A stretch of 64,000 nucleotides of DNA, taken from contig CALVYG010000005.1 of assembly GCA_944372095.1 (NCBI GenBank), forward strand, positions 1 through 64,000, read 5' to 3'. Below, in pieces: positions 1 through 64,000 of the stretch; position 1 is the stretch's first letter; each line of letters opens with the position of its first letter. The translations under genes and the position numbers were made by a program. Source of the DNA: an uncultured Clostridia bacterium (GTDB lineage Bacteria; Bacillota; Clostridia; Christensenellales; DTU072). The notes beneath the pieces are model-generated. The model did no database searches, was not told the origin of the DNA, and was given only the letters and a program-made list of their open reading frames with translations.

Positions 1-375
1 AAACAAAAGGAAAAAGAGATAGAAAATATCGTCAACGCCGTGCAGAAGGGCTACGCGACGGAAACGCTATTGAAACGGATTGACGGGCTGGAAAAGGAGA
101 AGCGTGAGATTAGCGACGCGATTGCTAAGGAGCAACTTAAAGCTCCAATCTTCTCGCAAGACCATTTCAAAATGGCTCTCTCCAACTTTCGCAAGATAGA
201 CATAACCACGCAGGAAGGTAAGCGCAAGATAATAGATACATTTATCAACGCAATTTACCTTTACGACGACCACTTAAAAATTATATACAACGCCAACGGT
301 AAGGAAGAAACAATAAGCCTTGCGGAACTCGAAAGTTCAACTTTGTTTTCACGCGGGGCACCAAACCGAGGATAA
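1..375 (+). CDS. Large serine recombinase, C-terminal part (5' end outside window)
   Basis: The reading frame is open from base 1 and ends at the TAA at 373-375, so only about 124 C-terminal residues are present. A charged, coiled-coil-like stretch (repeated Glu/Lys around QKEKEIENIV and LEKEKREISDAI) is followed by a segment resembling the end of large serine recombinases (..GKRKIIDTFINAIYLYDDHLKIIYN..). That pattern is typical of recombinases of conjugative and integrative elements in Clostridia, where the recombinase is often the last gene of the element. The catalytic N-terminal domain is not visible, so activity cannot be judged. The stop codon lies inside the first copy of the 43 bp repeat at 372-414. 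Confidence 0.8.
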   Translation, partial: KQKEKEIENIVNAVQKGYATETLLKRIDGLEKEKREISDAIAKEQLKAPIFSQDHFKMALSNFRKIDITTQEGKRKIIDTFINAIYLYDDHLKIIYNANGKEETISLAELESSTLFSRGAPNRG

Positions 376-539
376 GGGCGCATCTTGCGTCCTTTCTTCA
401 TGCCTCGGACTTCGGTCATTTACTTATTTGTAAACTCCCTCGCCCTCGCATTCGTAAGCACGCAACCTGCAACCCTTCTTCTCGGTTTGGAAAAAAATAA
501 GGGCGCATCTTGCGTCCTTTCTTCATGCCTCGGACTTCG
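372..539 (+). repeat. Two direct copies of a 43 bp repeat (372-414 and 497-539)
   Basis: The 43 bases at 372-414 recur without change at 497-539, and similarity continues weakly beyond (both copies are followed by a TTTGTAAACT-like stretch). Each copy starts with a hairpin, GGGCGCA-TCT-TGCGTCC (one G-T pair), followed by TTTCTT, so each could act as a weak terminator. A perfect 10 bp inverted repeat, CCAAACCGAG at 361-370 and CTCGGTTTGG at 481-490, precedes the two copies. Lying against the recombinase end, this is best read as the edge of a mobile element or a small repeat family. I see no gene in 376-658. Confidence 0.75.
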
Positions 540-578
540 TTTTCTTCTTTGTAAACTACTCGCTCGGTAAAGAAAATA

Positions 579-607
579 TTGATTATAACATATATTTGTT
601 TTATAAT
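579..607 (+). promoter_or_regulatory. Sigma-A promoter for the 659 lipoprotein gene
   Basis: TTGATT at 579-584, a 17-base spacer, and a perfect TATAAT at 602-607. The predicted transcription start is near 614, giving a leader of about 45 nt. Confidence 0.65.
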
Positions 608-658
608 ATATATAGCAAAAGTTTCGGATATTATGTTTTCGAGTGAGGACGGTGAATC

Positions 659-3600
659 ATGAAAAAAGTGCTCAGAATAATTTTATTTCTAATCGCTTTG
701 ACAATGTGTATATTGTTTTTCTCGGCATGTATAAGAGGAAACGGCACGACAGATGGAAACAATTCTTCGGGCGGCGTGAAGCTTACCGAAGATATGGTTA
801 CGCTTAAACGGGATTCGGCGGAATATACCGGCGAACCGATAATATTTGATATATATTCTTTCGAAATAAAAGTTGACGGAATTTCTGCGGATTTAAGAGA
901 TTTCAGCTTTATATACAGCGACAACGTCAATACCGGAACAGCTACGGTTACCGTCACGGCATTAACGAGTAATTTGGTATACGGAAGCGTTGACAAGCAT
1001 TTTACCATTCTTCCCGGAACTAAAACCGTATATTCTGTTGCGGAAGCCGAAGATGCGCTGAACAATGCGAATTACTCGTCCGTAACGCTTTCCGCAAAAA
1101 CAACCGTTGCCGACGGCGAAACGCTAATCATTCCCGAGGGAAAGACGTTACAGGCAAACGTCGGAATAGACAATTACGGCGAAATAAAAGTGTTCGGCGA
1201 TTTCAGATTATATACAAACGTAAAAATATATAACTACGGAAAATTAACCGTAGACGGCAAACTTGCATTGAGCGGCGGTGCGGCGCTGTACAACCTGAGC
1301 GCAGGCAGTTTGCGAGGAGAAACGGTAAATAACGGCACATTATATTTTAACGGCGAAGTGCCCGAAGGAATAGAAGGCGACGGGGGCATTGTTGTGCGCA
1401 GACCGTTTGAAGAAGCGGAGGTAATTCTCGAAAAAGAACAAGTCAGATATGTGAAAGGGCAAACAGGATTTGTTCCCGGGAAGATTAGCGTAAAACTGCC
1501 GGGAGGAACTGTTGTCAACGGAAGTAAATATTCGCCCCGGTATTACGATAACGATTATATAGGATGCGCGAAATTGACGCTTACCGCTCCGATAGACGAC
1601 GCATATTTTTACGGTGAAAAAGAGGCAAAATATGAAATAATTCCCGCAGCTGTAACCGTTACGAGCGAGGATGAACTCAATGCCGCATTCCTTGATTCGG
1701 AAATAAATTACGTTACTTATAAAAAAACCGTAAATAAGGATACGGGATTTTTTACCGTTCCTCAGAATTATACGCTCGATATGGGCAGCGGCGATACGGT
1801 ATATTTATCAGTAGGAGACCTGACGGTAGAGGGCGTTCTGATTGCGGCAAATCTGAATGTCGGTATTCTCACCGTTGAAAAAGGAGGCTATGTTACCGCT
1901 TCACGCGATATGACGGTCAGAGATGAGCTCCGTAACAGCGGAAGTATTCTCTATAAAGGGGGAGAATACGATAAAATGGCATTCGGCGGCACCGTATTGA
2001 ACGACGGTTCAATAGTAAATAAAGGAAGTGCCTTTTACGAGTCGGAAATTCCGTTCGACGTAACAGGTTTCGATAATACAGACGGTAAACTTTATTCGTA
2101 TTGTCCGCTCGACGGCTTGGTTAACGTTACGGTAAAGCACGATATTGCGAATCCCGAAGTTATGTGGCTGTCATACCTGACAAAGCCGTATAATGCGGAG
2201 GAGCAGACGCCGGTAATAAAGAAAAACCCCGCTCTCGGGGTATTGTACGCCAATCAATACAGAGTAACTTATCTGCGCAACGGAGAACGAACCGACGACA
2301 AGAGCGGCGTCGGCATTATTACGATGAAAATAGAAATAATTTCCCGTACCGAAAACGCTTACCGCGGTACGGCTTTACTGAGTTATGAAATAACCCGTAG
2401 CGCGGTAACGGTAAACAGCGCACAGGCGCTTATTGCCGCAGCGGAGGATTCCGATTATTATCTTGTCGAGCTGGAGAGCGACATAGATGCAAGTTCGGTA
2501 AACGTGGCTGAGGGTGTTGAACTCGATTTGAACGGACATGCTCTTGACGTATACGGGATAGAAAATCACGGCAAAATTATCATACCCGATAACGACTTTG
2601 CCGAAGGTTATGTGCCGACGGACGCGGATTGCAATCTGATTTTTACAAGAATCGAGAATTACGGTTCTATCGAAAATAACGGGTTGATGGCTTCTTTGCC
2701 CGGGATAAATAACGGCTGTTTCATCAATCACGACGGTTCGGAATTTATCAACAACGGTTCTGTTACGGTAGATTACGAAATGCTTGAAGGAGAAAGGCCT
2801 ACTTCGGGAACGGGTGCTATGACCGGCAGAAGGTATTACGACGATTTAATTTTTACGCTTACGGAAACAGAATTTTATTACGACACTACCGAGAAAAAAC
2901 CCGATGTTACGGTTACGCTGAAAGAAAACAATCAGTCCTTGGATAATTCGATATTCAAGCGGGTATATGATTCCAATATAAATGCCGGGACAGGGAAACT
3001 GTATCTTTATATCGAGAATGCCGATATATATTCGGAGTATTACATTACGCGGAGTGAGGTATATTCCGATAATCTTTCACTTAAATTTACCATTTACCGA
3101 AGCGAGAAGGAAGTCGGCACGCCCGAAACGCTTCTTAATGCCGTCCAAGACGCAAATTACGAGCGAATTACGCTTACAAACGATATAGAACTCGGCACAA
3201 ACGGATTTGCGCTGAGCGAAAACGTAATTCTCGATTGCGGGAGCCATCTTCTTATTATGGATACGTCCGTTGCTCCCTACGTTCCGGAAACTTCGTCGAT
3301 AACGGCAGAAGTAAGCGATATAACGTCATTCGAGCAGATGAAATACGTTGCAACCGATATAAAACTTGTCTGCGACATAGGGAACAACAGTGAAGTCGTA
3401 TATATAAAAGCGGTATCGGATTATTCGGTAGACCTGGAGGTTAATCTCAACGGATACGATTTTCGCGCCGAAATTGCCGTAGGCGAAATTATAAGCGTTG
3501 AAAACTTATCGTTACGGGTTCGTTTTTATGACGGAAGCGGAACAAATACGGGAAAAATTTCGGGTGTAAATACGGCAGACGGAACCGCGTCTTATGCGGT

Positions 3601-4168
3601 TAAGACTTTACCCGCCGGAAAGAACTCCGCAACTTATCTCGAATTGGAAAATATTACGGTTTACGGTATATACCTTGAAAGTGCCGACGATTCGTCAAAA
3701 TCAGTAACGGTAACCGTAACGGAATGCACGGTTTTAGGTAAAAACGACGCATCGTACGCCGTCAGGACCGTCGGAAACTCGTTCGGTTTGTCTGCCGAGT
3801 TTATTTCTTCCACGATAGAAGGGTATTCTGCGGTTTATTTGGGATACAGAGAGAAATCCGTAAAATTTACCGATTGTACGATACGCGGAACAGGCGAATA
3901 TAAAGCTCCGTCGTATGCCAATGCGGGGAAAGGATTTGCGATAGGAGTATATTTTTACGGAACGAATAAGCAGGTATTCGAAAGGTGTAACATAACTTCC
4001 GTAAACGGCTATGCCGTGGTACAAGTAAGCGGCAGCGACGGGCCGCGTGCCTGCAAACTTTATTTTAACGGATGTACGTTGTCGGGCAAGGCAGGAAATT
4101 GTTACGCTTACGACGACGAAGCTATTTATATAGACGATATACCTGTTCCGTCGAGCAGGTATGAGTAA
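659..4168 (+). CDS. Large surface lipoprotein with alternating Ig-like and beta-helix-like modules
   Basis: This 1169-residue protein starts with a lipoprotein signal (basic N-terminus, hydrophobic core, Cys24 after F-S-A), so it should be lipid-anchored outside the membrane. The rest looks modular. Ig-like blocks of the MBG type (YTGEP near residue 55; others near 250, 505 and 740) alternate with blocks opening 'V.s.eeL..A...' (about residues 120, 340, 590 and 820). The latter carry short strands and Asn/Gly turns ('NYG', 'NNG') like a right-handed beta-helix. The last 150 residues (GCTLSG, CNITS, CTIRG) also look like a beta-helix. No catalytic motif is recognised. Adhesion or glycan binding is a guess from architecture. 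Preceded by GAGGACGG as a possible ribosome site. Confidence 0.75.
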   Translation: MKKVLRIILFLIALTMCILFFSACIRGNGTTDGNNSSGGVKLTEDMVTLKRDSAEYTGEPIIFDIYSFEIKVDGISADLRDFSFIYSDNVNTGTATVTVTALTSNLVYGSVDKHFTILPGTKTVYSVAEAEDALNNANYSSVTLSAKTTVADGETLIIPEGKTLQANVGIDNYGEIKVFGDFRLYTNVKIYNYGKLTVDGKLALSGGAALYNLSAGSLRGETVNNGTLYFNGEVPEGIEGDGGIVVRRPFEEAEVILEKEQVRYVKGQTGFVPGKISVKLPGGTVVNGSKYSPRYYDNDYIGCAKLTLTAPIDDAYFYGEKEAKYEIIPAAVTVTSEDELNAAFLDSEINYVTYKKTVNKDTGFFTVPQNYTLDMGSGDTVYLSVGDLTVEGVLIAANLNVGILTVEKGGYVTASRDMTVRDELRNSGSILYKGGEYDKMAFGGTVLNDGSIVNKGSAFYESEIPFDVTGFDNTDGKLYSYCPLDGLVNVTVKHDIANPEVMWLSYLTKPYNAEEQTPVIKKNPALGVLYANQYRVTYLRNGERTDDKSGVGIITMKIEIISRTENAYRGTALLSYEITRSAVTVNSAQALIAAAEDSDYYLVELESDIDASSVNVAEGVELDLNGHALDVYGIENHGKIIIPDNDFAEGYVPTDADCNLIFTRIENYGSIENNGLMASLPGINNGCFINHDGSEFINNGSVTVDYEMLEGERPTSGTGAMTGRRYYDDLIFTLTETEFYYDTTEKKPDVTVTLKENNQSLDNSIFKRVYDSNINAGTGKLYLYIENADIYSEYYITRSEVYSDNLSLKFTIYRSEKEVGTPETLLNAVQDANYERITLTNDIELGTNGFALSENVILDCGSHLLIMDTSVAPYVPETSSITAEVSDITSFEQMKYVATDIKLVCDIGNNSEVVYIKAVSDYSVDLEVNLNGYDFRAEIAVGEIISVENLSLRVRFYDGSGTNTGKISGVNTADGTASYAVKTLPAGKNSATYLELENITVYGIYLESADDSSKSVTVTVTECTVLGKNDASYAVRTVGNSFGLSAEFISSTIEGYSAVYLGYREKSVKFTDCTIRGTGEYKAPSYANAGKGFAIGVYFYGTNKQVFERCNITSVNGYAVVQVSGSDGPRACKLYFNGCTLSGKAGNCYAYDDEAIYIDDIPVPSSRYE

Positions 4169-4290
4169 AATCGGACTTTCGTGGAATAATTCGTATAACC
4201 GTGGGATATTTTTTTCAAAATGTGTTTTCAGGTAAGTGTTTTTTCGTTAAGATTTTTATATAAAATATAATAATAAAGACTTGGTAAAGA

Positions 4291-4320
4291 GCCGCCCGTA
4301 ATATATGTCGGGCGGTTTTT
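4291..4320 (+). terminator. Rho-independent terminator after the 659 lipoprotein gene
   Basis: CCGCCCG (4292-4298) pairs with CGGGCGG (4309-4315), followed by TTTTT. The rest of 4169-4633 is AT-rich with no supported gene. Confidence 0.85.
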
Positions 4321-4599
4321 CGGTAAGTATAATTTTTTCGTATATTTTTTGCAGATATAGTTTTTTATAAGTAGGTTTATAGGAAGAACATTTATAAAAT
4401 CGGTACGTAAAGGAATAAATCCGGTATGGAAGTCAGTTAAATTTTCAGAAAAGAATATTTGTAACTTTTTTCTGATACAGGGAATATATATTAAAGGCGT
4501 AAAAACGAATAATTATTGCAAAATATATTGCCAAATACGATTTTGTAGCAAGGCGATAAAAAGTATTTATAAAAAGATTAAATAAAAGAAATAAAAAAG

Positions 4600-4628
4600 T
4601 TAAAAAAGGGAATAACCGCTCATATAAT
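4600..4628 (+). promoter_or_regulatory. Promoter placing the transcript start at the ATG of the 4634 gene
   Basis: Perfect TATAAT at 4623-4628 with a weak TTAAAA at 4600-4605 (17-base spacer). Only five bases separate the -10 box from the ATG at 4634, so the message would have no leader. Confidence 0.5.
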
Positions 4629-4633
4629 CGATT

Positions 4634-5776
4634 ATGCGAATTTGTGTACTGGCACGCGGAGTTCCGGACGGGAAGTGTCCGCTTAACGGAAAATACGAAT
4701 GGGGAATGGCGGTAACGCTGGCAAAAAGCGGCTATGAAGTGATAGTTATAGCCGTAGATTTGCGTATAGGAAAAACGCGTAAGAAACGCGGACTGGACAG
4801 ATTTTATTCCGAAGGCGTGGAAGTTTGGGATTACAGTATACCCGTCGGACGTGTTGGCAGACGTGCGGCGGCAAAGCTTCGGCTTGCAATAATATCCCAT
4901 TATTATACCGTTTTGGCGGAAGAAGGGAGATTGCCCGATTTGACGTGGGGATTTTTCGGCAGGTCTTTCGGGAGCGTGGTTAAAGGACTGGAAAAGAGAT
5001 TCGGAGTGCCTTATGCGTTTACCGAATACGAAAGCCGTTTGCTTACCGAAAAATTAAGCGCACAGGAAATAAAAAAACTCGCTTCGGTATACGGAAAAGC
5101 GGTTGCCGTCACCGTGCCGAACGAAGCGTTCCGTATGCGAATGGAAAAAATTTTCAAAGTAGGATTCGAGTTTCTTCCGCCGCCGATTACGTTAAATACG
5201 GCACGAAAAGGGCATAAGGGATTCGTTTTTCTCAGCATAGGCGCATTGACGGTAGAAAAAGGAATGGACGTGGTTATAAGGGCGTTTGCAAAAGTAAAAC
5301 AAATCCGTGACGATGTAAAACTGATAATAGTGGGGAACGGAGACGAAAAGCAAGCGCTGAAAGAACAGGCGAAGGCGTTGGGGGTTGAAAAAAACGTGGA
5401 ATTCCGTTTACCGGGGAACGGCACGAAACTCAGCGAGCAGATAGCGGAAAGCGACTGTTTCGTGCTTGCGTCGAGGAAGGAGCTTTTCGGAGCAATATAT
5501 ATTGCCGCATTGGCGGCAGGCGTACCCGTGCTTACAACGGATTGTTTTTCTCCGAAAGGTCTTATTCCGCCGGAAGCGGGAAAAATCGTTTCGGTTGACG
5601 ACGTATATGCAATGGGCGAAGCGATGAAAGAAGCGTGCGGGATTCCGTCGCCGTATTCGTCTGAAAAGATTGCGTTGTATGCGGCGGAAAATTTTTCGAT
5701 TGCGGCGGTTGCAAAAAAAATTTCGGATTTACTGAAAAAGCGAAAAGACGCTTTTCCCGCACCGGATATAGCTTGA
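4634..5776 (+). CDS. Glycosyltransferase family 4 (GT-B fold)
   Basis: A 380-residue GT4-type glycosyltransferase expected to move a sugar from a nucleotide sugar to a cell-envelope acceptor. The N-terminal half is the acceptor lobe. The C-terminal half has the donor lobe signatures LSIGALTVEKGMD (about residues 200-212), IIVGNGDEKQAL and ASRKELFGAIY. In the usual E-x7-E pair, the first Glu is present (KELFG) but the second position is Ala (..YIAALAAG), which is unusual. It has no Shine-Dalgarno site and its ATG falls at the predicted transcription start. It sits alone between two surface lipoproteins, so a role in surface glycosylation is possible but only inferred. Confidence 0.85.
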   Translation: MRICVLARGVPDGKCPLNGKYEWGMAVTLAKSGYEVIVIAVDLRIGKTRKKRGLDRFYSEGVEVWDYSIPVGRVGRRAAAKLRLAIISHYYTVLAEEGRLPDLTWGFFGRSFGSVVKGLEKRFGVPYAFTEYESRLLTEKLSAQEIKKLASVYGKAVAVTVPNEAFRMRMEKIFKVGFEFLPPPITLNTARKGHKGFVFLSIGALTVEKGMDVVIRAFAKVKQIRDDVKLIIVGNGDEKQALKEQAKALGVEKNVEFRLPGNGTKLSEQIAESDCFVLASRKELFGAIYIAALAAGVPVLTTDCFSPKGLIPPEAGKIVSVDDVYAMGEAMKEACGIPSPYSSEKIALYAAENFSIAAVAKKISDLLKKRKDAFPAPDIA

Positions 5777-5838
5777 TTTTGCGATAAGAATAAACAAAAA
5801 CGTAATAATTTTTACGTAATTTCCGAAAAAATTTACCG

Positions 5839-5866
5839 ACAAAAAAAATATTTTTTGTTTTTCTAT
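5839..5866 (+). terminator. AT-rich hairpin, possible terminator after the 4634 gene
   Basis: ACAAAAAA pairs with TTTTTTGT across a short loop, followed by TTTTC. There is no G-C core beyond one pair, so strength is doubtful. The rest of 5777-6069 holds the candidate promoter at 5946-5974 and nothing else I can support. Confidence 0.35.
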
Positions 5867-5945
5867 AATTAAATACATAAATGTGCGGCAAAAGGCCGTG
5901 TTTCAGGCTTTATGGATAAAATTAACTGAAAATGATTTATAACAG

Positions 5946-5974
5946 TTGTGTTTCCGTGCGGGATATGGTATTAT
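5946..5974 (+). promoter_or_regulatory. Candidate promoter for the 6070 lipoprotein gene
   Basis: TTGTGT at 5946-5951, 17-base spacer, TATTAT at 5969-5974. The leader would be about 90 nt and end with AGGCGG before the ATG. Confidence 0.4.
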
Positions 5975-6069
5975 ATTGTATACTTGCGAGTATGTATGCG
6001 TGCGGACGCGCGCACGCGTAAAAGAAACAAGTGTCAAGAAACAGTAAATTACTAAACAGGCGGTAAAAG

Positions 6070-9000
6070 ATGAAAAAGAAATTTCTGTCAATTTTCACAC
6101 TCCTGATAGCAATCGTGCTCGGAGTAGCGCTCGTGGCATGCGAGGATTACGGGAAAGAGAACGAGGGAGAAGAAACAACGACAAAGCGTACGTTTACGCA
6201 TACGATAAAGAACGGAACGTTCTATGACGCGTCGACGACTTCGACGTCCACAAGCGGAGATATGTCGGTTCTGGATAAAGTAACCGACTGGACGCAGATG
6301 AGCGGAAGTACGACAACTTCGAAAACGGGAGCGGACGGAGTGCTCAGCGCGGTAATCGATATTTCCGATTCTGATAAATATCAGGCGCTTGCGGATAAAT
6401 ATCTTCACGTATACGAAGACGTTAACGGAGAAGAATTGGACAATAACTTTACGATGCCCAATCCCGGAATAGACCCCAAGACGCCGATGGTAAACCAGCT
6501 TGACGAAAACGGGAAAATAAAAACCGACGAGAACGGAAATCCTTTGAAACAAAGAGAAGACAGCAACGTATTCGTAATAGCGTCGACGAAGAAAGAAGGT
6601 TCGTTATACGCAACGAGTTCGTCGTATACGCTTGAACAAAACAGCATATATCTATTGCAATTTTCCGTATGTACCAAAATAGACGCAGAGGAGGGTGACA
6701 CGACGAAAGGTGCGTGGTTCGTACTCGGCGGAGATATGGGATATACGATAAAATGTATAAACACAAACGGTGAATGGAAAACGTATTATCTGTTTATCGA
6801 AACGAACAGATACAGTTCGATGAGTATAAAAGCGGAATTATGGCTTGGATACGGTCCCGGAATATCGACGTCAACCACGAGTCCCGACGACAAAGGAATA
6901 TATTCGACGCGCGGAATAGCGTTTTTCGACAATATAATATGTGAGAAAGTAGACGGAGAAAAATTAACCGAAGCAATAAGCGACGAAGGTCTTGCGACTT
7001 ACGGAACATACGTTTACGACGCCGAAGACGAAATGAACGATAACTATGCGGAATTCAAGTCGGCATTGACGTCAACGACCGACGGAAGAGGAAACAATTA
7101 TGTGACTGCAAGAAGCGCATATTATCTTACGAACGCGGAAATGGATTTAAGGAAAAAACCGACTTCGTACAATACGACAAGTTACCGCAAATATTTTTAC
7201 ACTTTCCGTGAAAATTACGGCACGAGCAATCTGACGAAATATTCCATAACGTCGAACGCAACGTACGACGCGAAATATTACGGTTCGGTAGACGTATCGA
7301 AATTATACGATATAGTAACCGACGAAAGCGTGGATTTATCGGAAGTAAGCGATAATTATTCCAAATCGACGTCGGAAGGCGGAATAGGTTCGTCTGCGAA
7401 TTTTTACGCAATGGGATACGAAGAGTGGCGTGACAGCGTAATGAACGACCCTGACCATAATCTCAATTCGCTTGACGAAACATACGTAATGATGATTTAT
7501 AACAGGGATTTGCTTGCGAATACGATAAAAACCAGTGAAACCCTGAAAATCGAACCGAATGTATATTACAAGATAAGCGTATGGGTATACGTATGGGCAA
7601 AATCATACGAATTCGGAGGTAAATTACATTACTATCCCGAGTTTTCCGACGCGGAACCCGTAAATCCTTTGGAAAGCGGATTTACCGCGACGGAGAAACA
7701 GACGTATAATCTTCTTTCGACGGAAGGGATAACCGGATTCAGCGGATATACGAATGCGCTTACGGAAGAGGAGACCGCAAAAGCAAAAGATTACGAAAAC
7801 GCATTGACCGCGATAGGAAGCTATGGCTATAACGGAACGGCGTCAGAGACATTAAGAACAGCGGCGGCGGCATGGATACGCGATGATTTGCTGGGACTTG
7901 GAGACACTGTGGACGTATCCGGCACGACGGAATCGTTCTATTATGCATATCTTTGGAATAATCTGACGAGTTTATCGGACGATTTACAGGCTTTGGAGGC
8001 AAGTATAGAAAAACTTTATCTGCACGAAAGAGAAGCCAATACACAGACCTTTAACGATTTGAAAGAAGAAATAGAAGAATATGAAGCCGACCACGAAGAG
8101 TGGGAAATAGACAAAGCGGATTACGAAGCGAAGTATAAAAACTGGGAAGCGAAAAACAGTTATCCGAAAGCAACCGTAAAACTGACGGGAGCGGGAGACG
8201 GAATAAAAGAGCAGACAAAGGCACTCGGAGAATGGCAAGAGATAACGTTCTATATTCAGGGGAACCAACTTTCGCAAAGGCAGTTGACGGTAGAAATGTC
8301 GCTTGGAACGGGAAGCGACGACACGACGTTTATGATAGGCGGAGCGTTCTTTGACAATATAAGCGTAAAAGCGTACAAATCGCTTAAAGAAGCGACAGAG
8401 GACGGCGTGCCGACCGACGCAGAGTGGAAACGTCTGGCTGAGATTTCAGAAGTGGAAAACGTAGAGTTCGGAGGACTTTACGGAGACGCGGAACTCGATG
8501 AAACGAAGGCGTCTGAAATAATAAGCAAAAACTGGTCGGCAGCAGCAGGAGAAGGAACTGCCGCCGGGGATAAGGATGCAATAAGCGTAAAAGTAACGGA
8601 AGGCGATATCGGAAAAATAAAAGTAGGAGAGGCAACAAAATATCTTTATACTCTCGAATATGAAAACAAGAAAGCTACGGCAAGCAAATTAAGTTATACG
8701 GGAGAACACGCGATAAAAATACTTCCCAACAAATTTTACAGATTTGCATTTCTGATTAAAACCGAAGGGATAGACGAAGATTTGGGAATAACCGTAAATC
8801 TTGTTTACGGAGAAGACCCGAATAAACTTGAAAACGTAAAAGATTCCACGGTAAAGACATATACGAACAATACCGACGAGTGGGCGGAAATAGTATATTA
8901 TATCTGCGGAGACCTGGTCGATACCTATTACGTCGGAATAACGATAGATATGGGAAGCGGAACGAGATTCGTTACGGACAGTTACGTATCCGGAAAAGTA

Positions 9001-11589
9001 ATGGTGTCCGCATTCAACGCGCTTGAAATCGATTATGACGAGTACAATTCCGCCGCGACGGGCGACAAGGTAGTAAAAGGCGTATCCTTATATAATATAA
9101 GCACGAGCCTTGACAGCGCATCGATAACGTTTACCAACAGTTATTATTCGAAACTCGATTATTCTTCAACCGATAAGGAAGCGTTTGACAAAGAAGGAAA
9201 ATTGACCGGAATAGGAAAAACCAGCAGCTGGACGGTATCGTCGGTAATAGATAACGATTATGACGCGCCGACGGGTCTTGCATTGAACACGAGCGGTAGC
9301 GAACCTACGCTTACCTGGAAAGGCGCAGACGGAGTGACGACTGATTCCGACGGAGAAGTAATGACAGCTAAGCCTACGCATTACGAAATATGGATGAAGT
9401 ATACCGACGAAGACGGCGACCAGGCAGAGAAATTATACGATAAGGTAGAGGTATCCGAAAACGATGATAACGACGACTATACTTATACGTTTACGGGAGA
9501 TTGGAGCAATACGAAATTAACATATTTCGCCGTAAAAACAATAGGGAGCGACGGAGTATCGTCATTGACGGCATATACGGTAAACGCAATGGGTTCGGCG
9601 AAAGAAGGAAAAAAGATACCCGAACCGAAGACAAAAGAAGACCCGACCGAATCGAAAGCGGGTACGGTATCGTCGTCGTCGGAAGGAATGTTTAAAGTCG
9701 AAAGCGCGGACGGAATAAACTATGTATCGCCCTACAAGACGCTGATGAAACTGACGAGTAATTACGACAGTGTAACAAGCATATATTCACAGACGTTAAG
9801 TTCGGGATTGTCCGCAGACGGATATTATAAAATAAGCGTATGGGTAAAAACGGAGGATGGAGCCTCTGCAAGCATAACGCTCGGAGGAACGAGCGGAGCT
9901 TTGCAGGCGGCTACCGATGACAGTCAGCTCGGATTTGTGCAGATAACAACCGAAGGAGAGTGGGAAGAGTACTGTATGTACATTAAAACGGGCAATTTCA
10001 ATGCAAAGATGTATGTTAAATACAGTCTCGGAAATCCTTATGCGCAGAAACACAGCGGTAAAATAGGTTCCGGCGACAGTGTAAATTATTATCAGACAAA
10101 AGATTTCAGTAAAGGAACGGCGTATTTTGACGCGGTTAAAGTAACGGCAATAACCGAAGACGAATATGCTGCGGCAAAAGAACTTGACGAAGCGTACAGC
10201 GGAACGGGATACGCGTCTACAACCCACGAAACGGTTTACACTGCCATACCTTATTATATATATTGTATGGAATACGTAATGGATTCGTTTGACGCGAATA
10301 CCGAACCGACAAGCACGACTACTGACAACGATACAACGGGAAATACGCCTTCGAACTATAACAGGGATTACGATACCGACCTTACCAAGGACGGAACGCT
10401 CGCTTCGTACGGTGTTTATAATTATGAAAGTTCGAAAACAAGCGAGAGAATGAAACTTGCAATCGAACAGTTATATAAATATACCGACACCGACGAAGAA
10501 GAAGACGTGTTTGTATACAACGAAATATTCTCATCGTTATTTGCCGACAAATTCAATTGTGCTAACTATGGCAAAGACGATTGGAACGACTTTATGGCGG
10601 AATTCCTGAGCGTGAACAGGAAGGACGCCGGCGGAAACGTGACATATGAAGGCGGAAACAACGTGCTTGTAATGAGCAACAAGGCGGAAAGCGGATATGC
10701 CCAGAATTACACGCTTGACAGCAGTTACAATTATAAGGCAAAAGCGGGAACATATACAAAGATAACGTTCAGCGCGAGAACGCTTATAGCGCGCGTGGTT
10801 GAGAAAGAAATTACCGACAGTAACGGCAACAAAGTAACCGATTACGAATATTATCTGGACAAGGCGTACGGAGAGTTCAGAGTGACGCCGTCCACGTCGA
10901 AAAACGACACCGTAAGCGTAAAGATAAATTCATATCTGTACGGAGCAGAGAACGGAAACGTATATCAGGACGTAACGTATACGGTATATCTGTACAATCC
11001 TACCGACAGCGACAATACCGTAAATTGGGCGTTTTATCTCGGCGACGAAAAGGTTGACGAAGACGACGAAAAAGAAAATTCGGAATTTGCGCAATATCTT
11101 GTAGGAATGATGGCAATAGACCTTGTCTCAGCGGAAAACGTGACGGCGGAAGAATATAACGCGGCAAAGAACGCGTCGGGCGGAGAAAAATCGACGAGTT
11201 ATTTCTATGAATATAAAGCGACGGAAGAAGAACCCGAAGAAGAGCCTGACGACGGCGACGAAAATCCGGAAGAAGAGCCGTCGTTCTGGGATAATCTGTT
11301 CAATAACGAATATTTCTGGCTGTATATATCGAGTTTTGTAATTGCGGTAGTAATCATAATAACTGTAATAGCGGTTGTAATCAGCAGATGGAAGAAGAAA
11401 CACCCGAAAGAAGTAGTGGTAGAGAACGTAGCCAAAACCGAGAAAGACATAAAAGTCGTGCCGACGGCGCCGCAGGTGAAAGAAGACGCGTTGGAAGCAG
11501 ACGAATATGTGGACGAAATTAAGCCGACCTACGTTCAGAGAGTTAATAAGAACAAATCGAGAAAGGACAGAAAAAAGGGTAAGAAATAA
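6070..11589 (+). CDS. Giant lipoprotein with carbohydrate-binding-like and Fn3-like modules and a C-terminal membrane span
   Basis: This 1839-residue protein has a classic lipobox (L-V-A-C24) and also a strong membrane segment near residues 1747-1772, followed by RWKKKHPK and a Lys-rich tail of about 65 residues. Both ends would therefore be tied to the membrane. The exterior contains repeated jelly-roll-like units recognised by recurring YYKISVWV, 'EW.E...YI' and FFDNI/YFDAV phrases, which resemble CBM4/9-type carbohydrate-binding folds. A fibronectin-III-like unit lies near 1065-1170 and a Glu/Trp-rich coiled coil near 660-700. The Asp/Glu-rich segment EEEPEEEPDDGDENPEEEP leads into the span. 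No enzyme motif is visible. A glycan-binding or wall-sensing role is inference. Confidence 0.75.
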   Translation: MKKKFLSIFTLLIAIVLGVALVACEDYGKENEGEETTTKRTFTHTIKNGTFYDASTTSTSTSGDMSVLDKVTDWTQMSGSTTTSKTGADGVLSAVIDISDSDKYQALADKYLHVYEDVNGEELDNNFTMPNPGIDPKTPMVNQLDENGKIKTDENGNPLKQREDSNVFVIASTKKEGSLYATSSSYTLEQNSIYLLQFSVCTKIDAEEGDTTKGAWFVLGGDMGYTIKCINTNGEWKTYYLFIETNRYSSMSIKAELWLGYGPGISTSTTSPDDKGIYSTRGIAFFDNIICEKVDGEKLTEAISDEGLATYGTYVYDAEDEMNDNYAEFKSALTSTTDGRGNNYVTARSAYYLTNAEMDLRKKPTSYNTTSYRKYFYTFRENYGTSNLTKYSITSNATYDAKYYGSVDVSKLYDIVTDESVDLSEVSDNYSKSTSEGGIGSSANFYAMGYEEWRDSVMNDPDHNLNSLDETYVMMIYNRDLLANTIKTSETLKIEPNVYYKISVWVYVWAKSYEFGGKLHYYPEFSDAEPVNPLESGFTATEKQTYNLLSTEGITGFSGYTNALTEEETAKAKDYENALTAIGSYGYNGTASETLRTAAAAWIRDDLLGLGDTVDVSGTTESFYYAYLWNNLTSLSDDLQALEASIEKLYLHEREANTQTFNDLKEEIEEYEADHEEWEIDKADYEAKYKNWEAKNSYPKATVKLTGAGDGIKEQTKALGEWQEITFYIQGNQLSQRQLTVEMSLGTGSDDTTFMIGGAFFDNISVKAYKSLKEATEDGVPTDAEWKRLAEISEVENVEFGGLYGDAELDETKASEIISKNWSAAAGEGTAAGDKDAISVKVTEGDIGKIKVGEATKYLYTLEYENKKATASKLSYTGEHAIKILPNKFYRFAFLIKTEGIDEDLGITVNLVYGEDPNKLENVKDSTVKTYTNNTDEWAEIVYYICGDLVDTYYVGITIDMGSGTRFVTDSYVSGKVMVSAFNALEIDYDEYNSAATGDKVVKGVSLYNISTSLDSASITFTNSYYSKLDYSSTDKEAFDKEGKLTGIGKTSSWTVSSVIDNDYDAPTGLALNTSGSEPTLTWKGADGVTTDSDGEVMTAKPTHYEIWMKYTDEDGDQAEKLYDKVEVSENDDNDDYTYTFTGDWSNTKLTYFAVKTIGSDGVSSLTAYTVNAMGSAKEGKKIPEPKTKEDPTESKAGTVSSSSEGMFKVESADGINYVSPYKTLMKLTSNYDSVTSIYSQTLSSGLSADGYYKISVWVKTEDGASASITLGGTSGALQAATDDSQLGFVQITTEGEWEEYCMYIKTGNFNAKMYVKYSLGNPYAQKHSGKIGSGDSVNYYQTKDFSKGTAYFDAVKVTAITEDEYAAAKELDEAYSGTGYASTTHETVYTAIPYYIYCMEYVMDSFDANTEPTSTTTDNDTTGNTPSNYNRDYDTDLTKDGTLASYGVYNYESSKTSERMKLAIEQLYKYTDTDEEEDVFVYNEIFSSLFADKFNCANYGKDDWNDFMAEFLSVNRKDAGGNVTYEGGNNVLVMSNKAESGYAQNYTLDSSYNYKAKAGTYTKITFSARTLIARVVEKEITDSNGNKVTDYEYYLDKAYGEFRVTPSTSKNDTVSVKINSYLYGAENGNVYQDVTYTVYLYNPTDSDNTVNWAFYLGDEKVDEDDEKENSEFAQYLVGMMAIDLVSAENVTAEEYNAAKNASGGEKSTSYFYEYKATEEEPEEEPDDGDENPEEEPSFWDNLFNNEYFWLYISSFVIAVVIIITVIAVVISRWKKKHPKEVVVENVAKTEKDIKVVPTAPQVKEDALEADEYVDEIKPTYVQRVNKNKSRKDRKKGKK

Positions 11590-11610
11590 GATTTGTTCCG
11601 ATAAATGAGA

Positions 11611-11645
11611 TAAACGCCGCTTTTTGAAAAAGAGCGGCGTTTTGA
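11611..11645 (+). terminator. Rho-independent terminator after the giant lipoprotein gene
   Basis: AACGCCGC (11613-11620) pairs with GCGGCGTT (11634-11641) with an inner T/A stem, followed by a short T run. It separates the surface protein from the P-type ATPase. Confidence 0.8.
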
Positions 11646-11768
11646 ATTAAGGTTCGGGAAAATAACAAGTAAGACGAAGAAAAATAATAAAAAATAATAA
11701 ATAAAAAATGCAGGATAAGAAATAAAATATAATAAGCGCAAAAGGGGAGAAAATGAAAAATATAACGC

Positions 11769-11798
11769 TTGACATAAGCGCGAAAAAAGGTATAAAAT
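11769..11798 (+). promoter_or_regulatory. Strong promoter giving a leaderless P-type ATPase transcript
   Basis: Perfect TTGACA at 11769-11774, then TATAAA at 11791-11796 (16-base spacer; TAAAAT with 18 is the alternative). The predicted transcription start is 11803-11806, at the ATG. Confidence 0.7.
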
Positions 11799-11805
11799 TT
11801 AATTT

Positions 11806-14253
11806 ATGAGTGTACAAACGGAGAAAAATCCCATACCCGTAACCGGACTTACCGAAGCGGAAGTAAAAGAAAGAATAGAACAAGGGAAAGTCAACGGCGA
11901 CCAGAACATAAAGACAAAGAGCGTCGGTAAAATTCTTTTTACCAATATATTTACGTTATTCAATTTTATATTTGTAGTAATAGCGATAATACTTTTAATT
12001 TTCACGGATAAAGGTGCGGACGAAAAATATACGATAGACGATTTTTCCGATTTCGGGTTCGTAATGGTAATGCTTATCAATATGCTGATAGGTATAATAC
12101 AGGAATTGAAAGCAAAACATACGATAGATAAATTATCTTTGCTGTCGGCGCCGAAAGTAACGGTGATAAGGGACGGAGTGGAGAAAGAGATAGCGATAAA
12201 AGATATCGTACTCGATGATGTTATAAGGCTGTCAGCCGGGCGACAGATATGTTCGGACAGCGTGGTTACAAGCGGATTTATCGAAGTGAACGAGTCGCTG
12301 ATAACTGGAGAACCCGACGCGGTTCCGAAGAGCGAAGGCGACGAACTTCTGAGCGGAAGTTTCGTAGTAAGCGGAAAAGCGGATTGCAGGGTAATAAGAG
12401 TAGGGAAAGAGAATTATGCGACAAAGATAAGCAGCGGAGCGAAATATATAAAGACGTTCCCGTCGGAAATAAGGCGGTCGCTAATTAAGTTTATAAGGAT
12501 AATGGGAATAGTGATAATACCGCTCGGAGTCGCGCTGTTCTGCGTAAAATATTTAGTACAGGGCAACGAACTGATACAAACGGTGCGTTCGGTAATGGGA
12601 AATCTGATAGGAATGATACCGAGCGGACTGGTAATGCTTACGAGCGCGGTATTCTGCGTAAGCGTAATAAGACTTGCGCGGCATAAAGCGCTTGCGCAGG
12701 ATTTATATTGCGTCGAAACTCTGGCGCGAGTGGACGTTTTATGCCTCGATAAAACCGGAACGATAACCGAAGGCAGTATGGACGTGGAAGAGATTATTCC
12801 GTATTACGGCGACGCGGATATTAAAGGGGTATTGAAAACGATAGTGGATTCAACGGGCGACAATAACGTCACCGCGGCAGCGATAAAGGAGTATTGCAAA
12901 GATTCCGTCGCCGAATTCAACGTAACGAGAAACATACCGTTTTCGTCGAAATATAAATTCAGCGGGATAGAAGTAAACGGCGAAAAGACGTATGTATTCG
13001 GAGCGCCTGAATTCATATTGACGCGAATACCGAAAAGGGCGGAAGAGAAAATAGCTTATTATGCGGAAAAAGGCATGCGTGTAACGGCTCTTGCCGAAAC
13101 AAGGGTGTTCGAAGGAACGAAAATTCCGGCAAGGACGAGGCTTCTTGCGTTGGTAATAATAAGCGACAAAATAAGGAAAGAAGCGCCGGACACGCTGAGA
13201 TTTTTTGCCGAGCAAGGGGTGAATATAAAGATAATAAGCGGAGACAACGCGCTTACGGTGAGTAAAATAGCCGAGCGAGCGGGTGTAAGCGGTTACGATA
13301 AATACGTAGACGCAAGCACGCTTAACACGGAAGAGGAAATGAGCGAAGCGCTTGAAAACTGCGTGGTATTCGGGAGAACTACGCCCGATAAAAAACTTGA
13401 ATTGGTAAAACTTTTAAGAAAACAAAAGCACACGGTAGCGATGACAGGAGACGGAGTGAACGACGTACTTGCGTTAAGGGAATCGGACTGTTCGATAGCG
13501 ATGGCGTCGGGAAGCGACGCGGCTAAAAACGTAAGCCAACTGGTATTATTGGACAGCAACTTTGCGTGTCTGCCGAGAGCAGTGGCTGAGGGAAGACGAA
13601 CCATTAACAATCTTGAAAGGTCGGCGTCCTTGTATCTTGTTAAAACGCTGTACAACATAATGTTTGCGCTGGTATTCTTAATAATAAGTTCGGATTTACC
13701 GTTCGAGCCCAAGCATATGACGTTTATCGGAGCGATAACGATAGGAATTCCGTCTGTAGTGCTGGCGTTGGAACCGAATAAAGAACTCGTAACGGGGAAA
13801 TTTTTCAGGAAAGTAATTTCAAACGCAATACCGACTGCGCTTACGGTAGTGATATGCGTCGTCACCGCCACGCTGACGTCGAGAATATTCCCCGACGCAA
13901 TCGGGAAAGAAGAGCTTTCGACGATTTGTACGATATTAACCGGATTTATAGGGTTTATGTATATAGCGAAAATATCGTATCCGTTTAACGCATGGCGAAT
14001 AATAATGTTATGTGCGTTGGTGGCAATATTCGTTGCGGCGTTTTTTGCAAGGTTTGAAGTATTCGACGCACCGTCGTTTTTCGGACTTACGACTGAATTC
14101 AACAAAGAGATGATACTGATACTCGGTCCCGTGGGCGGATTAAGCGTACCGCTTTTTATAGGGTTGACTATATTGGTACAGGGAATAAATAAAAAGATAG
14201 CAGGAAAAAAAATCAAGATATTGGATGCCATTGACGGCGAAGGAGAAAAATAA
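11806..14253 (+). CDS. CtpE-like cation-translocating P-type ATPase
   Basis: An 815-residue P-type ATPase that pumps a cation across the cytoplasmic membrane. Visible motifs: the actuator TGE (SLITGEPD, near 167), the phosphorylation site DKTGT with Asp315, and the hinge TGDGVND near 547-553. It begins with the short GLTEAEVKERIEQGK segment and continues in the style of mycobacterial CtpE, a calcium transporter. CtpE-type pumps lack heavy-metal-binding domains, as here. Calcium is thus the best guess, not shown by the sequence. There is no Shine-Dalgarno site and the promoter -10 box ends about 8-10 bases before the ATG. The next gene starts just after the stop. Confidence 0.88.
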   Translation: MSVQTEKNPIPVTGLTEAEVKERIEQGKVNGDQNIKTKSVGKILFTNIFTLFNFIFVVIAIILLIFTDKGADEKYTIDDFSDFGFVMVMLINMLIGIIQELKAKHTIDKLSLLSAPKVTVIRDGVEKEIAIKDIVLDDVIRLSAGRQICSDSVVTSGFIEVNESLITGEPDAVPKSEGDELLSGSFVVSGKADCRVIRVGKENYATKISSGAKYIKTFPSEIRRSLIKFIRIMGIVIIPLGVALFCVKYLVQGNELIQTVRSVMGNLIGMIPSGLVMLTSAVFCVSVIRLARHKALAQDLYCVETLARVDVLCLDKTGTITEGSMDVEEIIPYYGDADIKGVLKTIVDSTGDNNVTAAAIKEYCKDSVAEFNVTRNIPFSSKYKFSGIEVNGEKTYVFGAPEFILTRIPKRAEEKIAYYAEKGMRVTALAETRVFEGTKIPARTRLLALVIISDKIRKEAPDTLRFFAEQGVNIKIISGDNALTVSKIAERAGVSGYDKYVDASTLNTEEEMSEALENCVVFGRTTPDKKLELVKLLRKQKHTVAMTGDGVNDVLALRESDCSIAMASGSDAAKNVSQLVLLDSNFACLPRAVAEGRRTINNLERSASLYLVKTLYNIMFALVFLIISSDLPFEPKHMTFIGAITIGIPSVVLALEPNKELVTGKFFRKVISNAIPTALTVVICVVTATLTSRIFPDAIGKEELSTICTILTGFIGFMYIAKISYPFNAWRIIMLCALVAIFVAAFFARFEVFDAPSFFGLTTEFNKEMILILGPVGGLSVPLFIGLTILVQGINKKIAGKKIKILDAIDGEGEK

Positions 14254-14254
14254 A

Positions 14255-15070
14255 ATGTCAGAATGTACTCACGATTGTTCAACGTGCACGTCGAAGTGTG
14301 AAAAGAGTGAAAGTTTATTGGAAAAACCTTCAAAATATTCGGATATAAAGAAAGTGATAGCGGTAGTAAGCGGAAAAGGCGGAGTAGGGAAAAGCCTGAC
14401 TACGGCAATGCTTGCGAGCGAAGCAAACAGACAGGGTCTGAGAACGGCGGTACTTGACGCGGACCTTACCGGTCCGTCGATACCGAAAATATTCGGTGTG
14501 GACGAAAAAGCGACGGGAGACGAGGAAGGAATCGAACCCGTAATGACGAGAAACGGAATAAAGATAATGAGCGTAAATTTATTGCTTGAAGATACGGGAG
14601 CGCCGGTAATATGGAGAGGTCCCGTGATAGCGGGAGTCGTAAAGCAATTCTGGACAGACGTAAAGTGGGGGGATATAGATATAATGTTTATAGATTGTCC
14701 TCCGGGAACGGGAGACGTACCGATAACCGTATTTCAGTCAATACCCGTAAAAGGGATAGTCGTGGTAACCAGTCCGCAGGAACTGGTATCCGTAATAGTG
14801 GAAAAAGCGGTAAATATGGCAAAGATGATGAATATCCCCGTACTCGGAGTAGTACAGAATATGTCATACTACGAATGTGAGAATTGCGGAAAGAAACATT
14901 ATATATTCGGAGAAAGCAAGGTGGCGGAAACGGCGAAGGAATTCGGAATAAAGCATTATTGCGAGATGCCGATAATACCCGAAGCGGCAGCAAAATGCGA
15001 CGAAGGAAAAGCGGAAGAAATAGAAACGGAAGAAATGAAAGATTTTTTCAATGCGGTAATGAAAGACTGA
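14255..15070 (+). CDS. Mrp/Nbp35-type Fe-S cluster carrier ATPase
   Basis: A 271-residue P-loop protein of the Mrp/NBP35 (ApbC) family, which binds Fe-S clusters and passes them to apoproteins in the cytoplasm. The deviant Walker A motif SGKGGVGKS lies at residues 39-47. Four N-terminal cysteines (C4, C8, C11, C15) form the C-x3-C-x2-C-x3-C pattern seen in Nbp35-like members. A central CENC pair is where family members hold the bridging cluster. I chose the ATG at 14255 because the P-type ATPase ends at 14253 and AAGGAG lies 10 bases upstream. It is probably co-transcribed with the ATPase. Confidence 0.9.
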   Translation: MSECTHDCSTCTSKCEKSESLLEKPSKYSDIKKVIAVVSGKGGVGKSLTTAMLASEANRQGLRTAVLDADLTGPSIPKIFGVDEKATGDEEGIEPVMTRNGIKIMSVNLLLEDTGAPVIWRGPVIAGVVKQFWTDVKWGDIDIMFIDCPPGTGDVPITVFQSIPVKGIVVVTSPQELVSVIVEKAVNMAKMMNIPVLGVVQNMSYYECENCGKKHYIFGESKVAETAKEFGIKHYCEMPIIPEAAAKCDEGKAEEIETEEMKDFFNAVMKD

Positions 15071-15166
15071 AAAAGTGAAAGTGACGCGGCAGAAAAAAGG
15101 GAGCAAACCAAAATTAAGGATAAAGAAAATATAATCAAAGATAAATAAAATTACCGAGGAACAATA

Positions 15167-15628
15167 ATGAAGAAAGAAGAAATTGCAGGGGAACTGTTTT
15201 CGGAAGGATACAACTGCGCGCAATCGGTAGTAGCGGCGTTCAGTGAAGAAATCGGTATGGAGAAAGAAGCGGCGGCGAAAGCGGTATCCGGTTTCGGCGG
15301 CGGAATAGGCAGGCTGAGAGAAGTATGCGGAGCGGTAAGCGGAATGGTATTTGTTTTAAGCAATATCGAAGGATATTCTGACCCGAAAGACAGAACCGGG
15401 AAAAAAAAACTGTATATAAAGGTACAGGAACTGACGGGAAAGTTCAGAGAGGAAAAGGGTTCGATAATATGCCGTGAGCTTTTGAAAGGAATAAACGCCG
15501 ATACAAGTCCGGTACCGTCAGAAAGAACGCCCGAATATTACCGTACAAGAGGATGCAGAGGGTGCGTCGAGTGTGCGGCAGGGATACTTGAAAAATACCT
15601 TGAAGAAAAAAAGGAAAAAGGTAAATAA
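15167..15628 (+). CDS. C-GCAxxG-C-C family protein
   Basis: A 153-residue member of the C_GCAxxG_C_C family, named for its conserved cysteines. The first part carries YNCAQSV, then GFGGGIGRLREVCGAVSG (the GCAxxG-like core), and the end carries RGCRGCVECAAG. The family's function is not established; a redox or metal role is suggested by the conserved cysteines and by members next to redox genes. Here it follows an Fe-S carrier, which fits that idea but proves nothing. GAGG stands 7 bases before the ATG. Confidence 0.85.
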   Translation: MKKEEIAGELFSEGYNCAQSVVAAFSEEIGMEKEAAAKAVSGFGGGIGRLREVCGAVSGMVFVLSNIEGYSDPKDRTGKKKLYIKVQELTGKFREEKGSIICRELLKGINADTSPVPSERTPEYYRTRGCRGCVECAAGILEKYLEEKKEKGK

Positions 15629-15679
15629 AATTCTTTCGGATAATTCCGATAAAAGGAAAGAAAGGTAAAAAAAGCGGCG

Positions 15680-15708
15680 TTGATTTTTTGAAAACGCTGT
15701 GATACAAT
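15680..15708 (+). promoter_or_regulatory. Extended -10 promoter for the PAP2 gene
   Basis: TTGATT at 15680-15685, 17-base spacer, TGA-TACAAT with the hexamer at 15703-15708. The ATG at 15747 is preceded by GAGAGGT. Confidence 0.6.
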
Positions 15709-15746
15709 TGAAGAAACAGTAAAAAAGTTTAACTGAGAGGTAGACA

Positions 15747-16889
15747 ATGAAAAAAAGTACGTTAATCGGAATATGCACCGCGAGCGCGGTGTTCATTGCC
15801 TTATTATTGGTGGCAACGTTTTACGATTTGCAGATAAGTGTGGCACTCGGAAACGGAGACAGCCTGTTCGGTCAGTTTTTCCGTTTATGGGGAGAAGTTA
15901 CGGGGTGGATAGTCATACCGATATGCGCGGCAATTCTGTTGCGTGCGTGCGATAAGAAAACAAAGGCAGGAAAAATTATTACCGCGGTATGGGCAATAGT
16001 TTTGGTCGTAGGGTGGTATTTCACGATAACGTATTTCATAGAAGAATTCACGGGAGACAGTTATATAGAAGGAATGTACGGGTCGCCGTACGGGTATCTT
16101 CCGTTGCATAGCGCGGTATTCGCATTGATGGTAAGCGGATTACACGTATGGGGAATATATAAGGTTAAGGAAAAAACCGTAAGGAAACTCGTATTTTTTG
16201 CCGTGGTAATGCTGATAGCGCTTGCATTAAGCCAACTTATAACTACAATAATGAAAGATATCTGGACAAGACAAAGGTTCCGTAATCTGGATATAGGAAA
16301 CGGCGGAACGAGTTCGGATGGGTTTACGCCTTGGTACGAACCGGGACTGGGAAAAAACAAAGAGGCTGCTACTTATTATGTCGAGGACAGTATCGGCGGA
16401 ATGCTTAAAAAAGACGCATATAAATCTTTCCCGAGCGGACATACGTCGGCTGCGGCGTTGACTTTCGGATTAGTGATGCTGCCTGAAATTTTCGAGAAAT
16501 TAAAAAAATATAAAATATGGTTCTGGATTGCACCGTTTGTATATACCGTGCTTGTGGGAATATCGAGGATAGTGAACAGGGCGCATTATTTCAGCGATAC
16601 GCTTTTCGGCGGTGCGATAGGAACGTTATCGGTATTCGCGTCGATTGCGATAGTGAAATTGTTTAAGAAAAATGAAAAGAAAAACAAATTTTTTGCCGCG
16701 GCGGCAAAACTGCTCGGAGCGGAAAGCGCGACAGAAGTAAGCGAAGAGAGCGTTTCCGCACCGGAGGAAGAAACGGTTGAAGCCGATAGTGAGTCCGTTT
16801 TGGACAAAGCGGAAATATCGGAAAGCGAAGAGGAACGGGTAATTTTAACCGATACGGCGGCAGGAGATATAAAAAATTCGGACGAGTAA
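15747..16889 (+). CDS. PAP2-family membrane phosphatase
   Basis: A 380-residue membrane protein of the type 2 phosphatidic acid phosphatase family; such enzymes remove phosphate from lipids (undecaprenyl pyrophosphate, phosphatidate) outside the membrane. The three catalytic motifs are readable: KDIWTRQRFR (a K-x6-RP variant with Phe after Thr-Arg-Gln-Arg), PSGH at 229-232, and SRIVNRAHYFSD (SR-x5-H-x3-D). Several membrane spans surround them. The last 60 residues are Glu/Ser-rich and probably disordered, an addition not needed for activity. The substrate cannot be told from sequence. Confidence 0.87.
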   Translation: MKKSTLIGICTASAVFIALLLVATFYDLQISVALGNGDSLFGQFFRLWGEVTGWIVIPICAAILLRACDKKTKAGKIITAVWAIVLVVGWYFTITYFIEEFTGDSYIEGMYGSPYGYLPLHSAVFALMVSGLHVWGIYKVKEKTVRKLVFFAVVMLIALALSQLITTIMKDIWTRQRFRNLDIGNGGTSSDGFTPWYEPGLGKNKEAATYYVEDSIGGMLKKDAYKSFPSGHTSAAALTFGLVMLPEIFEKLKKYKIWFWIAPFVYTVLVGISRIVNRAHYFSDTLFGGAIGTLSVFASIAIVKLFKKNEKKNKFFAAAAKLLGAESATEVSEESVSAPEEETVEADSESVLDKAEISESEEERVILTDTAAGDIKNSDE

Positions 16890-17017
16890 GAATCCGACGG
16901 TTAGGTTTAATCGTTTGAATTGAATAAAGGAAAACGGAGGAACGGATTTTTTCGGCATTAAGAAGAAAAAGTCGGATAAAAAAGACAGAAAAAACTTTTT
17001 TAGCGGATACTGATAAT

Positions 17018-18595
17018 ATGAATACAAATCAATCTATGACGGGATTCGTAAAAGAATCGGTAGAAAATCTGAACGAAGAAAAATTATTATATTACGGACG
17101 CAGGTTTACAACGGGACAGGTATTCGGAGACGTAGCAAGCGTAGCGACATTTTTGAAACACAACGGAGTAAGAAAAGGAGAAAGCGTAATAATATGTCTG
17201 CCCAATATAGCGCAGGCAATAGTAGCGTTATATGCAATAAACGCAGTCGGCGGAATAGCGAATATAACGCATCCGAAAATCGGAACCGACGGATTAATCC
17301 GTATAGCGGAAAAGACGGAAACGAAATGGATATTCATTTTTGACAGAATATACGTAAAACACCGCAAAGAGCTTGCGGCAAAGGGAATAAAGTCGATAGT
17401 CTGCCGGATAACCGATTGTATGACAGTAAATAAAGCGTTGAGATTAACCGAACCGATACTAATAAGTAAAAGCGCGGTAAGATATAATTCGACGTTGGTA
17501 AAACCGAGCACATTCGACGTGGAAATAAAAGGAGAGGACGTAGCGGTATACCTGCACAGCAGCGGAACAACGGGGGACCCGAAAACGGTAATGCTGAGCA
17601 ACAAAGCTATGAACGAGCTTGCGGTAAATATATATGAATTCGTAGGTTCGCCGTCGGATAATACGATGCTTATGACGTTACCGATGTTTCACGGATTCGG
17701 ACTCGGGGTATGCGTTCATTTGTTGATGATGGCAGGGAGAATTGTATTATTACCTGTTTTCAAGGCCAGAGAAGCGGTAAAGCTGATGAGGCGGCATAAA
17801 ATCAATTATATGGCGGTAGTGCCGAATATGCTCAGAAAACTTACAGAACAGAAAGGATTCAGCGGAAAGAAGTTAAAGAGTCTGAGAATGATATTCGTCG
17901 GAGGAGATAAACTTGACGAAACGCTGAGGAAACGCGCCGTCGAAATAATGAAAAACAGCGGAAGCGAATGTAAGATATGCGAAGGATTCGGACTGAGCGA
18001 AACAGCGAGCGTGACGCATATAAACACGGATTGCAAAGACGGCGGAACGGTAGGAAAGCCGATAGGCGGAGTAAAAGTAAAGATAATAAACGACGGTAAA
18101 GAAGTTCCTGCCGGAGAAGAAGGAATAATTTATATAGCGTCGAAATCAATGATGAACGGGTATCTTTCGGGAGAAGAGGCATTTGAGACAGACGAAGACG
18201 GAGAAAAATGGCTGAACACCGGAGATATCGGATATGTGGACGAAGAAGGGTATCTTTATTATAAAGGCAGAGTAAAACGGATGCTGAAAATCGGAGGAGT
18301 AAATATTTTCCCTCAGGAAGTAGAAAGCATAGCGGAAGAAATAGAGGAAGTCAGGAATGCGTGCGCGGTAAGGACGGAATGGAACGGAAAACCCGCTTTG
18401 AAATTACTTGTCGTACTGAACGGAAAAAACAAACTTACGCCGGGATTGAAACAAAAGATAAGCGAAGAAATATCGTCGAAAATAATGCCTTACGCAGTGC
18501 CTAAATATATAGAACAGGCGGAAGAGCTGAAACTGACGGGAATGGGAAAAACGGATTACAGATATTACGAAGAGAAAGAAAAGGGGAAACGGTAA
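17018..18595 (+). CDS. AMP-forming acyl-CoA synthetase (ANL superfamily)
   Basis: A 525-residue adenylate-forming enzyme that activates a carboxylic acid with ATP and joins it to CoA or a carrier. The nucleotide loop SSGTTGDPK lies near residue 180. Later come GFGLSE, the adenine-binding TGDIG and the C-terminal hinge YKGRVKRMLKIGG with the downstream catalytic Lys (MGKTDY). The acid is not identifiable. It precedes a lysoplasmalogenase-like gene, so lipid metabolism is plausible. There is no Shine-Dalgarno site at 17018; a GGAGG at 16936 is too far away, and a second in-frame ATG at 17036 is possible. Confidence 0.87.
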   Translation: MNTNQSMTGFVKESVENLNEEKLLYYGRRFTTGQVFGDVASVATFLKHNGVRKGESVIICLPNIAQAIVALYAINAVGGIANITHPKIGTDGLIRIAEKTETKWIFIFDRIYVKHRKELAAKGIKSIVCRITDCMTVNKALRLTEPILISKSAVRYNSTLVKPSTFDVEIKGEDVAVYLHSSGTTGDPKTVMLSNKAMNELAVNIYEFVGSPSDNTMLMTLPMFHGFGLGVCVHLLMMAGRIVLLPVFKAREAVKLMRRHKINYMAVVPNMLRKLTEQKGFSGKKLKSLRMIFVGGDKLDETLRKRAVEIMKNSGSECKICEGFGLSETASVTHINTDCKDGGTVGKPIGGVKVKIINDGKEVPAGEEGIIYIASKSMMNGYLSGEEAFETDEDGEKWLNTGDIGYVDEEGYLYYKGRVKRMLKIGGVNIFPQEVESIAEEIEEVRNACAVRTEWNGKPALKLLVVLNGKNKLTPGLKQKISEEISSKIMPYAVPKYIEQAEELKLTGMGKTDYRYYEEKEKGKR

Positions 18596-18648
18596 AGAGA
18601 GAGGAAAAATCCGTTCATGGCGGAGAAGCAAAGACAGGAGGATAAAAA

Positions 18649-19389
18649 ATGGTAGTATCGATACTGATAGCCGCGATACTTGCGGTTGTATTTATAGCGT
18701 TCAGGGTAACGGTAGCGGCGAAAAGTACTGTCGGCGGAGTAATAGGAACAATGCTGAAAGTACTAGCGAGTATAGGATTTATAGCGGTAGCGATAACGGC
18801 GATATTTATGGGGGGAGTGACCGGAGACGGAATAAGCGTAAGACCCGCAATATTTATAGTTGCCGGGTTAATTATGGGATTGATAGGTGATATAGTGCTT
18901 GATTTAAAAGTCGTATATCAGCGTTCCGAGGAAGAGGGAATATATCTTACGTCGGGAATGGTGAGTTTCGGAATCGGGCATATTTTTTATTTTATAGCAA
19001 TGTTTTTATGTTTTTCCGCTAACGTGATAAATTGGGCTGTAGTGGGAATATGCGTGGCGGTAGCGGCGGTTTGCGCGTTCGGAATGATATTCGGCGGAGA
19101 AAAGCTGATGAAATTGAATTTCGGGAAATTCACCGTACATTCGGTAGTATACGCTTTTATACTGTTGTTTATGGGAGCAATAGGAATAGCCGTATGGGCG
19201 AAAGGCACTGAAGAAAACGCGCACGTTCCCGTTTTTGCAATGGGAATGATATTGTTTTTATTAAGCGATATAGTGCTTACGCAGATGTATTTCGGAGGGA
19301 AATCGAAAGATAAACTGCTTTGTGTGGTAAACCACGCGTTATATTACGCGGCGCAGATATGTATTGCCGCGTTTGTGTTCTATATGTAG
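18649..19389 (+). CDS. YhhN/TMEM86-family membrane protein (lysoplasmalogenase-like)
   Basis: A 246-residue protein with seven to eight predicted membrane spans, matching the YhhN family. Characterised relatives cleave the vinyl-ether bond of lysoplasmalogens. The paired acidic signatures GLIGDIVLD (about residue 80) and FLLSDIVLT (about 205) fit the family's conserved Asp positions. Clostridia commonly make plasmalogens, so the role is reasonable, but activity is inferred. An AGGAGG site precedes the ATG. The next gene begins 3 bases after the stop, so the two are co-transcribed. Confidence 0.78.
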   Translation: MVVSILIAAILAVVFIAFRVTVAAKSTVGGVIGTMLKVLASIGFIAVAITAIFMGGVTGDGISVRPAIFIVAGLIMGLIGDIVLDLKVVYQRSEEEGIYLTSGMVSFGIGHIFYFIAMFLCFSANVINWAVVGICVAVAAVCAFGMIFGGEKLMKLNFGKFTVHSVVYAFILLFMGAIGIAVWAKGTEENAHVPVFAMGMILFLLSDIVLTQMYFGGKSKDKLLCVVNHALYYAAQICIAAFVFYM

Positions 19390-19391
19390 GA

Positions 19392-20873
19392 ATGAAAATA
19401 CTGAATTACCGCATAGTAACATTCGCATCGGTGTGCCTGATTGCGGGTATATTTTGCGGCAGATTCATGGCGTTTAATATATTGATATCGATAATAGTAC
19501 CGCTTGCAGTCGTTGCAGGCGGCATTTTATTGAGTTTTATAACCAAAAAACTGACGTTTGTTATAATACTGATTGCGGCGGCGATAGGAATGACGGCATC
19601 GGTAATCGACGTAAAGGAATTCGGAGCGGACGGATATAATTGCGAAACGTATATGGAAGGAAGGGTAAGCGGAAGCTACGGAGAGGGAAAACTTATAGCC
19701 GAGGAAATAATTGTAAACGGCGAAGAGGCGAAAGGAAAAGCAATTATTAAATGCGGAAAGGATTACCCCGTAGGAACAAAGATAAAGGTATACGGAGAGA
19801 TAAGGACGTATCGGACGGATATAACCGATTCGTATTCGGCGTCGCTGTATTGCGACAGAATTTATTACGAAGTAAAAGCGGAAACAGTGATATCGGCAGA
19901 AATCGGAGAGCTGAAAACGAGCGAGAAACTGAAAACGAAGATGACGGCGGCGATAGAAAAATATATGACGTCGGAAAACGCGGGGGTAATGAAGAGTTTG
20001 CTGTTCGGAGATAAAACGGGGCTTGACGAAAGCGACGGCGAAGCGATAAACGGAATAGGCTTGGCGCATATATTTGCGGTAAGCGGTCTGCATATAGGAT
20101 TTCTTGCGGCATTATTTACAATGATATTGAGGAAGCTGAAATTAAGACGTGAAATTATATTGATAATCGTAATAGGGGTACTGATAATGTACGGAACGGT
20201 AACCGGATTCCCGTCCGGCGTAAAGAGAGCGTCGATAATGCTGATAATATCTATGAGCGGGAAAATAGCTGCAAGGAAAAACGATACGCTCACGTCGCTT
20301 TCGCTGAGTGCGGCGATAATAACGCTGACAAACCCGAGAGAACTGTTCGACCTCGGGTTTATAATGAGTTTTGCGGCGGTATTGGGAATAATATGTTTCT
20401 ATAAGCCGATATGCAGGGCAATGACAAAGTATGTGAAGAACAAAGCGGCGGTATATACTGTGAAACTGATAGCGACGACGATATCTGCGAATATATTTAT
20501 ACTTCCTATAATGTTCAACGTGTTCGGAAAATTTTCAGTGTATGCGCCGTTTGCAAATCTGCTTATACTTCCGATAATATCCGTAATATTTCCGATAGCC
20601 GCACTCACGGCAATATTGTGTCTGATATGGCAAGGGTTCGGAGTAATGTTCTATATAATCGGGTACGTAATCGGATTTATAAGATATCTGTCCGCGGTGA
20701 TATATTCGATGCCGTATTCGGAAATCGAGGTTCCGGGAATGGGAATAGCGACCGTGATATACGTTGCGGCATTTATAGTCGCAAGTCCGTACATAACAGC
20801 GGAGAAGAAGTATAAATATTCTTTCGGCGGAGCGCTGGGAATAACGGCGATAATTTTGGCAGCGGTATTATAG
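19392..20873 (+). CDS. ComEC/Rec2-like channel protein without the metallo-beta-lactamase domain
   Basis: 493 residues starting at the ATG at 19392, just after the previous stop. It has an N-terminal soluble block (DUF4131-like, about residues 90-170) and the multi-span Competence domain, including HIFAVSGLHIGFLAA near 225 and FPSGVKRAS, hallmarks of ComEC. ComEC forms the channel that imports single-stranded DNA in competent bacteria. Classical ComEC is about 750-800 residues and ends in a metallo-beta-lactamase nuclease domain. This one stops at the end of the membrane part, and no such domain follows in the window. Confidence 0.85.
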   Translation: MKILNYRIVTFASVCLIAGIFCGRFMAFNILISIIVPLAVVAGGILLSFITKKLTFVIILIAAAIGMTASVIDVKEFGADGYNCETYMEGRVSGSYGEGKLIAEEIIVNGEEAKGKAIIKCGKDYPVGTKIKVYGEIRTYRTDITDSYSASLYCDRIYYEVKAETVISAEIGELKTSEKLKTKMTAAIEKYMTSENAGVMKSLLFGDKTGLDESDGEAINGIGLAHIFAVSGLHIGFLAALFTMILRKLKLRREIILIIVIGVLIMYGTVTGFPSGVKRASIMLIISMSGKIAARKNDTLTSLSLSAAIITLTNPRELFDLGFIMSFAAVLGIICFYKPICRAMTKYVKNKAAVYTVKLIATTISANIFILPIMFNVFGKFSVYAPFANLLILPIISVIFPIAALTAILCLIWQGFGVMFYIIGYVIGFIRYLSAVIYSMPYSEIEVPGMGIATVIYVAAFIVASPYITAEKKYKYSFGGALGITAIILAAVL

Positions 20874-20918
20874 GAATAAAAGAGAAATAATTACACACCT
20901 TAAATGCGAGGTGGAAAA

Positions 20919-21449
20919 ATGAAAACAACGGGTATGGTCCGAAGAATAGACGAACTCGGCAGGGTTGTAATACCGAAAGAAATCAGAAAAACAATGCGTA
21001 TAAAAGAAGGAGAAGAAATGGAAATAAGCGTAAACGGAGAGGATACGCTTATATTAAAAAAATATTCGCCCGTAAAGACGCTTGATAAAAAAACGGAAGA
21101 ATACGGGGAGATATTGTCAAAGCACACGGGATGTGCGTGTTATATATGCGACAATGACGAAATAACGGCAATTTTCGGGGACAAAGGCACGGAGAAAGGT
21201 GCGAAGATAAGCAAAGCGCTTGAAAACTGTCTTAGGCAAAGGAAGAGCGGGTATTTAAGAAGCACGGAATCGTTCGGGATAACATGCGGAGGAGAAAAGA
21301 GCGATATAGCGTTTGCGCCGATAATATCGGGAGGCGACGTTGTGGGCGGAATAATACTTTCATCGGGAGCAAAACCTATGTCGGGAGCGGACAAATGCGT
21401 AAAGCTGCTCGAAGTGGGAGCTGAATTTTTTGCAAAGCAACTGGAATAG
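20919..21449 (+). CDS. spoVT: SpoVT, AbrB-type sporulation regulator
   Basis: 176 residues, the same size as Bacillus SpoVT. The N-terminal swapped-hairpin AbrB domain reads TGMVRRIDELGRVVIPKEIR, almost the family consensus. A GAF-like domain follows (YICDNDEITAIFGD onward). SpoVT tunes sigma-G-dependent genes in the forespore. Start chosen at 20919, preceded by GAGGTGG. The following SpoVB-like and MazG genes reproduce the order spoVT-yabM-yabN of Bacillus, which supports the call and marks the organism as a spore former by descent. Confidence 0.93.
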   Translation: MKTTGMVRRIDELGRVVIPKEIRKTMRIKEGEEMEISVNGEDTLILKKYSPVKTLDKKTEEYGEILSKHTGCACYICDNDEITAIFGDKGTEKGAKISKALENCLRQRKSGYLRSTESFGITCGGEKSDIAFAPIISGGDVVGGIILSSGAKPMSGADKCVKLLEVGAEFFAKQLE

Positions 21450-21455
21450 AAGCAG

Positions 21456-23018
21456 ATGGGAAAAAGCTTTGTAAAAAATGCCGGGATACTGGCAATAAGC
21501 GTAATAATAGCGAAGGTACTGGGAGCGGTATACAGAATACCTCTGACCGGTATAATAGGCGCGGAGGGAATGGGATTATACCAATTTGTATATCCCGTAT
21601 TTGCGTTGCTGCTGACATTATCGAGCGGAGCGGTTCCGAATGCGATAAGTATAACGGTAAGCGAAAAACTGTCAGGCGGAGACGAAGTCGGCGCAAAAAA
21701 AGCGTTCAGCGTGGCGATGAAAATCTGTCTGATAATCGGACTAATCGGCACAGGACTTTTGACAGCCGTGGCATATCCGATAAGTTTATTGCAATCGGAA
21801 AACGCGTTTATAGGGTACCTTGCGGTAGCGCCCGCAATACTTATAGTGACGTTGATAAGCGGATTCAGGGGTTGGTTTATGGGGCACAACAATCTTGTGC
21901 CGAGTTCTTTAAGTCAGATAACCGAAGGTGTGGTAAAGCTCGGCGCGGGATTGGGATTGACGGCGTATCTGATGAGATACGGAATAAAATACGCGGTTGC
22001 GGGAGCTTTGCTCGGAGTAGTGGCAAGCGAATTCGTAACGCTTATTATAATGGCGATTGCATATTTCGTAAAAGAAAAAGGATTTGTGCGTGTCAAAATA
22101 AAAGAGGAAAAGGATACGCTAAAAAGGATAGGAAAACTGGCGGTGCCTTTAATAATGTGCGGAATGATACTACCCGTAAGTCAGTTTATAGACAGCGTAC
22201 TGATAGTGAATCTTCTGAAATGGGGACAAAGCGCAACACCCGTATCGGAATACGGATTATGGAGCGGGGTAGTAACGCCGCTGATAAATCTGCCGGTAAT
22301 GGTATGTATAACGCTCGGGATAGCGGTAACGCCCCAAATGGTCGAAGGAAGGCAAAAGAGGGACATTGATTATATACTTGAAAAATCGAATACGGCAAAC
22401 AAACTTACATTTCTGTTAGGGGTACCGTTTGTATTTTTCTATTTTTTTATGGCGAGAGGAATAATCGGCGTGCTGTTTCCGTCGCTGGGAGCGGAAAAGA
22501 CGGAAACAGCCGTAATGCTGTTGCAGATAAGCTCGTTAAGCGTGCTGGGACTGAGCATATTCCAGATATATTCGGCGATGCTTCAAGGATTGGGCAGGGC
22601 GGTTGCGCCGGTGAAAATAATGGCGATGTGTATGGCGGTGAAACTGTTGCTGTCGGTAATATTGGTTCCGATAATCGGAATAACCGGGTGCGCGATAGCG
22701 TCGCTGGTCGGGTATGTCGGAAGCGGGGTATGGATAACGGTATATTTTGCGAATTTTGTAAATCTCGATTCGGAATACGCTAAAAACGCTAGTCTCATAA
22801 TGCTTTGCGGTGTTATAATGGGAATATTGATTTTTATGTGCAGCAGGTTGCAGACGTCGATAACGGCGTTTGCGATAATCAGCGTTGCGGCGGGAATAAT
22901 TTATTTCCTTGCTGTGCTGACGTTGGGAGTGTTTTCGAGGGAAGAACTTAAAAGTCTGCCGATGTCGGGGTTGCTGATAAAAATAAACGACAAAATAAAC
23001 GGAGGAAACGATGGATAA
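21456..23018 (+). CDS. SpoVB/MurJ-like lipid flippase (MOP superfamily)
   Basis: A 520-residue, roughly 14-span protein of the polysaccharide-export/MOP superfamily, related to SpoVB and YabM. Such proteins flip lipid-linked sugars (for SpoVB, precursors of spore cortex peptidoglycan) across the membrane. The N-terminal sequence FVKNAGILAISVIIAKVLGAVYRIPL is broken here into recognisable family phrases: ILAIS, KVLGAVYR and GAEGMGLYQ. It starts 6 bases after spoVT and overlaps the MazG gene by 8 bases, so these form one operon. Whether it is the SpoVB or YabM orthologue cannot be decided here. Confidence 0.9.
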   Translation: MGKSFVKNAGILAISVIIAKVLGAVYRIPLTGIIGAEGMGLYQFVYPVFALLLTLSSGAVPNAISITVSEKLSGGDEVGAKKAFSVAMKICLIIGLIGTGLLTAVAYPISLLQSENAFIGYLAVAPAILIVTLISGFRGWFMGHNNLVPSSLSQITEGVVKLGAGLGLTAYLMRYGIKYAVAGALLGVVASEFVTLIIMAIAYFVKEKGFVRVKIKEEKDTLKRIGKLAVPLIMCGMILPVSQFIDSVLIVNLLKWGQSATPVSEYGLWSGVVTPLINLPVMVCITLGIAVTPQMVEGRQKRDIDYILEKSNTANKLTFLLGVPFVFFYFFMARGIIGVLFPSLGAEKTETAVMLLQISSLSVLGLSIFQIYSAMLQGLGRAVAPVKIMAMCMAVKLLLSVILVPIIGITGCAIASLVGYVGSGVWITVYFANFVNLDSEYAKNASLIMLCGVIMGILIFMCSRLQTSITAFAIISVAAGIIYFLAVLTLGVFSREELKSLPMSGLLIKINDKINGGNDG

Positions 23019-24027
23019 AGAGATTGACAAAATCTGTGAAAAGTCCGACAGTTACGCCAGATATACGGAAGAAAGGTTTCTTGAAAGAAAGAGTTGTAAT
23101 TTCGATACAAACATAACGCTTATCGTCGAAACGGAGAAAAGGAAAGAAGAGGTAATCGAAAAAATAAAAAAGTACTACGGGAACGCGGAAATAAAAGAAG
23201 GGCAAGGATACATAGCGGCATATCCGAAAGAATTGTTCGAAAGGGAGCGGTTCGGGTACGGAGACCTTGTGGAAATAATAAAGAGATTAAGAGACCCTGA
23301 CGGGTGTCCGTGGGACAGGGAACAGAGCCCCGAATCGATAAGAACGAATATTATAGAAGAAGCGTACGAACTGGTGGAAGCAATCGACCTTGCCGATAAA
23401 GACAAAATGCAGGAAGAAAGCGGCGACGTAATATTACAGGGGACGTTTTGTTCGGTAATGACTGAAGAAGAGGGCCGGTTTGACAATACGGACGTAATAA
23501 CGGGATTGTGCCGGAAACTTATAGGCAGGCATACGCATATATTCGGGAAAGACAAGGCAAGAGACGCGGAATCGGCATTGTATTATTGGGAAAAAGCGAA
23601 AGCCGCCGAAAAAGGTCAGAAAAGCGTGGAAGACAAGCTGGATTCCGTACCGAAAACGTTTACCGCATTACAAAAAGCAAACAAGATACAGAAAATAATA
23701 AAGAAAACGGGATTCGATTTTCCGACAGTGGAAGAAGCGGCAAAGAAAATAGAGGAAGAAACGAAAGAATTTCTCGAAGCGGAAGGAGCAGAAAAGGAAA
23801 AAGAAGGCGGAGATATGCTTTTCAGTGTGGTAAACATATTGAGAATGAGCGGAATAGACCCGGAAGTAGCGTTGAACGGAACGGCGGAAAGATTTGAAAA
23901 AAGATTCAGATACGTTATAAAGAAAGCGGAAGAAAGCGGAAGAAAAACAGAAGAGCTTACCCTTGAAGAAATGGAAAAATATTACGGCGAAGCAAAAGCG
24001 AAAGAGATTGAAAAAGAAAATAAATAA
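23011..24027 (+). CDS. mazG: MazG-family nucleoside triphosphate pyrophosphohydrolase
   Basis: A 338-residue protein with two MazG units. The first has LRDPDGCPWDREQS (about residue 92) and the EEAYEL/ESGDV helices that bind Mg2+; the second starts near KANKIQKIIKKTGFDF. It should hydrolyse (d)NTPs to monophosphates, clearing damaged nucleotides. In Bacillus YabN and many Clostridia the MazG part is fused to an N-terminal tetrapyrrole-methylase domain of about 210 residues. Here only about 85 unrelated-looking residues precede the MazG part. A GGAGG site lies before the ATG, which overlaps the end of the flippase gene. Confidence 0.88.
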   Translation: MDKEIDKICEKSDSYARYTEERFLERKSCNFDTNITLIVETEKRKEEVIEKIKKYYGNAEIKEGQGYIAAYPKELFERERFGYGDLVEIIKRLRDPDGCPWDREQSPESIRTNIIEEAYELVEAIDLADKDKMQEESGDVILQGTFCSVMTEEEGRFDNTDVITGLCRKLIGRHTHIFGKDKARDAESALYYWEKAKAAEKGQKSVEDKLDSVPKTFTALQKANKIQKIIKKTGFDFPTVEEAAKKIEEETKEFLEAEGAEKEKEGGDMLFSVVNILRMSGIDPEVALNGTAERFEKRFRYVIKKAEESGRKTEELTLEEMEKYYGEAKAKEIEKENK

Positions 24028-24072
24028 AACGAAAACAAAATAAATAATAACGAAAAATAAAATCAATAAAAA

Positions 24073-24987
24073 ATGATTACATATAACGGAAGCGATTTAA
24101 TACTTGCCCCGCTTGCGGGATTCGGAGACAGCGGAATGCGTTCGTTGTGTTTCGGATACGGAGCGGGGTTATGTTATACGGAAATGGTGAGCGCGAAAGG
24201 ATTGTATTACGGAAACGAAAACACCGCGGAACTGCTTAAAGTCGGTAAAGACGAAAAGCATACGGGAGTACAGTTGTTCGGTTCTGACCCCGAGATAACG
24301 GAAGAAGTGGCGGGATACGAGGAGTTAAAGAACTTTCCCGTAATAGACTTGAACTGCGGATGTCCCGTACCGAAGGTATATAAGAACGGCGACGGAAGCG
24401 CGCTGATGAAAAATCCCGAACTTATCGAAAAAATGGTAAAAGGGATAAAAAGAGCGGCCGGGGAAAGGCTTGTCACCGTAAAAATGAGAAAAGGCGTCGA
24501 AGGAAAGACAAACGTAAAAGAGTGCGCGTTGGCGGCGCAGGAAGGCGGAGCGGATATGGTAACGGTGCACGGAAGAACGCGGGAGCAGATGTATTCGGGC
24601 GGCGTGGATTACGATATAATAGCGGAAATAAAAAGCATACTTAAAATACCGCTGTGCGGAAACGGAGACGTCTTTGACAGACGAAGCTATTTAAGAATGA
24701 AAGAAACGGGCGCGGATTATGTGATGGTCGCGCGGGGAGCAATCGGCCGTCCTTACGTATTTGCAGAAATAAAAGGAGAAAATCCCGAATATTCGGTGGC
24801 GGAACTGATAAAGAAGCACATAGAATATATAAGGTTTTTACCGGAAAGAACAATAGTTGGAACGATGAAAAAACAGATAGCCGCATACGTGAAAGGGATT
24901 CCGGGACAGAAGAAAATAAAAGAGAAAGTATTTGCTGCCGAAACGCTTGAAAAATTATACGCAACAATAGAGCTAATCGGCAGATAG
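24073..24987 (+). CDS. dus: tRNA-dihydrouridine synthase (Dus family)
   Basis: 304 residues of the FMN-dependent Dus family, which reduces uridines to dihydrouridine in tRNA. Visible: LAPLAGF at the start of the TIM barrel, QLFGSDP, DLNCGCPVPKV with the catalytic Cys near residue 97, KMRKG, VHGRTREQMYSG, and GNGDVFD. Which uridine is targeted is not clear. Its ATG follows an A-rich spacer with no Shine-Dalgarno site. Confidence 0.93.
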   Translation: MITYNGSDLILAPLAGFGDSGMRSLCFGYGAGLCYTEMVSAKGLYYGNENTAELLKVGKDEKHTGVQLFGSDPEITEEVAGYEELKNFPVIDLNCGCPVPKVYKNGDGSALMKNPELIEKMVKGIKRAAGERLVTVKMRKGVEGKTNVKECALAAQEGGADMVTVHGRTREQMYSGGVDYDIIAEIKSILKIPLCGNGDVFDRRSYLRMKETGADYVMVARGAIGRPYVFAEIKGENPEYSVAELIKKHIEYIRFLPERTIVGTMKKQIAAYVKGIPGQKKIKEKVFAAETLEKLYATIELIGR

Positions 24988-25002
24988 CGCAATGCAAATC
25001 GT

Positions 25003-25031
25003 TTGACTTGAAAAAATAATGGTGATAAAAT
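25003..25031 (+). promoter_or_regulatory. Extended -10 promoter for serC-serA
   Basis: TTGACT at 25003-25008, 17-base spacer, TGA-TAAAAT with the hexamer at 25026-25031. An AAGGAG at 25065-25070 serves the ATG at 25084. Confidence 0.65.
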
Positions 25032-25083
25032 TTTTATGAAAAAAACGAAGTTTTTACACCCGAAGAAGGAGAATAAATAAAGG

Positions 25084-26172
25084 ATGAGAAAGGTATATAA
25101 CTACGCGGCAGGTCCGTCTATGTTACCCGAAGAGGTATTGCTCGAAGTACAGAGAGATTTGCTTGACTATAAAGGAAGCGGAATGTTCGTCGGAGAGATG
25201 AGTCACCGCGGAAAATGGTACGAAGAAATACATAACGAAGCGTTAAGTTTATTCAGAGAATTAATGGGAGTAAGCGACGATTATTACGTATTGTTCGTAC
25301 AGGGCGGAGGTTCGACGCAGTTTGAAGCGGTGCCGCTTAATCTTTTAAGCGAAGAAAACGGAAAAAAGGCAGACTACATAGTGACCGGAAATTTTGCCAA
25401 CAAAGCATATAAAGAAGCGGTAAAATACGGAGACATAGCGTGTGTGGCAACGTCAAAAGACGACAATTTTTCATACATACCCGACGTGGACAGCGTAGAA
25501 TACAGAAAAGGAACGGATTATGTCCACATAACGTACAACAACACGATATACGGAACGAGATACACAAAATTACCGCCCGTGAACAACCTTGTGGCGGATA
25601 TGAGCAGTATGATACTGTCGGAACCCGTGGACGTAAGTAAATTCAAAGTAATATACGCGGGCGCGCAAAAAAATCTCGCTCCTGCCGGACTGACGATAGT
25701 AGTGGTAAGAAAAGACATAGTGGATAACGGAACGCCGTTGCCGTTCTGCCCGACGATGCTGAAATACAAAACGCAGGCGGACGCAAACAGCCTGTATAAC
25801 ACGCCTACGAGTTTTTCGACGTACGTTGCAATGCTTAATCTGCGTTGGTTAAAGAAATTCGGCGGAGTAAAGGAAATAGAAAAACAGAATATATATAAAG
25901 CGGGATTGCTGTACGACATACTTGACGAATCGAAGTTCTACAAGGGCGCGTCGAGAAAAGAATGCCGTTCAATGATGAACGTAGCGTTTACCACGCCGAG
26001 TCCGGAACTTGACGCGAAATTTGTAAAAGAAGCGACGGAAAACGGAATGGTATCGCTGAAAGGACACAGAGCGGTCGGCGGAATAAGAGCAAGCATATAC
26101 AACGCTATGCCCGTAGAGGGAGTAAAGAAACTTGCCGAATTTATGAAAAAATTCGAAACGGAAAACAAATAA
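25084..26172 (+). CDS. serC: Phosphoserine aminotransferase
   Basis: 362 residues, full length. It converts 3-phosphohydroxypyruvate and glutamate to phosphoserine, the second step of serine synthesis (cytoplasm, PLP enzyme). It opens with YNYAAGPSMLPEEVL, has QGGGSTQFEAVP near residue 76 and the PLP lysine in GAQKNLAPAG near 197. It is followed after 12 bases by serA, so the operon supplies the first two enzymes of serine synthesis. No phosphoserine phosphatase lies nearby. Confidence 0.95.
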   Translation: MRKVYNYAAGPSMLPEEVLLEVQRDLLDYKGSGMFVGEMSHRGKWYEEIHNEALSLFRELMGVSDDYYVLFVQGGGSTQFEAVPLNLLSEENGKKADYIVTGNFANKAYKEAVKYGDIACVATSKDDNFSYIPDVDSVEYRKGTDYVHITYNNTIYGTRYTKLPPVNNLVADMSSMILSEPVDVSKFKVIYAGAQKNLAPAGLTIVVVRKDIVDNGTPLPFCPTMLKYKTQADANSLYNTPTSFSTYVAMLNLRWLKKFGGVKEIEKQNIYKAGLLYDILDESKFYKGASRKECRSMMNVAFTTPSPELDAKFVKEATENGMVSLKGHRAVGGIRASIYNAMPVEGVKKLAEFMKKFETENK

Positions 26173-26184
26173 CGGAGAAAACGA

Positions 26185-27282
26185 ATGTACGAAATATTGA
26201 AATTAAATAAAATAAGCCCCGTTATAAAAAACGTATTTGACGGGAAATACACTTTAAGCGACGAATCGGAAAATCCCGACGGAATACTCGTAAGAAGCGC
26301 GAATATGGCGGAATACGAAGTAAAGGATAAATTACTTGCGATAGCGAGAGCGGGAGCGGGGGTGAACAATATACCCGTAACGGAAATGGCGAAGAAAGGA
26401 GTAGTGGTATTCAACACGCCCGGAGCGAACGCGAACGCGGTAAAAGAACTGGTGATACTGGCGATGCTGCTGGCGTCGCGCGACGTAATCGGCGGGAACA
26501 AATGGGTGAATTCATTGACAGAAAATGTAGCCAAGGCTACCGAAAAAGGGAAAAGTGCATTTGCCGGACACGAAATAAAAGGTAAAACGCTTGCCGTAAT
26601 CGGACTTGGCGCAATAGGAAAACTGGTAGCGGAAAGCGCACTTTTTCTCGGTATGAAAGTTGTGGGATACGACCCGTACGTTACGGAAAAAGTAAAGAAA
26701 GAGTTTGAGGGGAAAGCGGAAATATGCGGATTCGACGAAGCGATAGAAAGAGCGGATATAATAACCCTGCACGTGCCGTTTAACGCGAATACGAAAAATA
26801 TGATAAACGCGGAAGCGATATCCAAAATGAAAAAGGGCGCGATAATAATAAATATGGCGCGCGGAGAGCTGGTGGACGCGGAAGCGGTAAAAGAAGCGTT
26901 GCACGAAGGAAAGATAGGCGAATACGTAGTGGATTTTCCCGACGAAAATACGATAAACAGTGAAAAAATAATAGTAATTCCGCATCTGGGAGCAAGTACG
27001 GAAGAAGCGGAAGACAACTGTGCTGTTATGGCGGGGAAAGAGCTTGTGGAATATATCGAAAACGGCAATATAACGAATTCCGTTAATTATCCCGGGGTAA
27101 ACAAAGCGAGAACGGGAAAAGTCCGCACCTGTATATTGTTCAACGCCGCGGATAAAGACGACGTGGAGAAAATTGCGGGAGATAAAGAAGTAGCGGTAAA
27201 GGGAGATTACGGCTACGCCGTATTTGACGGCGACGCCGCGGTCAAATTCGATAAAGCGATAAGAATAAGAACAATCGCGTAA
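26185..27282 (+). CDS. serA: D-3-phosphoglycerate dehydrogenase
   Basis: 365 residues. It oxidises 3-phosphoglycerate with NAD+ to start serine synthesis. Key parts: RAGAGVNNIPV (substrate side), the NAD-binding GLGAIGKLVAESA near 145, ARGELVDAEAV with the catalytic Arg near 230, and IPHLGASTEEAE with the catalytic His near 278. The C-terminal 50-60 residues look like a short, possibly incomplete ACT-type regulatory unit, so serine feedback control is uncertain. GGAG stands 9 bases before the ATG. Confidence 0.93.
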   Translation: MYEILKLNKISPVIKNVFDGKYTLSDESENPDGILVRSANMAEYEVKDKLLAIARAGAGVNNIPVTEMAKKGVVVFNTPGANANAVKELVILAMLLASRDVIGGNKWVNSLTENVAKATEKGKSAFAGHEIKGKTLAVIGLGAIGKLVAESALFLGMKVVGYDPYVTEKVKKEFEGKAEICGFDEAIERADIITLHVPFNANTKNMINAEAISKMKKGAIIINMARGELVDAEAVKEALHEGKIGEYVVDFPDENTINSEKIIVIPHLGASTEEAEDNCAVMAGKELVEYIENGNITNSVNYPGVNKARTGKVRTCILFNAADKDDVEKIAGDKEVAVKGDYGYAVFDGDAAVKFDKAIRIRTIA

Positions 27283-27307
27283 AAAGAGGAAAAGGGAATA
27301 CAATTAA

Positions 27308-27343
27308 GGAACGCGTTATGCGAAAGCACAGCGCGTTTTTTTT
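27308..27343 (+). terminator. Terminator after serA
   Basis: AACGCG (27310-27315) pairs with CGCGTT (27332-27337), with an inner TGC-GAAA-GCA stem, then eight T. It lies between the convergent serA and gpr genes. Confidence 0.85.
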
Positions 27344-27345
27344 GT

Positions 27346-28176
27346 TTAAGAAAAGGAAGAAAAAAGAGGAAAATGTTTACCGTGAACGACGGAATTTATG
27401 GCAATAGCAATGACGTCGGAAAAATCTTCGATAAGAAAATCTATTTCTTTTGCGGTGACGACGAGGGAAGAGAGTTGGTCGGAAACGGAAGAAACGCCGT
27501 ATTCGGAAAGAAGAGTTTTCACGTAGATAACGAAAGGAACGCCGATAGCGATAACGGGAGTTTTCAAGGAGTCGGAGGAGAGTTTACGTTTAGGGTTATT
27601 AACGCCGCCTCCCGGTTCGATACCGTTGTCGGTGAGCTGAACGGTGCAACCGAGTCTTTCGCTTTTTCCGCAGGAAAGCGTATCCACCGCTACAATTAAA
27701 TCGGGTTTAACGGTTTTAGCCGCCGAAGTAATGAGGTCAAAACTTTCTATACCCGTAACGCCGCTTACGCTGCTTTTGAAGGCGCAGAGGTTGCCGTAAC
27801 GGCTGCGCACGCCCTCGTCGGAATACATATGGGAAGTGACGGTAAGTTTGTCCGCCACGCGGCAGCCGAGCGAGTCGGCCGTGATTTTTTCGTTGCCGAG
27901 ACCGACAACCATAATTTTCGATTCGGGAGTGAGAGAGTATTTTTTCATAAGCGTTCCTAGGGCGGAGACTATTTCGGTTTCAAGCCTTGATTTCTGTTCT
28001 TCGTCGTCGAAAAGTTCCGAGCCCGAAGTAACGGTAAAAAAGGTTTTTCCGGTACGTATGTTTTCGCCGTAGTGAACGGTAATTTTACCGAAATGTTTTT
28101 TTTCGGTGTGCGATTTGTAATCTTCCGAAGGAAGGAAGGCGCTTTCTTCCCACATTTCACGATAAATTCTTGTCAT
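27346..28176 (-). CDS. gpr: GPR germination protease
   Basis: 276 residues of the spore protease GPR, which degrades small acid-soluble proteins as the spore germinates. Family phrases are clear: VVGLGNEKITADSLGCRVADKL is represented by GLGNEKITADSLG, followed by VTSHM, GVTGIESFD, KPDLIVAVDTLSC, DNGIEPGGGV and VIAIGVPFV. GPR is unlike ordinary proteases and its catalytic residues cannot be named with confidence here. It lies divergently next to rpsT, the same neighbourhood as in Bacillus. At 276 residues it is shorter than Bacillus GPR (about 370), mainly at the N-terminus, so the usual long propeptide seems reduced. Confidence 0.9.
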   Translation of the reverse strand: MTRIYREMWEESAFLPSEDYKSHTEKKHFGKITVHYGENIRTGKTFFTVTSGSELFDDEEQKSRLETEIVSALGTLMKKYSLTPESKIMVVGLGNEKITADSLGCRVADKLTVTSHMYSDEGVRSRYGNLCAFKSSVSGVTGIESFDLITSAAKTVKPDLIVAVDTLSCGKSERLGCTVQLTDNGIEPGGGVNNPKRKLSSDSLKTPVIAIGVPFVIYVKTLLSEYGVSSVSDQLSSLVVTAKEIDFLIEDFSDVIAIAINSVVHGKHFPLFSSFS

Positions 28177-28219
28177 AAACGCAATTATTGACTTTTTGAG
28201 GAAATATATTACAAAGCGT

Positions 28220-28248
28220 TTGCATTTTTATTCGAGTTGTGGTAATAT
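28220..28248 (+). promoter_or_regulatory. Extended -10 promoter for rpsT
   Basis: TTGCAT at 28220-28225, 17-base spacer, TGG-TAATAT with the hexamer at 28243-28248. Confidence 0.6.
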
Positions 28249-28299
28249 ATTTTAGCAAAAAAGAAAGCGTAAGCAAAAATTAAGGAGAAAAAGACAAAA

Positions 28300-28587
28300 A
28301 TGCCTAATATTAAGTCACAGAAAAAACGTGTTCTGATTACGAGAGAAGAAAACGCGCGCAATAACAGCAGAAAGACGGAAGTAAAAACCGTAATCAAGAA
28401 ATTCGAAGCGGCGATAAACGAAGGAAGACTTGAAGACGCGAAAGCACAGCTCAAAGCCGTAATGTCCTATATCGACGCGGCGAAGAGCGACGGAATCTAT
28501 CACGCAAATACTGCGGCGAGAAAAGTGGCAAGGTATTCCAAAATGCTCGATAACGCCGTAAAGGCACAGGAAAGCGCGAACGCATAA
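28300..28587 (+). CDS. rpsT: 30S ribosomal protein S20
   Basis: 95 residues, the expected size. It begins MPNIKSQKKRV and continues with the lysine/arginine-rich helices of S20, which binds 16S rRNA early in small-subunit assembly. The end (HANTAARKVARYSKML) is the usual C-terminal helix. AAGGAG lies before the ATG, and two hairpin terminators follow, so it is a single-gene unit. Confidence 0.97.
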   Translation: MPNIKSQKKRVLITREENARNNSRKTEVKTVIKKFEAAINEGRLEDAKAQLKAVMSYIDAAKSDGIYHANTAARKVARYSKMLDNAVKAQESANA

Positions 28588-28633
28588 AACAGGGAATACT
28601 TTCGTAAAGCTTAAATAAATAAAATAACGATAA

Positions 28634-28707
28634 AAAAAGTTTCACCGGAGCGACTTACCGGCGGAACTTTTTGTATGTTGAAAAACCGCAAAAAAAGCGG
28701 TTTTTTT
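28634..28707 (+). terminator. Tandem terminators after rpsT
   Basis: First hairpin 28634-28673: AAAGTTTC and CCGG pair with CCGG and GGAACTTT, then TTTT. Second hairpin 28681-28707: AAAAACCGC pairs with GCGGTTTTT around an A-rich loop, then more T. Two terminators in a row suggest that read-through from the S20 gene is guarded against. Confidence 0.8.
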
Positions 28708-28800
28708 GTATAATAAAACGAAAACAGAACCGTGAAACGAGTGAATACAGGGAAAAGACGTAAGGGAAAAAGCGGGATAAAAAAAAATAAAATCAGGTAC

Positions 28801-28829
28801 TTGAAAAATGCGGTAAGGTATGATATCAT
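28801..28829 (+). promoter_or_regulatory. Extended -10 promoter for the EF-G paralogue
   Basis: TTGAAA at 28801-28806, 17-base spacer, TGA-TATCAT with the hexamer at 28824-28829. TAGGAG precedes the ATG at 28897. Confidence 0.6.
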
Positions 28830-28896
28830 GTATAAGGCTTACTTTTAGAAAATATATGTAAAGCATTTTGATAATAATAAATTTTAGGAGACGTAT

Positions 28897-30954
28897 ATGG
28901 CAGTATTTAGTAAGGAAAAAGTGAGAAACATAGCGCTTATAGGGCACGGAGGAGAAGGAAAAACGTCTTTGCTCGAAGCAATACTATTTGCGACGAAAGG
29001 AACGTCGAGGCTGGGAAAGGTAGACGACGGAACGACGGTAAGCGACTATGACGCCGAAGAAATAAGCAGAAAAATGAGTATATCGTTATCGCTCAGCTAT
29101 GCATATTATAAAGATTATAAAATCAATTTTCTCGATACGCCGGGATTTTTCGATTTCGAAGGAGAGATGGTAAGCGCGCTGACGGTAGCGGACGGAGCGA
29201 TAGTCGTTACGCAGGCGTCGGGGAATCTGAGCGTAGGAGCGGAAAAAGCGATAGATTACTGTTCCGAACACAAAATCCCGATGATATTGTTTATAAACGG
29301 AGTGAATAAAGAAAACAGCAGCTTTTCCGCGACGGTGGAAGCGATAAAAGCTAAATACGGAACAAAGGTATCGGCAATAGAAATACCGATAATGGATAAA
29401 ACGAATATGCTTGGATACGTAGACGTACTTGCGAATAAGGCGTACGACGTAAACGGAAAGGAAATAGCTGTTCCCGCAAATCTTACCGACACTGTAAGCA
29501 GCGACAATGCGGAACTTACCGAAATAGCAGCCGCAAGCAGCGAAGCGTTGCTTGAAAAGTTCTTTGAAGAAGGAGATTTATCGAAAGAAGATAAAGTAAG
29601 CGGAATCCGTAAAATGGTATCGGATTGCGAATTTATCCCCGTCGTAGCGGGAGTGGCGGTAGGAACGCCGGTGCTTTGCGATTTATTGGAAAATATAATC
29701 AACCTTATACCGTACGCGGGAGAAACGAAAAAAGCGTATGCGCTTAAAGGCGAAGAGAAAATAGAACTCGATTACGACGAAAACAAACCGACCGTTGTAC
29801 GGATATTCAAAACAATAGTGGACCCGTTTGTAGGGAAACTCAATCTGTTCAAAGTTTACAGCGGAAGCGTAAAGAGCGGAGACACGCTTATAAATATGAG
29901 AAAGAGCGAGAACGAAAAAATCAGCGCGCTGTATCTTTTGAAAGGCAAAACGCAGGAAGCTGCGGAATGTATAAAAGCTGGAGATATAGGAGCGTTTGCG
30001 AAACTGTCGTATACCGGAACGGGAGATACGCTTTGTGCGGAAGGGTTGCAGGTTGAATTCGAACCGATAGATTTCCCGAAACCTGTGCTTACGCTTGCGC
30101 TGGTTGCGGACGAAAAAGGCGGAACGGATAAAGTCGTCGAAGGACTGAGAAAACTTATGGAAGAAGACTGTACTTTCAAAGTGGAAAAGAATCCCGAAAC
30201 GCAGGAAACGGTAATATGCGGAATGGGAGAAACGCAGATAGACGTGCTTTGCAAAAAAGTCAAGAACAAGTACAAAGTCGAAGCGCAGCTTACCGAGCCG
30301 AGAGTTGCGTACCGCGAAACGATAAGAAAGAAAGTAGAGCAACAGGGAAGATGCAAGAAACAAAACGGCGGAAGCGGATTGTTCGGAGACGTATATATAA
30401 GATACGAACCCGCGCCGGATATCGATTTTGAGTTTGCGGAAGAAGTTGTCGGCGGAGCGGTACCGAAGCAGTATTTCCCGTCGGTAGAGAAAGGATTGCG
30501 CGAAGCGAAAATGACGGGCGTACTTGCAGGATGCCCGATGGTAGGATTCCGTGCCGTACTGTATTTCGGAAGTTATCACCCGGTAGACAGTAAAGAAGCG
30601 GCGTTTATCGAAGCGGCGAAAATATCGTTTAAAGAAGGAATACCGAAAGCGAATCCCGTACTTCTCGAACCCATTATGAACATGAGAATAGTTGTTCCCG
30701 CGGATTATATGGGAGACGTAATGGGAGATTTGACGAAGAGAAGAGGAAAAGTATTCGGAATGGAAAACGAAAACGGTAAAACGGTAATAACGGGAGAAGC
30801 TCCCGCGGCCGAGTTGCACCGCTATGCGATAGATTTAAGAAGTATGACGCAGGGCAGAGGAAAGTTCAGTACCGAGTTTGCAAGATATGACGAAGTTCCT
30901 GCCGCAATGGTTCCCAAAATCGTAGAGGAAGAGAAGAAGAAACGCGCGAAATAA
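28897..30954 (+). CDS. Elongation factor G-like translational GTPase with altered G4 motif
   Basis: 685 residues with EF-G domain order: G domain, beta-barrel, and domains III-V (domain IV near 480-590). G1 is GHGGEGKT at 16-23, G3 is DTPGF at 80-84, with Phe where classical EF-G has the catalytic His. At the G4 position, where EF-G has N-K-M-D, this protein reads N134-G-V-N137, losing both the Lys and the Asp that recognise guanine. The flanks (FIN....EN) align well, so this is not an alignment slip. It belongs to the second EF-G group common in Clostridia, whose job is not settled. It is a stand-alone gene between its own promoter and terminator. Confidence 0.88.
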   Translation: MAVFSKEKVRNIALIGHGGEGKTSLLEAILFATKGTSRLGKVDDGTTVSDYDAEEISRKMSISLSLSYAYYKDYKINFLDTPGFFDFEGEMVSALTVADGAIVVTQASGNLSVGAEKAIDYCSEHKIPMILFINGVNKENSSFSATVEAIKAKYGTKVSAIEIPIMDKTNMLGYVDVLANKAYDVNGKEIAVPANLTDTVSSDNAELTEIAAASSEALLEKFFEEGDLSKEDKVSGIRKMVSDCEFIPVVAGVAVGTPVLCDLLENIINLIPYAGETKKAYALKGEEKIELDYDENKPTVVRIFKTIVDPFVGKLNLFKVYSGSVKSGDTLINMRKSENEKISALYLLKGKTQEAAECIKAGDIGAFAKLSYTGTGDTLCAEGLQVEFEPIDFPKPVLTLALVADEKGGTDKVVEGLRKLMEEDCTFKVEKNPETQETVICGMGETQIDVLCKKVKNKYKVEAQLTEPRVAYRETIRKKVEQQGRCKKQNGGSGLFGDVYIRYEPAPDIDFEFAEEVVGGAVPKQYFPSVEKGLREAKMTGVLAGCPMVGFRAVLYFGSYHPVDSKEAAFIEAAKISFKEGIPKANPVLLEPIMNMRIVVPADYMGDVMGDLTKRRGKVFGMENENGKTVITGEAPAAELHRYAIDLRSMTQGRGKFSTEFARYDEVPAAMVPKIVEEEKKKRAK

Positions 30955-31005
30955 AATTCAAACGTGCAGGATAAAAGCAGTCGGAATAATGAAAAGATAA
31001 TTATA

Positions 31006-31035
31006 AAAAGGGTTTCGCAGACGAAACCCTTTTTG
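31006..31035 (+). terminator. Terminator after the EF-G paralogue gene
   Basis: AAAAGGGTTTCG pairs with CGAAACCCTTTT around a four-base loop, followed by T residues. Confidence 0.9.
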
Positions 31036-31099
31036 GTTTAATAAGTATAGATAGGTAAAAAGGCAAAATCCCATCCGGAACGGGAGAGCCGATTATCAA

Positions 31100-32188
31100 T
31101 CAGGAATTGCGTGAAGCGTCGAGTAATTTAACGAAATTTCTTGACGCAAAGAGAGCGCAGCCTGCGACCATTGAAATAGCCATATCCGCAAAAGCGAAAG
31201 AATTGTAAAGGAAGCTCCAAGCGACCGCGGAGTAATTATCGGGGTCACCGCTACCGAAAACGAAAATACCGCTTACAACGTGTGAAAAGTAACGCAGAAT
31301 AACGACGAGCAAGGCGCCGAGAGCGAACTGAACTGGCTTTTTGTTATCGAATAACTTCTTTTCGCGGAAAATTCCGGCAAGACCGATTGCCGCGAAAGCT
31401 ATGGGATAATCGAGAAGGAACTGTACGGGGTGATAAAACCACGGAGCCTGAATAAACTGTAAAAGGCCGTATACCGCGCCGAGAACAACGCCGCGACGGA
31501 TACCGAACATATAGGAATAAATCATCAAGGGGAGCAAACTGGCAAGAGTAACCGAGCCGCCCTGAGGAAGTTGGACAAAACGCACGTATGAAAGCGCAAA
31601 CGAGAGAGCCGCGCATATAGCGGCGTAAGAAACGGATTTGGTTTTATTTATATCGGTTTGCTTTTTTCCGAAGACGAGAGCAAGCGCGACAATTACCGCA
31701 ATCAGAAGCAAAGTATAGATATAGAGCTGAACTTCCCCGGAAACCTCGACAGAATCGTTATTCCGATAATAAATAACGGTTTGTGCAATAAGAACTGCAA
31801 GAAGCTCCGCGCCGAGAATTGCGGCGGAGATAATAGCCGTAAGACGGGATTTATCCTTGTTGAAAACGGAAACGACGTAATAAGCGACAGCGAGAATAAG
31901 AGCTGAAACGACCATAACGGCAACGGGAATAAAGGTTGCGTAATCGATATAGCCGTCGGCAATATATTCGTCGAGTTTAAGGAATAAAAGAATAGCCGTG
32001 ATACCGACGGCATAACCGACAATTGCCGCAAACGAAGTTTTAAGATAACCGCTCATCGAATCCTGTCTGAATTTTTTTACTAAAAATCCGAGAACAAGAG
32101 CGATAACGACAACCGCGAGCGTAAGATAGAACGCAACGGTTGCAGCCTTGTCAAAGACGGACAAGGTACTAAAAGAATCAGTAAACAT
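31100..32188 (-). CDS. thiT: ThiT-type thiamine ECF transporter subunit with a long N-terminal membrane extension
   Basis: 362 residues from the ATG at 32188, which has GAAGGAG just upstream; a longer in-frame reading upstream is only the riboswitch. The C-terminal ~185 residues match ThiT, the thiamine-binding S component that works with an ECF energizing module: KSVSYAAICAALSFALSY, LPQGGSVTLASLLPL, YSYMFGIRRG and PVQFLLDYPIAF. ThiT alone is about 180-200 residues. The first ~175 residues add about five further membrane spans with no recognised family. The ATPase/EcfT partners are not nearby, as is usual for shared ECF modules. Control by a THI-box-like riboswitch agrees with thiamine. Confidence 0.85.
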   Translation of the reverse strand: MFTDSFSTLSVFDKAATVAFYLTLAVVVIALVLGFLVKKFRQDSMSGYLKTSFAAIVGYAVGITAILLFLKLDEYIADGYIDYATFIPVAVMVVSALILAVAYYVVSVFNKDKSRLTAIISAAILGAELLAVLIAQTVIYYRNNDSVEVSGEVQLYIYTLLLIAVIVALALVFGKKQTDINKTKSVSYAAICAALSFALSYVRFVQLPQGGSVTLASLLPLMIYSYMFGIRRGVVLGAVYGLLQFIQAPWFYHPVQFLLDYPIAFAAIGLAGIFREKKLFDNKKPVQFALGALLVVILRYFSHVVSGIFVFGSGDPDNYSAVAWSFLYNSFAFADMAISMVAGCALFASRNFVKLLDASRNS

Positions 32189-32215
32189 AGTTTCTCCTTC
32201 GCCGGGAGCCCCAGA

Positions 32216-32251
32216 AAAAGAAAAGTCCAGACGCATGACGGGGCTGGACTT
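32216..32251 (-). terminator. Riboswitch expression platform: terminator before thiT
   Basis: On the minus strand AAGTCCAG pairs with CTGGACTT and is followed by TTCTTTTT, inside the leader of thiT. The loop side AGCCCC can alternatively pair with GGGGCT just downstream, so switching between structures is possible. Confidence 0.8.
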
Positions 32252-32322
32252 CTGCTTCCTTATCCCACAGGGGACAAGTTCGGAGGGTTTAATCTCAGGC
32301 ATTTCTGCCACCCCTAGCTAAT
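32252..32322 (-). promoter_or_regulatory. TPP (THI-box)-like riboswitch aptamer with atypical P4/P5 arm
   Basis: On the minus strand: GGGGTGGCA-GAAA-TGCC-TGAGA, then TTAAACCC and GAACTTG, as in the P2/P3 arm and the conserved UGAGA and GAAC parts of TPP riboswitches. It precedes thiT and a terminator. The other arm is unusual: GTCCC-CTGT-GGGATAAGG replaces the normal GGxTAATxCC-GCG segment, so the usual pyrophosphate-binding GCG is not visible. Either the aptamer is a divergent TPP sensor or it has changed ligand. Confidence 0.72.
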
Positions 32323-32340
32323 AAATAGATTTATATACCC

Positions 32341-32364
32341 TTAAAATCGGTTCCGGATACCGAA
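32341..32364 (-). terminator. Weak hairpin after the aminotransferase gene
   Basis: Minus strand TCGGT-ATCCGGA-ACCGA followed by TTTT, just past the aminotransferase stop. Short stem, so only tentative. Confidence 0.35.
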
Positions 32365-32366
32365 AA

Positions 32367-33548
32367 TCAGAGTTCGTTAATAAAATCGCCGATACGGTCG
32401 AGAGCTTTTTTCAGGCTTGCCATACTGTAAGCGTAACTTATACGGATATGGTTTTCGCCCGAGGGACCGAAGGCAACGCCGGGAACGACGGCAACGTGCT
32501 TTTTTTCGAGAAGCTCGTTAGCGAACGTTTCGCCGTTCATACCGAAAGTAGCGACGCTCGGGAAGACGTAAAAAGCCCCGAGAGGAGCGAAAACGTCGAA
32601 CCCGAAATCGGAGAGGGAATTAAAGACGAAACGTCTTCTGATATCGTATTCGTCGCGCATATCCCTGACGGTAGAAAACCCGTTTTTGAGTTCTTCTTCG
32701 AGAATGGCGATAGCGGCGTACTGAGCGCAAGTAGGCGCGCACATAATTGTATATTGATGAATTTTATACATAGCGAAAGTAAGAGGCGCCGGAGCGAGAA
32801 CGTAACCGAGCCGCCAACCCGTCATAGCGAAAGATTTACTGAATCCGTTAATGACAATGCTTCTTTCGCGTAAGACGTCGGATTGAGCAACCGAGTAGTG
32901 ACCTTCGTCATTGTATGTAAGTTCGCTGTAAATTTCGTCGCTTATGACAATCAAATCGTGTTTGACGATAATTTCCGCAATATTGTCGATATCCTGCTTT
33001 GTCATAATTCCGCCGGTAGGATTATTGGGATAGGGAAGAATGACGGCTTTTGTTTTATCGGAAATCGAGGCGAGCAGGTGTTCGGGAGTAAGGATAAAAC
33101 CGTTATCCGCCGAGCACTTAACCGGAACGGGAACGCCGCCGGAAAGTTTAACGCATGGGCAGTAAGATACGTACGACGGGTCCGGAACGAGAACCTCGTC
33201 GCCGGGTTCGATAATTGCTCTTAAAGCAAGGTCGATAGCTTCGCTTGCGCCGACGGTGACTATAATTTCGTGAGCGGGGTCGTATTTAACTCCGAAACGG
33301 GAAGAATAGTAATCGGAAATAAGTTCTCTTAAAAGCGGCATACCGCAGTTTGAAGAATACTGAGTAAAACCTTTCTGAATGCTTTTAATAGCGGCGTTTC
33401 TGCCGAGCCACGGAGTATCGAAATCGGGTTCGCCCACGCCGAGAGAAACAGCTGACTTGTCTTCCGCAACGATATCGAAAAATTTTCTTATGCCGGACGG
33501 CTGAATATCCTTAACGGTAGAATTAAGATAACGCGAGTAATCAATCAT
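32367..33548 (-). CDS. PLP-dependent aminotransferase, aspartate aminotransferase fold type I
   Basis: 393 residues, full length. It transfers amino groups between an amino acid and a 2-oxo acid in the cytoplasm. Seen: SLGVGEPDFDTPW near residue 35, YPNNPTGG near 172, the internal aldimine lysine in NGFSKSFAMTGWRLGY near 235, and the closing Arg in NHIRISYA. The substrate is not certain; relatives act on aspartate, aromatic or diaminoacid substrates. Its ATG overlaps the stop of an Lrp-type regulator by 4 bases, so the regulator probably senses an amino acid linked to this enzyme. Confidence 0.9.
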   Translation of the reverse strand: MIDYSRYLNSTVKDIQPSGIRKFFDIVAEDKSAVSLGVGEPDFDTPWLGRNAAIKSIQKGFTQYSSNCGMPLLRELISDYYSSRFGVKYDPAHEIIVTVGASEAIDLALRAIIEPGDEVLVPDPSYVSYCPCVKLSGGVPVPVKCSADNGFILTPEHLLASISDKTKAVILPYPNNPTGGIMTKQDIDNIAEIIVKHDLIVISDEIYSELTYNDEGHYSVAQSDVLRERSIVINGFSKSFAMTGWRLGYVLAPAPLTFAMYKIHQYTIMCAPTCAQYAAIAILEEELKNGFSTVRDMRDEYDIRRRFVFNSLSDFGFDVFAPLGAFYVFPSVATFGMNGETFANELLEKKHVAVVPGVAFGPSGENHIRISYAYSMASLKKALDRIGDFINEL

Positions 33549-34036
33549 TCGTGCACCGCCATTCTTTTAGCGGAATCGTCGCCGCTCATGATAACGCCGC
33601 TTTCTTTATATTGTTTCATAATAAAATGTGTAGTCGTGCCGATAACGGAATCGATAGTAGAAAGTCTTTCGCTGACAAAAAGAGAAACGTCGCGGGCAGT
33701 TTTACTTTCGAGAGTAATGGCAAGGTCGTAAGTACCGCTTACGAGGTAAACTGCCTTAACTTCGGGGAATTTATAAATTTCTTCGGCAATTGCGTCGAAA
33801 CCGCTGCGCGCTTGCGGAGTGACTTTAACTTCAATCAAAGCGTCGATAAAATCTTCGCCTGTTTTTTCGGTATTGATAATAGCGGTATATTTTACGATAA
33901 CTCCGCGTTCTTCGAGGGAGCGGACGGTATTTTCCACGTCTTTAACGGGAACTCCGAGCAAAGCCGCAATCTGTGCGTGAGTGTAACGAGAATCGGCTTT
34001 CAGAAGCTGAACAATTTTCTTTTCGAGCGCAGTCAT
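33545..34036 (-). CDS. Lrp/AsnC-family transcriptional regulator
   Basis: 163 residues: an N-terminal winged helix (KKIVQLLKADSRYTHAQIAALLG) and a C-terminal RAM ligand-binding domain (IDALIEVKVTP.., VYLVSGTYDLAITLE). Such proteins bind amino acids and assemble into octamers on DNA. It heads the two-gene operon with the aminotransferase. GGAGGG lies before the ATG and an extended -10 promoter further up. A self-regulated amino-acid response unit is the simplest reading. Confidence 0.9.
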   Translation of the reverse strand: MTALEKKIVQLLKADSRYTHAQIAALLGVPVKDVENTVRSLEERGVIVKYTAIINTEKTGEDFIDALIEVKVTPQARSGFDAIAEEIYKFPEVKAVYLVSGTYDLAITLESKTARDVSLFVSERLSTIDSVIGTTTHFIMKQYKESGVIMSGDDSAKRMAVHE

Positions 34037-34106
34037 GGTAAAACCCTCCGTATTTGAATTGAACCGTCGTAAAGTATTTTTGACAGTTAAATTCAGATTA
34101 TTTTAC

Positions 34107-34136
34107 AGTATAGCATTATTCCGCGGTATATGTAAA
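34107..34136 (-). promoter_or_regulatory. Extended -10 promoter for the Lrp-aminotransferase operon
   Basis: Minus strand TTTACA (34131-34136), 18-base spacer, TGC-TATACT (hexamer at 34107-34112). Confidence 0.55.
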
Positions 34137-34150
34137 TTATTTTTTCTTTT

Positions 34151-34193
34151 TTGCGAGAAAAATGTTCAACAATCGGTTTGCGAGAAAAATGTT
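34151..34193 (+). repeat. Direct repeat of 16 bp between divergent promoters
   Basis: TTGCGAGAAAAATGTT occurs at 34151-34166 and again at 34178-34193, 27 bases apart from start to start, with similar following bases (CAA/TAAGAA). It lies just upstream of the -35 box at 34212 and between two divergent promoters, where a regulator could bind. Confidence 0.6.
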
Positions 34194-34211
34194 TAAGAAT
34201 TGCAAAGTTAA

Positions 34212-34240
34212 TTGTCATTTAAGAAGAATAATGGTATAAT
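34212..34240 (+). promoter_or_regulatory. Near-consensus promoter giving a leaderless transcript for the 34248 gene
   Basis: TTGTCA at 34212-34217, 17-base spacer, TGG-TATAAT with the hexamer at 34235-34240. The predicted transcription start is 34246-34248, at the ATG. Confidence 0.75.
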
Positions 34241-34247
34241 GCAAAAT

Positions 34248-36293
34248 ATGGAAAACGAAGAAAAAACGAGAACAGGCGAAAAGGAAACCGAAAAAATTTC
34301 CGATAAGAGAAAAGAAGCAGGCAAATACAAAAAAAAGTCTGAGAAGAAGCGCAAAGAAAAAGGCGACGAATCTGTGTTATCGGAAGAAATCGTTACTACG
34401 GAGAACGGGAAGAAAAAGAAGTTCGGGAAGAAACAGGCAATAATTCTTGCCGTAACGGCATCGGTACTTGTGGTTGCAATGACCGTAGGACTGTGTCTGT
34501 ATTATTTTGTTTTCAATAAAGGCGTCGATTATTACGAATATTTCAATAATTTCAAGTCTGAGGAAGTGACGTCGGCGGTATGCACGGCGAATTTATCGCA
34601 GGATACGTATGTGAATTCTTATGACCCGACGGAAAAGATATTTATAACCGCAAGAAGTTATGTCGTAAGCGACGGGAGTACCGTAGAACGGTACGGTTTC
34701 GCATCGGCGGAGGAAGAATACTGTCCTCCGATATATTCGGCAATAGTACAGACTTACGGAGATTATGCGATAGTTGCAAAACCCATAAACGAGACAAGCG
34801 GAACGGGAAATTATATCGATTTTATCAGATACCGCGGCGAAGAAGGAACTCCTTACAGCCTTATGGAAGGGAAAGAATTGTATTATACCGAAAGCTATAA
34901 ACAAATAGAAATATTGGGAGAGTACGCGGTAGTGTACGGAAGTATCGATTATACGCTGTCACAGCCGACATACAGCGTATTCTACGATTATAAGTCGGGA
35001 GCGGAACTGCTTGAAAAATTCAGAGTGAGAGCGGCGTACGATTCTTCCGCCGGAACAGCGTATACCTATATTCTGTGCGATAACTATTTAGCCGCGTATT
35101 CGACGGACAGGGCGTATTTTTACGATACGACAACGGACCCGGTAAGAGGGTATCTGGAACCTGCAAGGCAGGGAGAATATGTGGCTTTTTCCGAAATGAC
35201 GGATTCTTTGTCGTCTTTTTCGAGAGAACTTTTTGTAGCGTATCTCGGGAACGGATGGTTTGTCAGGTCCGCGATGCTTTCGAAGTACGAACCTTTTAAC
35301 GGTTTTAATCTGCGCTTGCCCGGGATAGACGAAACAATGGCGCAATATGCGAGAACAAAAACGGATTTTTATAATATAAAGACAGGTAAAACGAGTTCGG
35401 CAAACGATATATTCTGCGTAGCCGGGGTGGCAAACGAATATACATACGATTACTATAATCAGCAATCGTATATGCTAGGAAGTTTACAGGTGTACGACAA
35501 AGAAACGGACACGTACGAATACAATCTGCCTTTTGCAAACCCCGCGGCAATGATAAAAAAGGGATACAGTATAGTATACTATTACTATTTGCCTTATCTT
35601 GAAGACTATGCAGCCGACCAGACAACTTTCGTAGGATACACTGGAGAAACGACATATTGTATATTTGACGAAAATCTAAAAAGGATACAACCTAAGAACG
35701 CGCTTATGCCGACGGCATATATAGACGGAGTGGGAATACAGACGTCGGACCCCATATATTCGGAAACGACAGGAACGGCGTATGCATACGACAGATATAT
35801 GGAATCAACAGTTCTGGCAACCTTTTCGCAAGGAAAAGCAACCTATATACCGTATTATGCGACAAAAGACGGATGCATAATCAACGGAACGCTGAAAACG
35901 GGAACGGGCGAAGCGGGGCAATTTTACGGAGCCGTTACGCCCGCAGGATTGAGAATAACCGATTTCGTTTACGATGAGCTGACATATTTTTCGGGCGGAT
36001 ATGCGATAGGTGCGAAAGTATCGGACGGCGTGAAAAAATATTACAGAATTGACGAAAAAGGGAAAGAAACCGAACTGGGCGACGTAGTTGTATTGTTCCA
36101 GGGAACATACACGTATAAAGACGGAGAAAAGGTGGGATTGAAAAACTATGCGGGAGATATAATAATCGAGCCGGTAGAAGGAACGATAAACGTATCGGAC
36201 AATCCTATGAACGAAGACGGCAGCGCAATGGAATCGTACGCGTTGGTAACGGTGGGGAATGCGGCAAAGATATATAAACTGAACCGTGAATGA
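34248..36293 (+). CDS. Single-span surface protein with WG-like beta repeats
   Basis: 681 residues from the ATG at 34248. Earlier in-frame starts (TTG at 34212, ATG at 34239) fall inside the promoter's -35 and -10 boxes, so they are rejected. A Lys/Glu-rich cytoplasmic stretch of about 60 residues leads to one membrane span (IILAVTASVLVVAMTVGL), and the remaining ~590 residues lie outside. These are rich in Tyr, Gly and Thr, with repeated beta-strand units; near the end YAIGAKVSDGVKKYYRIDEKG and EKVGLKNYAGDIIIEP resemble WG repeats. No catalytic motif was found. A cell-surface sensing or binding role is inferred only from the layout. Confidence 0.75.
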   Translation: MENEEKTRTGEKETEKISDKRKEAGKYKKKSEKKRKEKGDESVLSEEIVTTENGKKKKFGKKQAIILAVTASVLVVAMTVGLCLYYFVFNKGVDYYEYFNNFKSEEVTSAVCTANLSQDTYVNSYDPTEKIFITARSYVVSDGSTVERYGFASAEEEYCPPIYSAIVQTYGDYAIVAKPINETSGTGNYIDFIRYRGEEGTPYSLMEGKELYYTESYKQIEILGEYAVVYGSIDYTLSQPTYSVFYDYKSGAELLEKFRVRAAYDSSAGTAYTYILCDNYLAAYSTDRAYFYDTTTDPVRGYLEPARQGEYVAFSEMTDSLSSFSRELFVAYLGNGWFVRSAMLSKYEPFNGFNLRLPGIDETMAQYARTKTDFYNIKTGKTSSANDIFCVAGVANEYTYDYYNQQSYMLGSLQVYDKETDTYEYNLPFANPAAMIKKGYSIVYYYYLPYLEDYAADQTTFVGYTGETTYCIFDENLKRIQPKNALMPTAYIDGVGIQTSDPIYSETTGTAYAYDRYMESTVLATFSQGKATYIPYYATKDGCIINGTLKTGTGEAGQFYGAVTPAGLRITDFVYDELTYFSGGYAIGAKVSDGVKKYYRIDEKGKETELGDVVVLFQGTYTYKDGEKVGLKNYAGDIIIEPVEGTINVSDNPMNEDGSAMESYALVTVGNAAKIYKLNRE

Positions 36294-36356
36294 GACTTAA
36301 TCGCGGAAAAGGTAAAACTTTGCGAAAACGAAAAAAGCAAAAGCAACCGAAATTAA

Positions 36357-36380
36357 CGGAAAAGCGGAAAAGCGGAAAAG
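36357..36380 (+). repeat. Three tandem copies of an 8 bp unit CGGAAAAG
   Basis: CGGAAAAG is repeated exactly three times at 36357-36364, 36365-36372 and 36373-36380 in the purine-rich spacer before tsaC. Such a short tandem could change in copy number, but it is outside coding sequence. Confidence 0.7.
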
Positions 36381-36430
36381 CGAAGAAAAGAATAAGCTTC
36401 AGAGCGTAAAAGGCGTTCTGCGAGGAAAAA

Positions 36431-37414
36431 ATGGAAACGAAAATAGGAAAAGAAGAAATACTTGACGAGTGCGCAGAACTGATAAAGCAAGGAGAAATAG
36501 TGGCGTTTCCCACCGAAACGGTATACGGATTAGGGGGAAACGCTTTTAACGAAAGCGCGGTAAAGAAAATATACGAAGCCAAAAACAGACCGTCCGACAA
36601 TCCGTTTATAGTGCATGTTCCCGATATAAAAGATATAGAGAAAGCGGCGTATTTAACGGAAGAAGCCGAAAAGATATTCGAAATATTTTCGCCCGGGCCG
36701 ATAACGGTGGTATTGAAAAAGAAAAAAGAAATACCGTATTGCGTCACGGCAGGACTTGACACGGTAGGGATAAGAATCCCGTCCCATCCTCTCGGCAGGG
36801 CATTTCTGGAAAAGTGCGGATGTCCGATAGCGGCGCCGAGCGCAAATCTTTCAAAAAGGGTGAGCCCGACGACGGCAGAGAGAGTATACGAGGATATGAA
36901 GGGAAGAATTCCCGCTATACTTGACGGAGGTCCGTGCGAAGTGGGAATAGAATCGACGGTGCTGAGTCTTGTGGACGAACCTGTAATATTAAGACCGGGA
37001 GCGGTAACGGCAGAAATGCTTGCGCCGTATCTGCCGAAAGTGAGAATGTTCAAGGGGGAAGTAAAAGTTGCGCCAAGTCCCGGAATGAAATACGCCCATT
37101 ACTGTCCGACCGTTCCCTGCGAATTGTTTATATCTGAGGAAAGCGCAGAGAAAGAATATCTGAAAAGAGAAGCGGAAGGGCAGAATCCCGTGGTGCTTGC
37201 ATTGGAACAGACATGTAAAAAACTCGGAGAAAAGGGATTAAGGTATATGAGTCTCGGTAAAAATGCGGAAGAATACGCACATAATATTTTTGAGACAATG
37301 AGAAAAGCGGAAAAGATATACGGATACATACTTGCCGAAGCGATGGAAGGAGGCGGAATGGAAGCAAGCGTGATGAACAGGATGTATAAAAGCAGCGGAG
37401 GGCATATAGTCTGA
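36431..37414 (+). CDS. tsaC: Threonylcarbamoyl-AMP synthase (Sua5 type)
   Basis: 327 residues. It makes threonylcarbamoyl-AMP, the first step of t6A modification of tRNAs that read ANN codons. The YrdC/Sua5 core shows FPTETVYGLGGNAF near residue 27, KNRPSDNPFIVH, SPGPITVVLK, and APSANLSKRVSPT. A C-terminal Sua5 domain follows (MKYAHYCP near 220 onward), making this the long form. In Bacillus the equivalent gene (ywlC) lies a few genes before rpiB and upp, as here. GAGG stands 6 bases before the ATG. Confidence 0.95.
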   Translation: METKIGKEEILDECAELIKQGEIVAFPTETVYGLGGNAFNESAVKKIYEAKNRPSDNPFIVHVPDIKDIEKAAYLTEEAEKIFEIFSPGPITVVLKKKKEIPYCVTAGLDTVGIRIPSHPLGRAFLEKCGCPIAAPSANLSKRVSPTTAERVYEDMKGRIPAILDGGPCEVGIESTVLSLVDEPVILRPGAVTAEMLAPYLPKVRMFKGEVKVAPSPGMKYAHYCPTVPCELFISEESAEKEYLKREAEGQNPVVLALEQTCKKLGEKGLRYMSLGKNAEEYAHNIFETMRKAEKIYGYILAEAMEGGGMEASVMNRMYKSSGGHIV

Positions 37415-37489
37415 TACGGAAAAGACAAGATGAGACGGAAAAGGCGGGATATAAAGGCGGAAATAATTTGTTGAAAAGGGAAATAACTA

Positions 37490-37520
37490 TTGACAACAAA
37501 GCGGTACAATATGATATAAT
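37490..37520 (+). promoter_or_regulatory. Promoter before the rpiB-upp fusion gene
   Basis: Perfect TTGACA at 37490-37495 and TGA-TATAAT with the hexamer at 37515-37520. The 19-base spacer is longer than ideal, though the extended -10 may compensate. Confidence 0.5.
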
Positions 37521-37522
37521 AA

Positions 37523-38704
<1,182 letters not shown>

Positions 38705-38734
38705 AAAAAGGGAAAAGTAAACTGAAAAAATGCG

Positions 38735-38762
38735 GCGCGCGCTACGGAAACGTGACGCGCGC
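38735..38762 (+). promoter_or_regulatory. GC-rich hairpin with GAAA tetraloop ahead of the V-ATPase operon
   Basis: Bases 38735-38746 pair with 38751-38762 around a GAAA tetraloop (12 positions with one mismatch and one G-T pair; outer half is alternating GC). It is followed by AAGTATTATT rather than a T run, so it is not a terminator. It ends 11 bases before the GGGAGGG ribosome site of the first V-ATPase gene. Confidence 0.7.
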
Positions 38763-38783
38763 AAGTATTATTCGGGAGGGATA

Positions 38784-39104
38784 ATGATAAAAGAAATTCT
38801 CGACGAAATCCGTACGGCGGAAGCGGAGGCGGAGGAAATAACGAAGAAAGCCGCCGAAGACGCGAAACAAACGGTACTCGGGGCGGACGAAGAAAGCCGC
38901 CGTATAAGGCTTGACGCTATAAGGAGCGTCAAAGAGGAGCGGCGTAAAATTGCCGAATCCGCCGGGAAAGAGGGCGACGAGAAATACGCCGAAATAGTGG
39001 CGGAAGGCAAAAAGGCGGCAGAGAAGCTTGTAAAAGAAACTTCCGTAAAAGCCGCAGCCGAATTTATTAAGGAAAAGGTAATGTCCGCATATGTCGATTG
39101 TTAA
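38784..39104 (+). CDS. V/A-type ATPase subunit G/H (peripheral stalk)
   Basis: 106 residues from the ATG at 38784, which has GGGAGGG upstream. Almost entirely alpha-helical coiled coil rich in Glu, Lys and Ala (EAEEITKKAAEDAK..), as expected for the small stalk subunit (AhaH / NtpF type) that pairs with subunit E to hold the catalytic head still. It is first in the operon, the usual place. It overlaps the following subunit I gene by 14 bases. Confidence 0.8.
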   Translation: MIKEILDEIRTAEAEAEEITKKAAEDAKQTVLGADEESRRIRLDAIRSVKEERRKIAESAGKEGDEKYAEIVAEGKKAAEKLVKETSVKAAAEFIKEKVMSAYVDC

Positions 39105-41079
39105 GATGCAAAAAATGAGCCTTGTTGCTCATGCGAGCGAAAGAACGAGGCTTTTGCGAATATTCATAAAATCGGGATGCGTCGAGCTGATAAAGAGCGA
39201 AGAAGACGTAACCGTAACTCCGGCAGACAGAGAAAGAAGAGAAAGAAACGAAGCGCGGAAATACCGTGCGGCTTTTTGCATGTCATTTTTGAAAGAGATG
39301 TCGAAAGAAATACTTCTTATCGATAAAAAACTTGCGCCGAAAATAAATCTGAAAAAAGAAAACAGACTTATAACACTGGAAGAATACGAGGAAGTCTGCA
39401 ACAATACGGAAGAGTTGATGGATAAAATCGACGAGATGGAAAACATCAATAACCGTATAACGGATTTAAGAAGCGAAAAAACGAGACTGACGGCGTTCAA
39501 CGAACAGCTTGCGCCGTATAAAGGTCTCGACATCGATATGAGTACGATAAAGGATACGGAATCGGCGTGCGTGTTTTGCGGAGTAATCCCGTCGGAAAAC
39601 AAAGATAAATTTGTCGTTCAAATCGAAGGAAAAGGCATATACGAAATATCGGAAGGCGAAAAAGTTACCGCCGTTGCCGTAATATGCCATAAAAACGATA
39701 AAGAAGAAGTAAATAAAGTTTTAAGTGAAAACGAATTTGTAAAATCGAGTTTTGATTTTGATGGTACTGCGTCGGATAAAACGGAGGAAAACACGGCAAG
39801 GATAAATAAAATCGACGAAACGGTTAAAGAATTGATACTGAGCACCGTGGATTACGTCAGATATATACCTACCGTAAAAATCGTATACGATTATTGCGCG
39901 TTGGAACTTGCGAAACTGGATATAACGGAGAATTCGGCAAGGACGAAAAAAGCGATAGCGTTCGAAGGGTGGGTTCCCGCGGAAAAAACGGAAGGATTGA
40001 AAAAAGAAATAGAAGAAAAGTGTAAACGCGTGGAAATAGCGTTCAGAGACCCGCTTGAAGAGGAGATACCGCCGACAGCTACGAAGAACAGCAAAGTTGT
40101 AGGAGCTTTTGCGGGGATAACCGAAATGTTCGGAAGTCCGAATTATAGAGAAAGAGACCCCAATTTATTTGTTGCGCTTTTTTATTTTTTGATATTCGGA
40201 ATAATGATAGGCGACGCGGGATACGGGCTGATAATGGCAATAGCGTGTTTTCTGTTCGTGAAGCTGAAAAAGCCCGTGAAGAACAGCGGAAGGATGATGA
40301 TAGTGTTCGCGTTTTGCGGAATATCGACGTTTATATGGGGAACGCTGTTCGGGGGATGGTTTGCGATAGACATACCCGAGGACAGTTTTCTGGGAAAACT
40401 AACGTGGTTTAATCCGCTTGACGAACCGCTGAAAATGTTTATGCTTTCACTCGGGGTAGGTGTCTTGCAGATAGGAACGGGATTTGCGCTTAGCGGAATA
40501 GCCAAAATAAAATCGGGAAACGCAATGAAAGGAATATTGTCGGATTTCGGTTGGGTAGTAATATTTTTGGGACTGTTAATGTTGTTCCCGAACGTAATGG
40601 TGTACCTTAACGCAATCGAAGGCGGACAGGAATGGTTCGGTGTTGCGGGAACGGTGGGAACGTATATTGCGCTTATCGGCGGAGCAATGGTGGTTATCGG
40701 CGGAGCCTGGGGAAAGAAAAATCCCGTTAAGATGGTCGGCGGCGCGCTGGGAAGCGTATACGGCGCGATAAACATCGTAAGCGATTTGCTTAGTTATTCG
40801 AGACTGTTCGGACTTGGGCTTACCACTGGCGTTATAGGGCTTGTAATGAACGAGCTGGGAATGATAATAGTGGATATGATAGGTCCGGCAGGCTGGATTA
40901 TCGCGGTCGTAATATTCGTAGGCGGGCACGTTTTCAATCTTGCGATAAACCTGCTCGGAGCTTACGTCCACGATTCGCGTCTGCAATATATAGAATTTTT
41001 CGGACGGTTTTATGAAGGGAGCGGACACGCGTTCAGACCTCTCGGCAGCGAGATGAAATATACCTATCTCGATAACTGA
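39091..41079 (+). CDS. V/A-type ATPase subunit I (membrane a-subunit)
   Basis: 662 residues. The N-terminal ~340 residues form the cytoplasmic arm, starting MSIVKMQKMSL as in other NtpI proteins, with a long coiled coil. The rest has about eight membrane spans and supplies the half-channels that carry the ion to the rotor ring. Family phrases: FALFYFLIFGIMIGDAGYGL is represented by GIMIGDAGYGL, and near the end SDLLSYSRLFGLGLTTG carries the essential Arg. Start at 39091 chosen because it keeps the conserved xIVKM opening, despite overlapping the previous gene. Confidence 0.93.
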   Translation: MSIVKMQKMSLVAHASERTRLLRIFIKSGCVELIKSEEDVTVTPADRERRERNEARKYRAAFCMSFLKEMSKEILLIDKKLAPKINLKKENRLITLEEYEEVCNNTEELMDKIDEMENINNRITDLRSEKTRLTAFNEQLAPYKGLDIDMSTIKDTESACVFCGVIPSENKDKFVVQIEGKGIYEISEGEKVTAVAVICHKNDKEEVNKVLSENEFVKSSFDFDGTASDKTEENTARINKIDETVKELILSTVDYVRYIPTVKIVYDYCALELAKLDITENSARTKKAIAFEGWVPAEKTEGLKKEIEEKCKRVEIAFRDPLEEEIPPTATKNSKVVGAFAGITEMFGSPNYRERDPNLFVALFYFLIFGIMIGDAGYGLIMAIACFLFVKLKKPVKNSGRMMIVFAFCGISTFIWGTLFGGWFAIDIPEDSFLGKLTWFNPLDEPLKMFMLSLGVGVLQIGTGFALSGIAKIKSGNAMKGILSDFGWVVIFLGLLMLFPNVMVYLNAIEGGQEWFGVAGTVGTYIALIGGAMVVIGGAWGKKNPVKMVGGALGSVYGAINIVSDLLSYSRLFGLGLTTGVIGLVMNELGMIIVDMIGPAGWIIAVVIFVGGHVFNLAINLLGAYVHDSRLQYIEFFGRFYEGSGHAFRPLGSEMKYTYLDN

Positions 41080-41232
41080 AAACCGATGGAAACGAAATCG
41101 TGCCGATGATATTCTGAGTTATAGGGAAGATACAGAAATCGGGAAGAAACAGAAAATTGTCAAGGAGATTGAAGATATAGAAAAAGATAAAAATAAAAAA
41201 GAAGTAAATTACCAAAGTAATCAAGGAGGTAA

Positions 41233-41727
<495 letters not shown>

Positions 41728-41740
41728 AAGAGGATAAGAA

Positions 41741-42319
41741 ATGAGCGGCAAAGAATCAATCATAGAAAAAATCCGTGAAGATGCGCGGATAAAAGCCAAT
41801 TCGACTCTGGAAGAAGGGTCGAAGAGGGCGCAGGAAGCGATTAACGTCGCGCGTAACGACGCCAATATTTATAAAGAAAAAAATATGGCGGAGAGTTATG
41901 CCGAGCGTGAAGAAATAATAAGCAGAAAAATAACCGTTGCGCATCTTGACGTAAAGAAAACGATTCTTCAAGCAAAAAAAGAAATAATAGACAACGCGTT
42001 TGAAGAAGCTGTAAAACTGATAAAATCCGACGAAAAAGGATATCTTAGCCTGATAGGACGGATGCTCGGATTTGCCGAAGACGGCGACGAAATAGTTATA
42101 TCCGAGGAAGACAAAAAAACCGTAAAGAAAAAATTCATAACGGATACGGCGTCGGGATACGGAAAGAAAGTGAGCGTAAGAAGCGGATACGGAAGTTTCT
42201 GCGGAGGAATAATGATTTGCGGAAAAGGGTCGGATAAAAATCTTACGCTCGAAGCGGAGTTAAGCGCAATAAGGAGCGAATACGAACCCGAAATAGCGGG
42301 AGTATTGTTTGGAGAGTAG
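41741..42319 (+). CDS. V/A-type ATPase subunit E (peripheral stalk)
   Basis: 192 residues. A long charged N-terminal helix (residues 1-90) pairs with subunit G/H, and a compact C-terminal domain (GSFCGGIMICGKGSDKNLTLEAEL) contacts the catalytic head, as in NtpE. GAGG lies before the ATG. The next gene starts on the base after the stop, indicating tight co-translation. Confidence 0.88.
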   Translation: MSGKESIIEKIREDARIKANSTLEEGSKRAQEAINVARNDANIYKEKNMAESYAEREEIISRKITVAHLDVKKTILQAKKEIIDNAFEEAVKLIKSDEKGYLSLIGRMLGFAEDGDEIVISEEDKKTVKKKFITDTASGYGKKVSVRSGYGSFCGGIMICGKGSDKNLTLEAELSAIRSEYEPEIAGVLFGE

Positions 42320-43303
42320 ATGAAACAAGGACTGATATTCGCTTCTGCGAGAGCGAAAGCGAAAGAACTGAATCTGTTTACCGAAGAGAGGCTGTACCGA
42401 ATGACGGAAGCCAAATCTCTCGACGACGCGCTCAGGATAATGACGGAAGGCGGATACGGCGGAGGAACCAATATCACGCCCGAAAATTTTTATGAAGTGC
42501 TTGCGGAGGAAGAGAGGGAAGCGACGCAGTTTTTGCGAGAAGCAGCTCCGAAGGGAATAGGGATAGAGTGCTTTTTTCTGAGAAACGATTATCATAATCT
42601 GAAAGTTCTGATAAAGGCGAGATATACGGAAGAAAGCGACTATGAAAGGATGTTGTTACCCGACGGTAATTACAGCGTGTCAGAGTTAAAAGAACGGTAC
42701 GAAAACAACAAGCTCGGATTTGCGGACGCATACATGGGCGAAGCGGTAAAGAAGATTGAGAGAAAATTCGAAACCGACGGAATATCTCCGAGAGTAATAG
42801 ACGTAGAACTCGATAAAGCGATGTTTTCCGAGATAACGGAAATTCTTAAAGGAAAAGACGCGGATAAATATATAAAGGAATATTTTGTAACGGTAATCGA
42901 CGCCGCAAACATAGGTTCTCTGTTAAGAACGAGCGCGATAGACGCGGGAATGGGATTTTTCGAAGAAAATTTCATACCCGGAGGAGAGATAGAACTGCAC
43001 GAGTTCAAGGAATGCGGAACGGACAAAGCGAAACTGGCAAAAATGGTCGGAGGAACGAGATATAAAGAAATCTTTTCAAGAGTGGACGGAAACGATTTAA
43101 GCGCTTTTGAAACGGCGAAAGACGATTGTCTGTTAAAAATATTTTCCGTGAACAAATCCGATATGTTTTCCGTAGCGCCCGCGGTCGGATATTATCTGGG
43201 AAAACTCAACGAAATAAAGGTGCTGAGAGTAGTACTGGTATGTATAAAGAACGGAGTGGGGGCGGAAGAAATGAAGAAGAGAGTGAGGGCGTTATATGCT
43301 TAA
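42320..43303 (+). CDS. V/A-type ATPase subunit C (AC39/d type)
   Basis: 327 residues, mainly helical, of the subunit C/AC39 family (NtpC) that sits between rotor ring and central stalk. Segments such as FFLRNDYHNLKVLIKARYT, YIKEYFVTVIDAANIGSLLR and VAPAVGYYLGKLNEIKVLR.. are typical. It begins directly after subunit E with no gap and overlaps subunit F by 8 bases. Confidence 0.9.
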   Translation: MKQGLIFASARAKAKELNLFTEERLYRMTEAKSLDDALRIMTEGGYGGGTNITPENFYEVLAEEEREATQFLREAAPKGIGIECFFLRNDYHNLKVLIKARYTEESDYERMLLPDGNYSVSELKERYENNKLGFADAYMGEAVKKIERKFETDGISPRVIDVELDKAMFSEITEILKGKDADKYIKEYFVTVIDAANIGSLLRTSAIDAGMGFFEENFIPGGEIELHEFKECGTDKAKLAKMVGGTRYKEIFSRVDGNDLSAFETAKDDCLLKIFSVNKSDMFSVAPAVGYYLGKLNEIKVLRVVLVCIKNGVGAEEMKKRVRALYA

Positions 43304-43616
43304 CGACAAGATAGCGGTTATCGGGGATAAAGACAGCGTACTTGCGTTTAAGGCGGTAGGAGCCGACGTATATCCCGTAAACGGAGAAGACGAAGCGTCC
43401 GAGACTTTGAAAAAACTGGCAAGGAGTTATCCCGTAATATTCATAACGGAAGAAATAGCAAAAAAGATAAGGGAAACAACGGAAAGATACAATGCAAGAC
43501 CGTATCCGGCGGTAATACCGATACCCGGAGCGTCGGGAAGTACAGGTTACGGAATGAAACTCATATCGAAGAACGTTGAAAAAGCCTTGGGAACGGATAT
43601 ATTGGAAAAGAAATAG
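43296..43616 (+). CDS. V/A-type ATPase subunit F
   Basis: 106 residues, the normal size for NtpG/AtpF, a Rossmann-like subunit on the central stalk. It starts with DKIAVIGDKDSVLAFKAVG, contains ITEEIAKKI, and ends with the flexible helix. The 170-base spacer that follows is purine-rich and holds no gene. Confidence 0.9.
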   Translation: MLNDKIAVIGDKDSVLAFKAVGADVYPVNGEDEASETLKKLARSYPVIFITEEIAKKIRETTERYNARPYPAVIPIPGASGSTGYGMKLISKNVEKALGTDILEKK

Positions 43617-43786
43617 AAGCGGAAAAGGAATAAAAGGAATATACCGCAATATGGAACGGAAGAGTACAGAAAAATAAAAAAGAAAGAAGATTAAGGGTGA
43701 AAGTGTTGAACACGAAATATTAAAGACACCTTGGAATAAAGAAAAAAAGAAAAAAAGCAGGCTTATCGGAAGTAAGGAGAAAGCAG

Positions 43787-45457
43787 ATGAAAGAAGTAAG
43801 CGGAAAGGTCATAAAAGTAAGCGGACCGTTAATCGTGGCGAGCGGAATGAGCGAAAGCAAGATGTTCGACGTGGTGCGCGTATCGGAGTCGAGGCTGATA
43901 GGAGAAATAATAGAACTGAGAGGAGACAAGGCGTCGATACAGGTATACGAAGAAACCGACGGAATAGGGCCGGGAGAAGCGGTATATTCAACGGGAGCGC
44001 CGTTGTCGGTTGAGCTCGGACCGGGGTTAATAGAATCGATATTTGACGGAATACAGCGTCCGCTTGAAAAGCTGAGAGCGAAAAGCGGAGACCGAATCGG
44101 GCGCGGAGTAGAAGTAAGCGCGCTTGACCACGAAAAGAAATGGAAATTCAATCCGACCGTCAAAAAAGGCGCGACGGTATCGGAAGGAGACGAACTCGGA
44201 TATGTGCAGGAAAACAAGTTCGTAAGGCATAAAATAATGGTTCCCGTCGGGAAAAGCGGAGTAGTGAAATCGATAAAAGACGGAGAATATACAATCGATG
44301 AAGAAATAGCCGTGATAACAACGGAAAAAGGAAAGGACGAAGGCGTATGTATGATGCAGAAATGTCCGGTAAGAAAAGGGCGTGCATACAAAGAAAAATT
44401 ATCGCCTGCGATACCGATGGTGACGGGACAGAGAGTAATCGATACGTTGTTTCCGATAACGAAAGGCGGAGTAGCGGCAGTTCCCGGACCGTTCGGAAGC
44501 GGAAAGACGGTAGTGCAGCACCAGCTTGCGAAATGGGCGGACGCGGACATAATAGTGTATGTAGGATGCGGCGAAAGAGGGAACGAGATGACCGACGTTC
44601 TGAACGAGTTTCCCGAACTGATGGACCCGAAAACGGGCGAGCCGCTGATGAAACGTACGATATTGATAGCGAATACGTCCGATATGCCCGTTGCAGCAAG
44701 AGAAGCGAGCATATATACGGGTATAACGATAGCCGAGTATTTCCGCGATATGGGATATAACGTAGCGATAATGGCGGATTCCACGTCGAGATGGGCGGAA
44801 GCACTGAGAGAAATGAGCGGCAGACTGGAAGAAATGCCGGGAGAAGAAGGATATCCTGCGTATTTAAGCAGCAGACTTGCCGAATTTTACGAAAGAGCCG
44901 GAATAGTAAAAGTGCTCGGAAGTAAGGATATTATCGGAAGCGTAACGGCAATCGGCGCGGTCAGTCCTCCGGGAGGGGATTTGAGCGAACCGGTAAGCCA
45001 GGGAACGCTGAGAATAGTAAAGGTATTCTGGGGACTGAGTTACGCTCTTGCATATAAGAGACATTTTCCCGCAATCGACTGGTTGCAAAGTTATTCGCTT
45101 TATGCCGACAGACTGAGCGAATGGTATGCCGAACATATGGGTGAAGACTGGAACAGATTGAGAGCCAGATTTATGAGTATTCTTCAAGAAGAAGCAAATC
45201 TTGAAGAAATAGTCAGGCTTGTCGGAATAGACGCGCTCGGAAGCAGCGACAGACTTACGATGGAAACCGCAAAGATGATAAGAGAAGATTATCTGCACCA
45301 GAACGCGTTTCACGAAGTAGACACTTTTTCATCGCTCGAAAAGCAGAAAAAGATGATGAATCTTATATTGGAATATAACAGAAAAGGACAGGAAGCGTTA
45401 AACGAAGGCGTGGATATAGAGGATATTATAGAAATGCCCGTAAGAGAAAATATATAG
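43787..45457 (+). CDS. atpA: V/A-type ATPase catalytic subunit A, apparently truncated at the C-terminus
   Basis: 556 residues as read. The N-terminal barrel, non-homologous bulge (GKSGVVKSI region), P-loop GPFGSGKTV near residue 232, GERGNE and SRWAEALRE are intact, so ATP hydrolysis should be preserved. The frame ends at TAG 45455-45457 after MPVRENI. Normal A subunits run about 25 residues further. The missing part is present in the -1 frame from 45454 to 45531, where [16 protein letters not shown] is read, exactly like the family's last helices. One fewer TA in TATATA (45451-45456) would restore the frame. TAAGGAG precedes the ATG. Sequencing error, real truncation or frameshifting are all possible. 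Confidence 0.92.
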
Positions 45458-45531
45458 AAGAGAAGCATTTATCGAAGTTTGAAGAAATCGAAAAAGAATT
45501 GCAGAACGAAATCCAGGCGCTGATAGGATAG
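45454..45531 (+). pseudogene. Out-of-frame C-terminal tail of V-ATPase subunit A
   Basis: In the frame starting at 45454 the DNA codes for about 25 residues ([16 protein letters not shown]..) ending at TAG 45529-45531, just before the GGAGG of the B subunit. This matches the end expected for subunit A. It is disconnected from the main frame by two bases. Confidence 0.8.
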
Positions 45532-45543
45532 GAGGAAGACGAA

Positions 45544-46914
45544 ATGATAAAGGAATATAAAACTATAAGAGAAGTAGTCGGACCTCTGATGCTGGTAGAA
45601 GGAGTAGAGGGAGTAAAATACGACGAACTCGTGGAAGTCGAACAGGACAACGGGGAAATCAGAAGCGGAAAAGTCCTGGAAGTAAACGGAGACAAAGCGC
45701 TTGTACAGTTGTTTGAAGGTTCGTCCGGTTTGAAAATATCCACGGCGAAAGCGAGATTTTTAGGAAAAGGAATAGAACTCGCCGTAAGCGAAGATATGCT
45801 CGGAAGGGTATTCGACGGAATGGGAAGGCCCAAGGACGGAGGCGCGCCGATAATTCCGAAGATGAGAATAAATATCAACGGACAGCCGATAAACCCCGTG
45901 GCGAGAGATTATCCCGACGAATTCATACAGACGGGAGTAAGCGCGATAGACGGATTGAATACATTGGTAAGAGGACAGAAACTTCCCGTGTTTTCCGCAT
46001 CGGGACTGCCGCATGCGGAACTTGCGGCTCAGATAGCCAGACAGGCAAAAGTATTGGGAAGCGGAAGCAAGTTTGCCGTTGTGTTTGCCGCGATAGGGAT
46101 AACGTTTGAAGAGGCAGACTATTTTATTACCGATTTCCGTAAAACGGGAGCAATAGACAGGGCGGTGCTGTTTATGAATCTTGCAAACGACCCTGCGATA
46201 GAAAGAATATCGACGCCGAGAATGGCGCTTACCGCGGCGGAGTATCTTGCATTCGAATGCGATATGCACGTATTGGTAATAATGACGGACATAACGAATT
46301 ATTGCGAAGCATTGAGAGAAGTCAGCGCGGCAAGAAAGGAAGTGCCCGGAAGAAGAGGTTATCCGGGATATCTGTACACAAACCTTGCGACGATATACGA
46401 AAGAGCAGGCAGAATAAGAGGAAAGAAAGGGAGTATAACGCAGATACCGATACTGACGATGCCGGAAGAAGATAAAACGCATCCGATACCCGACCTGACG
46501 GGATATATAACGGAAGGACAAATAATATTGAGCAGAGAGCTGCATAAGAGAGGAGTAGTTCCGCCGATAGACGTTCTGCCGTCGCTCAGCCGTCTGAAAG
46601 ACAAAGGAATAGGTGAAGGCAAGACGAGAAAAGACCACGCGGATACGATGAACCAGTTATTCAGCGCGTATGCGAGGGGCAAGGAAGCAAAGGAACTTGC
46701 GGCAATACTCGGCGACGCCGCTTTAAGCGCGGCAGATAAGAAATTCGCGTTTTTTGCCGATAAATTCGAAAAGAAATACGTCAGTCAGGGCTTCAACAAG
46801 AACAGAAGCATTGAAGAGACGCTTAATTTGGGTTGGGAACTGTTGAAATTATTGCCGAGAGGCGAATTGAAGAGAATAAGAGACGCATATCTCGAAGAAT
46901 TCTACGATAAATAA
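45544..46914 (+). CDS. atpB: V/A-type ATPase subunit B
   Basis: 456 residues, full length for NtpB. It forms the alternating ring with subunit A and binds nucleotide without a classical P-loop; the corresponding stretch reads [19 protein letters not shown] near residue 150. Also seen: [23 protein letters not shown] and [18 protein letters not shown], family hallmarks. GGAGG lies 8 bases before the ATG. No frame damage is seen here, unlike subunit A. Confidence 0.96.
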
Positions 46915-47006
46915 AGGCTGAAACAGGGTTATAAGGAATAAGACCGGGTTGAAAGTGAAAACAGAAAAGTAGAAATAAAAAAGAATAATAAAAACGGGAA
47001 AAAGAA

Positions 47007-47642
47007 ATGGCGAGAATGAACGTAAATCCGACGCGAATGGAGTTAAGACGGCTGAAAACCCGACTTAAAACAGCGACGCGGGGACACAAATTACTGAAAG
47101 ACAAATCAGACGAAACGATACGTCGTTTTATGCTGTACGTCAAAGAAAACAAAGCGCTCAGAAAAGAGATAGAAGAGGAAGTATCGAGAGCGTTGAGGCT
47201 GTTTATGCTTGCAAGCGCCGTAACAACCGAACAGGTAATGGAAGAAGCCGTAGCAATGCCCGGATACAGCGTAAAGATAGAGACGGGAAAGAATAACGTA
47301 ATGGGAGTAGACGTCCCAACGTTAAAAGTCACGGAAAGCGAACAGAAAGAGTTATATCCGTATTCGTTTGCGTCCGTAAGCGCGGAGCTTGACGGAAGCA
47401 TATCGAATCTGAGCAAGCTTATGCCTAAACTTATAAGACTGGCGGAAGTGGAAAAAACGTGCAATATGCTTGCGGACGAAATAGAAAAAAACCGCAGAAG
47501 AGTGAACGCGCTCGAATACGTAATGATACCGCAGATAACGGAAACGATAAAATATATAACGATGAAACTGGACGAAAACGAGCGAGCGGGAACAATTAGG
47601 CTTATGAAAGTAAAATCAATGCTTGAAAATCAGAAAAGCTGA
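47007..47642 (+). CDS. atpD: V/A-type ATPase subunit D (central stalk)
   Basis: 211 residues, the normal size. It is the rotating shaft: two long helices at each end (starting NPTRMELRRLKTRLKTATRGHKLLKDK, shown here as PTRMELRRLK and RGHKLLKDK; ending RRVNALEYVMIPQI). It closes the operon in the same order as Enterococcus ntp (I-K-E-C-F-A-B-D). A strong hairpin terminator follows. Its ATG has an A-rich spacer and no clear Shine-Dalgarno. Confidence 0.95.
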   Translation: MARMNVNPTRMELRRLKTRLKTATRGHKLLKDKSDETIRRFMLYVKENKALRKEIEEEVSRALRLFMLASAVTTEQVMEEAVAMPGYSVKIETGKNNVMGVDVPTLKVTESEQKELYPYSFASVSAELDGSISNLSKLMPKLIRLAEVEKTCNMLADEIEKNRRRVNALEYVMIPQITETIKYITMKLDENERAGTIRLMKVKSMLENQKS

Positions 47643-47660
47643 AAAATAATGAAAGGAACG

Positions 47661-47710
47661 AATTTTCTTCCGCAAGCAAATAAAAAAGCGAAACGGAAGA
47701 AAATTTTTTT
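47661..47710 (+). terminator. Terminator of the V-ATPase operon, abutting the next start codon
   Basis: AATTTTCTTCCG (47661-47672) pairs perfectly with CGGAAGAAAATT (47694-47705) around a 21-base loop, followed by a T run to 47710. The next gene's ATG is at 47713. Confidence 0.8.
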
Positions 47711-47712
47711 AT

Positions 47713-48909
47713 ATGGAAAAGGATAAAGAAAAAGATAAAAAAATCAGAATACTCGAAGTAGTGGACAATTGGTTTCCGGTAGTGGACGGAGTGGTAAAAG
47801 TCGTGCATAATTACGCAAAAAGGCTGAATAAAAAAGCGGAGTGTACGGTGCTGGCGCCGAAGTATCCGAATTCGCCGGAAATAAAAGAATACGAACAGAT
47901 AAAATGCGCGTCCGTAAGCGGAGGGAAGTTCGGGGTAAGGCTGCCGCTGCCGAGAGAAGATTTCGTATTGTTAAAAAAACTGAGAGAAAAAGAGTACGAT
48001 ATAATACACTGTCATTCGCCCGCAACACTGTGCGGTTATGCGATGAAGTATGCGAAGAATCACGGAATACCGACGGTGTTTACCGTTCATACCAAGTATC
48101 ACGAAGAAATAGAAGCAAACGTGAAGGTAAAGAGTTTAAGAAAACTTGCAATGAAAATAGTGCTTGACAATATCAGAAAAGCCGATTACTTGTGGGCGGT
48201 ATCCGAAAGCGCAAAAAAAATGCTTATAAAGGACTATAAGATACCGAAAGAGTGTAAAGTAGTACCCAACGGCGGAGAATTGGAAGAATATATATCAGAA
48301 TCCGATGTCAGGGGAACAGAGAAAGAAATAAGAGAAAAATATAAAGATTCGATGATTTTGCTGGCAGTCGGGAGATTGGTAAAAGTTAAGAATTTTCCCG
48401 TAATAATAAAAGCCGTAAAAATATTAAGCGATAAAAAAATCGACGTTACGCTGCTGATTGCAGGGAAAGGAGAAGCGGAAAAAGGGCTTAAAGAACTTGC
48501 GAAAGAACTCGGAGTAGCGGAAAAAGTAATTTTTCTCGGTGAAATAAAGGATAAGACGAAACTGGCGTCATACTACCTTGTAAGCGATTTATTGCTGATG
48601 CCGTCGACGTTTGACACGAGTTCTCTTGCGGTAAAAGACGCATACGCGTTGTCTTTACCCGTGGCGGTAGTAAGAGGAGCGCCTGCGGCGGAAGGAGTTA
48701 AAGACGGAATAAACGGGTTTCTTACCGACGGAACGCCTGAGTCGTTTGCAGAAAAAATCGAATTTGCCGATAAAAACAGAAGTTTACTTAAAGAAACGGG
48801 AAAGAAAGGGCACGAAGAATTGTATTTATCCTGGGATAAAATAACGGACGACGTTCTTGAATATTATAAGGAAATAATTTCCGAATACAATTCCGTAAAG
48901 AAGAAATAA
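47713..48909 (+). CDS. Glycosyltransferase family 4
   Basis: 398 residues of GT-B fold, close in style to lipid or envelope glucosyltransferases: VVDGVVKVVHNYAKRL in the acceptor lobe, then FTVHTKYHEEI, AVGRLVKVKNFPV near 220 and IAGKGEAEKGLK. At the E-x7-E position it has DTSSLAVKDA, Asp in place of both Glu, a variant seen in some GT4 groups. The sugar and acceptor are unknown. The gene starts 2-3 bases after the T run of the preceding terminator and has no Shine-Dalgarno site, so its expression is puzzling. It meets the O-antigen-ligase-like gene tail to tail. Confidence 0.87.
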   Translation: MEKDKEKDKKIRILEVVDNWFPVVDGVVKVVHNYAKRLNKKAECTVLAPKYPNSPEIKEYEQIKCASVSGGKFGVRLPLPREDFVLLKKLREKEYDIIHCHSPATLCGYAMKYAKNHGIPTVFTVHTKYHEEIEANVKVKSLRKLAMKIVLDNIRKADYLWAVSESAKKMLIKDYKIPKECKVVPNGGELEEYISESDVRGTEKEIREKYKDSMILLAVGRLVKVKNFPVIIKAVKILSDKKIDVTLLIAGKGEAEKGLKELAKELGVAEKVIFLGEIKDKTKLASYYLVSDLLLMPSTFDTSSLAVKDAYALSLPVAVVRGAPAAEGVKDGINGFLTDGTPESFAEKIEFADKNRSLLKETGKKGHEELYLSWDKITDDVLEYYKEIISEYNSVKKK

Positions 48910-48916
48910 GAAAAAA

Positions 48917-50371
48917 TCAATTTGTTCTATTTTCGTTCAGAGGATTAGCGGATTCTTCCGGTTTTACGGATAAAGAGGAATGAGCCGATTGTCTGAAAGC
49001 GTTATATTTTTCGGTCAGAACGAGCATAAAAGTAACCATAGCCGCAAAAGGGAAAGGCATAGCGGTACCGACGTCAACCATAGAGTATCCGGCATAGCCG
49101 AGAAAACCTATAAGCAAAAAGATATTGAAAGTATATTTTTTTATAAAAGTTTTAAGTCTTGCGAACGCCATAAAAGCATAACCGAAAAGGCCGACTATAC
49201 CGGTAGCGGCAAGCGCCTGGAAGAAAGTGGAGTGAAAATAGGTCATAATGAAGTCCATTTTTTCGACGTAATTTTCCTGAATGAAAGAATCGGTATAACC
49301 GTAGCCGCCGCCGAAAACGGGGAATTTTTTGAAGACCTCTATTGCATGCTCATAGAGAGCAAAACGTCCCGTACCGCCCGATTGGATTTTTTCGTTGAAT
49401 AAACCGATGAAAAAGTCGCGTTTAACAACTATAAAAGCAATTACGGCAACGCATAGAGTTCCTATAACGGAAACAAGTATAAGGCGTTGTTTTTTTTCGA
49501 TTTTAATCAGAGTAAAGATTAAAAGGAAAGGCATCATAAGAGAGGCGAAAAGAATACCGCCGCCACTTTGCGTCAGGATAACGGCAATATACTGAACGAG
49601 TCCGAAAGCCGAAAAAAGAAGTTTATAACGCGTTTTGACTGAAAGATAAAACGCGAAAGGCATAGTGAGCATAAGAATATCGGATATATAATTTTTCCAA
49701 AGGAAATGAACGAATCCCAAAGGCGCGTCCGGGTGCGACACGTAATATTTTACGTAAGTGATAAGAATCATAGATATGGCAACGAGAGCCAGAGCAGACA
49801 TCATATAGCAGAAGTATTTTATAACAGAATCTGAGGATTGCGGTGTATAACTTTGCCAGAAGAGGTACATAAGAACTTGCAGTAATCCGAGCCCGAGAAC
49901 GGTATAAATCGGATAAACAGCGAAGTACTGCGATGCGGAAATAGTCGAACCTGTACCGCCGAGAATAAGAACGACGGAATAAACGATAAGCGGCAATAAA
50001 TTTTTACCTTTAACGAATTTGAATGGGAAAAATACGAAGCGCAGAATAGCGGCAGGGACCATAAAAACAGCCGCATAACCCATTACAAGGAAACCGTCCA
50101 AAGAGGCATTGGCATATTGCATCGGGATTAGAGCTATAAGCACGGTCGGAAGGAAAGACGGGGAAACGTCGCGGCAGATTGCAAGATTGAGGGATACAAC
50201 GAAAAGAAGAATGAACATTGTAACGACTTCTGCGCCGAGCGCGAACCCGAGAACGGAAACAAGCATAACGAAGATAAAGTAATAAAGGGAATGGAACAGC
50301 CTGTCGGCAAAATCGGATACCTTAACGAATAAAGGGTTTTTCGCAATGAATTTTTCGTTATAACCTTCCAT
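48917..50371 (-). CDS. O-antigen ligase/polymerase-like membrane protein (Wzy_C)
   Basis: 484 residues from the ATG at 50371, which has AGAGG upstream; an in-frame TTG 15 bases earlier is less likely. About 11-12 membrane spans. The signature region near residues 320-385 (SGGTGRFALYEHAIEVFKKFPVFGGGYG, then a long loop and YFHSTFFQALAATGIVGL) is that of the O-antigen ligase/Wzy_C family, which joins or polymerises lipid-linked glycans outside the membrane. With two GT4 genes in the window it may build a surface polysaccharide. The perfect consensus promoter suggests steady expression. Confidence 0.85.
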   Translation of the reverse strand: MEGYNEKFIAKNPLFVKVSDFADRLFHSLYYFIFVMLVSVLGFALGAEVVTMFILLFVVSLNLAICRDVSPSFLPTVLIALIPMQYANASLDGFLVMGYAAVFMVPAAILRFVFFPFKFVKGKNLLPLIVYSVVLILGGTGSTISASQYFAVYPIYTVLGLGLLQVLMYLFWQSYTPQSSDSVIKYFCYMMSALALVAISMILITYVKYYVSHPDAPLGFVHFLWKNYISDILMLTMPFAFYLSVKTRYKLLFSAFGLVQYIAVILTQSGGGILFASLMMPFLLIFTLIKIEKKQRLILVSVIGTLCVAVIAFIVVKRDFFIGLFNEKIQSGGTGRFALYEHAIEVFKKFPVFGGGYGYTDSFIQENYVEKMDFIMTYFHSTFFQALAATGIVGLFGYAFMAFARLKTFIKKYTFNIFLLIGFLGYAGYSMVDVGTAMPFPFAAMVTFMLVLTEKYNAFRQSAHSSLSVKPEESANPLNENRTN

Positions 50372-50412
50372 AAAACCTCTGCGCAATCAATGATATAACT
50401 TAAATTTATATA

Positions 50413-50441
50413 ATTATATATTAGGTAAAAACGCTTGTCAA
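50413..50441 (-). promoter_or_regulatory. Perfect consensus sigma-A promoter for the O-antigen-ligase-like gene
   Basis: Minus strand TTGACA (50436-50441), 17-base spacer, TATAAT (50413-50418). Twelve of twelve bases match, the best promoter in the window. The leader would be about 35 nt. Confidence 0.85.
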
Positions 50442-50550
50442 ACATAAGGGTGTAAACGGAAATCGGATTAAAGGACATGCGAAGAATAAAATATCTGAAA
50501 AGGGGAAAAGAAAAATTCGGAAAAAATAAAAAAAAGTACATACTAACGGT

Positions 50551-51216
50551 ATGTTGGTAATAGTAATCAGAACGATAATAATACTGTTTTTTTTAGTAGC
50601 AGGCGTAAGACTTATGGGAAAGAGGACCATAGGGGAATTACAGCCGTACGAATTCGTAATAACGCTTGCGGTGGCAGACCTTGCGTGCGTACCTATGCAG
50701 GATATATCGGTGCCGATAACATACGGGCTTGTGCCGCTGATAATATTGTTCATAGTGCATTATATATTGACTGCGGTGATAGCGAAATCAATAAAGTTCA
50801 GGAAGTTCGTAAACGGTAAGCCGATGATAGTCATAGACAGCGACGGAATAAACAGCGAGTGTCTGACTAAACTCAATATGGACGTAAACGATTTAATATC
50901 ATTGATAAGACAGCAAGGATACTTTTCGATACCCGAAATATCTTTCGGGATATTGGAAACTAACGGAAAATTATCGATATTGGAAAACGAGAATGCCACG
51001 CCGCCTTCAAGCATACCTATGACGATAATAGTCGAAGGGAAATATATGAAAGAAAATATGGAGTCGGTAAAGGTAAGCGAAGAAACCGTAAACAACGTAT
51101 TGAAGGAAAAGAGTCTTAAAGTAAAAGACGTGGTACTGATGACGGCGGACAGCGGTTCACTGTTCGTACAGCCGAGAAATGCGAAATATTTTACGATAGC
51201 ACAGCAGGCAGGGTAA
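50551..51216 (+). CDS. DUF421 (YetF/YrbG-type) membrane protein
   Basis: 221 residues: three N-terminal membrane spans containing RLMGKRTIGELQPYEFVITL, then a cytoplasmic domain with the family's NGKPMIVIDSDG and LISLIRQQGYFSIPEISFGILE. DUF421 proteins are common in spore formers and some are made in spores, but their biochemical role is not established. No Shine-Dalgarno is visible; a CATACT at 50539-50544 could make the transcript start at the ATG, although the matching -35 is poor. Two bases separate it from a DUF4363 gene, its usual partner. Confidence 0.9.
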   Translation: MLVIVIRTIIILFFLVAGVRLMGKRTIGELQPYEFVITLAVADLACVPMQDISVPITYGLVPLIILFIVHYILTAVIAKSIKFRKFVNGKPMIVIDSDGINSECLTKLNMDVNDLISLIRQQGYFSIPEISFGILETNGKLSILENENATPPSSIPMTIIVEGKYMKENMESVKVSEETVNNVLKEKSLKVKDVVLMTADSGSLFVQPRNAKYFTIAQQAG

Positions 51217-51217
51217 A

Positions 51218-51586
51218 ATGAAGTACAAAGTAACGATAGTAATATTAGTCTCGTTATTGCTCATAGGCGGGAGCATAGGAGAAACGCTTTATATACGCAA
51301 TACGTTTGAAGAATTCGAAAACAGACTTCAAGCGCAGATGTACGAAGAGTACTATGAACTCGAAGAGGTGAAAGAACTGGCGAAGTGGTGGGAAGACAAA
51401 GCGGAAACGCTGGAAATTTTCATATCCGTGCTGCAACTTAACGAAATAACCGTTACGATGGGGGAACTTATAGGAGCGGTGACAAAAGAAGATTACGATT
51501 CCGCAAACGCGCTTTATGACAGAATATACAGTTATTCGGTGAGAATAAAAGATATGTATATGTTAAAGCTGAATAATATATTATAG
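51218..51586 (+). CDS. DUF4363 family protein
   Basis: 122 residues: an N-terminal membrane anchor (VTIVILVSLLLIGGSIGE) followed by an extracytoplasmic helical domain (VKELAKWWEDKAETLEIFISV, shown as KELAKWWEDKAETL). This is the standard companion of DUF421 in Clostridia, and the tight coupling here suggests that the two proteins act together. Function unknown. Confidence 0.85.
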   Translation: MKYKVTIVILVSLLLIGGSIGETLYIRNTFEEFENRLQAQMYEEYYELEEVKELAKWWEDKAETLEIFISVLQLNEITVTMGELIGAVTKEDYDSANALYDRIYSYSVRIKDMYMLKLNNIL

Positions 51587-51616
51587 AAAAGAGGTCGTGA
51601 ATAAACAGAAAAAAAA

Positions 51617-52351
51617 TCACGAAAAAGCGTCGCGTGACGAGAAAAGTACGGAACAAATCATATGACGCGTCTGAAAAAGCAGAGAAGTGCGTTCGGTAGT
51701 CCCGGGAGAGATTGAATTGAGACAGGAAACAATGAAAGAGACGAGAGAAGTCTCTTTTTCGTTTTTAGGTTCGACGGCGGAAAAAAGGACGAGATAATTG
51801 TCTTTAAGAGCGGAAAGCGTGCCGTCGGAAAAAGTACCGGAGTCGATTTGGTTAAGACAAGAATTTATTTCACGAATAAAATCGTCGATGAGATTGGCAA
51901 GTTTAGTCGAAGAAGTTGAAAAAGAAAGCGTATAAACGAAAGAATTAAGATTTTTCGAAGAAACCGAATCGGCGTCGGATTTATCGGAATAGATATTGAA
52001 TACGACGAAAAAATCACCGTTTTCAGAGAAGAGATACCCCGCTCCGCCGCCGTTTTCCGCGAGTAAAGCGCCTGCGTGAGCCATATCGCGGGTAGGGTAA
52101 GAACGTACGACGCAGTAAAAAGAGTATTGAGTTTTCGCAATAAGCGAATAAATGGAATCGAAGATTTTGCCTTTCGAAAAAAAGTCCACGCATACAAACA
52201 ATATGGCGAAACAAAGCAGTGTTACGATAATAACCGTAAAGACCTTTTTTTTGCCTGATTTTTTTTCAGTGAAATCCTTATGTTTTTTCTTTTCAGGCGG
52301 TTCGGGAGAATACGGTTTATATAAAAAACGCGAATAGTCTACTTCATCCAT
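51617..52351 (-). CDS. SPOR-like single-span membrane protein
   Basis: 244 residues. Cytoplasmic N-terminus of about 35 residues rich in Pro and Lys, one membrane span (VFTVIIVTLLCFAILFVCVDF, quoted here as VTLLCFAILFVCV), then an outer domain. Within it YCVVRSYPTRDMAHAGALL...GGGAGYLF resembles a SPOR fold, which binds denuded peptidoglycan in division and sporulation proteins (for example SpoIIB). The match is by eye only. Its last ~50 codons overlap the terminator of the opposite-strand DUF421-DUF4363 pair. A C-terminal helical stretch follows, unassigned. Confidence 0.65.
   Translation of the reverse strand: MDEVDYSRFLYKPYSPEPPEKKKHKDFTEKKSGKKKVFTVIIVTLLCFAILFVCVDFFSKGKIFDSIYSLIAKTQYSFYCVVRSYPTRDMAHAGALLAENGGGAGYLFSENGDFFVVFNIYSDKSDADSVSSKNLNSFVYTLSFSTSSTKLANLIDDFIREINSCLNQIDSGTFSDGTLSALKDNYLVLFSAVEPKNEKETSLVSFIVSCLNSISPGTTERTSLLFQTRHMICSVLFSSRDAFS
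51735..51766 (+). terminator. Terminator for the DUF421-DUF4363 pair, inside the opposite gene
   Basis: AAAGAGAC (51735-51742) pairs with GTCTCTTT (51750-51757), followed by T-rich sequence. It lies within the 3' part of the minus-strand SPOR-like gene. Confidence 0.75.
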
Positions 52352-52387
52352 AGTAATAAAATATGCCTATGCCCGGGTAAAAATGTA

Positions 52388-52416
52388 TTGCAAAAGAGAG
52401 GTGCGTATGGTAAAAT
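52388..52416 (+). promoter_or_regulatory. Extended -10 promoter for the dCMP deaminase gene
   Basis: TTGCAA at 52388-52393, 17-base spacer, TGG-TAAAAT with the hexamer at 52411-52416. Confidence 0.65.
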
Positions 52417-52449
52417 AAAAGTATATTTTTGTACGGAGAATGGCAAAAA

Positions 52450-52911
52450 ATGAACAAGTGGGATAAAAGATTTATAGAAATGGCGGGAGTGGTCGCGACA
52501 TGGAGCAGCTGCTATCAGGATAACAGACAGGTGGGAGCGGTAATAGTAAAAGACAAAAGGATATTGACGACGGGGTATAACGGCGCGAGCAGCGGAATAA
52601 CGTCCTGCAAAGACAGAGGAGAGTGTCTCAGAAAGAAATTAGGAATAGCGTCGGGCACGAGGCAAGAAATATGCTATGCCGTACATGCGGAACAAAATGC
52701 GATAATACAGGCAGCCAAACTCGGAGTTTCGGTAGACGGAGCGACTATATACGTAACGCATCAACCGTGTTCGATATGTGCCAAAATGATAATAAACAGC
52801 GGAATAAAAAGGATAGTGTATAAAGAAGGGTATCCGGATGAATTTTCGCAAAGACTGTTTGCCGAATGCGGAATACAAGTAGATAAATACGACGAACTGA
52901 TGAAAGAATAA
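52450..52911 (+). CDS. Deoxycytidylate (dCMP) deaminase
   Basis: 153 residues from the ATG at 52450 (GGAG at 52435 upstream). It converts dCMP to dUMP for dTTP synthesis, in the cytoplasm. Zinc site: HAEQNAI with the proton-shuttling Glu, and PCSICAKMI with the two zinc Cys. The opening NKWDKRFIEMAGVVATWSSC is typical of ComEB-type enzymes. Followed after 10 bases by the ROK kinase, so they share the promoter at 52388. Confidence 0.93.
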   Translation: MNKWDKRFIEMAGVVATWSSCYQDNRQVGAVIVKDKRILTTGYNGASSGITSCKDRGECLRKKLGIASGTRQEICYAVHAEQNAIIQAAKLGVSVDGATIYVTHQPCSICAKMIINSGIKRIVYKEGYPDEFSQRLFAECGIQVDKYDELMKE

Positions 52912-52921
52912 GGAGAAAGAG

Positions 52922-53872
52922 ATGCGTTATTATATCGGAGTGGACATAGGCGGAATGAGCATCAAAGCCGGAGTAGTCGATGACAACGGCAAAATAATAA
53001 AGAAAAAAAGCTGTGTAACGAGAGCAAACGAGTCTTACGAAACGATAGTCGGCGACATATACGGATTATGCAAATCCGTGACGGAAGAAGCGGGACTTAA
53101 AAAGGAAGAAATAACAGCGGTAGGAATGGGTTCGCCCGGAACGGTGAACAGCAAAGAAGGGATAATAACGTTTTCCGGAAATCTGAATTTCAGAAATGTC
53201 AATATAGTAGAGGAATTCAGAAAACATTGGGATATAGAAACCGTAGTGAATAACGACGCAAATTGCGCGGCGCTGGGCGAAGCGAGATTCGGAGCGGAAA
53301 AGAACGTAACGGACGCAGTATTCGTAACGCTCGGAACGGGAATAGGCACGGGATTTATAATTGACGGAAAGATTTTCGAAGGACGGAGAGGAGAAGGAGC
53401 GGAAGGCGGACATATCTGTATAAAGATGGGCGGAGAAAGATGTACCTGCGGAGAAAGAGGATGTTGGGAAGCGTATGCGTCCGCGACCGCGTTGTTAAGA
53501 CAAACCGAACGCGCAATGAAAAAGAATCCCGAGTCTGTTATGAATAAAATAGCGGAAGAAAAAGGGTGTATAGACGGTACGGTTCCGTTTGAAGCTTATA
53601 AACAAGGGGATAAAACCGCTGAAAAAGTAATTAAGACGTATGTGAAGTATATAGCGACGGGGCTAGTGACGCTTATAAACATATTCAGACCGCAAACGGT
53701 ATCGATAGGCGGAGGAGTAAGCAATGCGGGAGATTGGTTTATAAAAATGATAGAGCGGCAGACAAAAAGACATGTTTTCGGCGGGAAAATAAATAAAATG
53801 CCGAAGATAGTAAAAGCGGTGCTCGGAAACGACGCCGGAATAGTGGGAGCCGCGGCGCCGGTTATGAAATAA
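52922..53872 (+). CDS. ROK-family glucokinase
   Basis: 316 residues. ROK kinases phosphorylate glucose with ATP in the cytoplasm. Visible: the phosphate loop VDIGGMSIKAGVVD at the start, VNNDANCAALGEA with the catalytic Asp near residue 115, TLGTGIGTGFI, EGGHI, and the zinc-binding CTCGERGCWE near 178. Closely matching Firmicute glucokinases in length; other hexoses cannot be excluded. AAGGAG precedes the ATG. Confidence 0.92.
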   Translation: MRYYIGVDIGGMSIKAGVVDDNGKIIKKKSCVTRANESYETIVGDIYGLCKSVTEEAGLKKEEITAVGMGSPGTVNSKEGIITFSGNLNFRNVNIVEEFRKHWDIETVVNNDANCAALGEARFGAEKNVTDAVFVTLGTGIGTGFIIDGKIFEGRRGEGAEGGHICIKMGGERCTCGERGCWEAYASATALLRQTERAMKKNPESVMNKIAEEKGCIDGTVPFEAYKQGDKTAEKVIKTYVKYIATGLVTLINIFRPQTVSIGGGVSNAGDWFIKMIERQTKRHVFGGKINKMPKIVKAVLGNDAGIVGAAAPVMK

Positions 53873-53955
53873 AACGATAAAAGAAATTAAGCGGATTAAG
53901 CAAACGAATAAAAAATTAAGTAATTGTAAAAAAAGATAAAAAATAAAGAAAAATA

Positions 53956-55737
53956 ATGATAGATATAAACGAAGAATTGCTGAGGGTGGAAAAACCCGCA
54001 AGATACATAGGCGGAGAGTATAACACACCCGATATGGAAAAGGATTGTTCTGTAAGGTTTTGTCTGTGTTTTCCCGATTTATACGAAGTGGGAATGAGCA
54101 ATCTGGGGATAGGAATATTATACGATATATTAAATAAAGCGGAAGGCGTGGTGTGCGAAAGATGTTTCGCGCCATGGACGGATTTTGCGGCGGTACTGAA
54201 AGAAAAAAAGACGCCGCTTTTCAGTATAGAAACTAAAAAACCGTTAAAGGAATTCGACATAGTGGGATTTTCCGTACCGTACGAAATGAGTTACAGTAAC
54301 ATTCTGTATATGCTGGACCTTGCGGAAATACCTTTCAGAGCAAAGGACAGAAAGGAAGGATATCCGCTGATTGTCGGAGGAGGCCCTGCGTCGGCAAATC
54401 CAGAACCGATAATAGATTTTTTCGATTTGTTTTTCATAGGCGACGGAGAAGAGACAGACCTTGCCGTAGCGAGAGTTGTCGAGAAATATAAAGGTGATAA
54501 AGAAAGGATACTTACCGAGTGTGCGAAAATCGACGGAGTATATGTGCCGTCGAGATGTGGGGAAAAAGACGGGATATGCGTAGGAAAAGTTAAAAAAGCG
54601 GTAGTAAAGAACCTCGATGCCGCGCCGTACCCGGAGAAACCGTTGGTTCCCAATATGGCGATAGTGCACGACAGAGGAGTAGTGGAACTTTACCGAGGCT
54701 GCTATGCAGGGTGCAGATTTTGTCAGGCATGCTTTTTTTACCGTCCGATAAGATACAGAAGCAAAGAAAGGGTAGTTTCGCTTGCCGAAAAGATAATAGA
54801 TAACACGGGATATGACGAAATAGGACTTACGAGTTTGTCGAGCGGCGATTATGAGGATATCTATTCCGTATTGGAAGGAATAAAAGAAGTATCGGAAAAG
54901 AGGAACGTGGTGTTTCAGATGCCGAGTTTAAGGCTTGACAGTTTTACCGCAAAACTTACGAGCAACGCAAAGAAGAGTTCGCTTACGTTCGCGCCCGAAG
55001 CGGGGACGCAAAGGCTCAGAGACGTAATAAACAAAAATATAACCGAAACGGATATCGAAAACAGTATGAAACTCGCGTTTGAAACGGGATACAGGACGGT
55101 TAAACTTTATTTTATGCTCGGACTGCCTACGGAAACCGACGAAGACGTAAAAGGAATAGCGGAAACCGTGAAGAAAATCAGAAGTATATATAAAGAGGTA
55201 ACGGGGAAAACGGATTTAAGTATAAACATAAGTACTGCAATGTTTATCCCGAAACCTGTCACGCCGTTTCAGTGGGCGGCGCAGATAAGCGCGGAAGAAA
55301 TGGAAAGGAAACAAAATATTCTCAAAGCCGAATTTTATCCGATGAAAGGAGTAAAATATTCGTGGCACGGAGCGGATATGTCGGTGCTGGAAGGGATATT
55401 CGCAAGGGGAGACAGAAAACTGTCCGAAGTTATCGAAACGGCATACGGTAAAGGATGTTATTTTGACGGTTGGACGGAAAAATTTGACAGTACAAAATGG
55501 TTTGAAGCATTGGACGAATGCGGAATCGATATAAGTAAATATACGGGAGAACGCGGTTTGGAAGAAACCTTGCCGTGGGACTTTATAGATTTCGGAGTGA
55601 CAAAAAAATATCTGAGAAGAGAATACGAAAAAGCGTTGCAAGGTAAAACGACGAAGCCTTGTAAATACGAATGTAACGGGTGCGGAGCGAAAAGAGAGGG
55701 CGATTGCCGAATGTATTCGGGGGATTGCGTGAAATGA
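53956..55737 (+). CDS. B12-binding-type radical SAM protein (TIGR03960 family)
   Basis: 593 residues. An N-terminal B12-binding-like Rossmann domain (about 40-190) precedes a radical SAM barrel whose cluster motif is CYAGCRFC near residue 250 (C-x3-C-x2-C). A C-terminal Cys group (CKYECNGCGAKREGDC) follows. This family nearly always precedes the TIGR03936 gene and RNase G in Clostridia, as it does here. What it modifies is not known; an RNA or ribosome-related target is suggested by the neighbours only. The ATG lies in an A-rich spacer with no Shine-Dalgarno. Confidence 0.92.
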   Translation: MIDINEELLRVEKPARYIGGEYNTPDMEKDCSVRFCLCFPDLYEVGMSNLGIGILYDILNKAEGVVCERCFAPWTDFAAVLKEKKTPLFSIETKKPLKEFDIVGFSVPYEMSYSNILYMLDLAEIPFRAKDRKEGYPLIVGGGPASANPEPIIDFFDLFFIGDGEETDLAVARVVEKYKGDKERILTECAKIDGVYVPSRCGEKDGICVGKVKKAVVKNLDAAPYPEKPLVPNMAIVHDRGVVELYRGCYAGCRFCQACFFYRPIRYRSKERVVSLAEKIIDNTGYDEIGLTSLSSGDYEDIYSVLEGIKEVSEKRNVVFQMPSLRLDSFTAKLTSNAKKSSLTFAPEAGTQRLRDVINKNITETDIENSMKLAFETGYRTVKLYFMLGLPTETDEDVKGIAETVKKIRSIYKEVTGKTDLSINISTAMFIPKPVTPFQWAAQISAEEMERKQNILKAEFYPMKGVKYSWHGADMSVLEGIFARGDRKLSEVIETAYGKGCYFDGWTEKFDSTKWFEALDECGIDISKYTGERGLEETLPWDFIDFGVTKKYLRREYEKALQGKTTKPCKYECNGCGAKREGDCRMYSGDCVK

Positions 55738-56402
55738 TAACGTTATCATACAGAAGGTTCGGGAACGGGATATACATATCCCATACAGACGTAATAAGAA
55801 GCCTGAACAGAACAATACGCAGAGCAGGGATAGACGTAAATTACAGTAAAGGATTCAACAGACATATGAGTCTTAAACTTACGCAGCCATTGCCGCTCGG
55901 AATTGCAAGCGACGACGAATGGGTGACAGCAGACGTCGGAGAGAAAATAGATAAGAAAGACTTTTTTGAAAGGTTCAAAACCGCCGCGCCGCCGTATATC
56001 GAAGCAACCGGGGTATACGAGACAGAAAAAAATCCGTCGCTTGCTTCAAAGGTTATTGCGAGCGAATATGAGATAATTTGTCCCGGAATACAAAAATTCA
56101 GGGAAGAAACGGAAGCGTTAAAAGAAGGATTCACGGTAGTAAATGAAAAAGACGGCGAGAAAAAGGAAAAAGATTACCGCGGATATATTTACGATATAAA
56201 AGTTACCGGCGATAAAATAAAATGCGTTTTCAGTTTCGGGAACAAAAATTTACGCGCTGATTTATTTGTAAAATATATTAACGATAAATTCGGATTAAAT
56301 ATACCGTTATCTGCAGTGACAAGGAAATTGCAACTTACGGAAGAGGACGGAAAACTTATAACGGCGAAAGAATATATGGAAAGAACGGAGCGGAATAAGT
56401 GA
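55734..56402 (+). CDS. TIGR03936 family radical SAM-associated protein (DUF2344)
   Basis: 222 residues from the ATG at 55734, which overlaps the previous stop as ATGA. It opens with YRRFGNGIYISHTDVIRSLNR, then RRAGIDVNYSKGFNRHMSL and QPLPLGIAS, the hallmarks of this family. It is a partner of the radical SAM protein upstream (some bacteria fuse the two). Its start and its end (GTGA overlap with RNase G) are translationally coupled to both neighbours. Confidence 0.9.
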   Translation: MITLSYRRFGNGIYISHTDVIRSLNRTIRRAGIDVNYSKGFNRHMSLKLTQPLPLGIASDDEWVTADVGEKIDKKDFFERFKTAAPPYIEATGVYETEKNPSLASKVIASEYEIICPGIQKFREETEALKEGFTVVNEKDGEKKEKDYRGYIYDIKVTGDKIKCVFSFGNKNLRADLFVKYINDKFGLNIPLSAVTRKLQLTEEDGKLITAKEYMERTERNK

Positions 56403-57391
56403 AACAAACGGTATATTACAGGCATAAAGACGGAGAAAGCGAAATAGCGATAGCTGAGGACGGAGTACTGGAAAGGTATTACAGACTGAAAGACGGATTT
56501 TTAACGGGGAGCATATATGTGGGGAAAGTTCGCCGCGCGTCGAAAGGAACGGGAGTGTTTGTCGATATCGGGGAAGAAAAAGACGGCTTGCTTTCATACC
56601 GCGCAGGGATAAAAAGCGGCGACAGCGTTCTGGTAGAGGTTACGAAAGAACCGACGGAAAGTAAAGGCTGCGCTCTTACCGAAAAAATAAGTCTGGCGGG
56701 GAGATATGCAGTTTTGAACGATTCGGGAGAAATAAGATTTTCGTCTAAATTATCGGAACCGAGAAAAAAAGAATTGAAAAAAATTGCGGAAGAAAACGGA
56801 GCGGGATATGTATTCCGTACATCGTGCGAAGAGACGGACGCAAGAGCGATTGAAAAAGAATGCCTGGAACTGAAAAAAAAGTACGACAGTATAAAGAACG
56901 AGCATAAAAACACAAACAAGGTAAAATGTATTTTGAAAGACGACGCTTTGACCGTAGCAAAGCGTTTTGCCTACAGGGATGAAAATTTTTCGGAAAATTT
57001 TGGAGAGATAGAAAAACAGACCGAAGAAATAGGGCAGAGAAAGATAATAAAAGAGGGGGTCGAGCTGGTTTTCGATAAGACGGAAGCAATGACCGCGGTT
57101 GACGTTAATCTGCATAAATTCGGTAAAAAATACGGCAATACCGAAGAAACGAATTATCAGGCAAATCTCATAGCCGTAAAAGAGTTGGCAAGGCAAATAC
57201 GCCTGAGGAATACCGGCGGAATAATCATGGTTGATTTCATCAGTCTTAAAGATAAAGAAAAAACCGAGTCGCTGAAAAAGGCGTTATCGGAAGAACTGAA
57301 AAAAGACCATGTAAAAACGAGTGTGGAACTGATAGAGAGTATAGGAATGTTTGCAATAGTCAGACGCAAACGTTACAGCGAGGTATATTAG
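56399..57391 (+). CDS. Ribonuclease G/E-family protein, short form
   Basis: 330 residues from a GTG that overlaps the previous stop. It contains the S1 domain (GSIYVGKVRRASKGTGVFVDIGEEKDGLL, quoted as GSIYVGKVRR and GVFVDIG) and the catalytic DNase-I-like part with TAVDVNLHKFG and GIIMVDFISLKDKEK, giving the two metal-binding Asp residues. RNase G is about 490 residues. Here the chain stops at about the end of the catalytic domain, without the zinc-link and small domain used to form tetramers, so quaternary structure must differ. The usual next genes rplU-rpmA are absent. Confidence 0.9.
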   Translation: MKQTVYYRHKDGESEIAIAEDGVLERYYRLKDGFLTGSIYVGKVRRASKGTGVFVDIGEEKDGLLSYRAGIKSGDSVLVEVTKEPTESKGCALTEKISLAGRYAVLNDSGEIRFSSKLSEPRKKELKKIAEENGAGYVFRTSCEETDARAIEKECLELKKKYDSIKNEHKNTNKVKCILKDDALTVAKRFAYRDENFSENFGEIEKQTEEIGQRKIIKEGVELVFDKTEAMTAVDVNLHKFGKKYGNTEETNYQANLIAVKELARQIRLRNTGGIIMVDFISLKDKEKTESLKKALSEELKKDHVKTSVELIESIGMFAIVRRKRYSEVY

Positions 57392-57434
57392 TACAGAGGT
57401 CGGCATAAAAAGACATTTTACGATATAACAAGCA

Positions 57435-57463
57435 GAAAAAAACAGAGAATCGGGAATTATAAT
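57435..57463 (+). promoter_or_regulatory. Perfect -10 box placing the transcript start at the 57471 ATG
   Basis: TATAAT at 57458-57463, seven bases before the ATG. The -35 position at 17 bases (GAAAAA) is poor, so an activator or a weak promoter is likely. Confidence 0.45.
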
Positions 57464-57470
57464 TTACGCT

Positions 57471-58184
57471 ATGAAAAAGTACATAGCTTTTTTTATTATA
57501 AGCGCAATAATACTGGGTATAGGTACGGTATACGCAGCAGACCGTTTCGGAGAAGAGAAAGCCGAAGCGGTAAGCACGCCGTATGCGGTAATAGGCGAAG
57601 ACGTATGGATGCTTAACGAAAACGGTTCAAAACTCTTTTTGCTGCCGCGAACGTACTATGCGAGAATAGACAGAATGGACGATAATTTTTATTATATAAC
57701 GTTCAACGGAGTGAGCGGAAAAATACCGAAAGCCAGCGTATCGGTAGTCGGATACGATAAAGACGTGAAAGATACGCAAAGAATAATAAGGATATCGACG
57801 GAATATTCGGTATTTACGGAAATAAAACTGAAAGCGAGTCTGGACGGAGAGGCGGGAGAAGACATAACGGCGCCTACAAGCGAACCGCTGACATATATAG
57901 GAACGTATAAGCAAGGCGAATCTATATGGTATTATGTAAGTTACGGCGGAGCGTACGGATACGTGCTTAATACATACACGGATACGCCTACGATAGTGGA
58001 TGAGGAATTCGTTCCGGAAAAAGACATAACGGAGGAAGAAAAGCCGCCTGAGGAAGAAAAGGAAGAACAGCCGGAACTCGTTAAAATACTTGTAATAAGC
58101 GGAGTAAGCGCGGCGGTACTTATTTTGGTAATAATATTGTTCATACCGAGAAAGAACAAAAAACATAAATACTATTACAGTTAA
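57471..58184 (+). CDS. Secreted SH3-like protein with C-terminal membrane anchor
   Basis: 237 residues. A signal peptide or N-terminal anchor (IAFFIISAIILGIGTVYA) precedes two SH3-like beta units: one near residues 35-90 (YAVIGEDVWMLNENGSKLFLLP..) and one near 105-165 ending WYYVSYGGAYGYVLN. Then an acidic Pro/Glu-rich linker and a membrane span (ILVISGVSAAVLILVIIL) with a short Lys-rich tail. It may sense or bind the cell wall, like other bacterial SH3 proteins; that is inference. No Shine-Dalgarno site; the ATG is at the predicted transcription start. Confidence 0.7.
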   Translation: MKKYIAFFIISAIILGIGTVYAADRFGEEKAEAVSTPYAVIGEDVWMLNENGSKLFLLPRTYYARIDRMDDNFYYITFNGVSGKIPKASVSVVGYDKDVKDTQRIIRISTEYSVFTEIKLKASLDGEAGEDITAPTSEPLTYIGTYKQGESIWYYVSYGGAYGYVLNTYTDTPTIVDEEFVPEKDITEEEKPPEEEKEEQPELVKILVISGVSAAVLILVIILFIPRKNKKHKYYYS

Positions 58185-58186
58185 AG

Positions 58187-58215
58187 TGGAAATTTTATGA
58201 GAATTGTGATACAAT
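58187..58215 (+). promoter_or_regulatory. Extended -10 promoter giving a leaderless GTG-start transcript
   Basis: TGGAAA at 58187-58192, 17-base spacer, TGA-TACAAT with the hexamer at 58210-58215. The predicted transcription start is at 58222-58223, the GTG start codon. The spacer contains the tail of the previous gene's 3' region. Confidence 0.55.
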
Positions 58216-58222
58216 TCTTAAT

Positions 58223-59293
58223 GTGAAAATCACGAAGGAAAGTTTTTTCGGGAACAAATATATATCAGCCGTATCGGCGATAGTGTGCTGCCTTTTATGG
58301 GGCAGCGCTTTTGCGTGTATAAAAAAAGGATACGAAATATTCGGAATAGGCGACGATTACCGCTCTCAGATACTGTTTGCCGGGATAAGATTCTTTATAG
58401 CCGGAGTAATGGTAATAGTTGCGGGAAGCATAATTGAGAAAAAGATATTAATCCCGAAGAAGCAAAGCATCGGATACGTAGGCGCGCTGGCGTTAACGCA
58501 GACTGTAATGCAGTACGTATTTTTTTATATAGGGCTTGCCCATACGACGGGAGTCAACGCAAGCGTCATAAACGGAGCGGGAAATCTGTTTACGATAGTA
58601 ATAGCGTGCTTAATTAAACAAGACAAAATCACGGTAAGAAAAGCGGTCGGCTGTATATTGGGTTTCGGGGGAGTGCTGACGGCAACGCTGTTTCAGGGGG
58701 TAAGCGGAGAATTCAGTTTTTTAGGGGAAGGGTTCATTCTTATATCCGCAGTATCGTACGGATTCAGCGGAGCGCTTATAAAGAAGTTTTCTTCAAAAGA
58801 AAATCCCGTTACTTTATCCGGGTATCAGTTTTTAACAGGCGGAGCAATAATGATAATTGCAGGCGCGGCGGCAGGCGGAAGAATAGAAACCGCAACCGCG
58901 GGAGGAATTTTTCTGCTACTGTATATGGCGTTTATTTCAGCGGCGGCGTATACGTTGTGGGGATTACTTCTGAAATATAACAACGTATCGAGAATTGCCG
59001 TTTACGGATTCGTAAATCCGATAGCAGGGAGCCTGTTAAGCGCAGTTATATTAAACGAATACTCTTCATTGGGAATATTCACGCTTGTGGCGCTTGTGTT
59101 GGTTGCGGCAGGAATTTTCGTTGTGAATTATAATAAGACAGATTTGAAAGAAAAGAAATCGCCGCAAAATACAGAACAAAATGAAAATGAAGAAAACGGT
59201 AAAATGGTAGAAGACGCAGCGCAAGGTGAAGAAAACGGAGCAGGGAGAAAAGAAAATAAAAATGCAGATGAAACGGAAGAGAAATCGGATTGA
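58223..59293 (+). CDS. EamA/DMT-family transporter
   Basis: 356 residues with ten membrane spans in two EamA repeats (first: VCCLLWGSAFACIKKGYEI; second begins GEGFILISAVSYGFSGALIKKF, quoted as ISAVSYGFSGALIKK). Drug/metabolite transporters usually export amino acids or other small metabolites; the cargo cannot be told. The last ~55 residues are Glu/Asn/Lys-rich and look disordered. GTG at 58223 is the only sensible start, because the next in-frame ATG falls inside span 2. There is no Shine-Dalgarno site. Its stop overlaps the -35 box of guaA. Confidence 0.87.
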   Translation: MKITKESFFGNKYISAVSAIVCCLLWGSAFACIKKGYEIFGIGDDYRSQILFAGIRFFIAGVMVIVAGSIIEKKILIPKKQSIGYVGALALTQTVMQYVFFYIGLAHTTGVNASVINGAGNLFTIVIACLIKQDKITVRKAVGCILGFGGVLTATLFQGVSGEFSFLGEGFILISAVSYGFSGALIKKFSSKENPVTLSGYQFLTGGAIMIIAGAAAGGRIETATAGGIFLLLYMAFISAAAYTLWGLLLKYNNVSRIAVYGFVNPIAGSLLSAVILNEYSSLGIFTLVALVLVAAGIFVVNYNKTDLKEKKSPQNTEQNENEENGKMVEDAAQGEENGAGRKENKNADETEEKSD

Positions 59294-59318
59294 CTTAAAG
59301 GTTTAATATTTATATAAT
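59290..59318 (+). promoter_or_regulatory. Strong sigma-A promoter for guaA
   Basis: TTGACT at 59290-59295, 17-base spacer, perfect TATAAT at 59313-59318. The -35 box overlaps the stop codon of the DMT transporter gene. The leader of about 37 nt is too short for a purine riboswitch. Confidence 0.8.
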
Positions 59319-59361
59319 AAAAATAAATAAACAAATAAAGAATCAGGCAGGTAGAAACACA

Positions 59362-60897
59362 ATGGATAAACATCAGACGATAGTGGTATTGGATTTCGGC
59401 GGACAATACAATCAGTTGATAGCGCGTCGTGTAAGAGATTTGGGCGTGTACACGGAACTGTTGCCGTACTCGACAAGCGTGGAAAAAATGAAAGAAATAA
59501 ATCCGATAGGAATAATACTGACCGGCGGACCGAATTCCGTATTCACGAAAGACGCACTTGTATGCGATAAAGAGATATTTAATCTCGGAATACCTATGCT
59601 GGGGATATGTTACGGAGCACAGCTTCTGGCGTTTCAAACGGGAGGAGACGTTGCGAGCGCGACAACCAAAGAATACGGAAAATGCGAAATAGAATATTCG
59701 GACTGTCCGTTGTTTGAGGGGATAAATAAAACCAATATATGTTGGATGAGCCATACCGATTATGTCAGTAAACTCGGAAAAGGATTTGAAATTGTAGGGA
59801 AGACGGCAACCTGTCCGATAGCGGCGTACGGGAATACGGAAAGGAAATTGTACGGAGTGCAATTCCATCCGGAAGTAGTGCATACGCAAAACGGAACGGA
59901 AATACTGAAAAACTTTTTGTACAGAGTATGCGGAGCAAAAGGCGACTGGACGATGAAAGGGTTTGTAAAGAACCAGATAAACGCGCTGAAAGCTAAAATA
60001 GGAAATAAGAAAGTGCTTTGCGCAATGAGCGGAGGAGTGGACAGCGCGGTGGCCGCGACATTGCTGTACCGTGCGGTGGGAGAGAATCTTACATGCGTAT
60101 TCGTAGACCACGGTTTATTGCGTAAATACGAAGCCGAGCAGGTTATGAAAGTATTCCGCGACGAGCAGGGAATGAACGTAATAAAAATTGACGCAGAAAA
60201 AAGATTTTTATCGAGATTAGAGGGCGTGACCGAGCCTGAGAAAAAGCGTAAAATCATCGGCGAAGAATTTATAAGGGTATTTGAAGAATTCGGAAAAACG
60301 ATAGGGAAAGTCGATTATCTCGTACAGGGAACGATATATCCCGACGTAGTGGAGAGCGGATTCGGTAAAGCTGCCCTTATAAAATCGCATCATAATGTCG
60401 GCGGATTGCCCTCGGTAATCGATTTCAAAGAAATAATAGAACCGCTGAGGGATTTATTCAAAGACGAAGTCAGAAAAGTGGGAACAGAACTGGGACTTGA
60501 CGAAGAAATAGTAATGAGACAGCCGTTCCCCGGTCCCGGACTTGCTATAAGAATAATAGGAAACGTAACGAAAGAAAAACTCGATTTATTGAGAGACGCG
60601 GACTATATAATGCGTGAAGAGATAGCAAAGAACGGATTAAACAGAGAAATATGGCAATATTTTGCGGCGCTTACAAATATGCAGAGCGTGGGAGTAATGG
60701 GCGATATGAGAACATATGATTATGCCGTGGCGTTGAGAGCGGTGACAAGCGTAGACGCAATGACAGCTGATTTTGCGAGAATTCCTTACGACGTTCTGTC
60801 AAGGATAAGCAACAGAATTGTCAACGAAGTAAAGGGAGTTAACAGGGTGCTGTACGATATAACGAGCAAACCCCCGGCAACTATTGAAATGGAATAA
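59362..60897 (+). CDS. guaA: GMP synthase (glutamine-hydrolysing)
   Basis: 511 residues, full length. It converts XMP, ATP and glutamine to GMP. The N-terminal class I amidotransferase has the catalytic Cys in GICYGAQ near residue 82 and the His/Glu in FHPEVVHT near 170. The ATP-pyrophosphatase domain has the loop [10 protein letters not shown] near 224, and the C-terminal dimer domain ends PPATIEME. A single-gene unit with its own promoter and terminator. Confidence 0.97.
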
Positions 60898-60920
60898 GAC
60901 AAGGATAAGCGTAAAAATTG

Positions 60921-60951
60921 AAAATTCCCGCTTTATGGCGGGAATTTTTTT
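60921..60951. terminator. Bidirectional terminator between guaA and the HTH gene
   Basis: AAATTCCCGC (60922-60931) pairs with GCGGGAATTT (60938-60947). A T run follows on the plus strand, and on the minus strand the hairpin is followed by TTTTCAATTTTT. The minus-strand stop lies inside its 3' arm's T run. Confidence 0.88.
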
Positions 60952-61396
60952 ATCCTTCCCTTCCTACAAGATAGTCTATGGTGCATTCGAGATAATCGGA
61001 TAAAATTATCAAAGTATGAAGATTCAAATCGGCTCCGCGTTTCCAGTTCGTAAAATAACTGTCAAAAATAGGAGTATTTTTAACAAGCATGTAACGGGTA
61101 ACGCCTTTTTCTTTCATAACGAAACGAAGTCTTTCATAAAAAGGAGGACAAGAAGAGAGCGGAAAAACAGAAGAAGAAAGCGTGCGACCGATAAGATATT
61201 CTATCGAGCAACCGAAATAATCCGCAAGTTTAATCAACTGAGATAAACGTATACTGCCGCTACCGGTTTTCCATAATCTGACAGCTTCGGTGCTGACGCC
61301 CGTAGCTTTCGCAATTTCCGATACGTTTTTACCCCGTTCCAAAATTATTTCATTAAGCCCGGAAGCAAAATCGGAACTTTTTTCATAATCAGCCAT
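60950..61396 (-). CDS. Regulator with two tandem Xre/Cro-type helix-turn-helix domains
   Basis: 148 residues made of two HTH units. Unit 1 (about 9-72): GLNEIILERGKNVSEIAKATGVSTEAV, quoted as SEIAKATGVSTEAVRLW, ending SIEYLIGR. Unit 2 (about 84-147): YERLRFVMKEKGVTRYMLVKNT... ending TIDYLVGREG. The two share the end motif (I-x-Y-L-[IV]-G-R) and general spacing, so they look like a duplication. Unit 1 keeps a better recognition helix. It has no partner domain. A single chain could bind two half-sites. No clear Shine-Dalgarno site. Target genes unknown. Confidence 0.8.
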   Translation of the reverse strand: MADYEKSSDFASGLNEIILERGKNVSEIAKATGVSTEAVRLWKTGSGSIRLSQLIKLADYFGCSIEYLIGRTLSSSVFPLSSCPPFYERLRFVMKEKGVTRYMLVKNTPIFDSYFTNWKRGADLNLHTLIILSDYLECTIDYLVGREG

Positions 61397-61540
61397 ATAA
61401 ACAAGTTATCCGCTTTTTTAATTTTTAATACTTATCAAACAAGAATAAAGTGGATATATAAAGAGAGAAGATAAAGGATAAAATACAAAAAGGATATAAA
61501 ACAGGAGAAGAGAAGGGAAGAGAAATAAATAAAGAGGAGA

Positions 61541-61582
61541 GAGAAAAAATAAGAGGCATTTCCGAATGAGGAAATGCCTCGG
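61541..61582 (-). terminator. Terminator of the GGGtGRT operon
   Basis: Minus strand GAGGCATTTCC pairs perfectly with GGAAATGCCTC around a six-base loop, followed by TTATTTTTTC. The rest of 61397-61606 is A/G-rich with no gene. Confidence 0.9.
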
Positions 61583-61606
61583 TAAAGCATATATAAAGAG
61601 GAAGGA

Positions 61607-62608
61607 TTAATTTTTAAGACCTTCTTCAACGGCAACGGCACAATTAACGGTAGCGCCGACCATGGGGTTGTTGCCCATACCGATAAGCCCCATCATTTCG
61701 ACGTGAGCCGGAACTGAAGATGAACCAGCGAACTGAGCGTCGCTGTGCATACGGCCCATAGTATCGGTCATACCGTAAGAAGCGGGACCTGCGGCCATGT
61801 TATCGGGATGAAGGGTTCTGCCCGTACCGCCGCCGCTTGCGACAGAGAAGTAAGTTCTGCCGTTTTCGATACACCATTTTTTATAGGTACCGCTTACGGG
61901 GTGTTGGAAACGTGTGGGATTGGTAGAGTTACCGGTAATACCTGCGTCAACTTTTTCTTTAATCATAATAGCAACGCCTTCGTTTACGTCGTCTGCGCCG
62001 TAGCAACGTACTTTTGCTTTTTCTCCGTCGCTGTAAGCGGTTTCTTTAACGATTTCAAGGGTATCGGTGAACTGATTGTATTTAGTCTGAACGTAAGTAA
62101 AGCCGTTAATTCTGCTGATGATATAAGCGGCGTCTTTTCCGAGACCGTTAAGGATAACGCGGAGAGGTTCTTTTCTGACCTTATTAGCGCTTCTTGCGAT
62201 ACCGATAGCGCCTTCGGCAGCGGCGAACGATTCGTGACCTGCGACGAAAGCGAAGCATTTAGTTTCCTCTCTGAGGAGTTTAGCGGCAAGATTGCCGTGA
62301 CCGAGACCGACTTTTCTGTTTTCTGCAACGCTTCCGGGAACGCAGAAAGCCTGTAAACCGATACCGATAGCTTCCGCCGCGTCTGCGGCTTTGCGGCAAT
62401 TTTTCTTGATAGCGATAGCGCAGCCGAGGGTATATGCCCAAACCGCGTTTTCGAAACAGATATTCTGGACGCCTCTGACGATAGCGTCGGGGTCAACGCC
62501 TTTTGAAAGACAGATATTTCTGGCATCTTCAAGGTCTTTAATTCCGTATTCGGCAAGACAAGCGTTGATTTTATTTATTCTTCTTTCATAGCCTTCAAAT
62601 GTAACCAT
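61607..62608 (-). CDS. GGGtGRT family protein
   Basis: 333 residues of a conserved family named from the glycine-rich stretch ASGGGTGRT near residue 260. Other conserved phrases: FVAGHESFAAAEGAIGIARSANK, quoted as GHESFAAAEGAIG, and GITGNSTNPTRFQHPVSGTYKKW, quoted as GITGNSTNPTRFQHP. The family occurs in anaerobes beside a NifU-like scaffold protein, as here. Its biochemical function is, to my knowledge, unknown. The operon has its own promoter and terminator. GAGGTG precedes the ATG at 62608. Confidence 0.85.
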   Translation of the reverse strand: MVTFEGYERRINKINACLAEYGIKDLEDARNICLSKGVDPDAIVRGVQNICFENAVWAYTLGCAIAIKKNCRKAADAAEAIGIGLQAFCVPGSVAENRKVGLGHGNLAAKLLREETKCFAFVAGHESFAAAEGAIGIARSANKVRKEPLRVILNGLGKDAAYIISRINGFTYVQTKYNQFTDTLEIVKETAYSDGEKAKVRCYGADDVNEGVAIMIKEKVDAGITGNSTNPTRFQHPVSGTYKKWCIENGRTYFSVASGGGTGRTLHPDNMAAGPASYGMTDTMGRMHSDAQFAGSSSVPAHVEMMGLIGMGNNPMVGATVNCAVAVEEGLKN

Positions 62609-62619
62609 AATTCACCTCG

Positions 62620-63315
62620 TTATTCCACTCTGGGGTTGATTTTCTTGACAGCTTCGTCAAATCTGCCGTATTTAGCGGTAAACTTTTTAACCGCTTCGTC
62701 GGCAGGCATACCTTTTTGAGTAATGGCTTCGAGCATTTGCCCTACGCGGATAAACTCGTAACCGATAACTTCGCCGTCGGCGTCGAGACCGATTCTCGTA
62801 ACGTAACCTTCCGCCATTTCAAGGTAACGAACGCCCTTATATTTGGTAGCGAACATAGTACCGACCTGGCTTCTGAGTCCTTTGCCGAGGTCTTCGAGTC
62901 CTGCGCCTACGGGCAGACCGTTTTCGCTGAAAGCGGACTGAGTACGTCCGTAAGCGATTTGCAGGAAAAGTTCGCGCATAGCGGTATTGATAGCGTCGCA
63001 TACGAGGTCGGTATTAAGGGCTTCGAGAACGGTTTTACCCGGAAGAATTTCCGCCGCCATAGCCGCGGAATGAGTCATACCGGAACAACCGATAGTTTCG
63101 ACGAGAGCTTCTTCGATTACGCCTTCTTTAACGTTAAGCGTAAGCTTGCAGGCGCCCTGTTGAGGAGCGCACCAACCGATACCGTGAGTAAGACCGCTGA
63201 TATCTTTGATTTCTTTGGATTGCACCCATTTACCTTCTTCGGGGATAGGCGCGGGACCGTGGTTCGGGCCTTTTTTAACGCAAACCATCTTTTCTACTTC
63301 GTGAGTATATTGCAC
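62620..63315 (-). CDS. NifU-like Fe-S scaffold domain protein, partner of GGGtGRT
   Basis: 231 residues starting from GTG with GGAGG nine bases upstream. The region GWCAPQQGACKLTLN...VETIGCSGMTHSAAMAAEILPGK resembles the NifU/IscU N-terminal fold, with the second and third cluster cysteines recognisable (GCSGMTHS ~ GCGAAIAS of IscU). The first half carries a short Pro-rich lead and the C-terminal ~90 residues are not IscU-like. It could hold an Fe-S cluster for, or with, the GGGtGRT protein 11 bases downstream. Confidence 0.8.
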   Translation of the reverse strand: MQYTHEVEKMVCVKKGPNHGPAPIPEEGKWVQSKEIKDISGLTHGIGWCAPQQGACKLTLNVKEGVIEEALVETIGCSGMTHSAAMAAEILPGKTVLEALNTDLVCDAINTAMRELFLQIAYGRTQSAFSENGLPVGAGLEDLGKGLRSQVGTMFATKYKGVRYLEMAEGYVTRIGLDADGEVIGYEFIRVGQMLEAITQKGMPADEAVKKFTAKYGRFDEAVKKINPRVE

Positions 63316-63414
63316 AAATAAAATCCTCCGTTTTAATAGATTTTCTTTAATTAAAGTAAAGGAATAAAGGTGTATGCGAACGATATCCGATATTCCGTTA
63401 CAACCGATAAAACA

Positions 63415-63444
63415 ATTATATCACATCGGATACGCCCGTTGCAA
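63415..63444 (-). promoter_or_regulatory. Extended -10 promoter for the NifU-like/GGGtGRT operon
   Basis: Minus strand TTGCAA (63439-63444), 18-base spacer, TGA-TATAAT (hexamer 63415-63420). Leader of about 100 nt with no recognisable riboswitch. Confidence 0.65.
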
Positions 63445-63552
63445 TCGGTTTTTACGGTTTTTTTAATATAAAGATATATTAAAAATAAAAACCGCGTTCC
63501 AGGATTTAAGGAACGACGGTTAAAAGCAGATTGTGAAAAGAAGACAAACAAG

Positions 63553-64000
63553 TTAATTGTCTTTATTTTCATTTTGTTCGAGGAGAGCAAGTTTTTCCGC
63601 AGCAGAAAGTTTCTTTTTCGTTTTACGAGAGTTTTTTCCGGGATTGGCAGGAACGGGATTTTCTAGGGAAGAGGTATCCTGATTGGTATCGGAGGCAACC
63701 GAAATTTCGGTTTTTTCCGCATTTTCAAGAGCAAGCAGTTTTTCTTCGTAACGTCCGTCGCGGCGAGCGGTTTTGAAAAGGCTCCAAACGGCGGTCTGAA
63801 CGAAGATAACAAGTATGAAATTGATAAGAGCGCCGCGAGCGAGCATACCCGTTAATTGTTTTATGACAAGGTTGTTGCTGATAAGGTACATACCTAAACA
63901 AACCGAGCCAATCATTAAGGCGCTTGTCAGAATAGGCGGAATAACTTCGGTAGCGGTTTCGACTGCACATTCTTTACCCGTTGCGTATTTCGAGCGGTTT
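63553..64000 (-). CDS. RND/MMPL-family transporter, C-terminal end (5' part outside window)
   Basis: The frame is open to the window edge at 64000, so about 148 C-terminal residues are seen. The edge reads RSKYATGKECAVETATEVIPPILTSALMIG, quoted as SKYATGKECAVETATE, then two membrane spans with LARGALINFILVIFVQTAVWSLF. This resembles the last spans of MMPL/RND transporters, where 'GRGALLS..LV...LPALL' ends the membrane part. A Lys/Glu/Asn-rich tail of about 75 residues follows. RND proteins export lipids or drugs; the cargo is unknown. An internal ATG at 63915 would only make a fragment. Confidence 0.75.
   Translation of the reverse strand, partial: NRSKYATGKECAVETATEVIPPILTSALMIGSVCLGMYLISNNLVIKQLTGMLARGALINFILVIFVQTAVWSLFKTARRDGRYEEKLLALENAEKTEISVASDTNQDTSSLENPVPANPGKNSRKTKKKLSAAEKLALLEQNENKDN

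What the first reader, a model, noticed from the sequence alone, without database searches (positions are those of the whole stretch)
6070..11589. Giant surface protein anchored at both ends
It has a textbook lipobox at Cys24 and, 1720 residues later, a strong membrane span with a basic cytoplasmic tail. Proteins tied by lipid at the N-terminus and by a span at the C-terminus are rare. A loop of about 1700 residues of glycan-binding-like modules could arch out through the wall. The acidic segment before the span is striking.
Basis: partly seen in the sequence, partly recalled or inferred. Interest (0 to 1): 0.55.

Follow-up and report, generated by a model that had tools for sequence, protein, structure and literature searches.

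The report
Giant glycan-binding arch, anchored at both ends
A group of gut-type Clostridia carries a giant surface protein of sugar-binding-type modules that appears to be fastened to the cell membrane at both ends, by a lipid at one end and by a membrane helix with a conserved inner tail at the other, and it is probably a regular part of their cell envelope rather than a chance oddity.

Summary
ORF 6070-11589 (+), 1839 aa, has a lipobox (LVAC24), five CBM4-like beta-sandwich modules (one with an inserted FN3 domain), an acidic stretch, one strong span (1753-1771) and a 68-residue tail. It reaches no Pfam or NCBIfam cut-off. Its family is lineage-restricted: 73 of 121 genomes of the order match, 38 of them strongly; in a class-wide sample, 7 genomes outside the order match, over about one module each. 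Of 64 family ORFs (filter requires the late span), all have more positive charge inside and 53 have a lipobox; one is masked, and ten, in a sister group, have an SPI-like start instead. Lgt and LspA are present and Omp85 and sortase absent in 8 of 8 genomes tested. So both anchors should lie in one membrane, and the C-terminus is not a sortase signal. New here: a D-x-[FYW]-x-[DEK] motif conserved in the cytoplasmic tail. Best reading: an envelope arch that holds the cell's own surface glycan and docks a cytoplasmic partner. The architecture is well supported; the function is inferred. The layout has precedents (u-spanins, YidC, CtaC), so this is a new variant.

The parts
6058..6063 (+). ribosome-binding-site-like AGGCGG upstream of the ATG
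   Evidence: read directly
6070..11589 (+). gene for the 1839-aa double-anchored protein (P0001)
6070..6138 (+). lipoprotein signal peptide, residues 1-23
   Evidence: A23 and C24 invariant in the 29-row alignment A1
6139..6141 (+). lipobox Cys24, predicted lipidation site
   Evidence: Lgt and LspA in the genome
6193..6963 (+). module 1, residues about 42-298, CBM-type beta-sandwich
   Evidence: AlphaFold model; VIA-align Z 13.0, 2.6 A over 148 residues to 4d0q and Z 12.5, 2.8 A over 154 to CBM4-2 2y64
6997..8385 (+). module 2, residues about 310-772, homologous to the others by profile over its last part, with a helical insert
7687..8154 (+). mainly helical insert inside module 2, residues about 540-695, with a helix of about 59 residues; absent from homologues of about 1350 aa
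8437..9030 (+). module 3, residues about 790-987
   Evidence: (Z 12.3 to 5w6h; Z 10.5 to Bacteroides SGBP-B 7kwc)
9115..10158 (+). module 4, residues about 1016-1363
   Evidence: Z 12.7, 3.4 A over 158 residues to 4d0q
9253..9597 (+). FN3 domain inserted in module 4, residues about 1062-1176
   Evidence: 7y6e FNIII, Z 10.3 over 98 residues; absent in homologues of about 1350 aa
10252..11142 (+). module 5, residues about 1395-1691
   Evidence: profile match to module 1, 99.3%
11224..11280 (+). acidic linker, residues 1719-1737
11326..11382 (+). transmembrane span, residues 1753-1771
   Evidence: helix in model B
11383..11586 (+). basic cytoplasmic tail, 68 residues, low-confidence (probably disordered) in the model
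11500..11514 (+). tail motif DEYVD (residues 1811-1815), conserved D-x-[FYW]-x-[DEK]
   Evidence: D1815 at 90% or more in A1
11612..11642 (+). intrinsic terminator-like hairpin after the gene
   Evidence: -18.9 kcal/mol, z -5.6; not in the list of the consensus scan

Best explanation
A lineage-specific envelope protein, single copy in the window's genome. It is exported, lipidated at Cys24, and held again at its C-terminus by one span, so a loop of about 1730 residues with five CBM4-type modules stands outside with both feet in the same membrane. The modules most likely bind the cell's own surface glycan (wall or capsule polymer), holding it to the membrane. The tail, through a short acid-aromatic motif, most likely docks a cytoplasmic partner so that the site is positioned or sensed from inside. 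Shown by sequence or prediction: family, modules, lipobox, span, orientation bias, tail motif, lineage restriction. Inferred: lipidation in the cell, glycan binding, self-glycan as ligand, docking.
For: Matched in 33 of 34 genomes of the window's family, its own included (G031 by a fragment, G025 none), and complete ORFs align end to end (A1). 73 of 121 order genomes match, 38 of them with E of 1e-100 or better by my count. One copy in its own genome. CBM-type fold for modules 1, 3 and 4 and profile homology of all five (ten pairs, 97.2-99.6%; four reversed controls at most 3.3%). Lgt and LspA 8 of 8 and Omp85 0 of 8, so probably one membrane; penicillin-binding transpeptidase 8 of 8, so a wall. 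Net charge inside exceeds outside in 64 of 64. Tail motif, strict form: 45 of 64 tails against a shuffled mean of 5.9 (maximum 12 in 300 shuffles) and 29 of 869 other ORF ends; at the very C-terminus 22 of 46 thinned tails against a shuffled mean of 0.3 (maximum 3 in 500). Recurring neighbours are mostly housekeeping genes (Rnf, UvrA by eye, TauE-like), plus a Polysacc_synt flippase in 37 of 64 loci.
Against: No ligand, partner, expression or localisation data. The flippase link is positional: it is on the same strand in 22 of 37 loci, with gaps of 178-1077 bases there except one overlap of 41 bases (L130), on the opposite strand in the rest, and not beside the gene in this window. A GH2 beta-galactosidase-like gene lies nearby in 8 of 36 loci, which favours glycan use. 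Ten of 64 family ORFs lack the Cys, so the lipid end is not essential to the family as a whole. The fold is not proof of sugar binding: Stig cyclases (enzymes) tie with the CBMs at Z about 12. At E 0.01, Pfam CBM_4_9 matched 1 of 27 members and CBM_4_9_1 3 of 27, in neither case the window's. The tail motif was noticed in these same tails, and related tails are not independent.
Confidence: 0.45

Rival explanations
1. Nutrient glycan capture: a surface glycan-binding protein that collects dietary or host polysaccharide for uptake, like Bacteroides SGBPs.
For: Fold match of module 3 to SGBP-B; CBM-type fold; a GH2 beta-galactosidase-like gene near it in 8 of 36 loci.
Against: Kept across many families of the order. 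Among the 30 neighbour clusters that recur in four or more of 64 loci, none looked by eye like a sugar transporter or polysaccharide lyase (only some were run through Pfam). A cytoplasmic tail motif is not expected of a passive binder.
Confidence: 0.25
2. Adhesin to host mucus or neighbouring cells.
For: Large modular surface protein; several members come from animal guts by record title (rumen, colon).
Against: Conserved transmembrane and cytoplasmic parts; an arch with both feet in one membrane presents no free distal tip. Many record titles name no host, so habitat could not be judged.
Confidence: 0.12
3. Only one end is a true anchor in the mature protein: the ectodomain is later cut near the acidic linker, or the lipid end is accessory.
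For: A sister group keeps the span without the Cys; the acidic linker is modelled with low confidence, so probably flexible.
Against: Cys is present in every window-family member whose N-terminus is readable; no sortase in 22 of 22 giant-bearing genomes. Cleavage motifs other than sortase-type ones were not looked for.
Confidence: 0.13

Closest known systems
Phage unimolecular spanins (T1 gp11 type)
   Same: N-terminal lipoprotein signal and C-terminal transmembrane domain in one chain; gp11 ectodomain predicted beta-rich (PMC6139136, passages read)
   Different: Spanins join outer and inner membranes of diderm hosts for lysis and are phage proteins; here Omp85 is absent and P0001 had no match in the phage records searched
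YidC/SpoIIIJ, CtaC and QoxA of Bacillota
   Same: Lipid-anchored N-terminus plus later spans (PMC13068155, passages read)
   Different: Five-span insertases and two-span oxidase subunits; no glycan-binding modules are described in the passages read
DUF4349 protein (candidate 9 in PMC10924467, passages read)
   Same: Predicted lipobox and a C-terminal tail helix
   Different: Studied as a Tat-pathway candidate; a different annotated domain
CBM families 4, 16, 61 and the hyaluronan-binding module 4d0q (CBM70 by recall)
   Same: Beta-sandwich fold of modules 1 and 4 (Z about 11-13)
   Different: About 11-18% identity; ligand here unknown
Sortase-anchored LPXTG surface proteins
   Same: Large modular ectodomain, C-terminal hydrophobic stretch, basic residues after it
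   Different: No LPXTG-like motif in the window protein's last 160 residues, tail of 68 residues, no sortase in the genome

Membership tests
Bacterial lipoprotein (signal peptidase II) | lipobox Cys after a basic n-region and hydrophobic h-region | tested here: met
Bacterial lipoprotein (signal peptidase II) | Lgt and LspA encoded in the genome | tested here: met
   8 of 8 genomes including the window's
Bacterial lipoprotein (signal peptidase II) | lipid actually attached | not testable with these tools
   needs mass spectrometry or metabolic labelling
Single-span C-tail-anchored membrane protein | one strong late span with more positive charge inside | tested here: met
   charge bias in 64 of 64 family ORFs; hydropathy only, no topology predictor was available
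CBM4-like carbohydrate-binding module | beta-sandwich fold | tested here: met
   for modules 1, 3 and 4
CBM4-like carbohydrate-binding module | sequence match to Pfam CBM_4_9 | tested here: not met
   no match for the window protein; 1 of 27 members at E 1.4e-4, and CBM_4_9_1 in 3 of 27 (best 0.0012)
CBM4-like carbohydrate-binding module | binds a carbohydrate | not testable with these tools
   needs binding assay
Sortase-anchored surface protein | LPXTG-type motif, short tail, sortase in genome | tested here: not met
   motif-like string in 1 of 64, L057, not the window's; sortase in 0 of 22 giant-bearing genomes
Unimolecular spanin | diderm host, lipid end in the outer membrane | tested here: not met
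   Omp85 in 0 of 8 genomes
Surface glycan-binding protein of a polysaccharide utilisation locus | encoded with transporter and glycan-degrading genes | tested here: inconclusive
   no such cluster recognised by eye; GH2-like gene near 8 of 36 loci

The most novel reading that the evidence does not exclude
A clade-defining transmembrane glycan sensor-tether: a double-anchored arch that grips the cell's own envelope glycan outside and reports to, or recruits, a cytoplasmic factor through a C-terminal D-x-[FYW]-x-[DEK] motif, in a branch of Clostridia that has no sortase and may hold its surface together this way instead.
Probability: 0.2. Interest if true: 0.75.

Novelty: new variant of a known kind. 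Interest (0 to 1): 0.52.

Why it matters
If right, a broad group of Clostridia known here only from metagenome assemblies, and without detectable sortase, carries a regular envelope protein that is in no family library searched. Its two-footed layout is known in small phage lysis proteins and a few membrane enzymes, but I found no report of it as a giant glycan-binding arch in a single-membrane bacterium. The conserved inner motif gives a handle: whatever binds it would link surface glycan to the inside of the cell.

Tried and rejected
Sequence search of solved structures with A3 found nothing at E 0.1. Rfam and ARAGORN found nothing in the window. An operon with the flippase was considered and dropped: where the strands agree the gaps are over 150 bases except in L130, strands differ in 15 of 37, and the window lacks it beside the gene. 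The 520-aa Polysacc_synt protein at 21456-23018 matches the neighbour flippases at about 21-29% identity in the 30 best hits shown (one, L132, at 36%), so I take it for a different paralogue. Sortase absence looked like independent support: 0 of 14 giant-bearing against 13 of 16 giant-less genomes. The RpoB tree shows essentially one deep split (giant 2 changes, sortase 3), so it is not independent evidence. A first RpoB tree and a first family tree used wrong ORFs for three rows and one row and were redone. Papers: the searches listed no description of this family; searches returned nothing at all. The held part of PMC8035907 was searched for two names without a hit. Searches (PMC8092201; PMC4282423) gave nothing used. 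The lists of Foldseek and VIA matches show a fold only; families not listed there are not excluded.

Full report
What is there. The ORF at 6070-11589 on the plus strand encodes 1839 residues, with an AGGCGG ribosome-binding-like site and a terminator-like hairpin at 11612-11642 (z -5.6), so its transcript probably ends there. G+C is 39-46% in the 1-kb windows across it, much as in the flanks, so composition gives no sign of recent import. Pfam and NCBIfam give no match above any cut-off, nor any at E 0.01 for this protein.

The two ends. Residues 1-24 (KKK, hydrophobic core, LVAC24) form a lipoprotein signal. The span at 1753-1771 has a mean hydropathy of 3.2. It is preceded by an acidic stretch (40% D/E against 16% in the ectodomain) and followed by SRWKKKHPK and a 68-residue tail. 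The genome encodes Lgt and LspA, as do all 8 giant-bearing genomes tested. None of the 8 has an Omp85 match, so they look monoderm; all 8 have penicillin-binding transpeptidases, so a wall is probably made. Both anchors should therefore sit in the same membrane. No sortase (PF04203) was found in 22 of 22 giant-bearing genomes (0 of 8, 0 of 14), which removes the reading that the C-terminus is a sortase signal.

The family. One copy lies in the window's genome. Among 58 genomes, its own included, 38 matched: all ten of the genus, 23 of the other 24 of the family (one of these, G031, only by a fragment; G025 none), and 5 of 24 from other families. A profile search of 121 order genomes gave 73 matches at E 1e-10. 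By my count of its list, 38 of these have E of 1e-100 or better; the other 35 are weaker and partial, a few over a single module, so 73 may overcount the family. Of the 20 order members I opened, 12 of which come from weaker matches, all 20 have a late span. In a class-wide sample 14 of 196 matched, 7 of them outside the order, each over about one module. Named relatives are uncultured Clostridia and Christensenella-type assemblies such as Candidatus Stercoripulliclostridium merdipullorum, so I place it in Christensenellales-type Clostridia by record titles only.

Counts of the ends. Of 37 loci, 34 show the span and the other 3 are cut by a contig end or gap; 33 show a lipobox Cys (L102 by eye, as my pattern missed it; one search confirms it), two have no readable N-terminus (L068, L099), and two lack the Cys (L101, L103). 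Many of these are the same assemblies as, so the two calls are not independent. A filter over all stretches (longer than 800 aa, late span, three or more module motifs) kept 64 family ORFs. All 64 have more positive charge inside than outside, 53 have a lipobox, one (L037) has a masked N-terminus, and ten have an ordinary-looking signal sequence. The filter demands the span, so '64 of 64' for the span is by construction; the charge bias is not. It also dropped or missed family ORFs seen: L102, L134 and L136 (lipobox) and L140, L142 and L144 (no Cys; L144 has an N-terminal hydrophobic stretch without a clear cleavage site). On a tree of 43 rows the change between lipobox (31) and no Cys (12) happens once, with the no-Cys rows on one side of a branch (SH-aLRT 95; quick method, some long branches). 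The direction is not known.

The modules. Two AlphaFold models from alignments of 25 rows (mean pLDDT 78.8 and 75.2) show beta-sandwich modules. Module 1 matches a hyaluronan-binding module (4d0q, Z 13.0, 2.6 A, 148 residues) and CBM4-2 (2y64, Z 12.5, 2.8 A, 154). Module 4 matches 4d0q (Z 12.7, 3.4 A, 158 residues) with an FN3 domain (7y6e, Z 10.3, 98 residues) inside one of its loops; module 3 matches a phage tailspike (5w6h, Z 12.3) and Bacteroides SGBP-B (7kwc, Z 10.5). Stig cyclases, which are enzymes, tie with the CBMs at Z about 12 in both lists, and parts of Cry and Vip3 toxins follow at Z 10-11, so the fold alone shows neither sugar binding nor any other function. Modules 2 and 5 were not singled out by the fold search but are homologous to the others by profile: all ten pairs have probability 97.2-99.6%, over 52-218 columns (module 2 over about 52-71), and four reversed controls at most 3.3%. 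Homologues of about 1350 aa keep the modules but lack the FN3 and helical inserts.

The tail. Across most of the family the tail is basic, and it ends in or contains an acid-aromatic motif (DEYVD here; DEFKD, RDQFGK, DEYND elsewhere). The strict form D-x-[FYW]-x-[DEK] occurs in 45 of 64 tails (shuffled mean 5.9, maximum 12 in 300 shuffles), against 29 of 869 other ORFs in their last 41 residues. At the very C-terminus it is in 22 of 46 tails after thinning (shuffled mean 0.3, maximum 3 in 500) and in 7 of 869 other ORFs, two of which (ends as in L102 and L140) are family members that my filter missed. A looser form is in 57 of 64 tails, with a shuffled mean of 17.6. The motif was found by looking at these tails, so the numbers describe it rather than test a prior guess, and related tails are not independent. 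Both lipobox and no-Cys groups have it, though some members (for example L103, L126, L128, L143) do not.

Surroundings. In the window the neighbours are a GT4 glycosyltransferase upstream and a P-type ATPase downstream. Across 64 loci a Polysacc_synt flippase recurs in 37, a TauE-like permease in 27, Rnf genes in up to 17 and UvrA (by eye) in 10. The flippase is on the same strand in 22 of 37; there the gaps are 178-1077 bases, except in L130, where the two overlap by 41. So this is neighbourhood rather than a shown operon. A GH2 beta-galactosidase-like cluster lies close in 8 of 36 loci (one member checked in Pfam), which fits the nutrient rival.

Sortase. Giant-bearing genomes had no sortase in 22 of 22, and giant-less genomes of the order had one in 13 of 16. 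On the RpoB tree of 30 genomes, 15 of the 16 giant-less genomes form one 100/100 branch and the 16th (G041) sits among the giant-bearing ones. The link is thus in effect one event and cannot show cause.

How it most likely works. It is exported, lipidated, and stitched in by its C-terminal helix, giving a two-footed loop that presents five glycan-binding-type modules close to the membrane and into the wall. Retention across the lineage and mostly housekeeping neighbours favour a role with the cell's own glycan. The tail motif suggests a cytoplasmic partner. I give about 0.9 to the two-anchor architecture in the window's family, about 0.45 to the whole explanation, and 0.25, 0.12 and 0.13 to the rivals.

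What is known. The same ends in one chain are known in phage unimolecular spanins, which bridge two membranes (PMC6139136, passages); lipid anchor plus spans in YidC, CtaC and QoxA (PMC13068155, passages); and predicted lipobox plus C-tail in a DUF4349 protein (PMC10924467, passages). LocateP treats lipid-anchored and C-anchored proteins as separate classes (PMC2375117, passages). I found no description of this family in the searches, in an open-access library only. I rate it a new variant of a known kind.

Noticed in passing
window 659-4168 (+): A second large lipoprotein-like ORF (1169 aa) with a putative pectate-lyase-like adhesive beta-helix (PF20585, E 6.4e-9).
   Followed up: partly
L146:7195-9309 (-) and L147:5351-7474 (+): Proteins of about 705 aa with a lipobox, one module-like stretch (profile match) and a polytopic-looking region in place of the single span; no Pfam match for L146 at E 0.001 or better was listed. 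A possible second kind of lipid-plus-span glycan binder.
   Followed up: partly
L145 (same-genus genome G004, contig 16): A still larger lipobox ORF (3435 residues within the fetched stretch, open frame 4366 aa) with a module-5-like match of 39% identity.
   Followed up: partly
L138 and L139 tails: Long cytoplasmic tails with several DEFDD-like motifs, as if the docking motif had multiplied.
   Followed up: no
L141 and L143 tails: Long, charged, coiled-coil-like cytoplasmic tails that lack the terminal motif, with a YDR motif just inside the membrane.
   Followed up: no
L057:1130-3460 (-): A lipobox-like ORF with eleven later hydrophobic stretches, possibly a YidC-like or transporter protein; not identified.
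   Followed up: no
L137:1663-4014 (+): A 783-aa ORF upstream of a family member, with a signal-like start and a C-terminal span plus basic tail: another single-span surface protein in this group.
   Followed up: no
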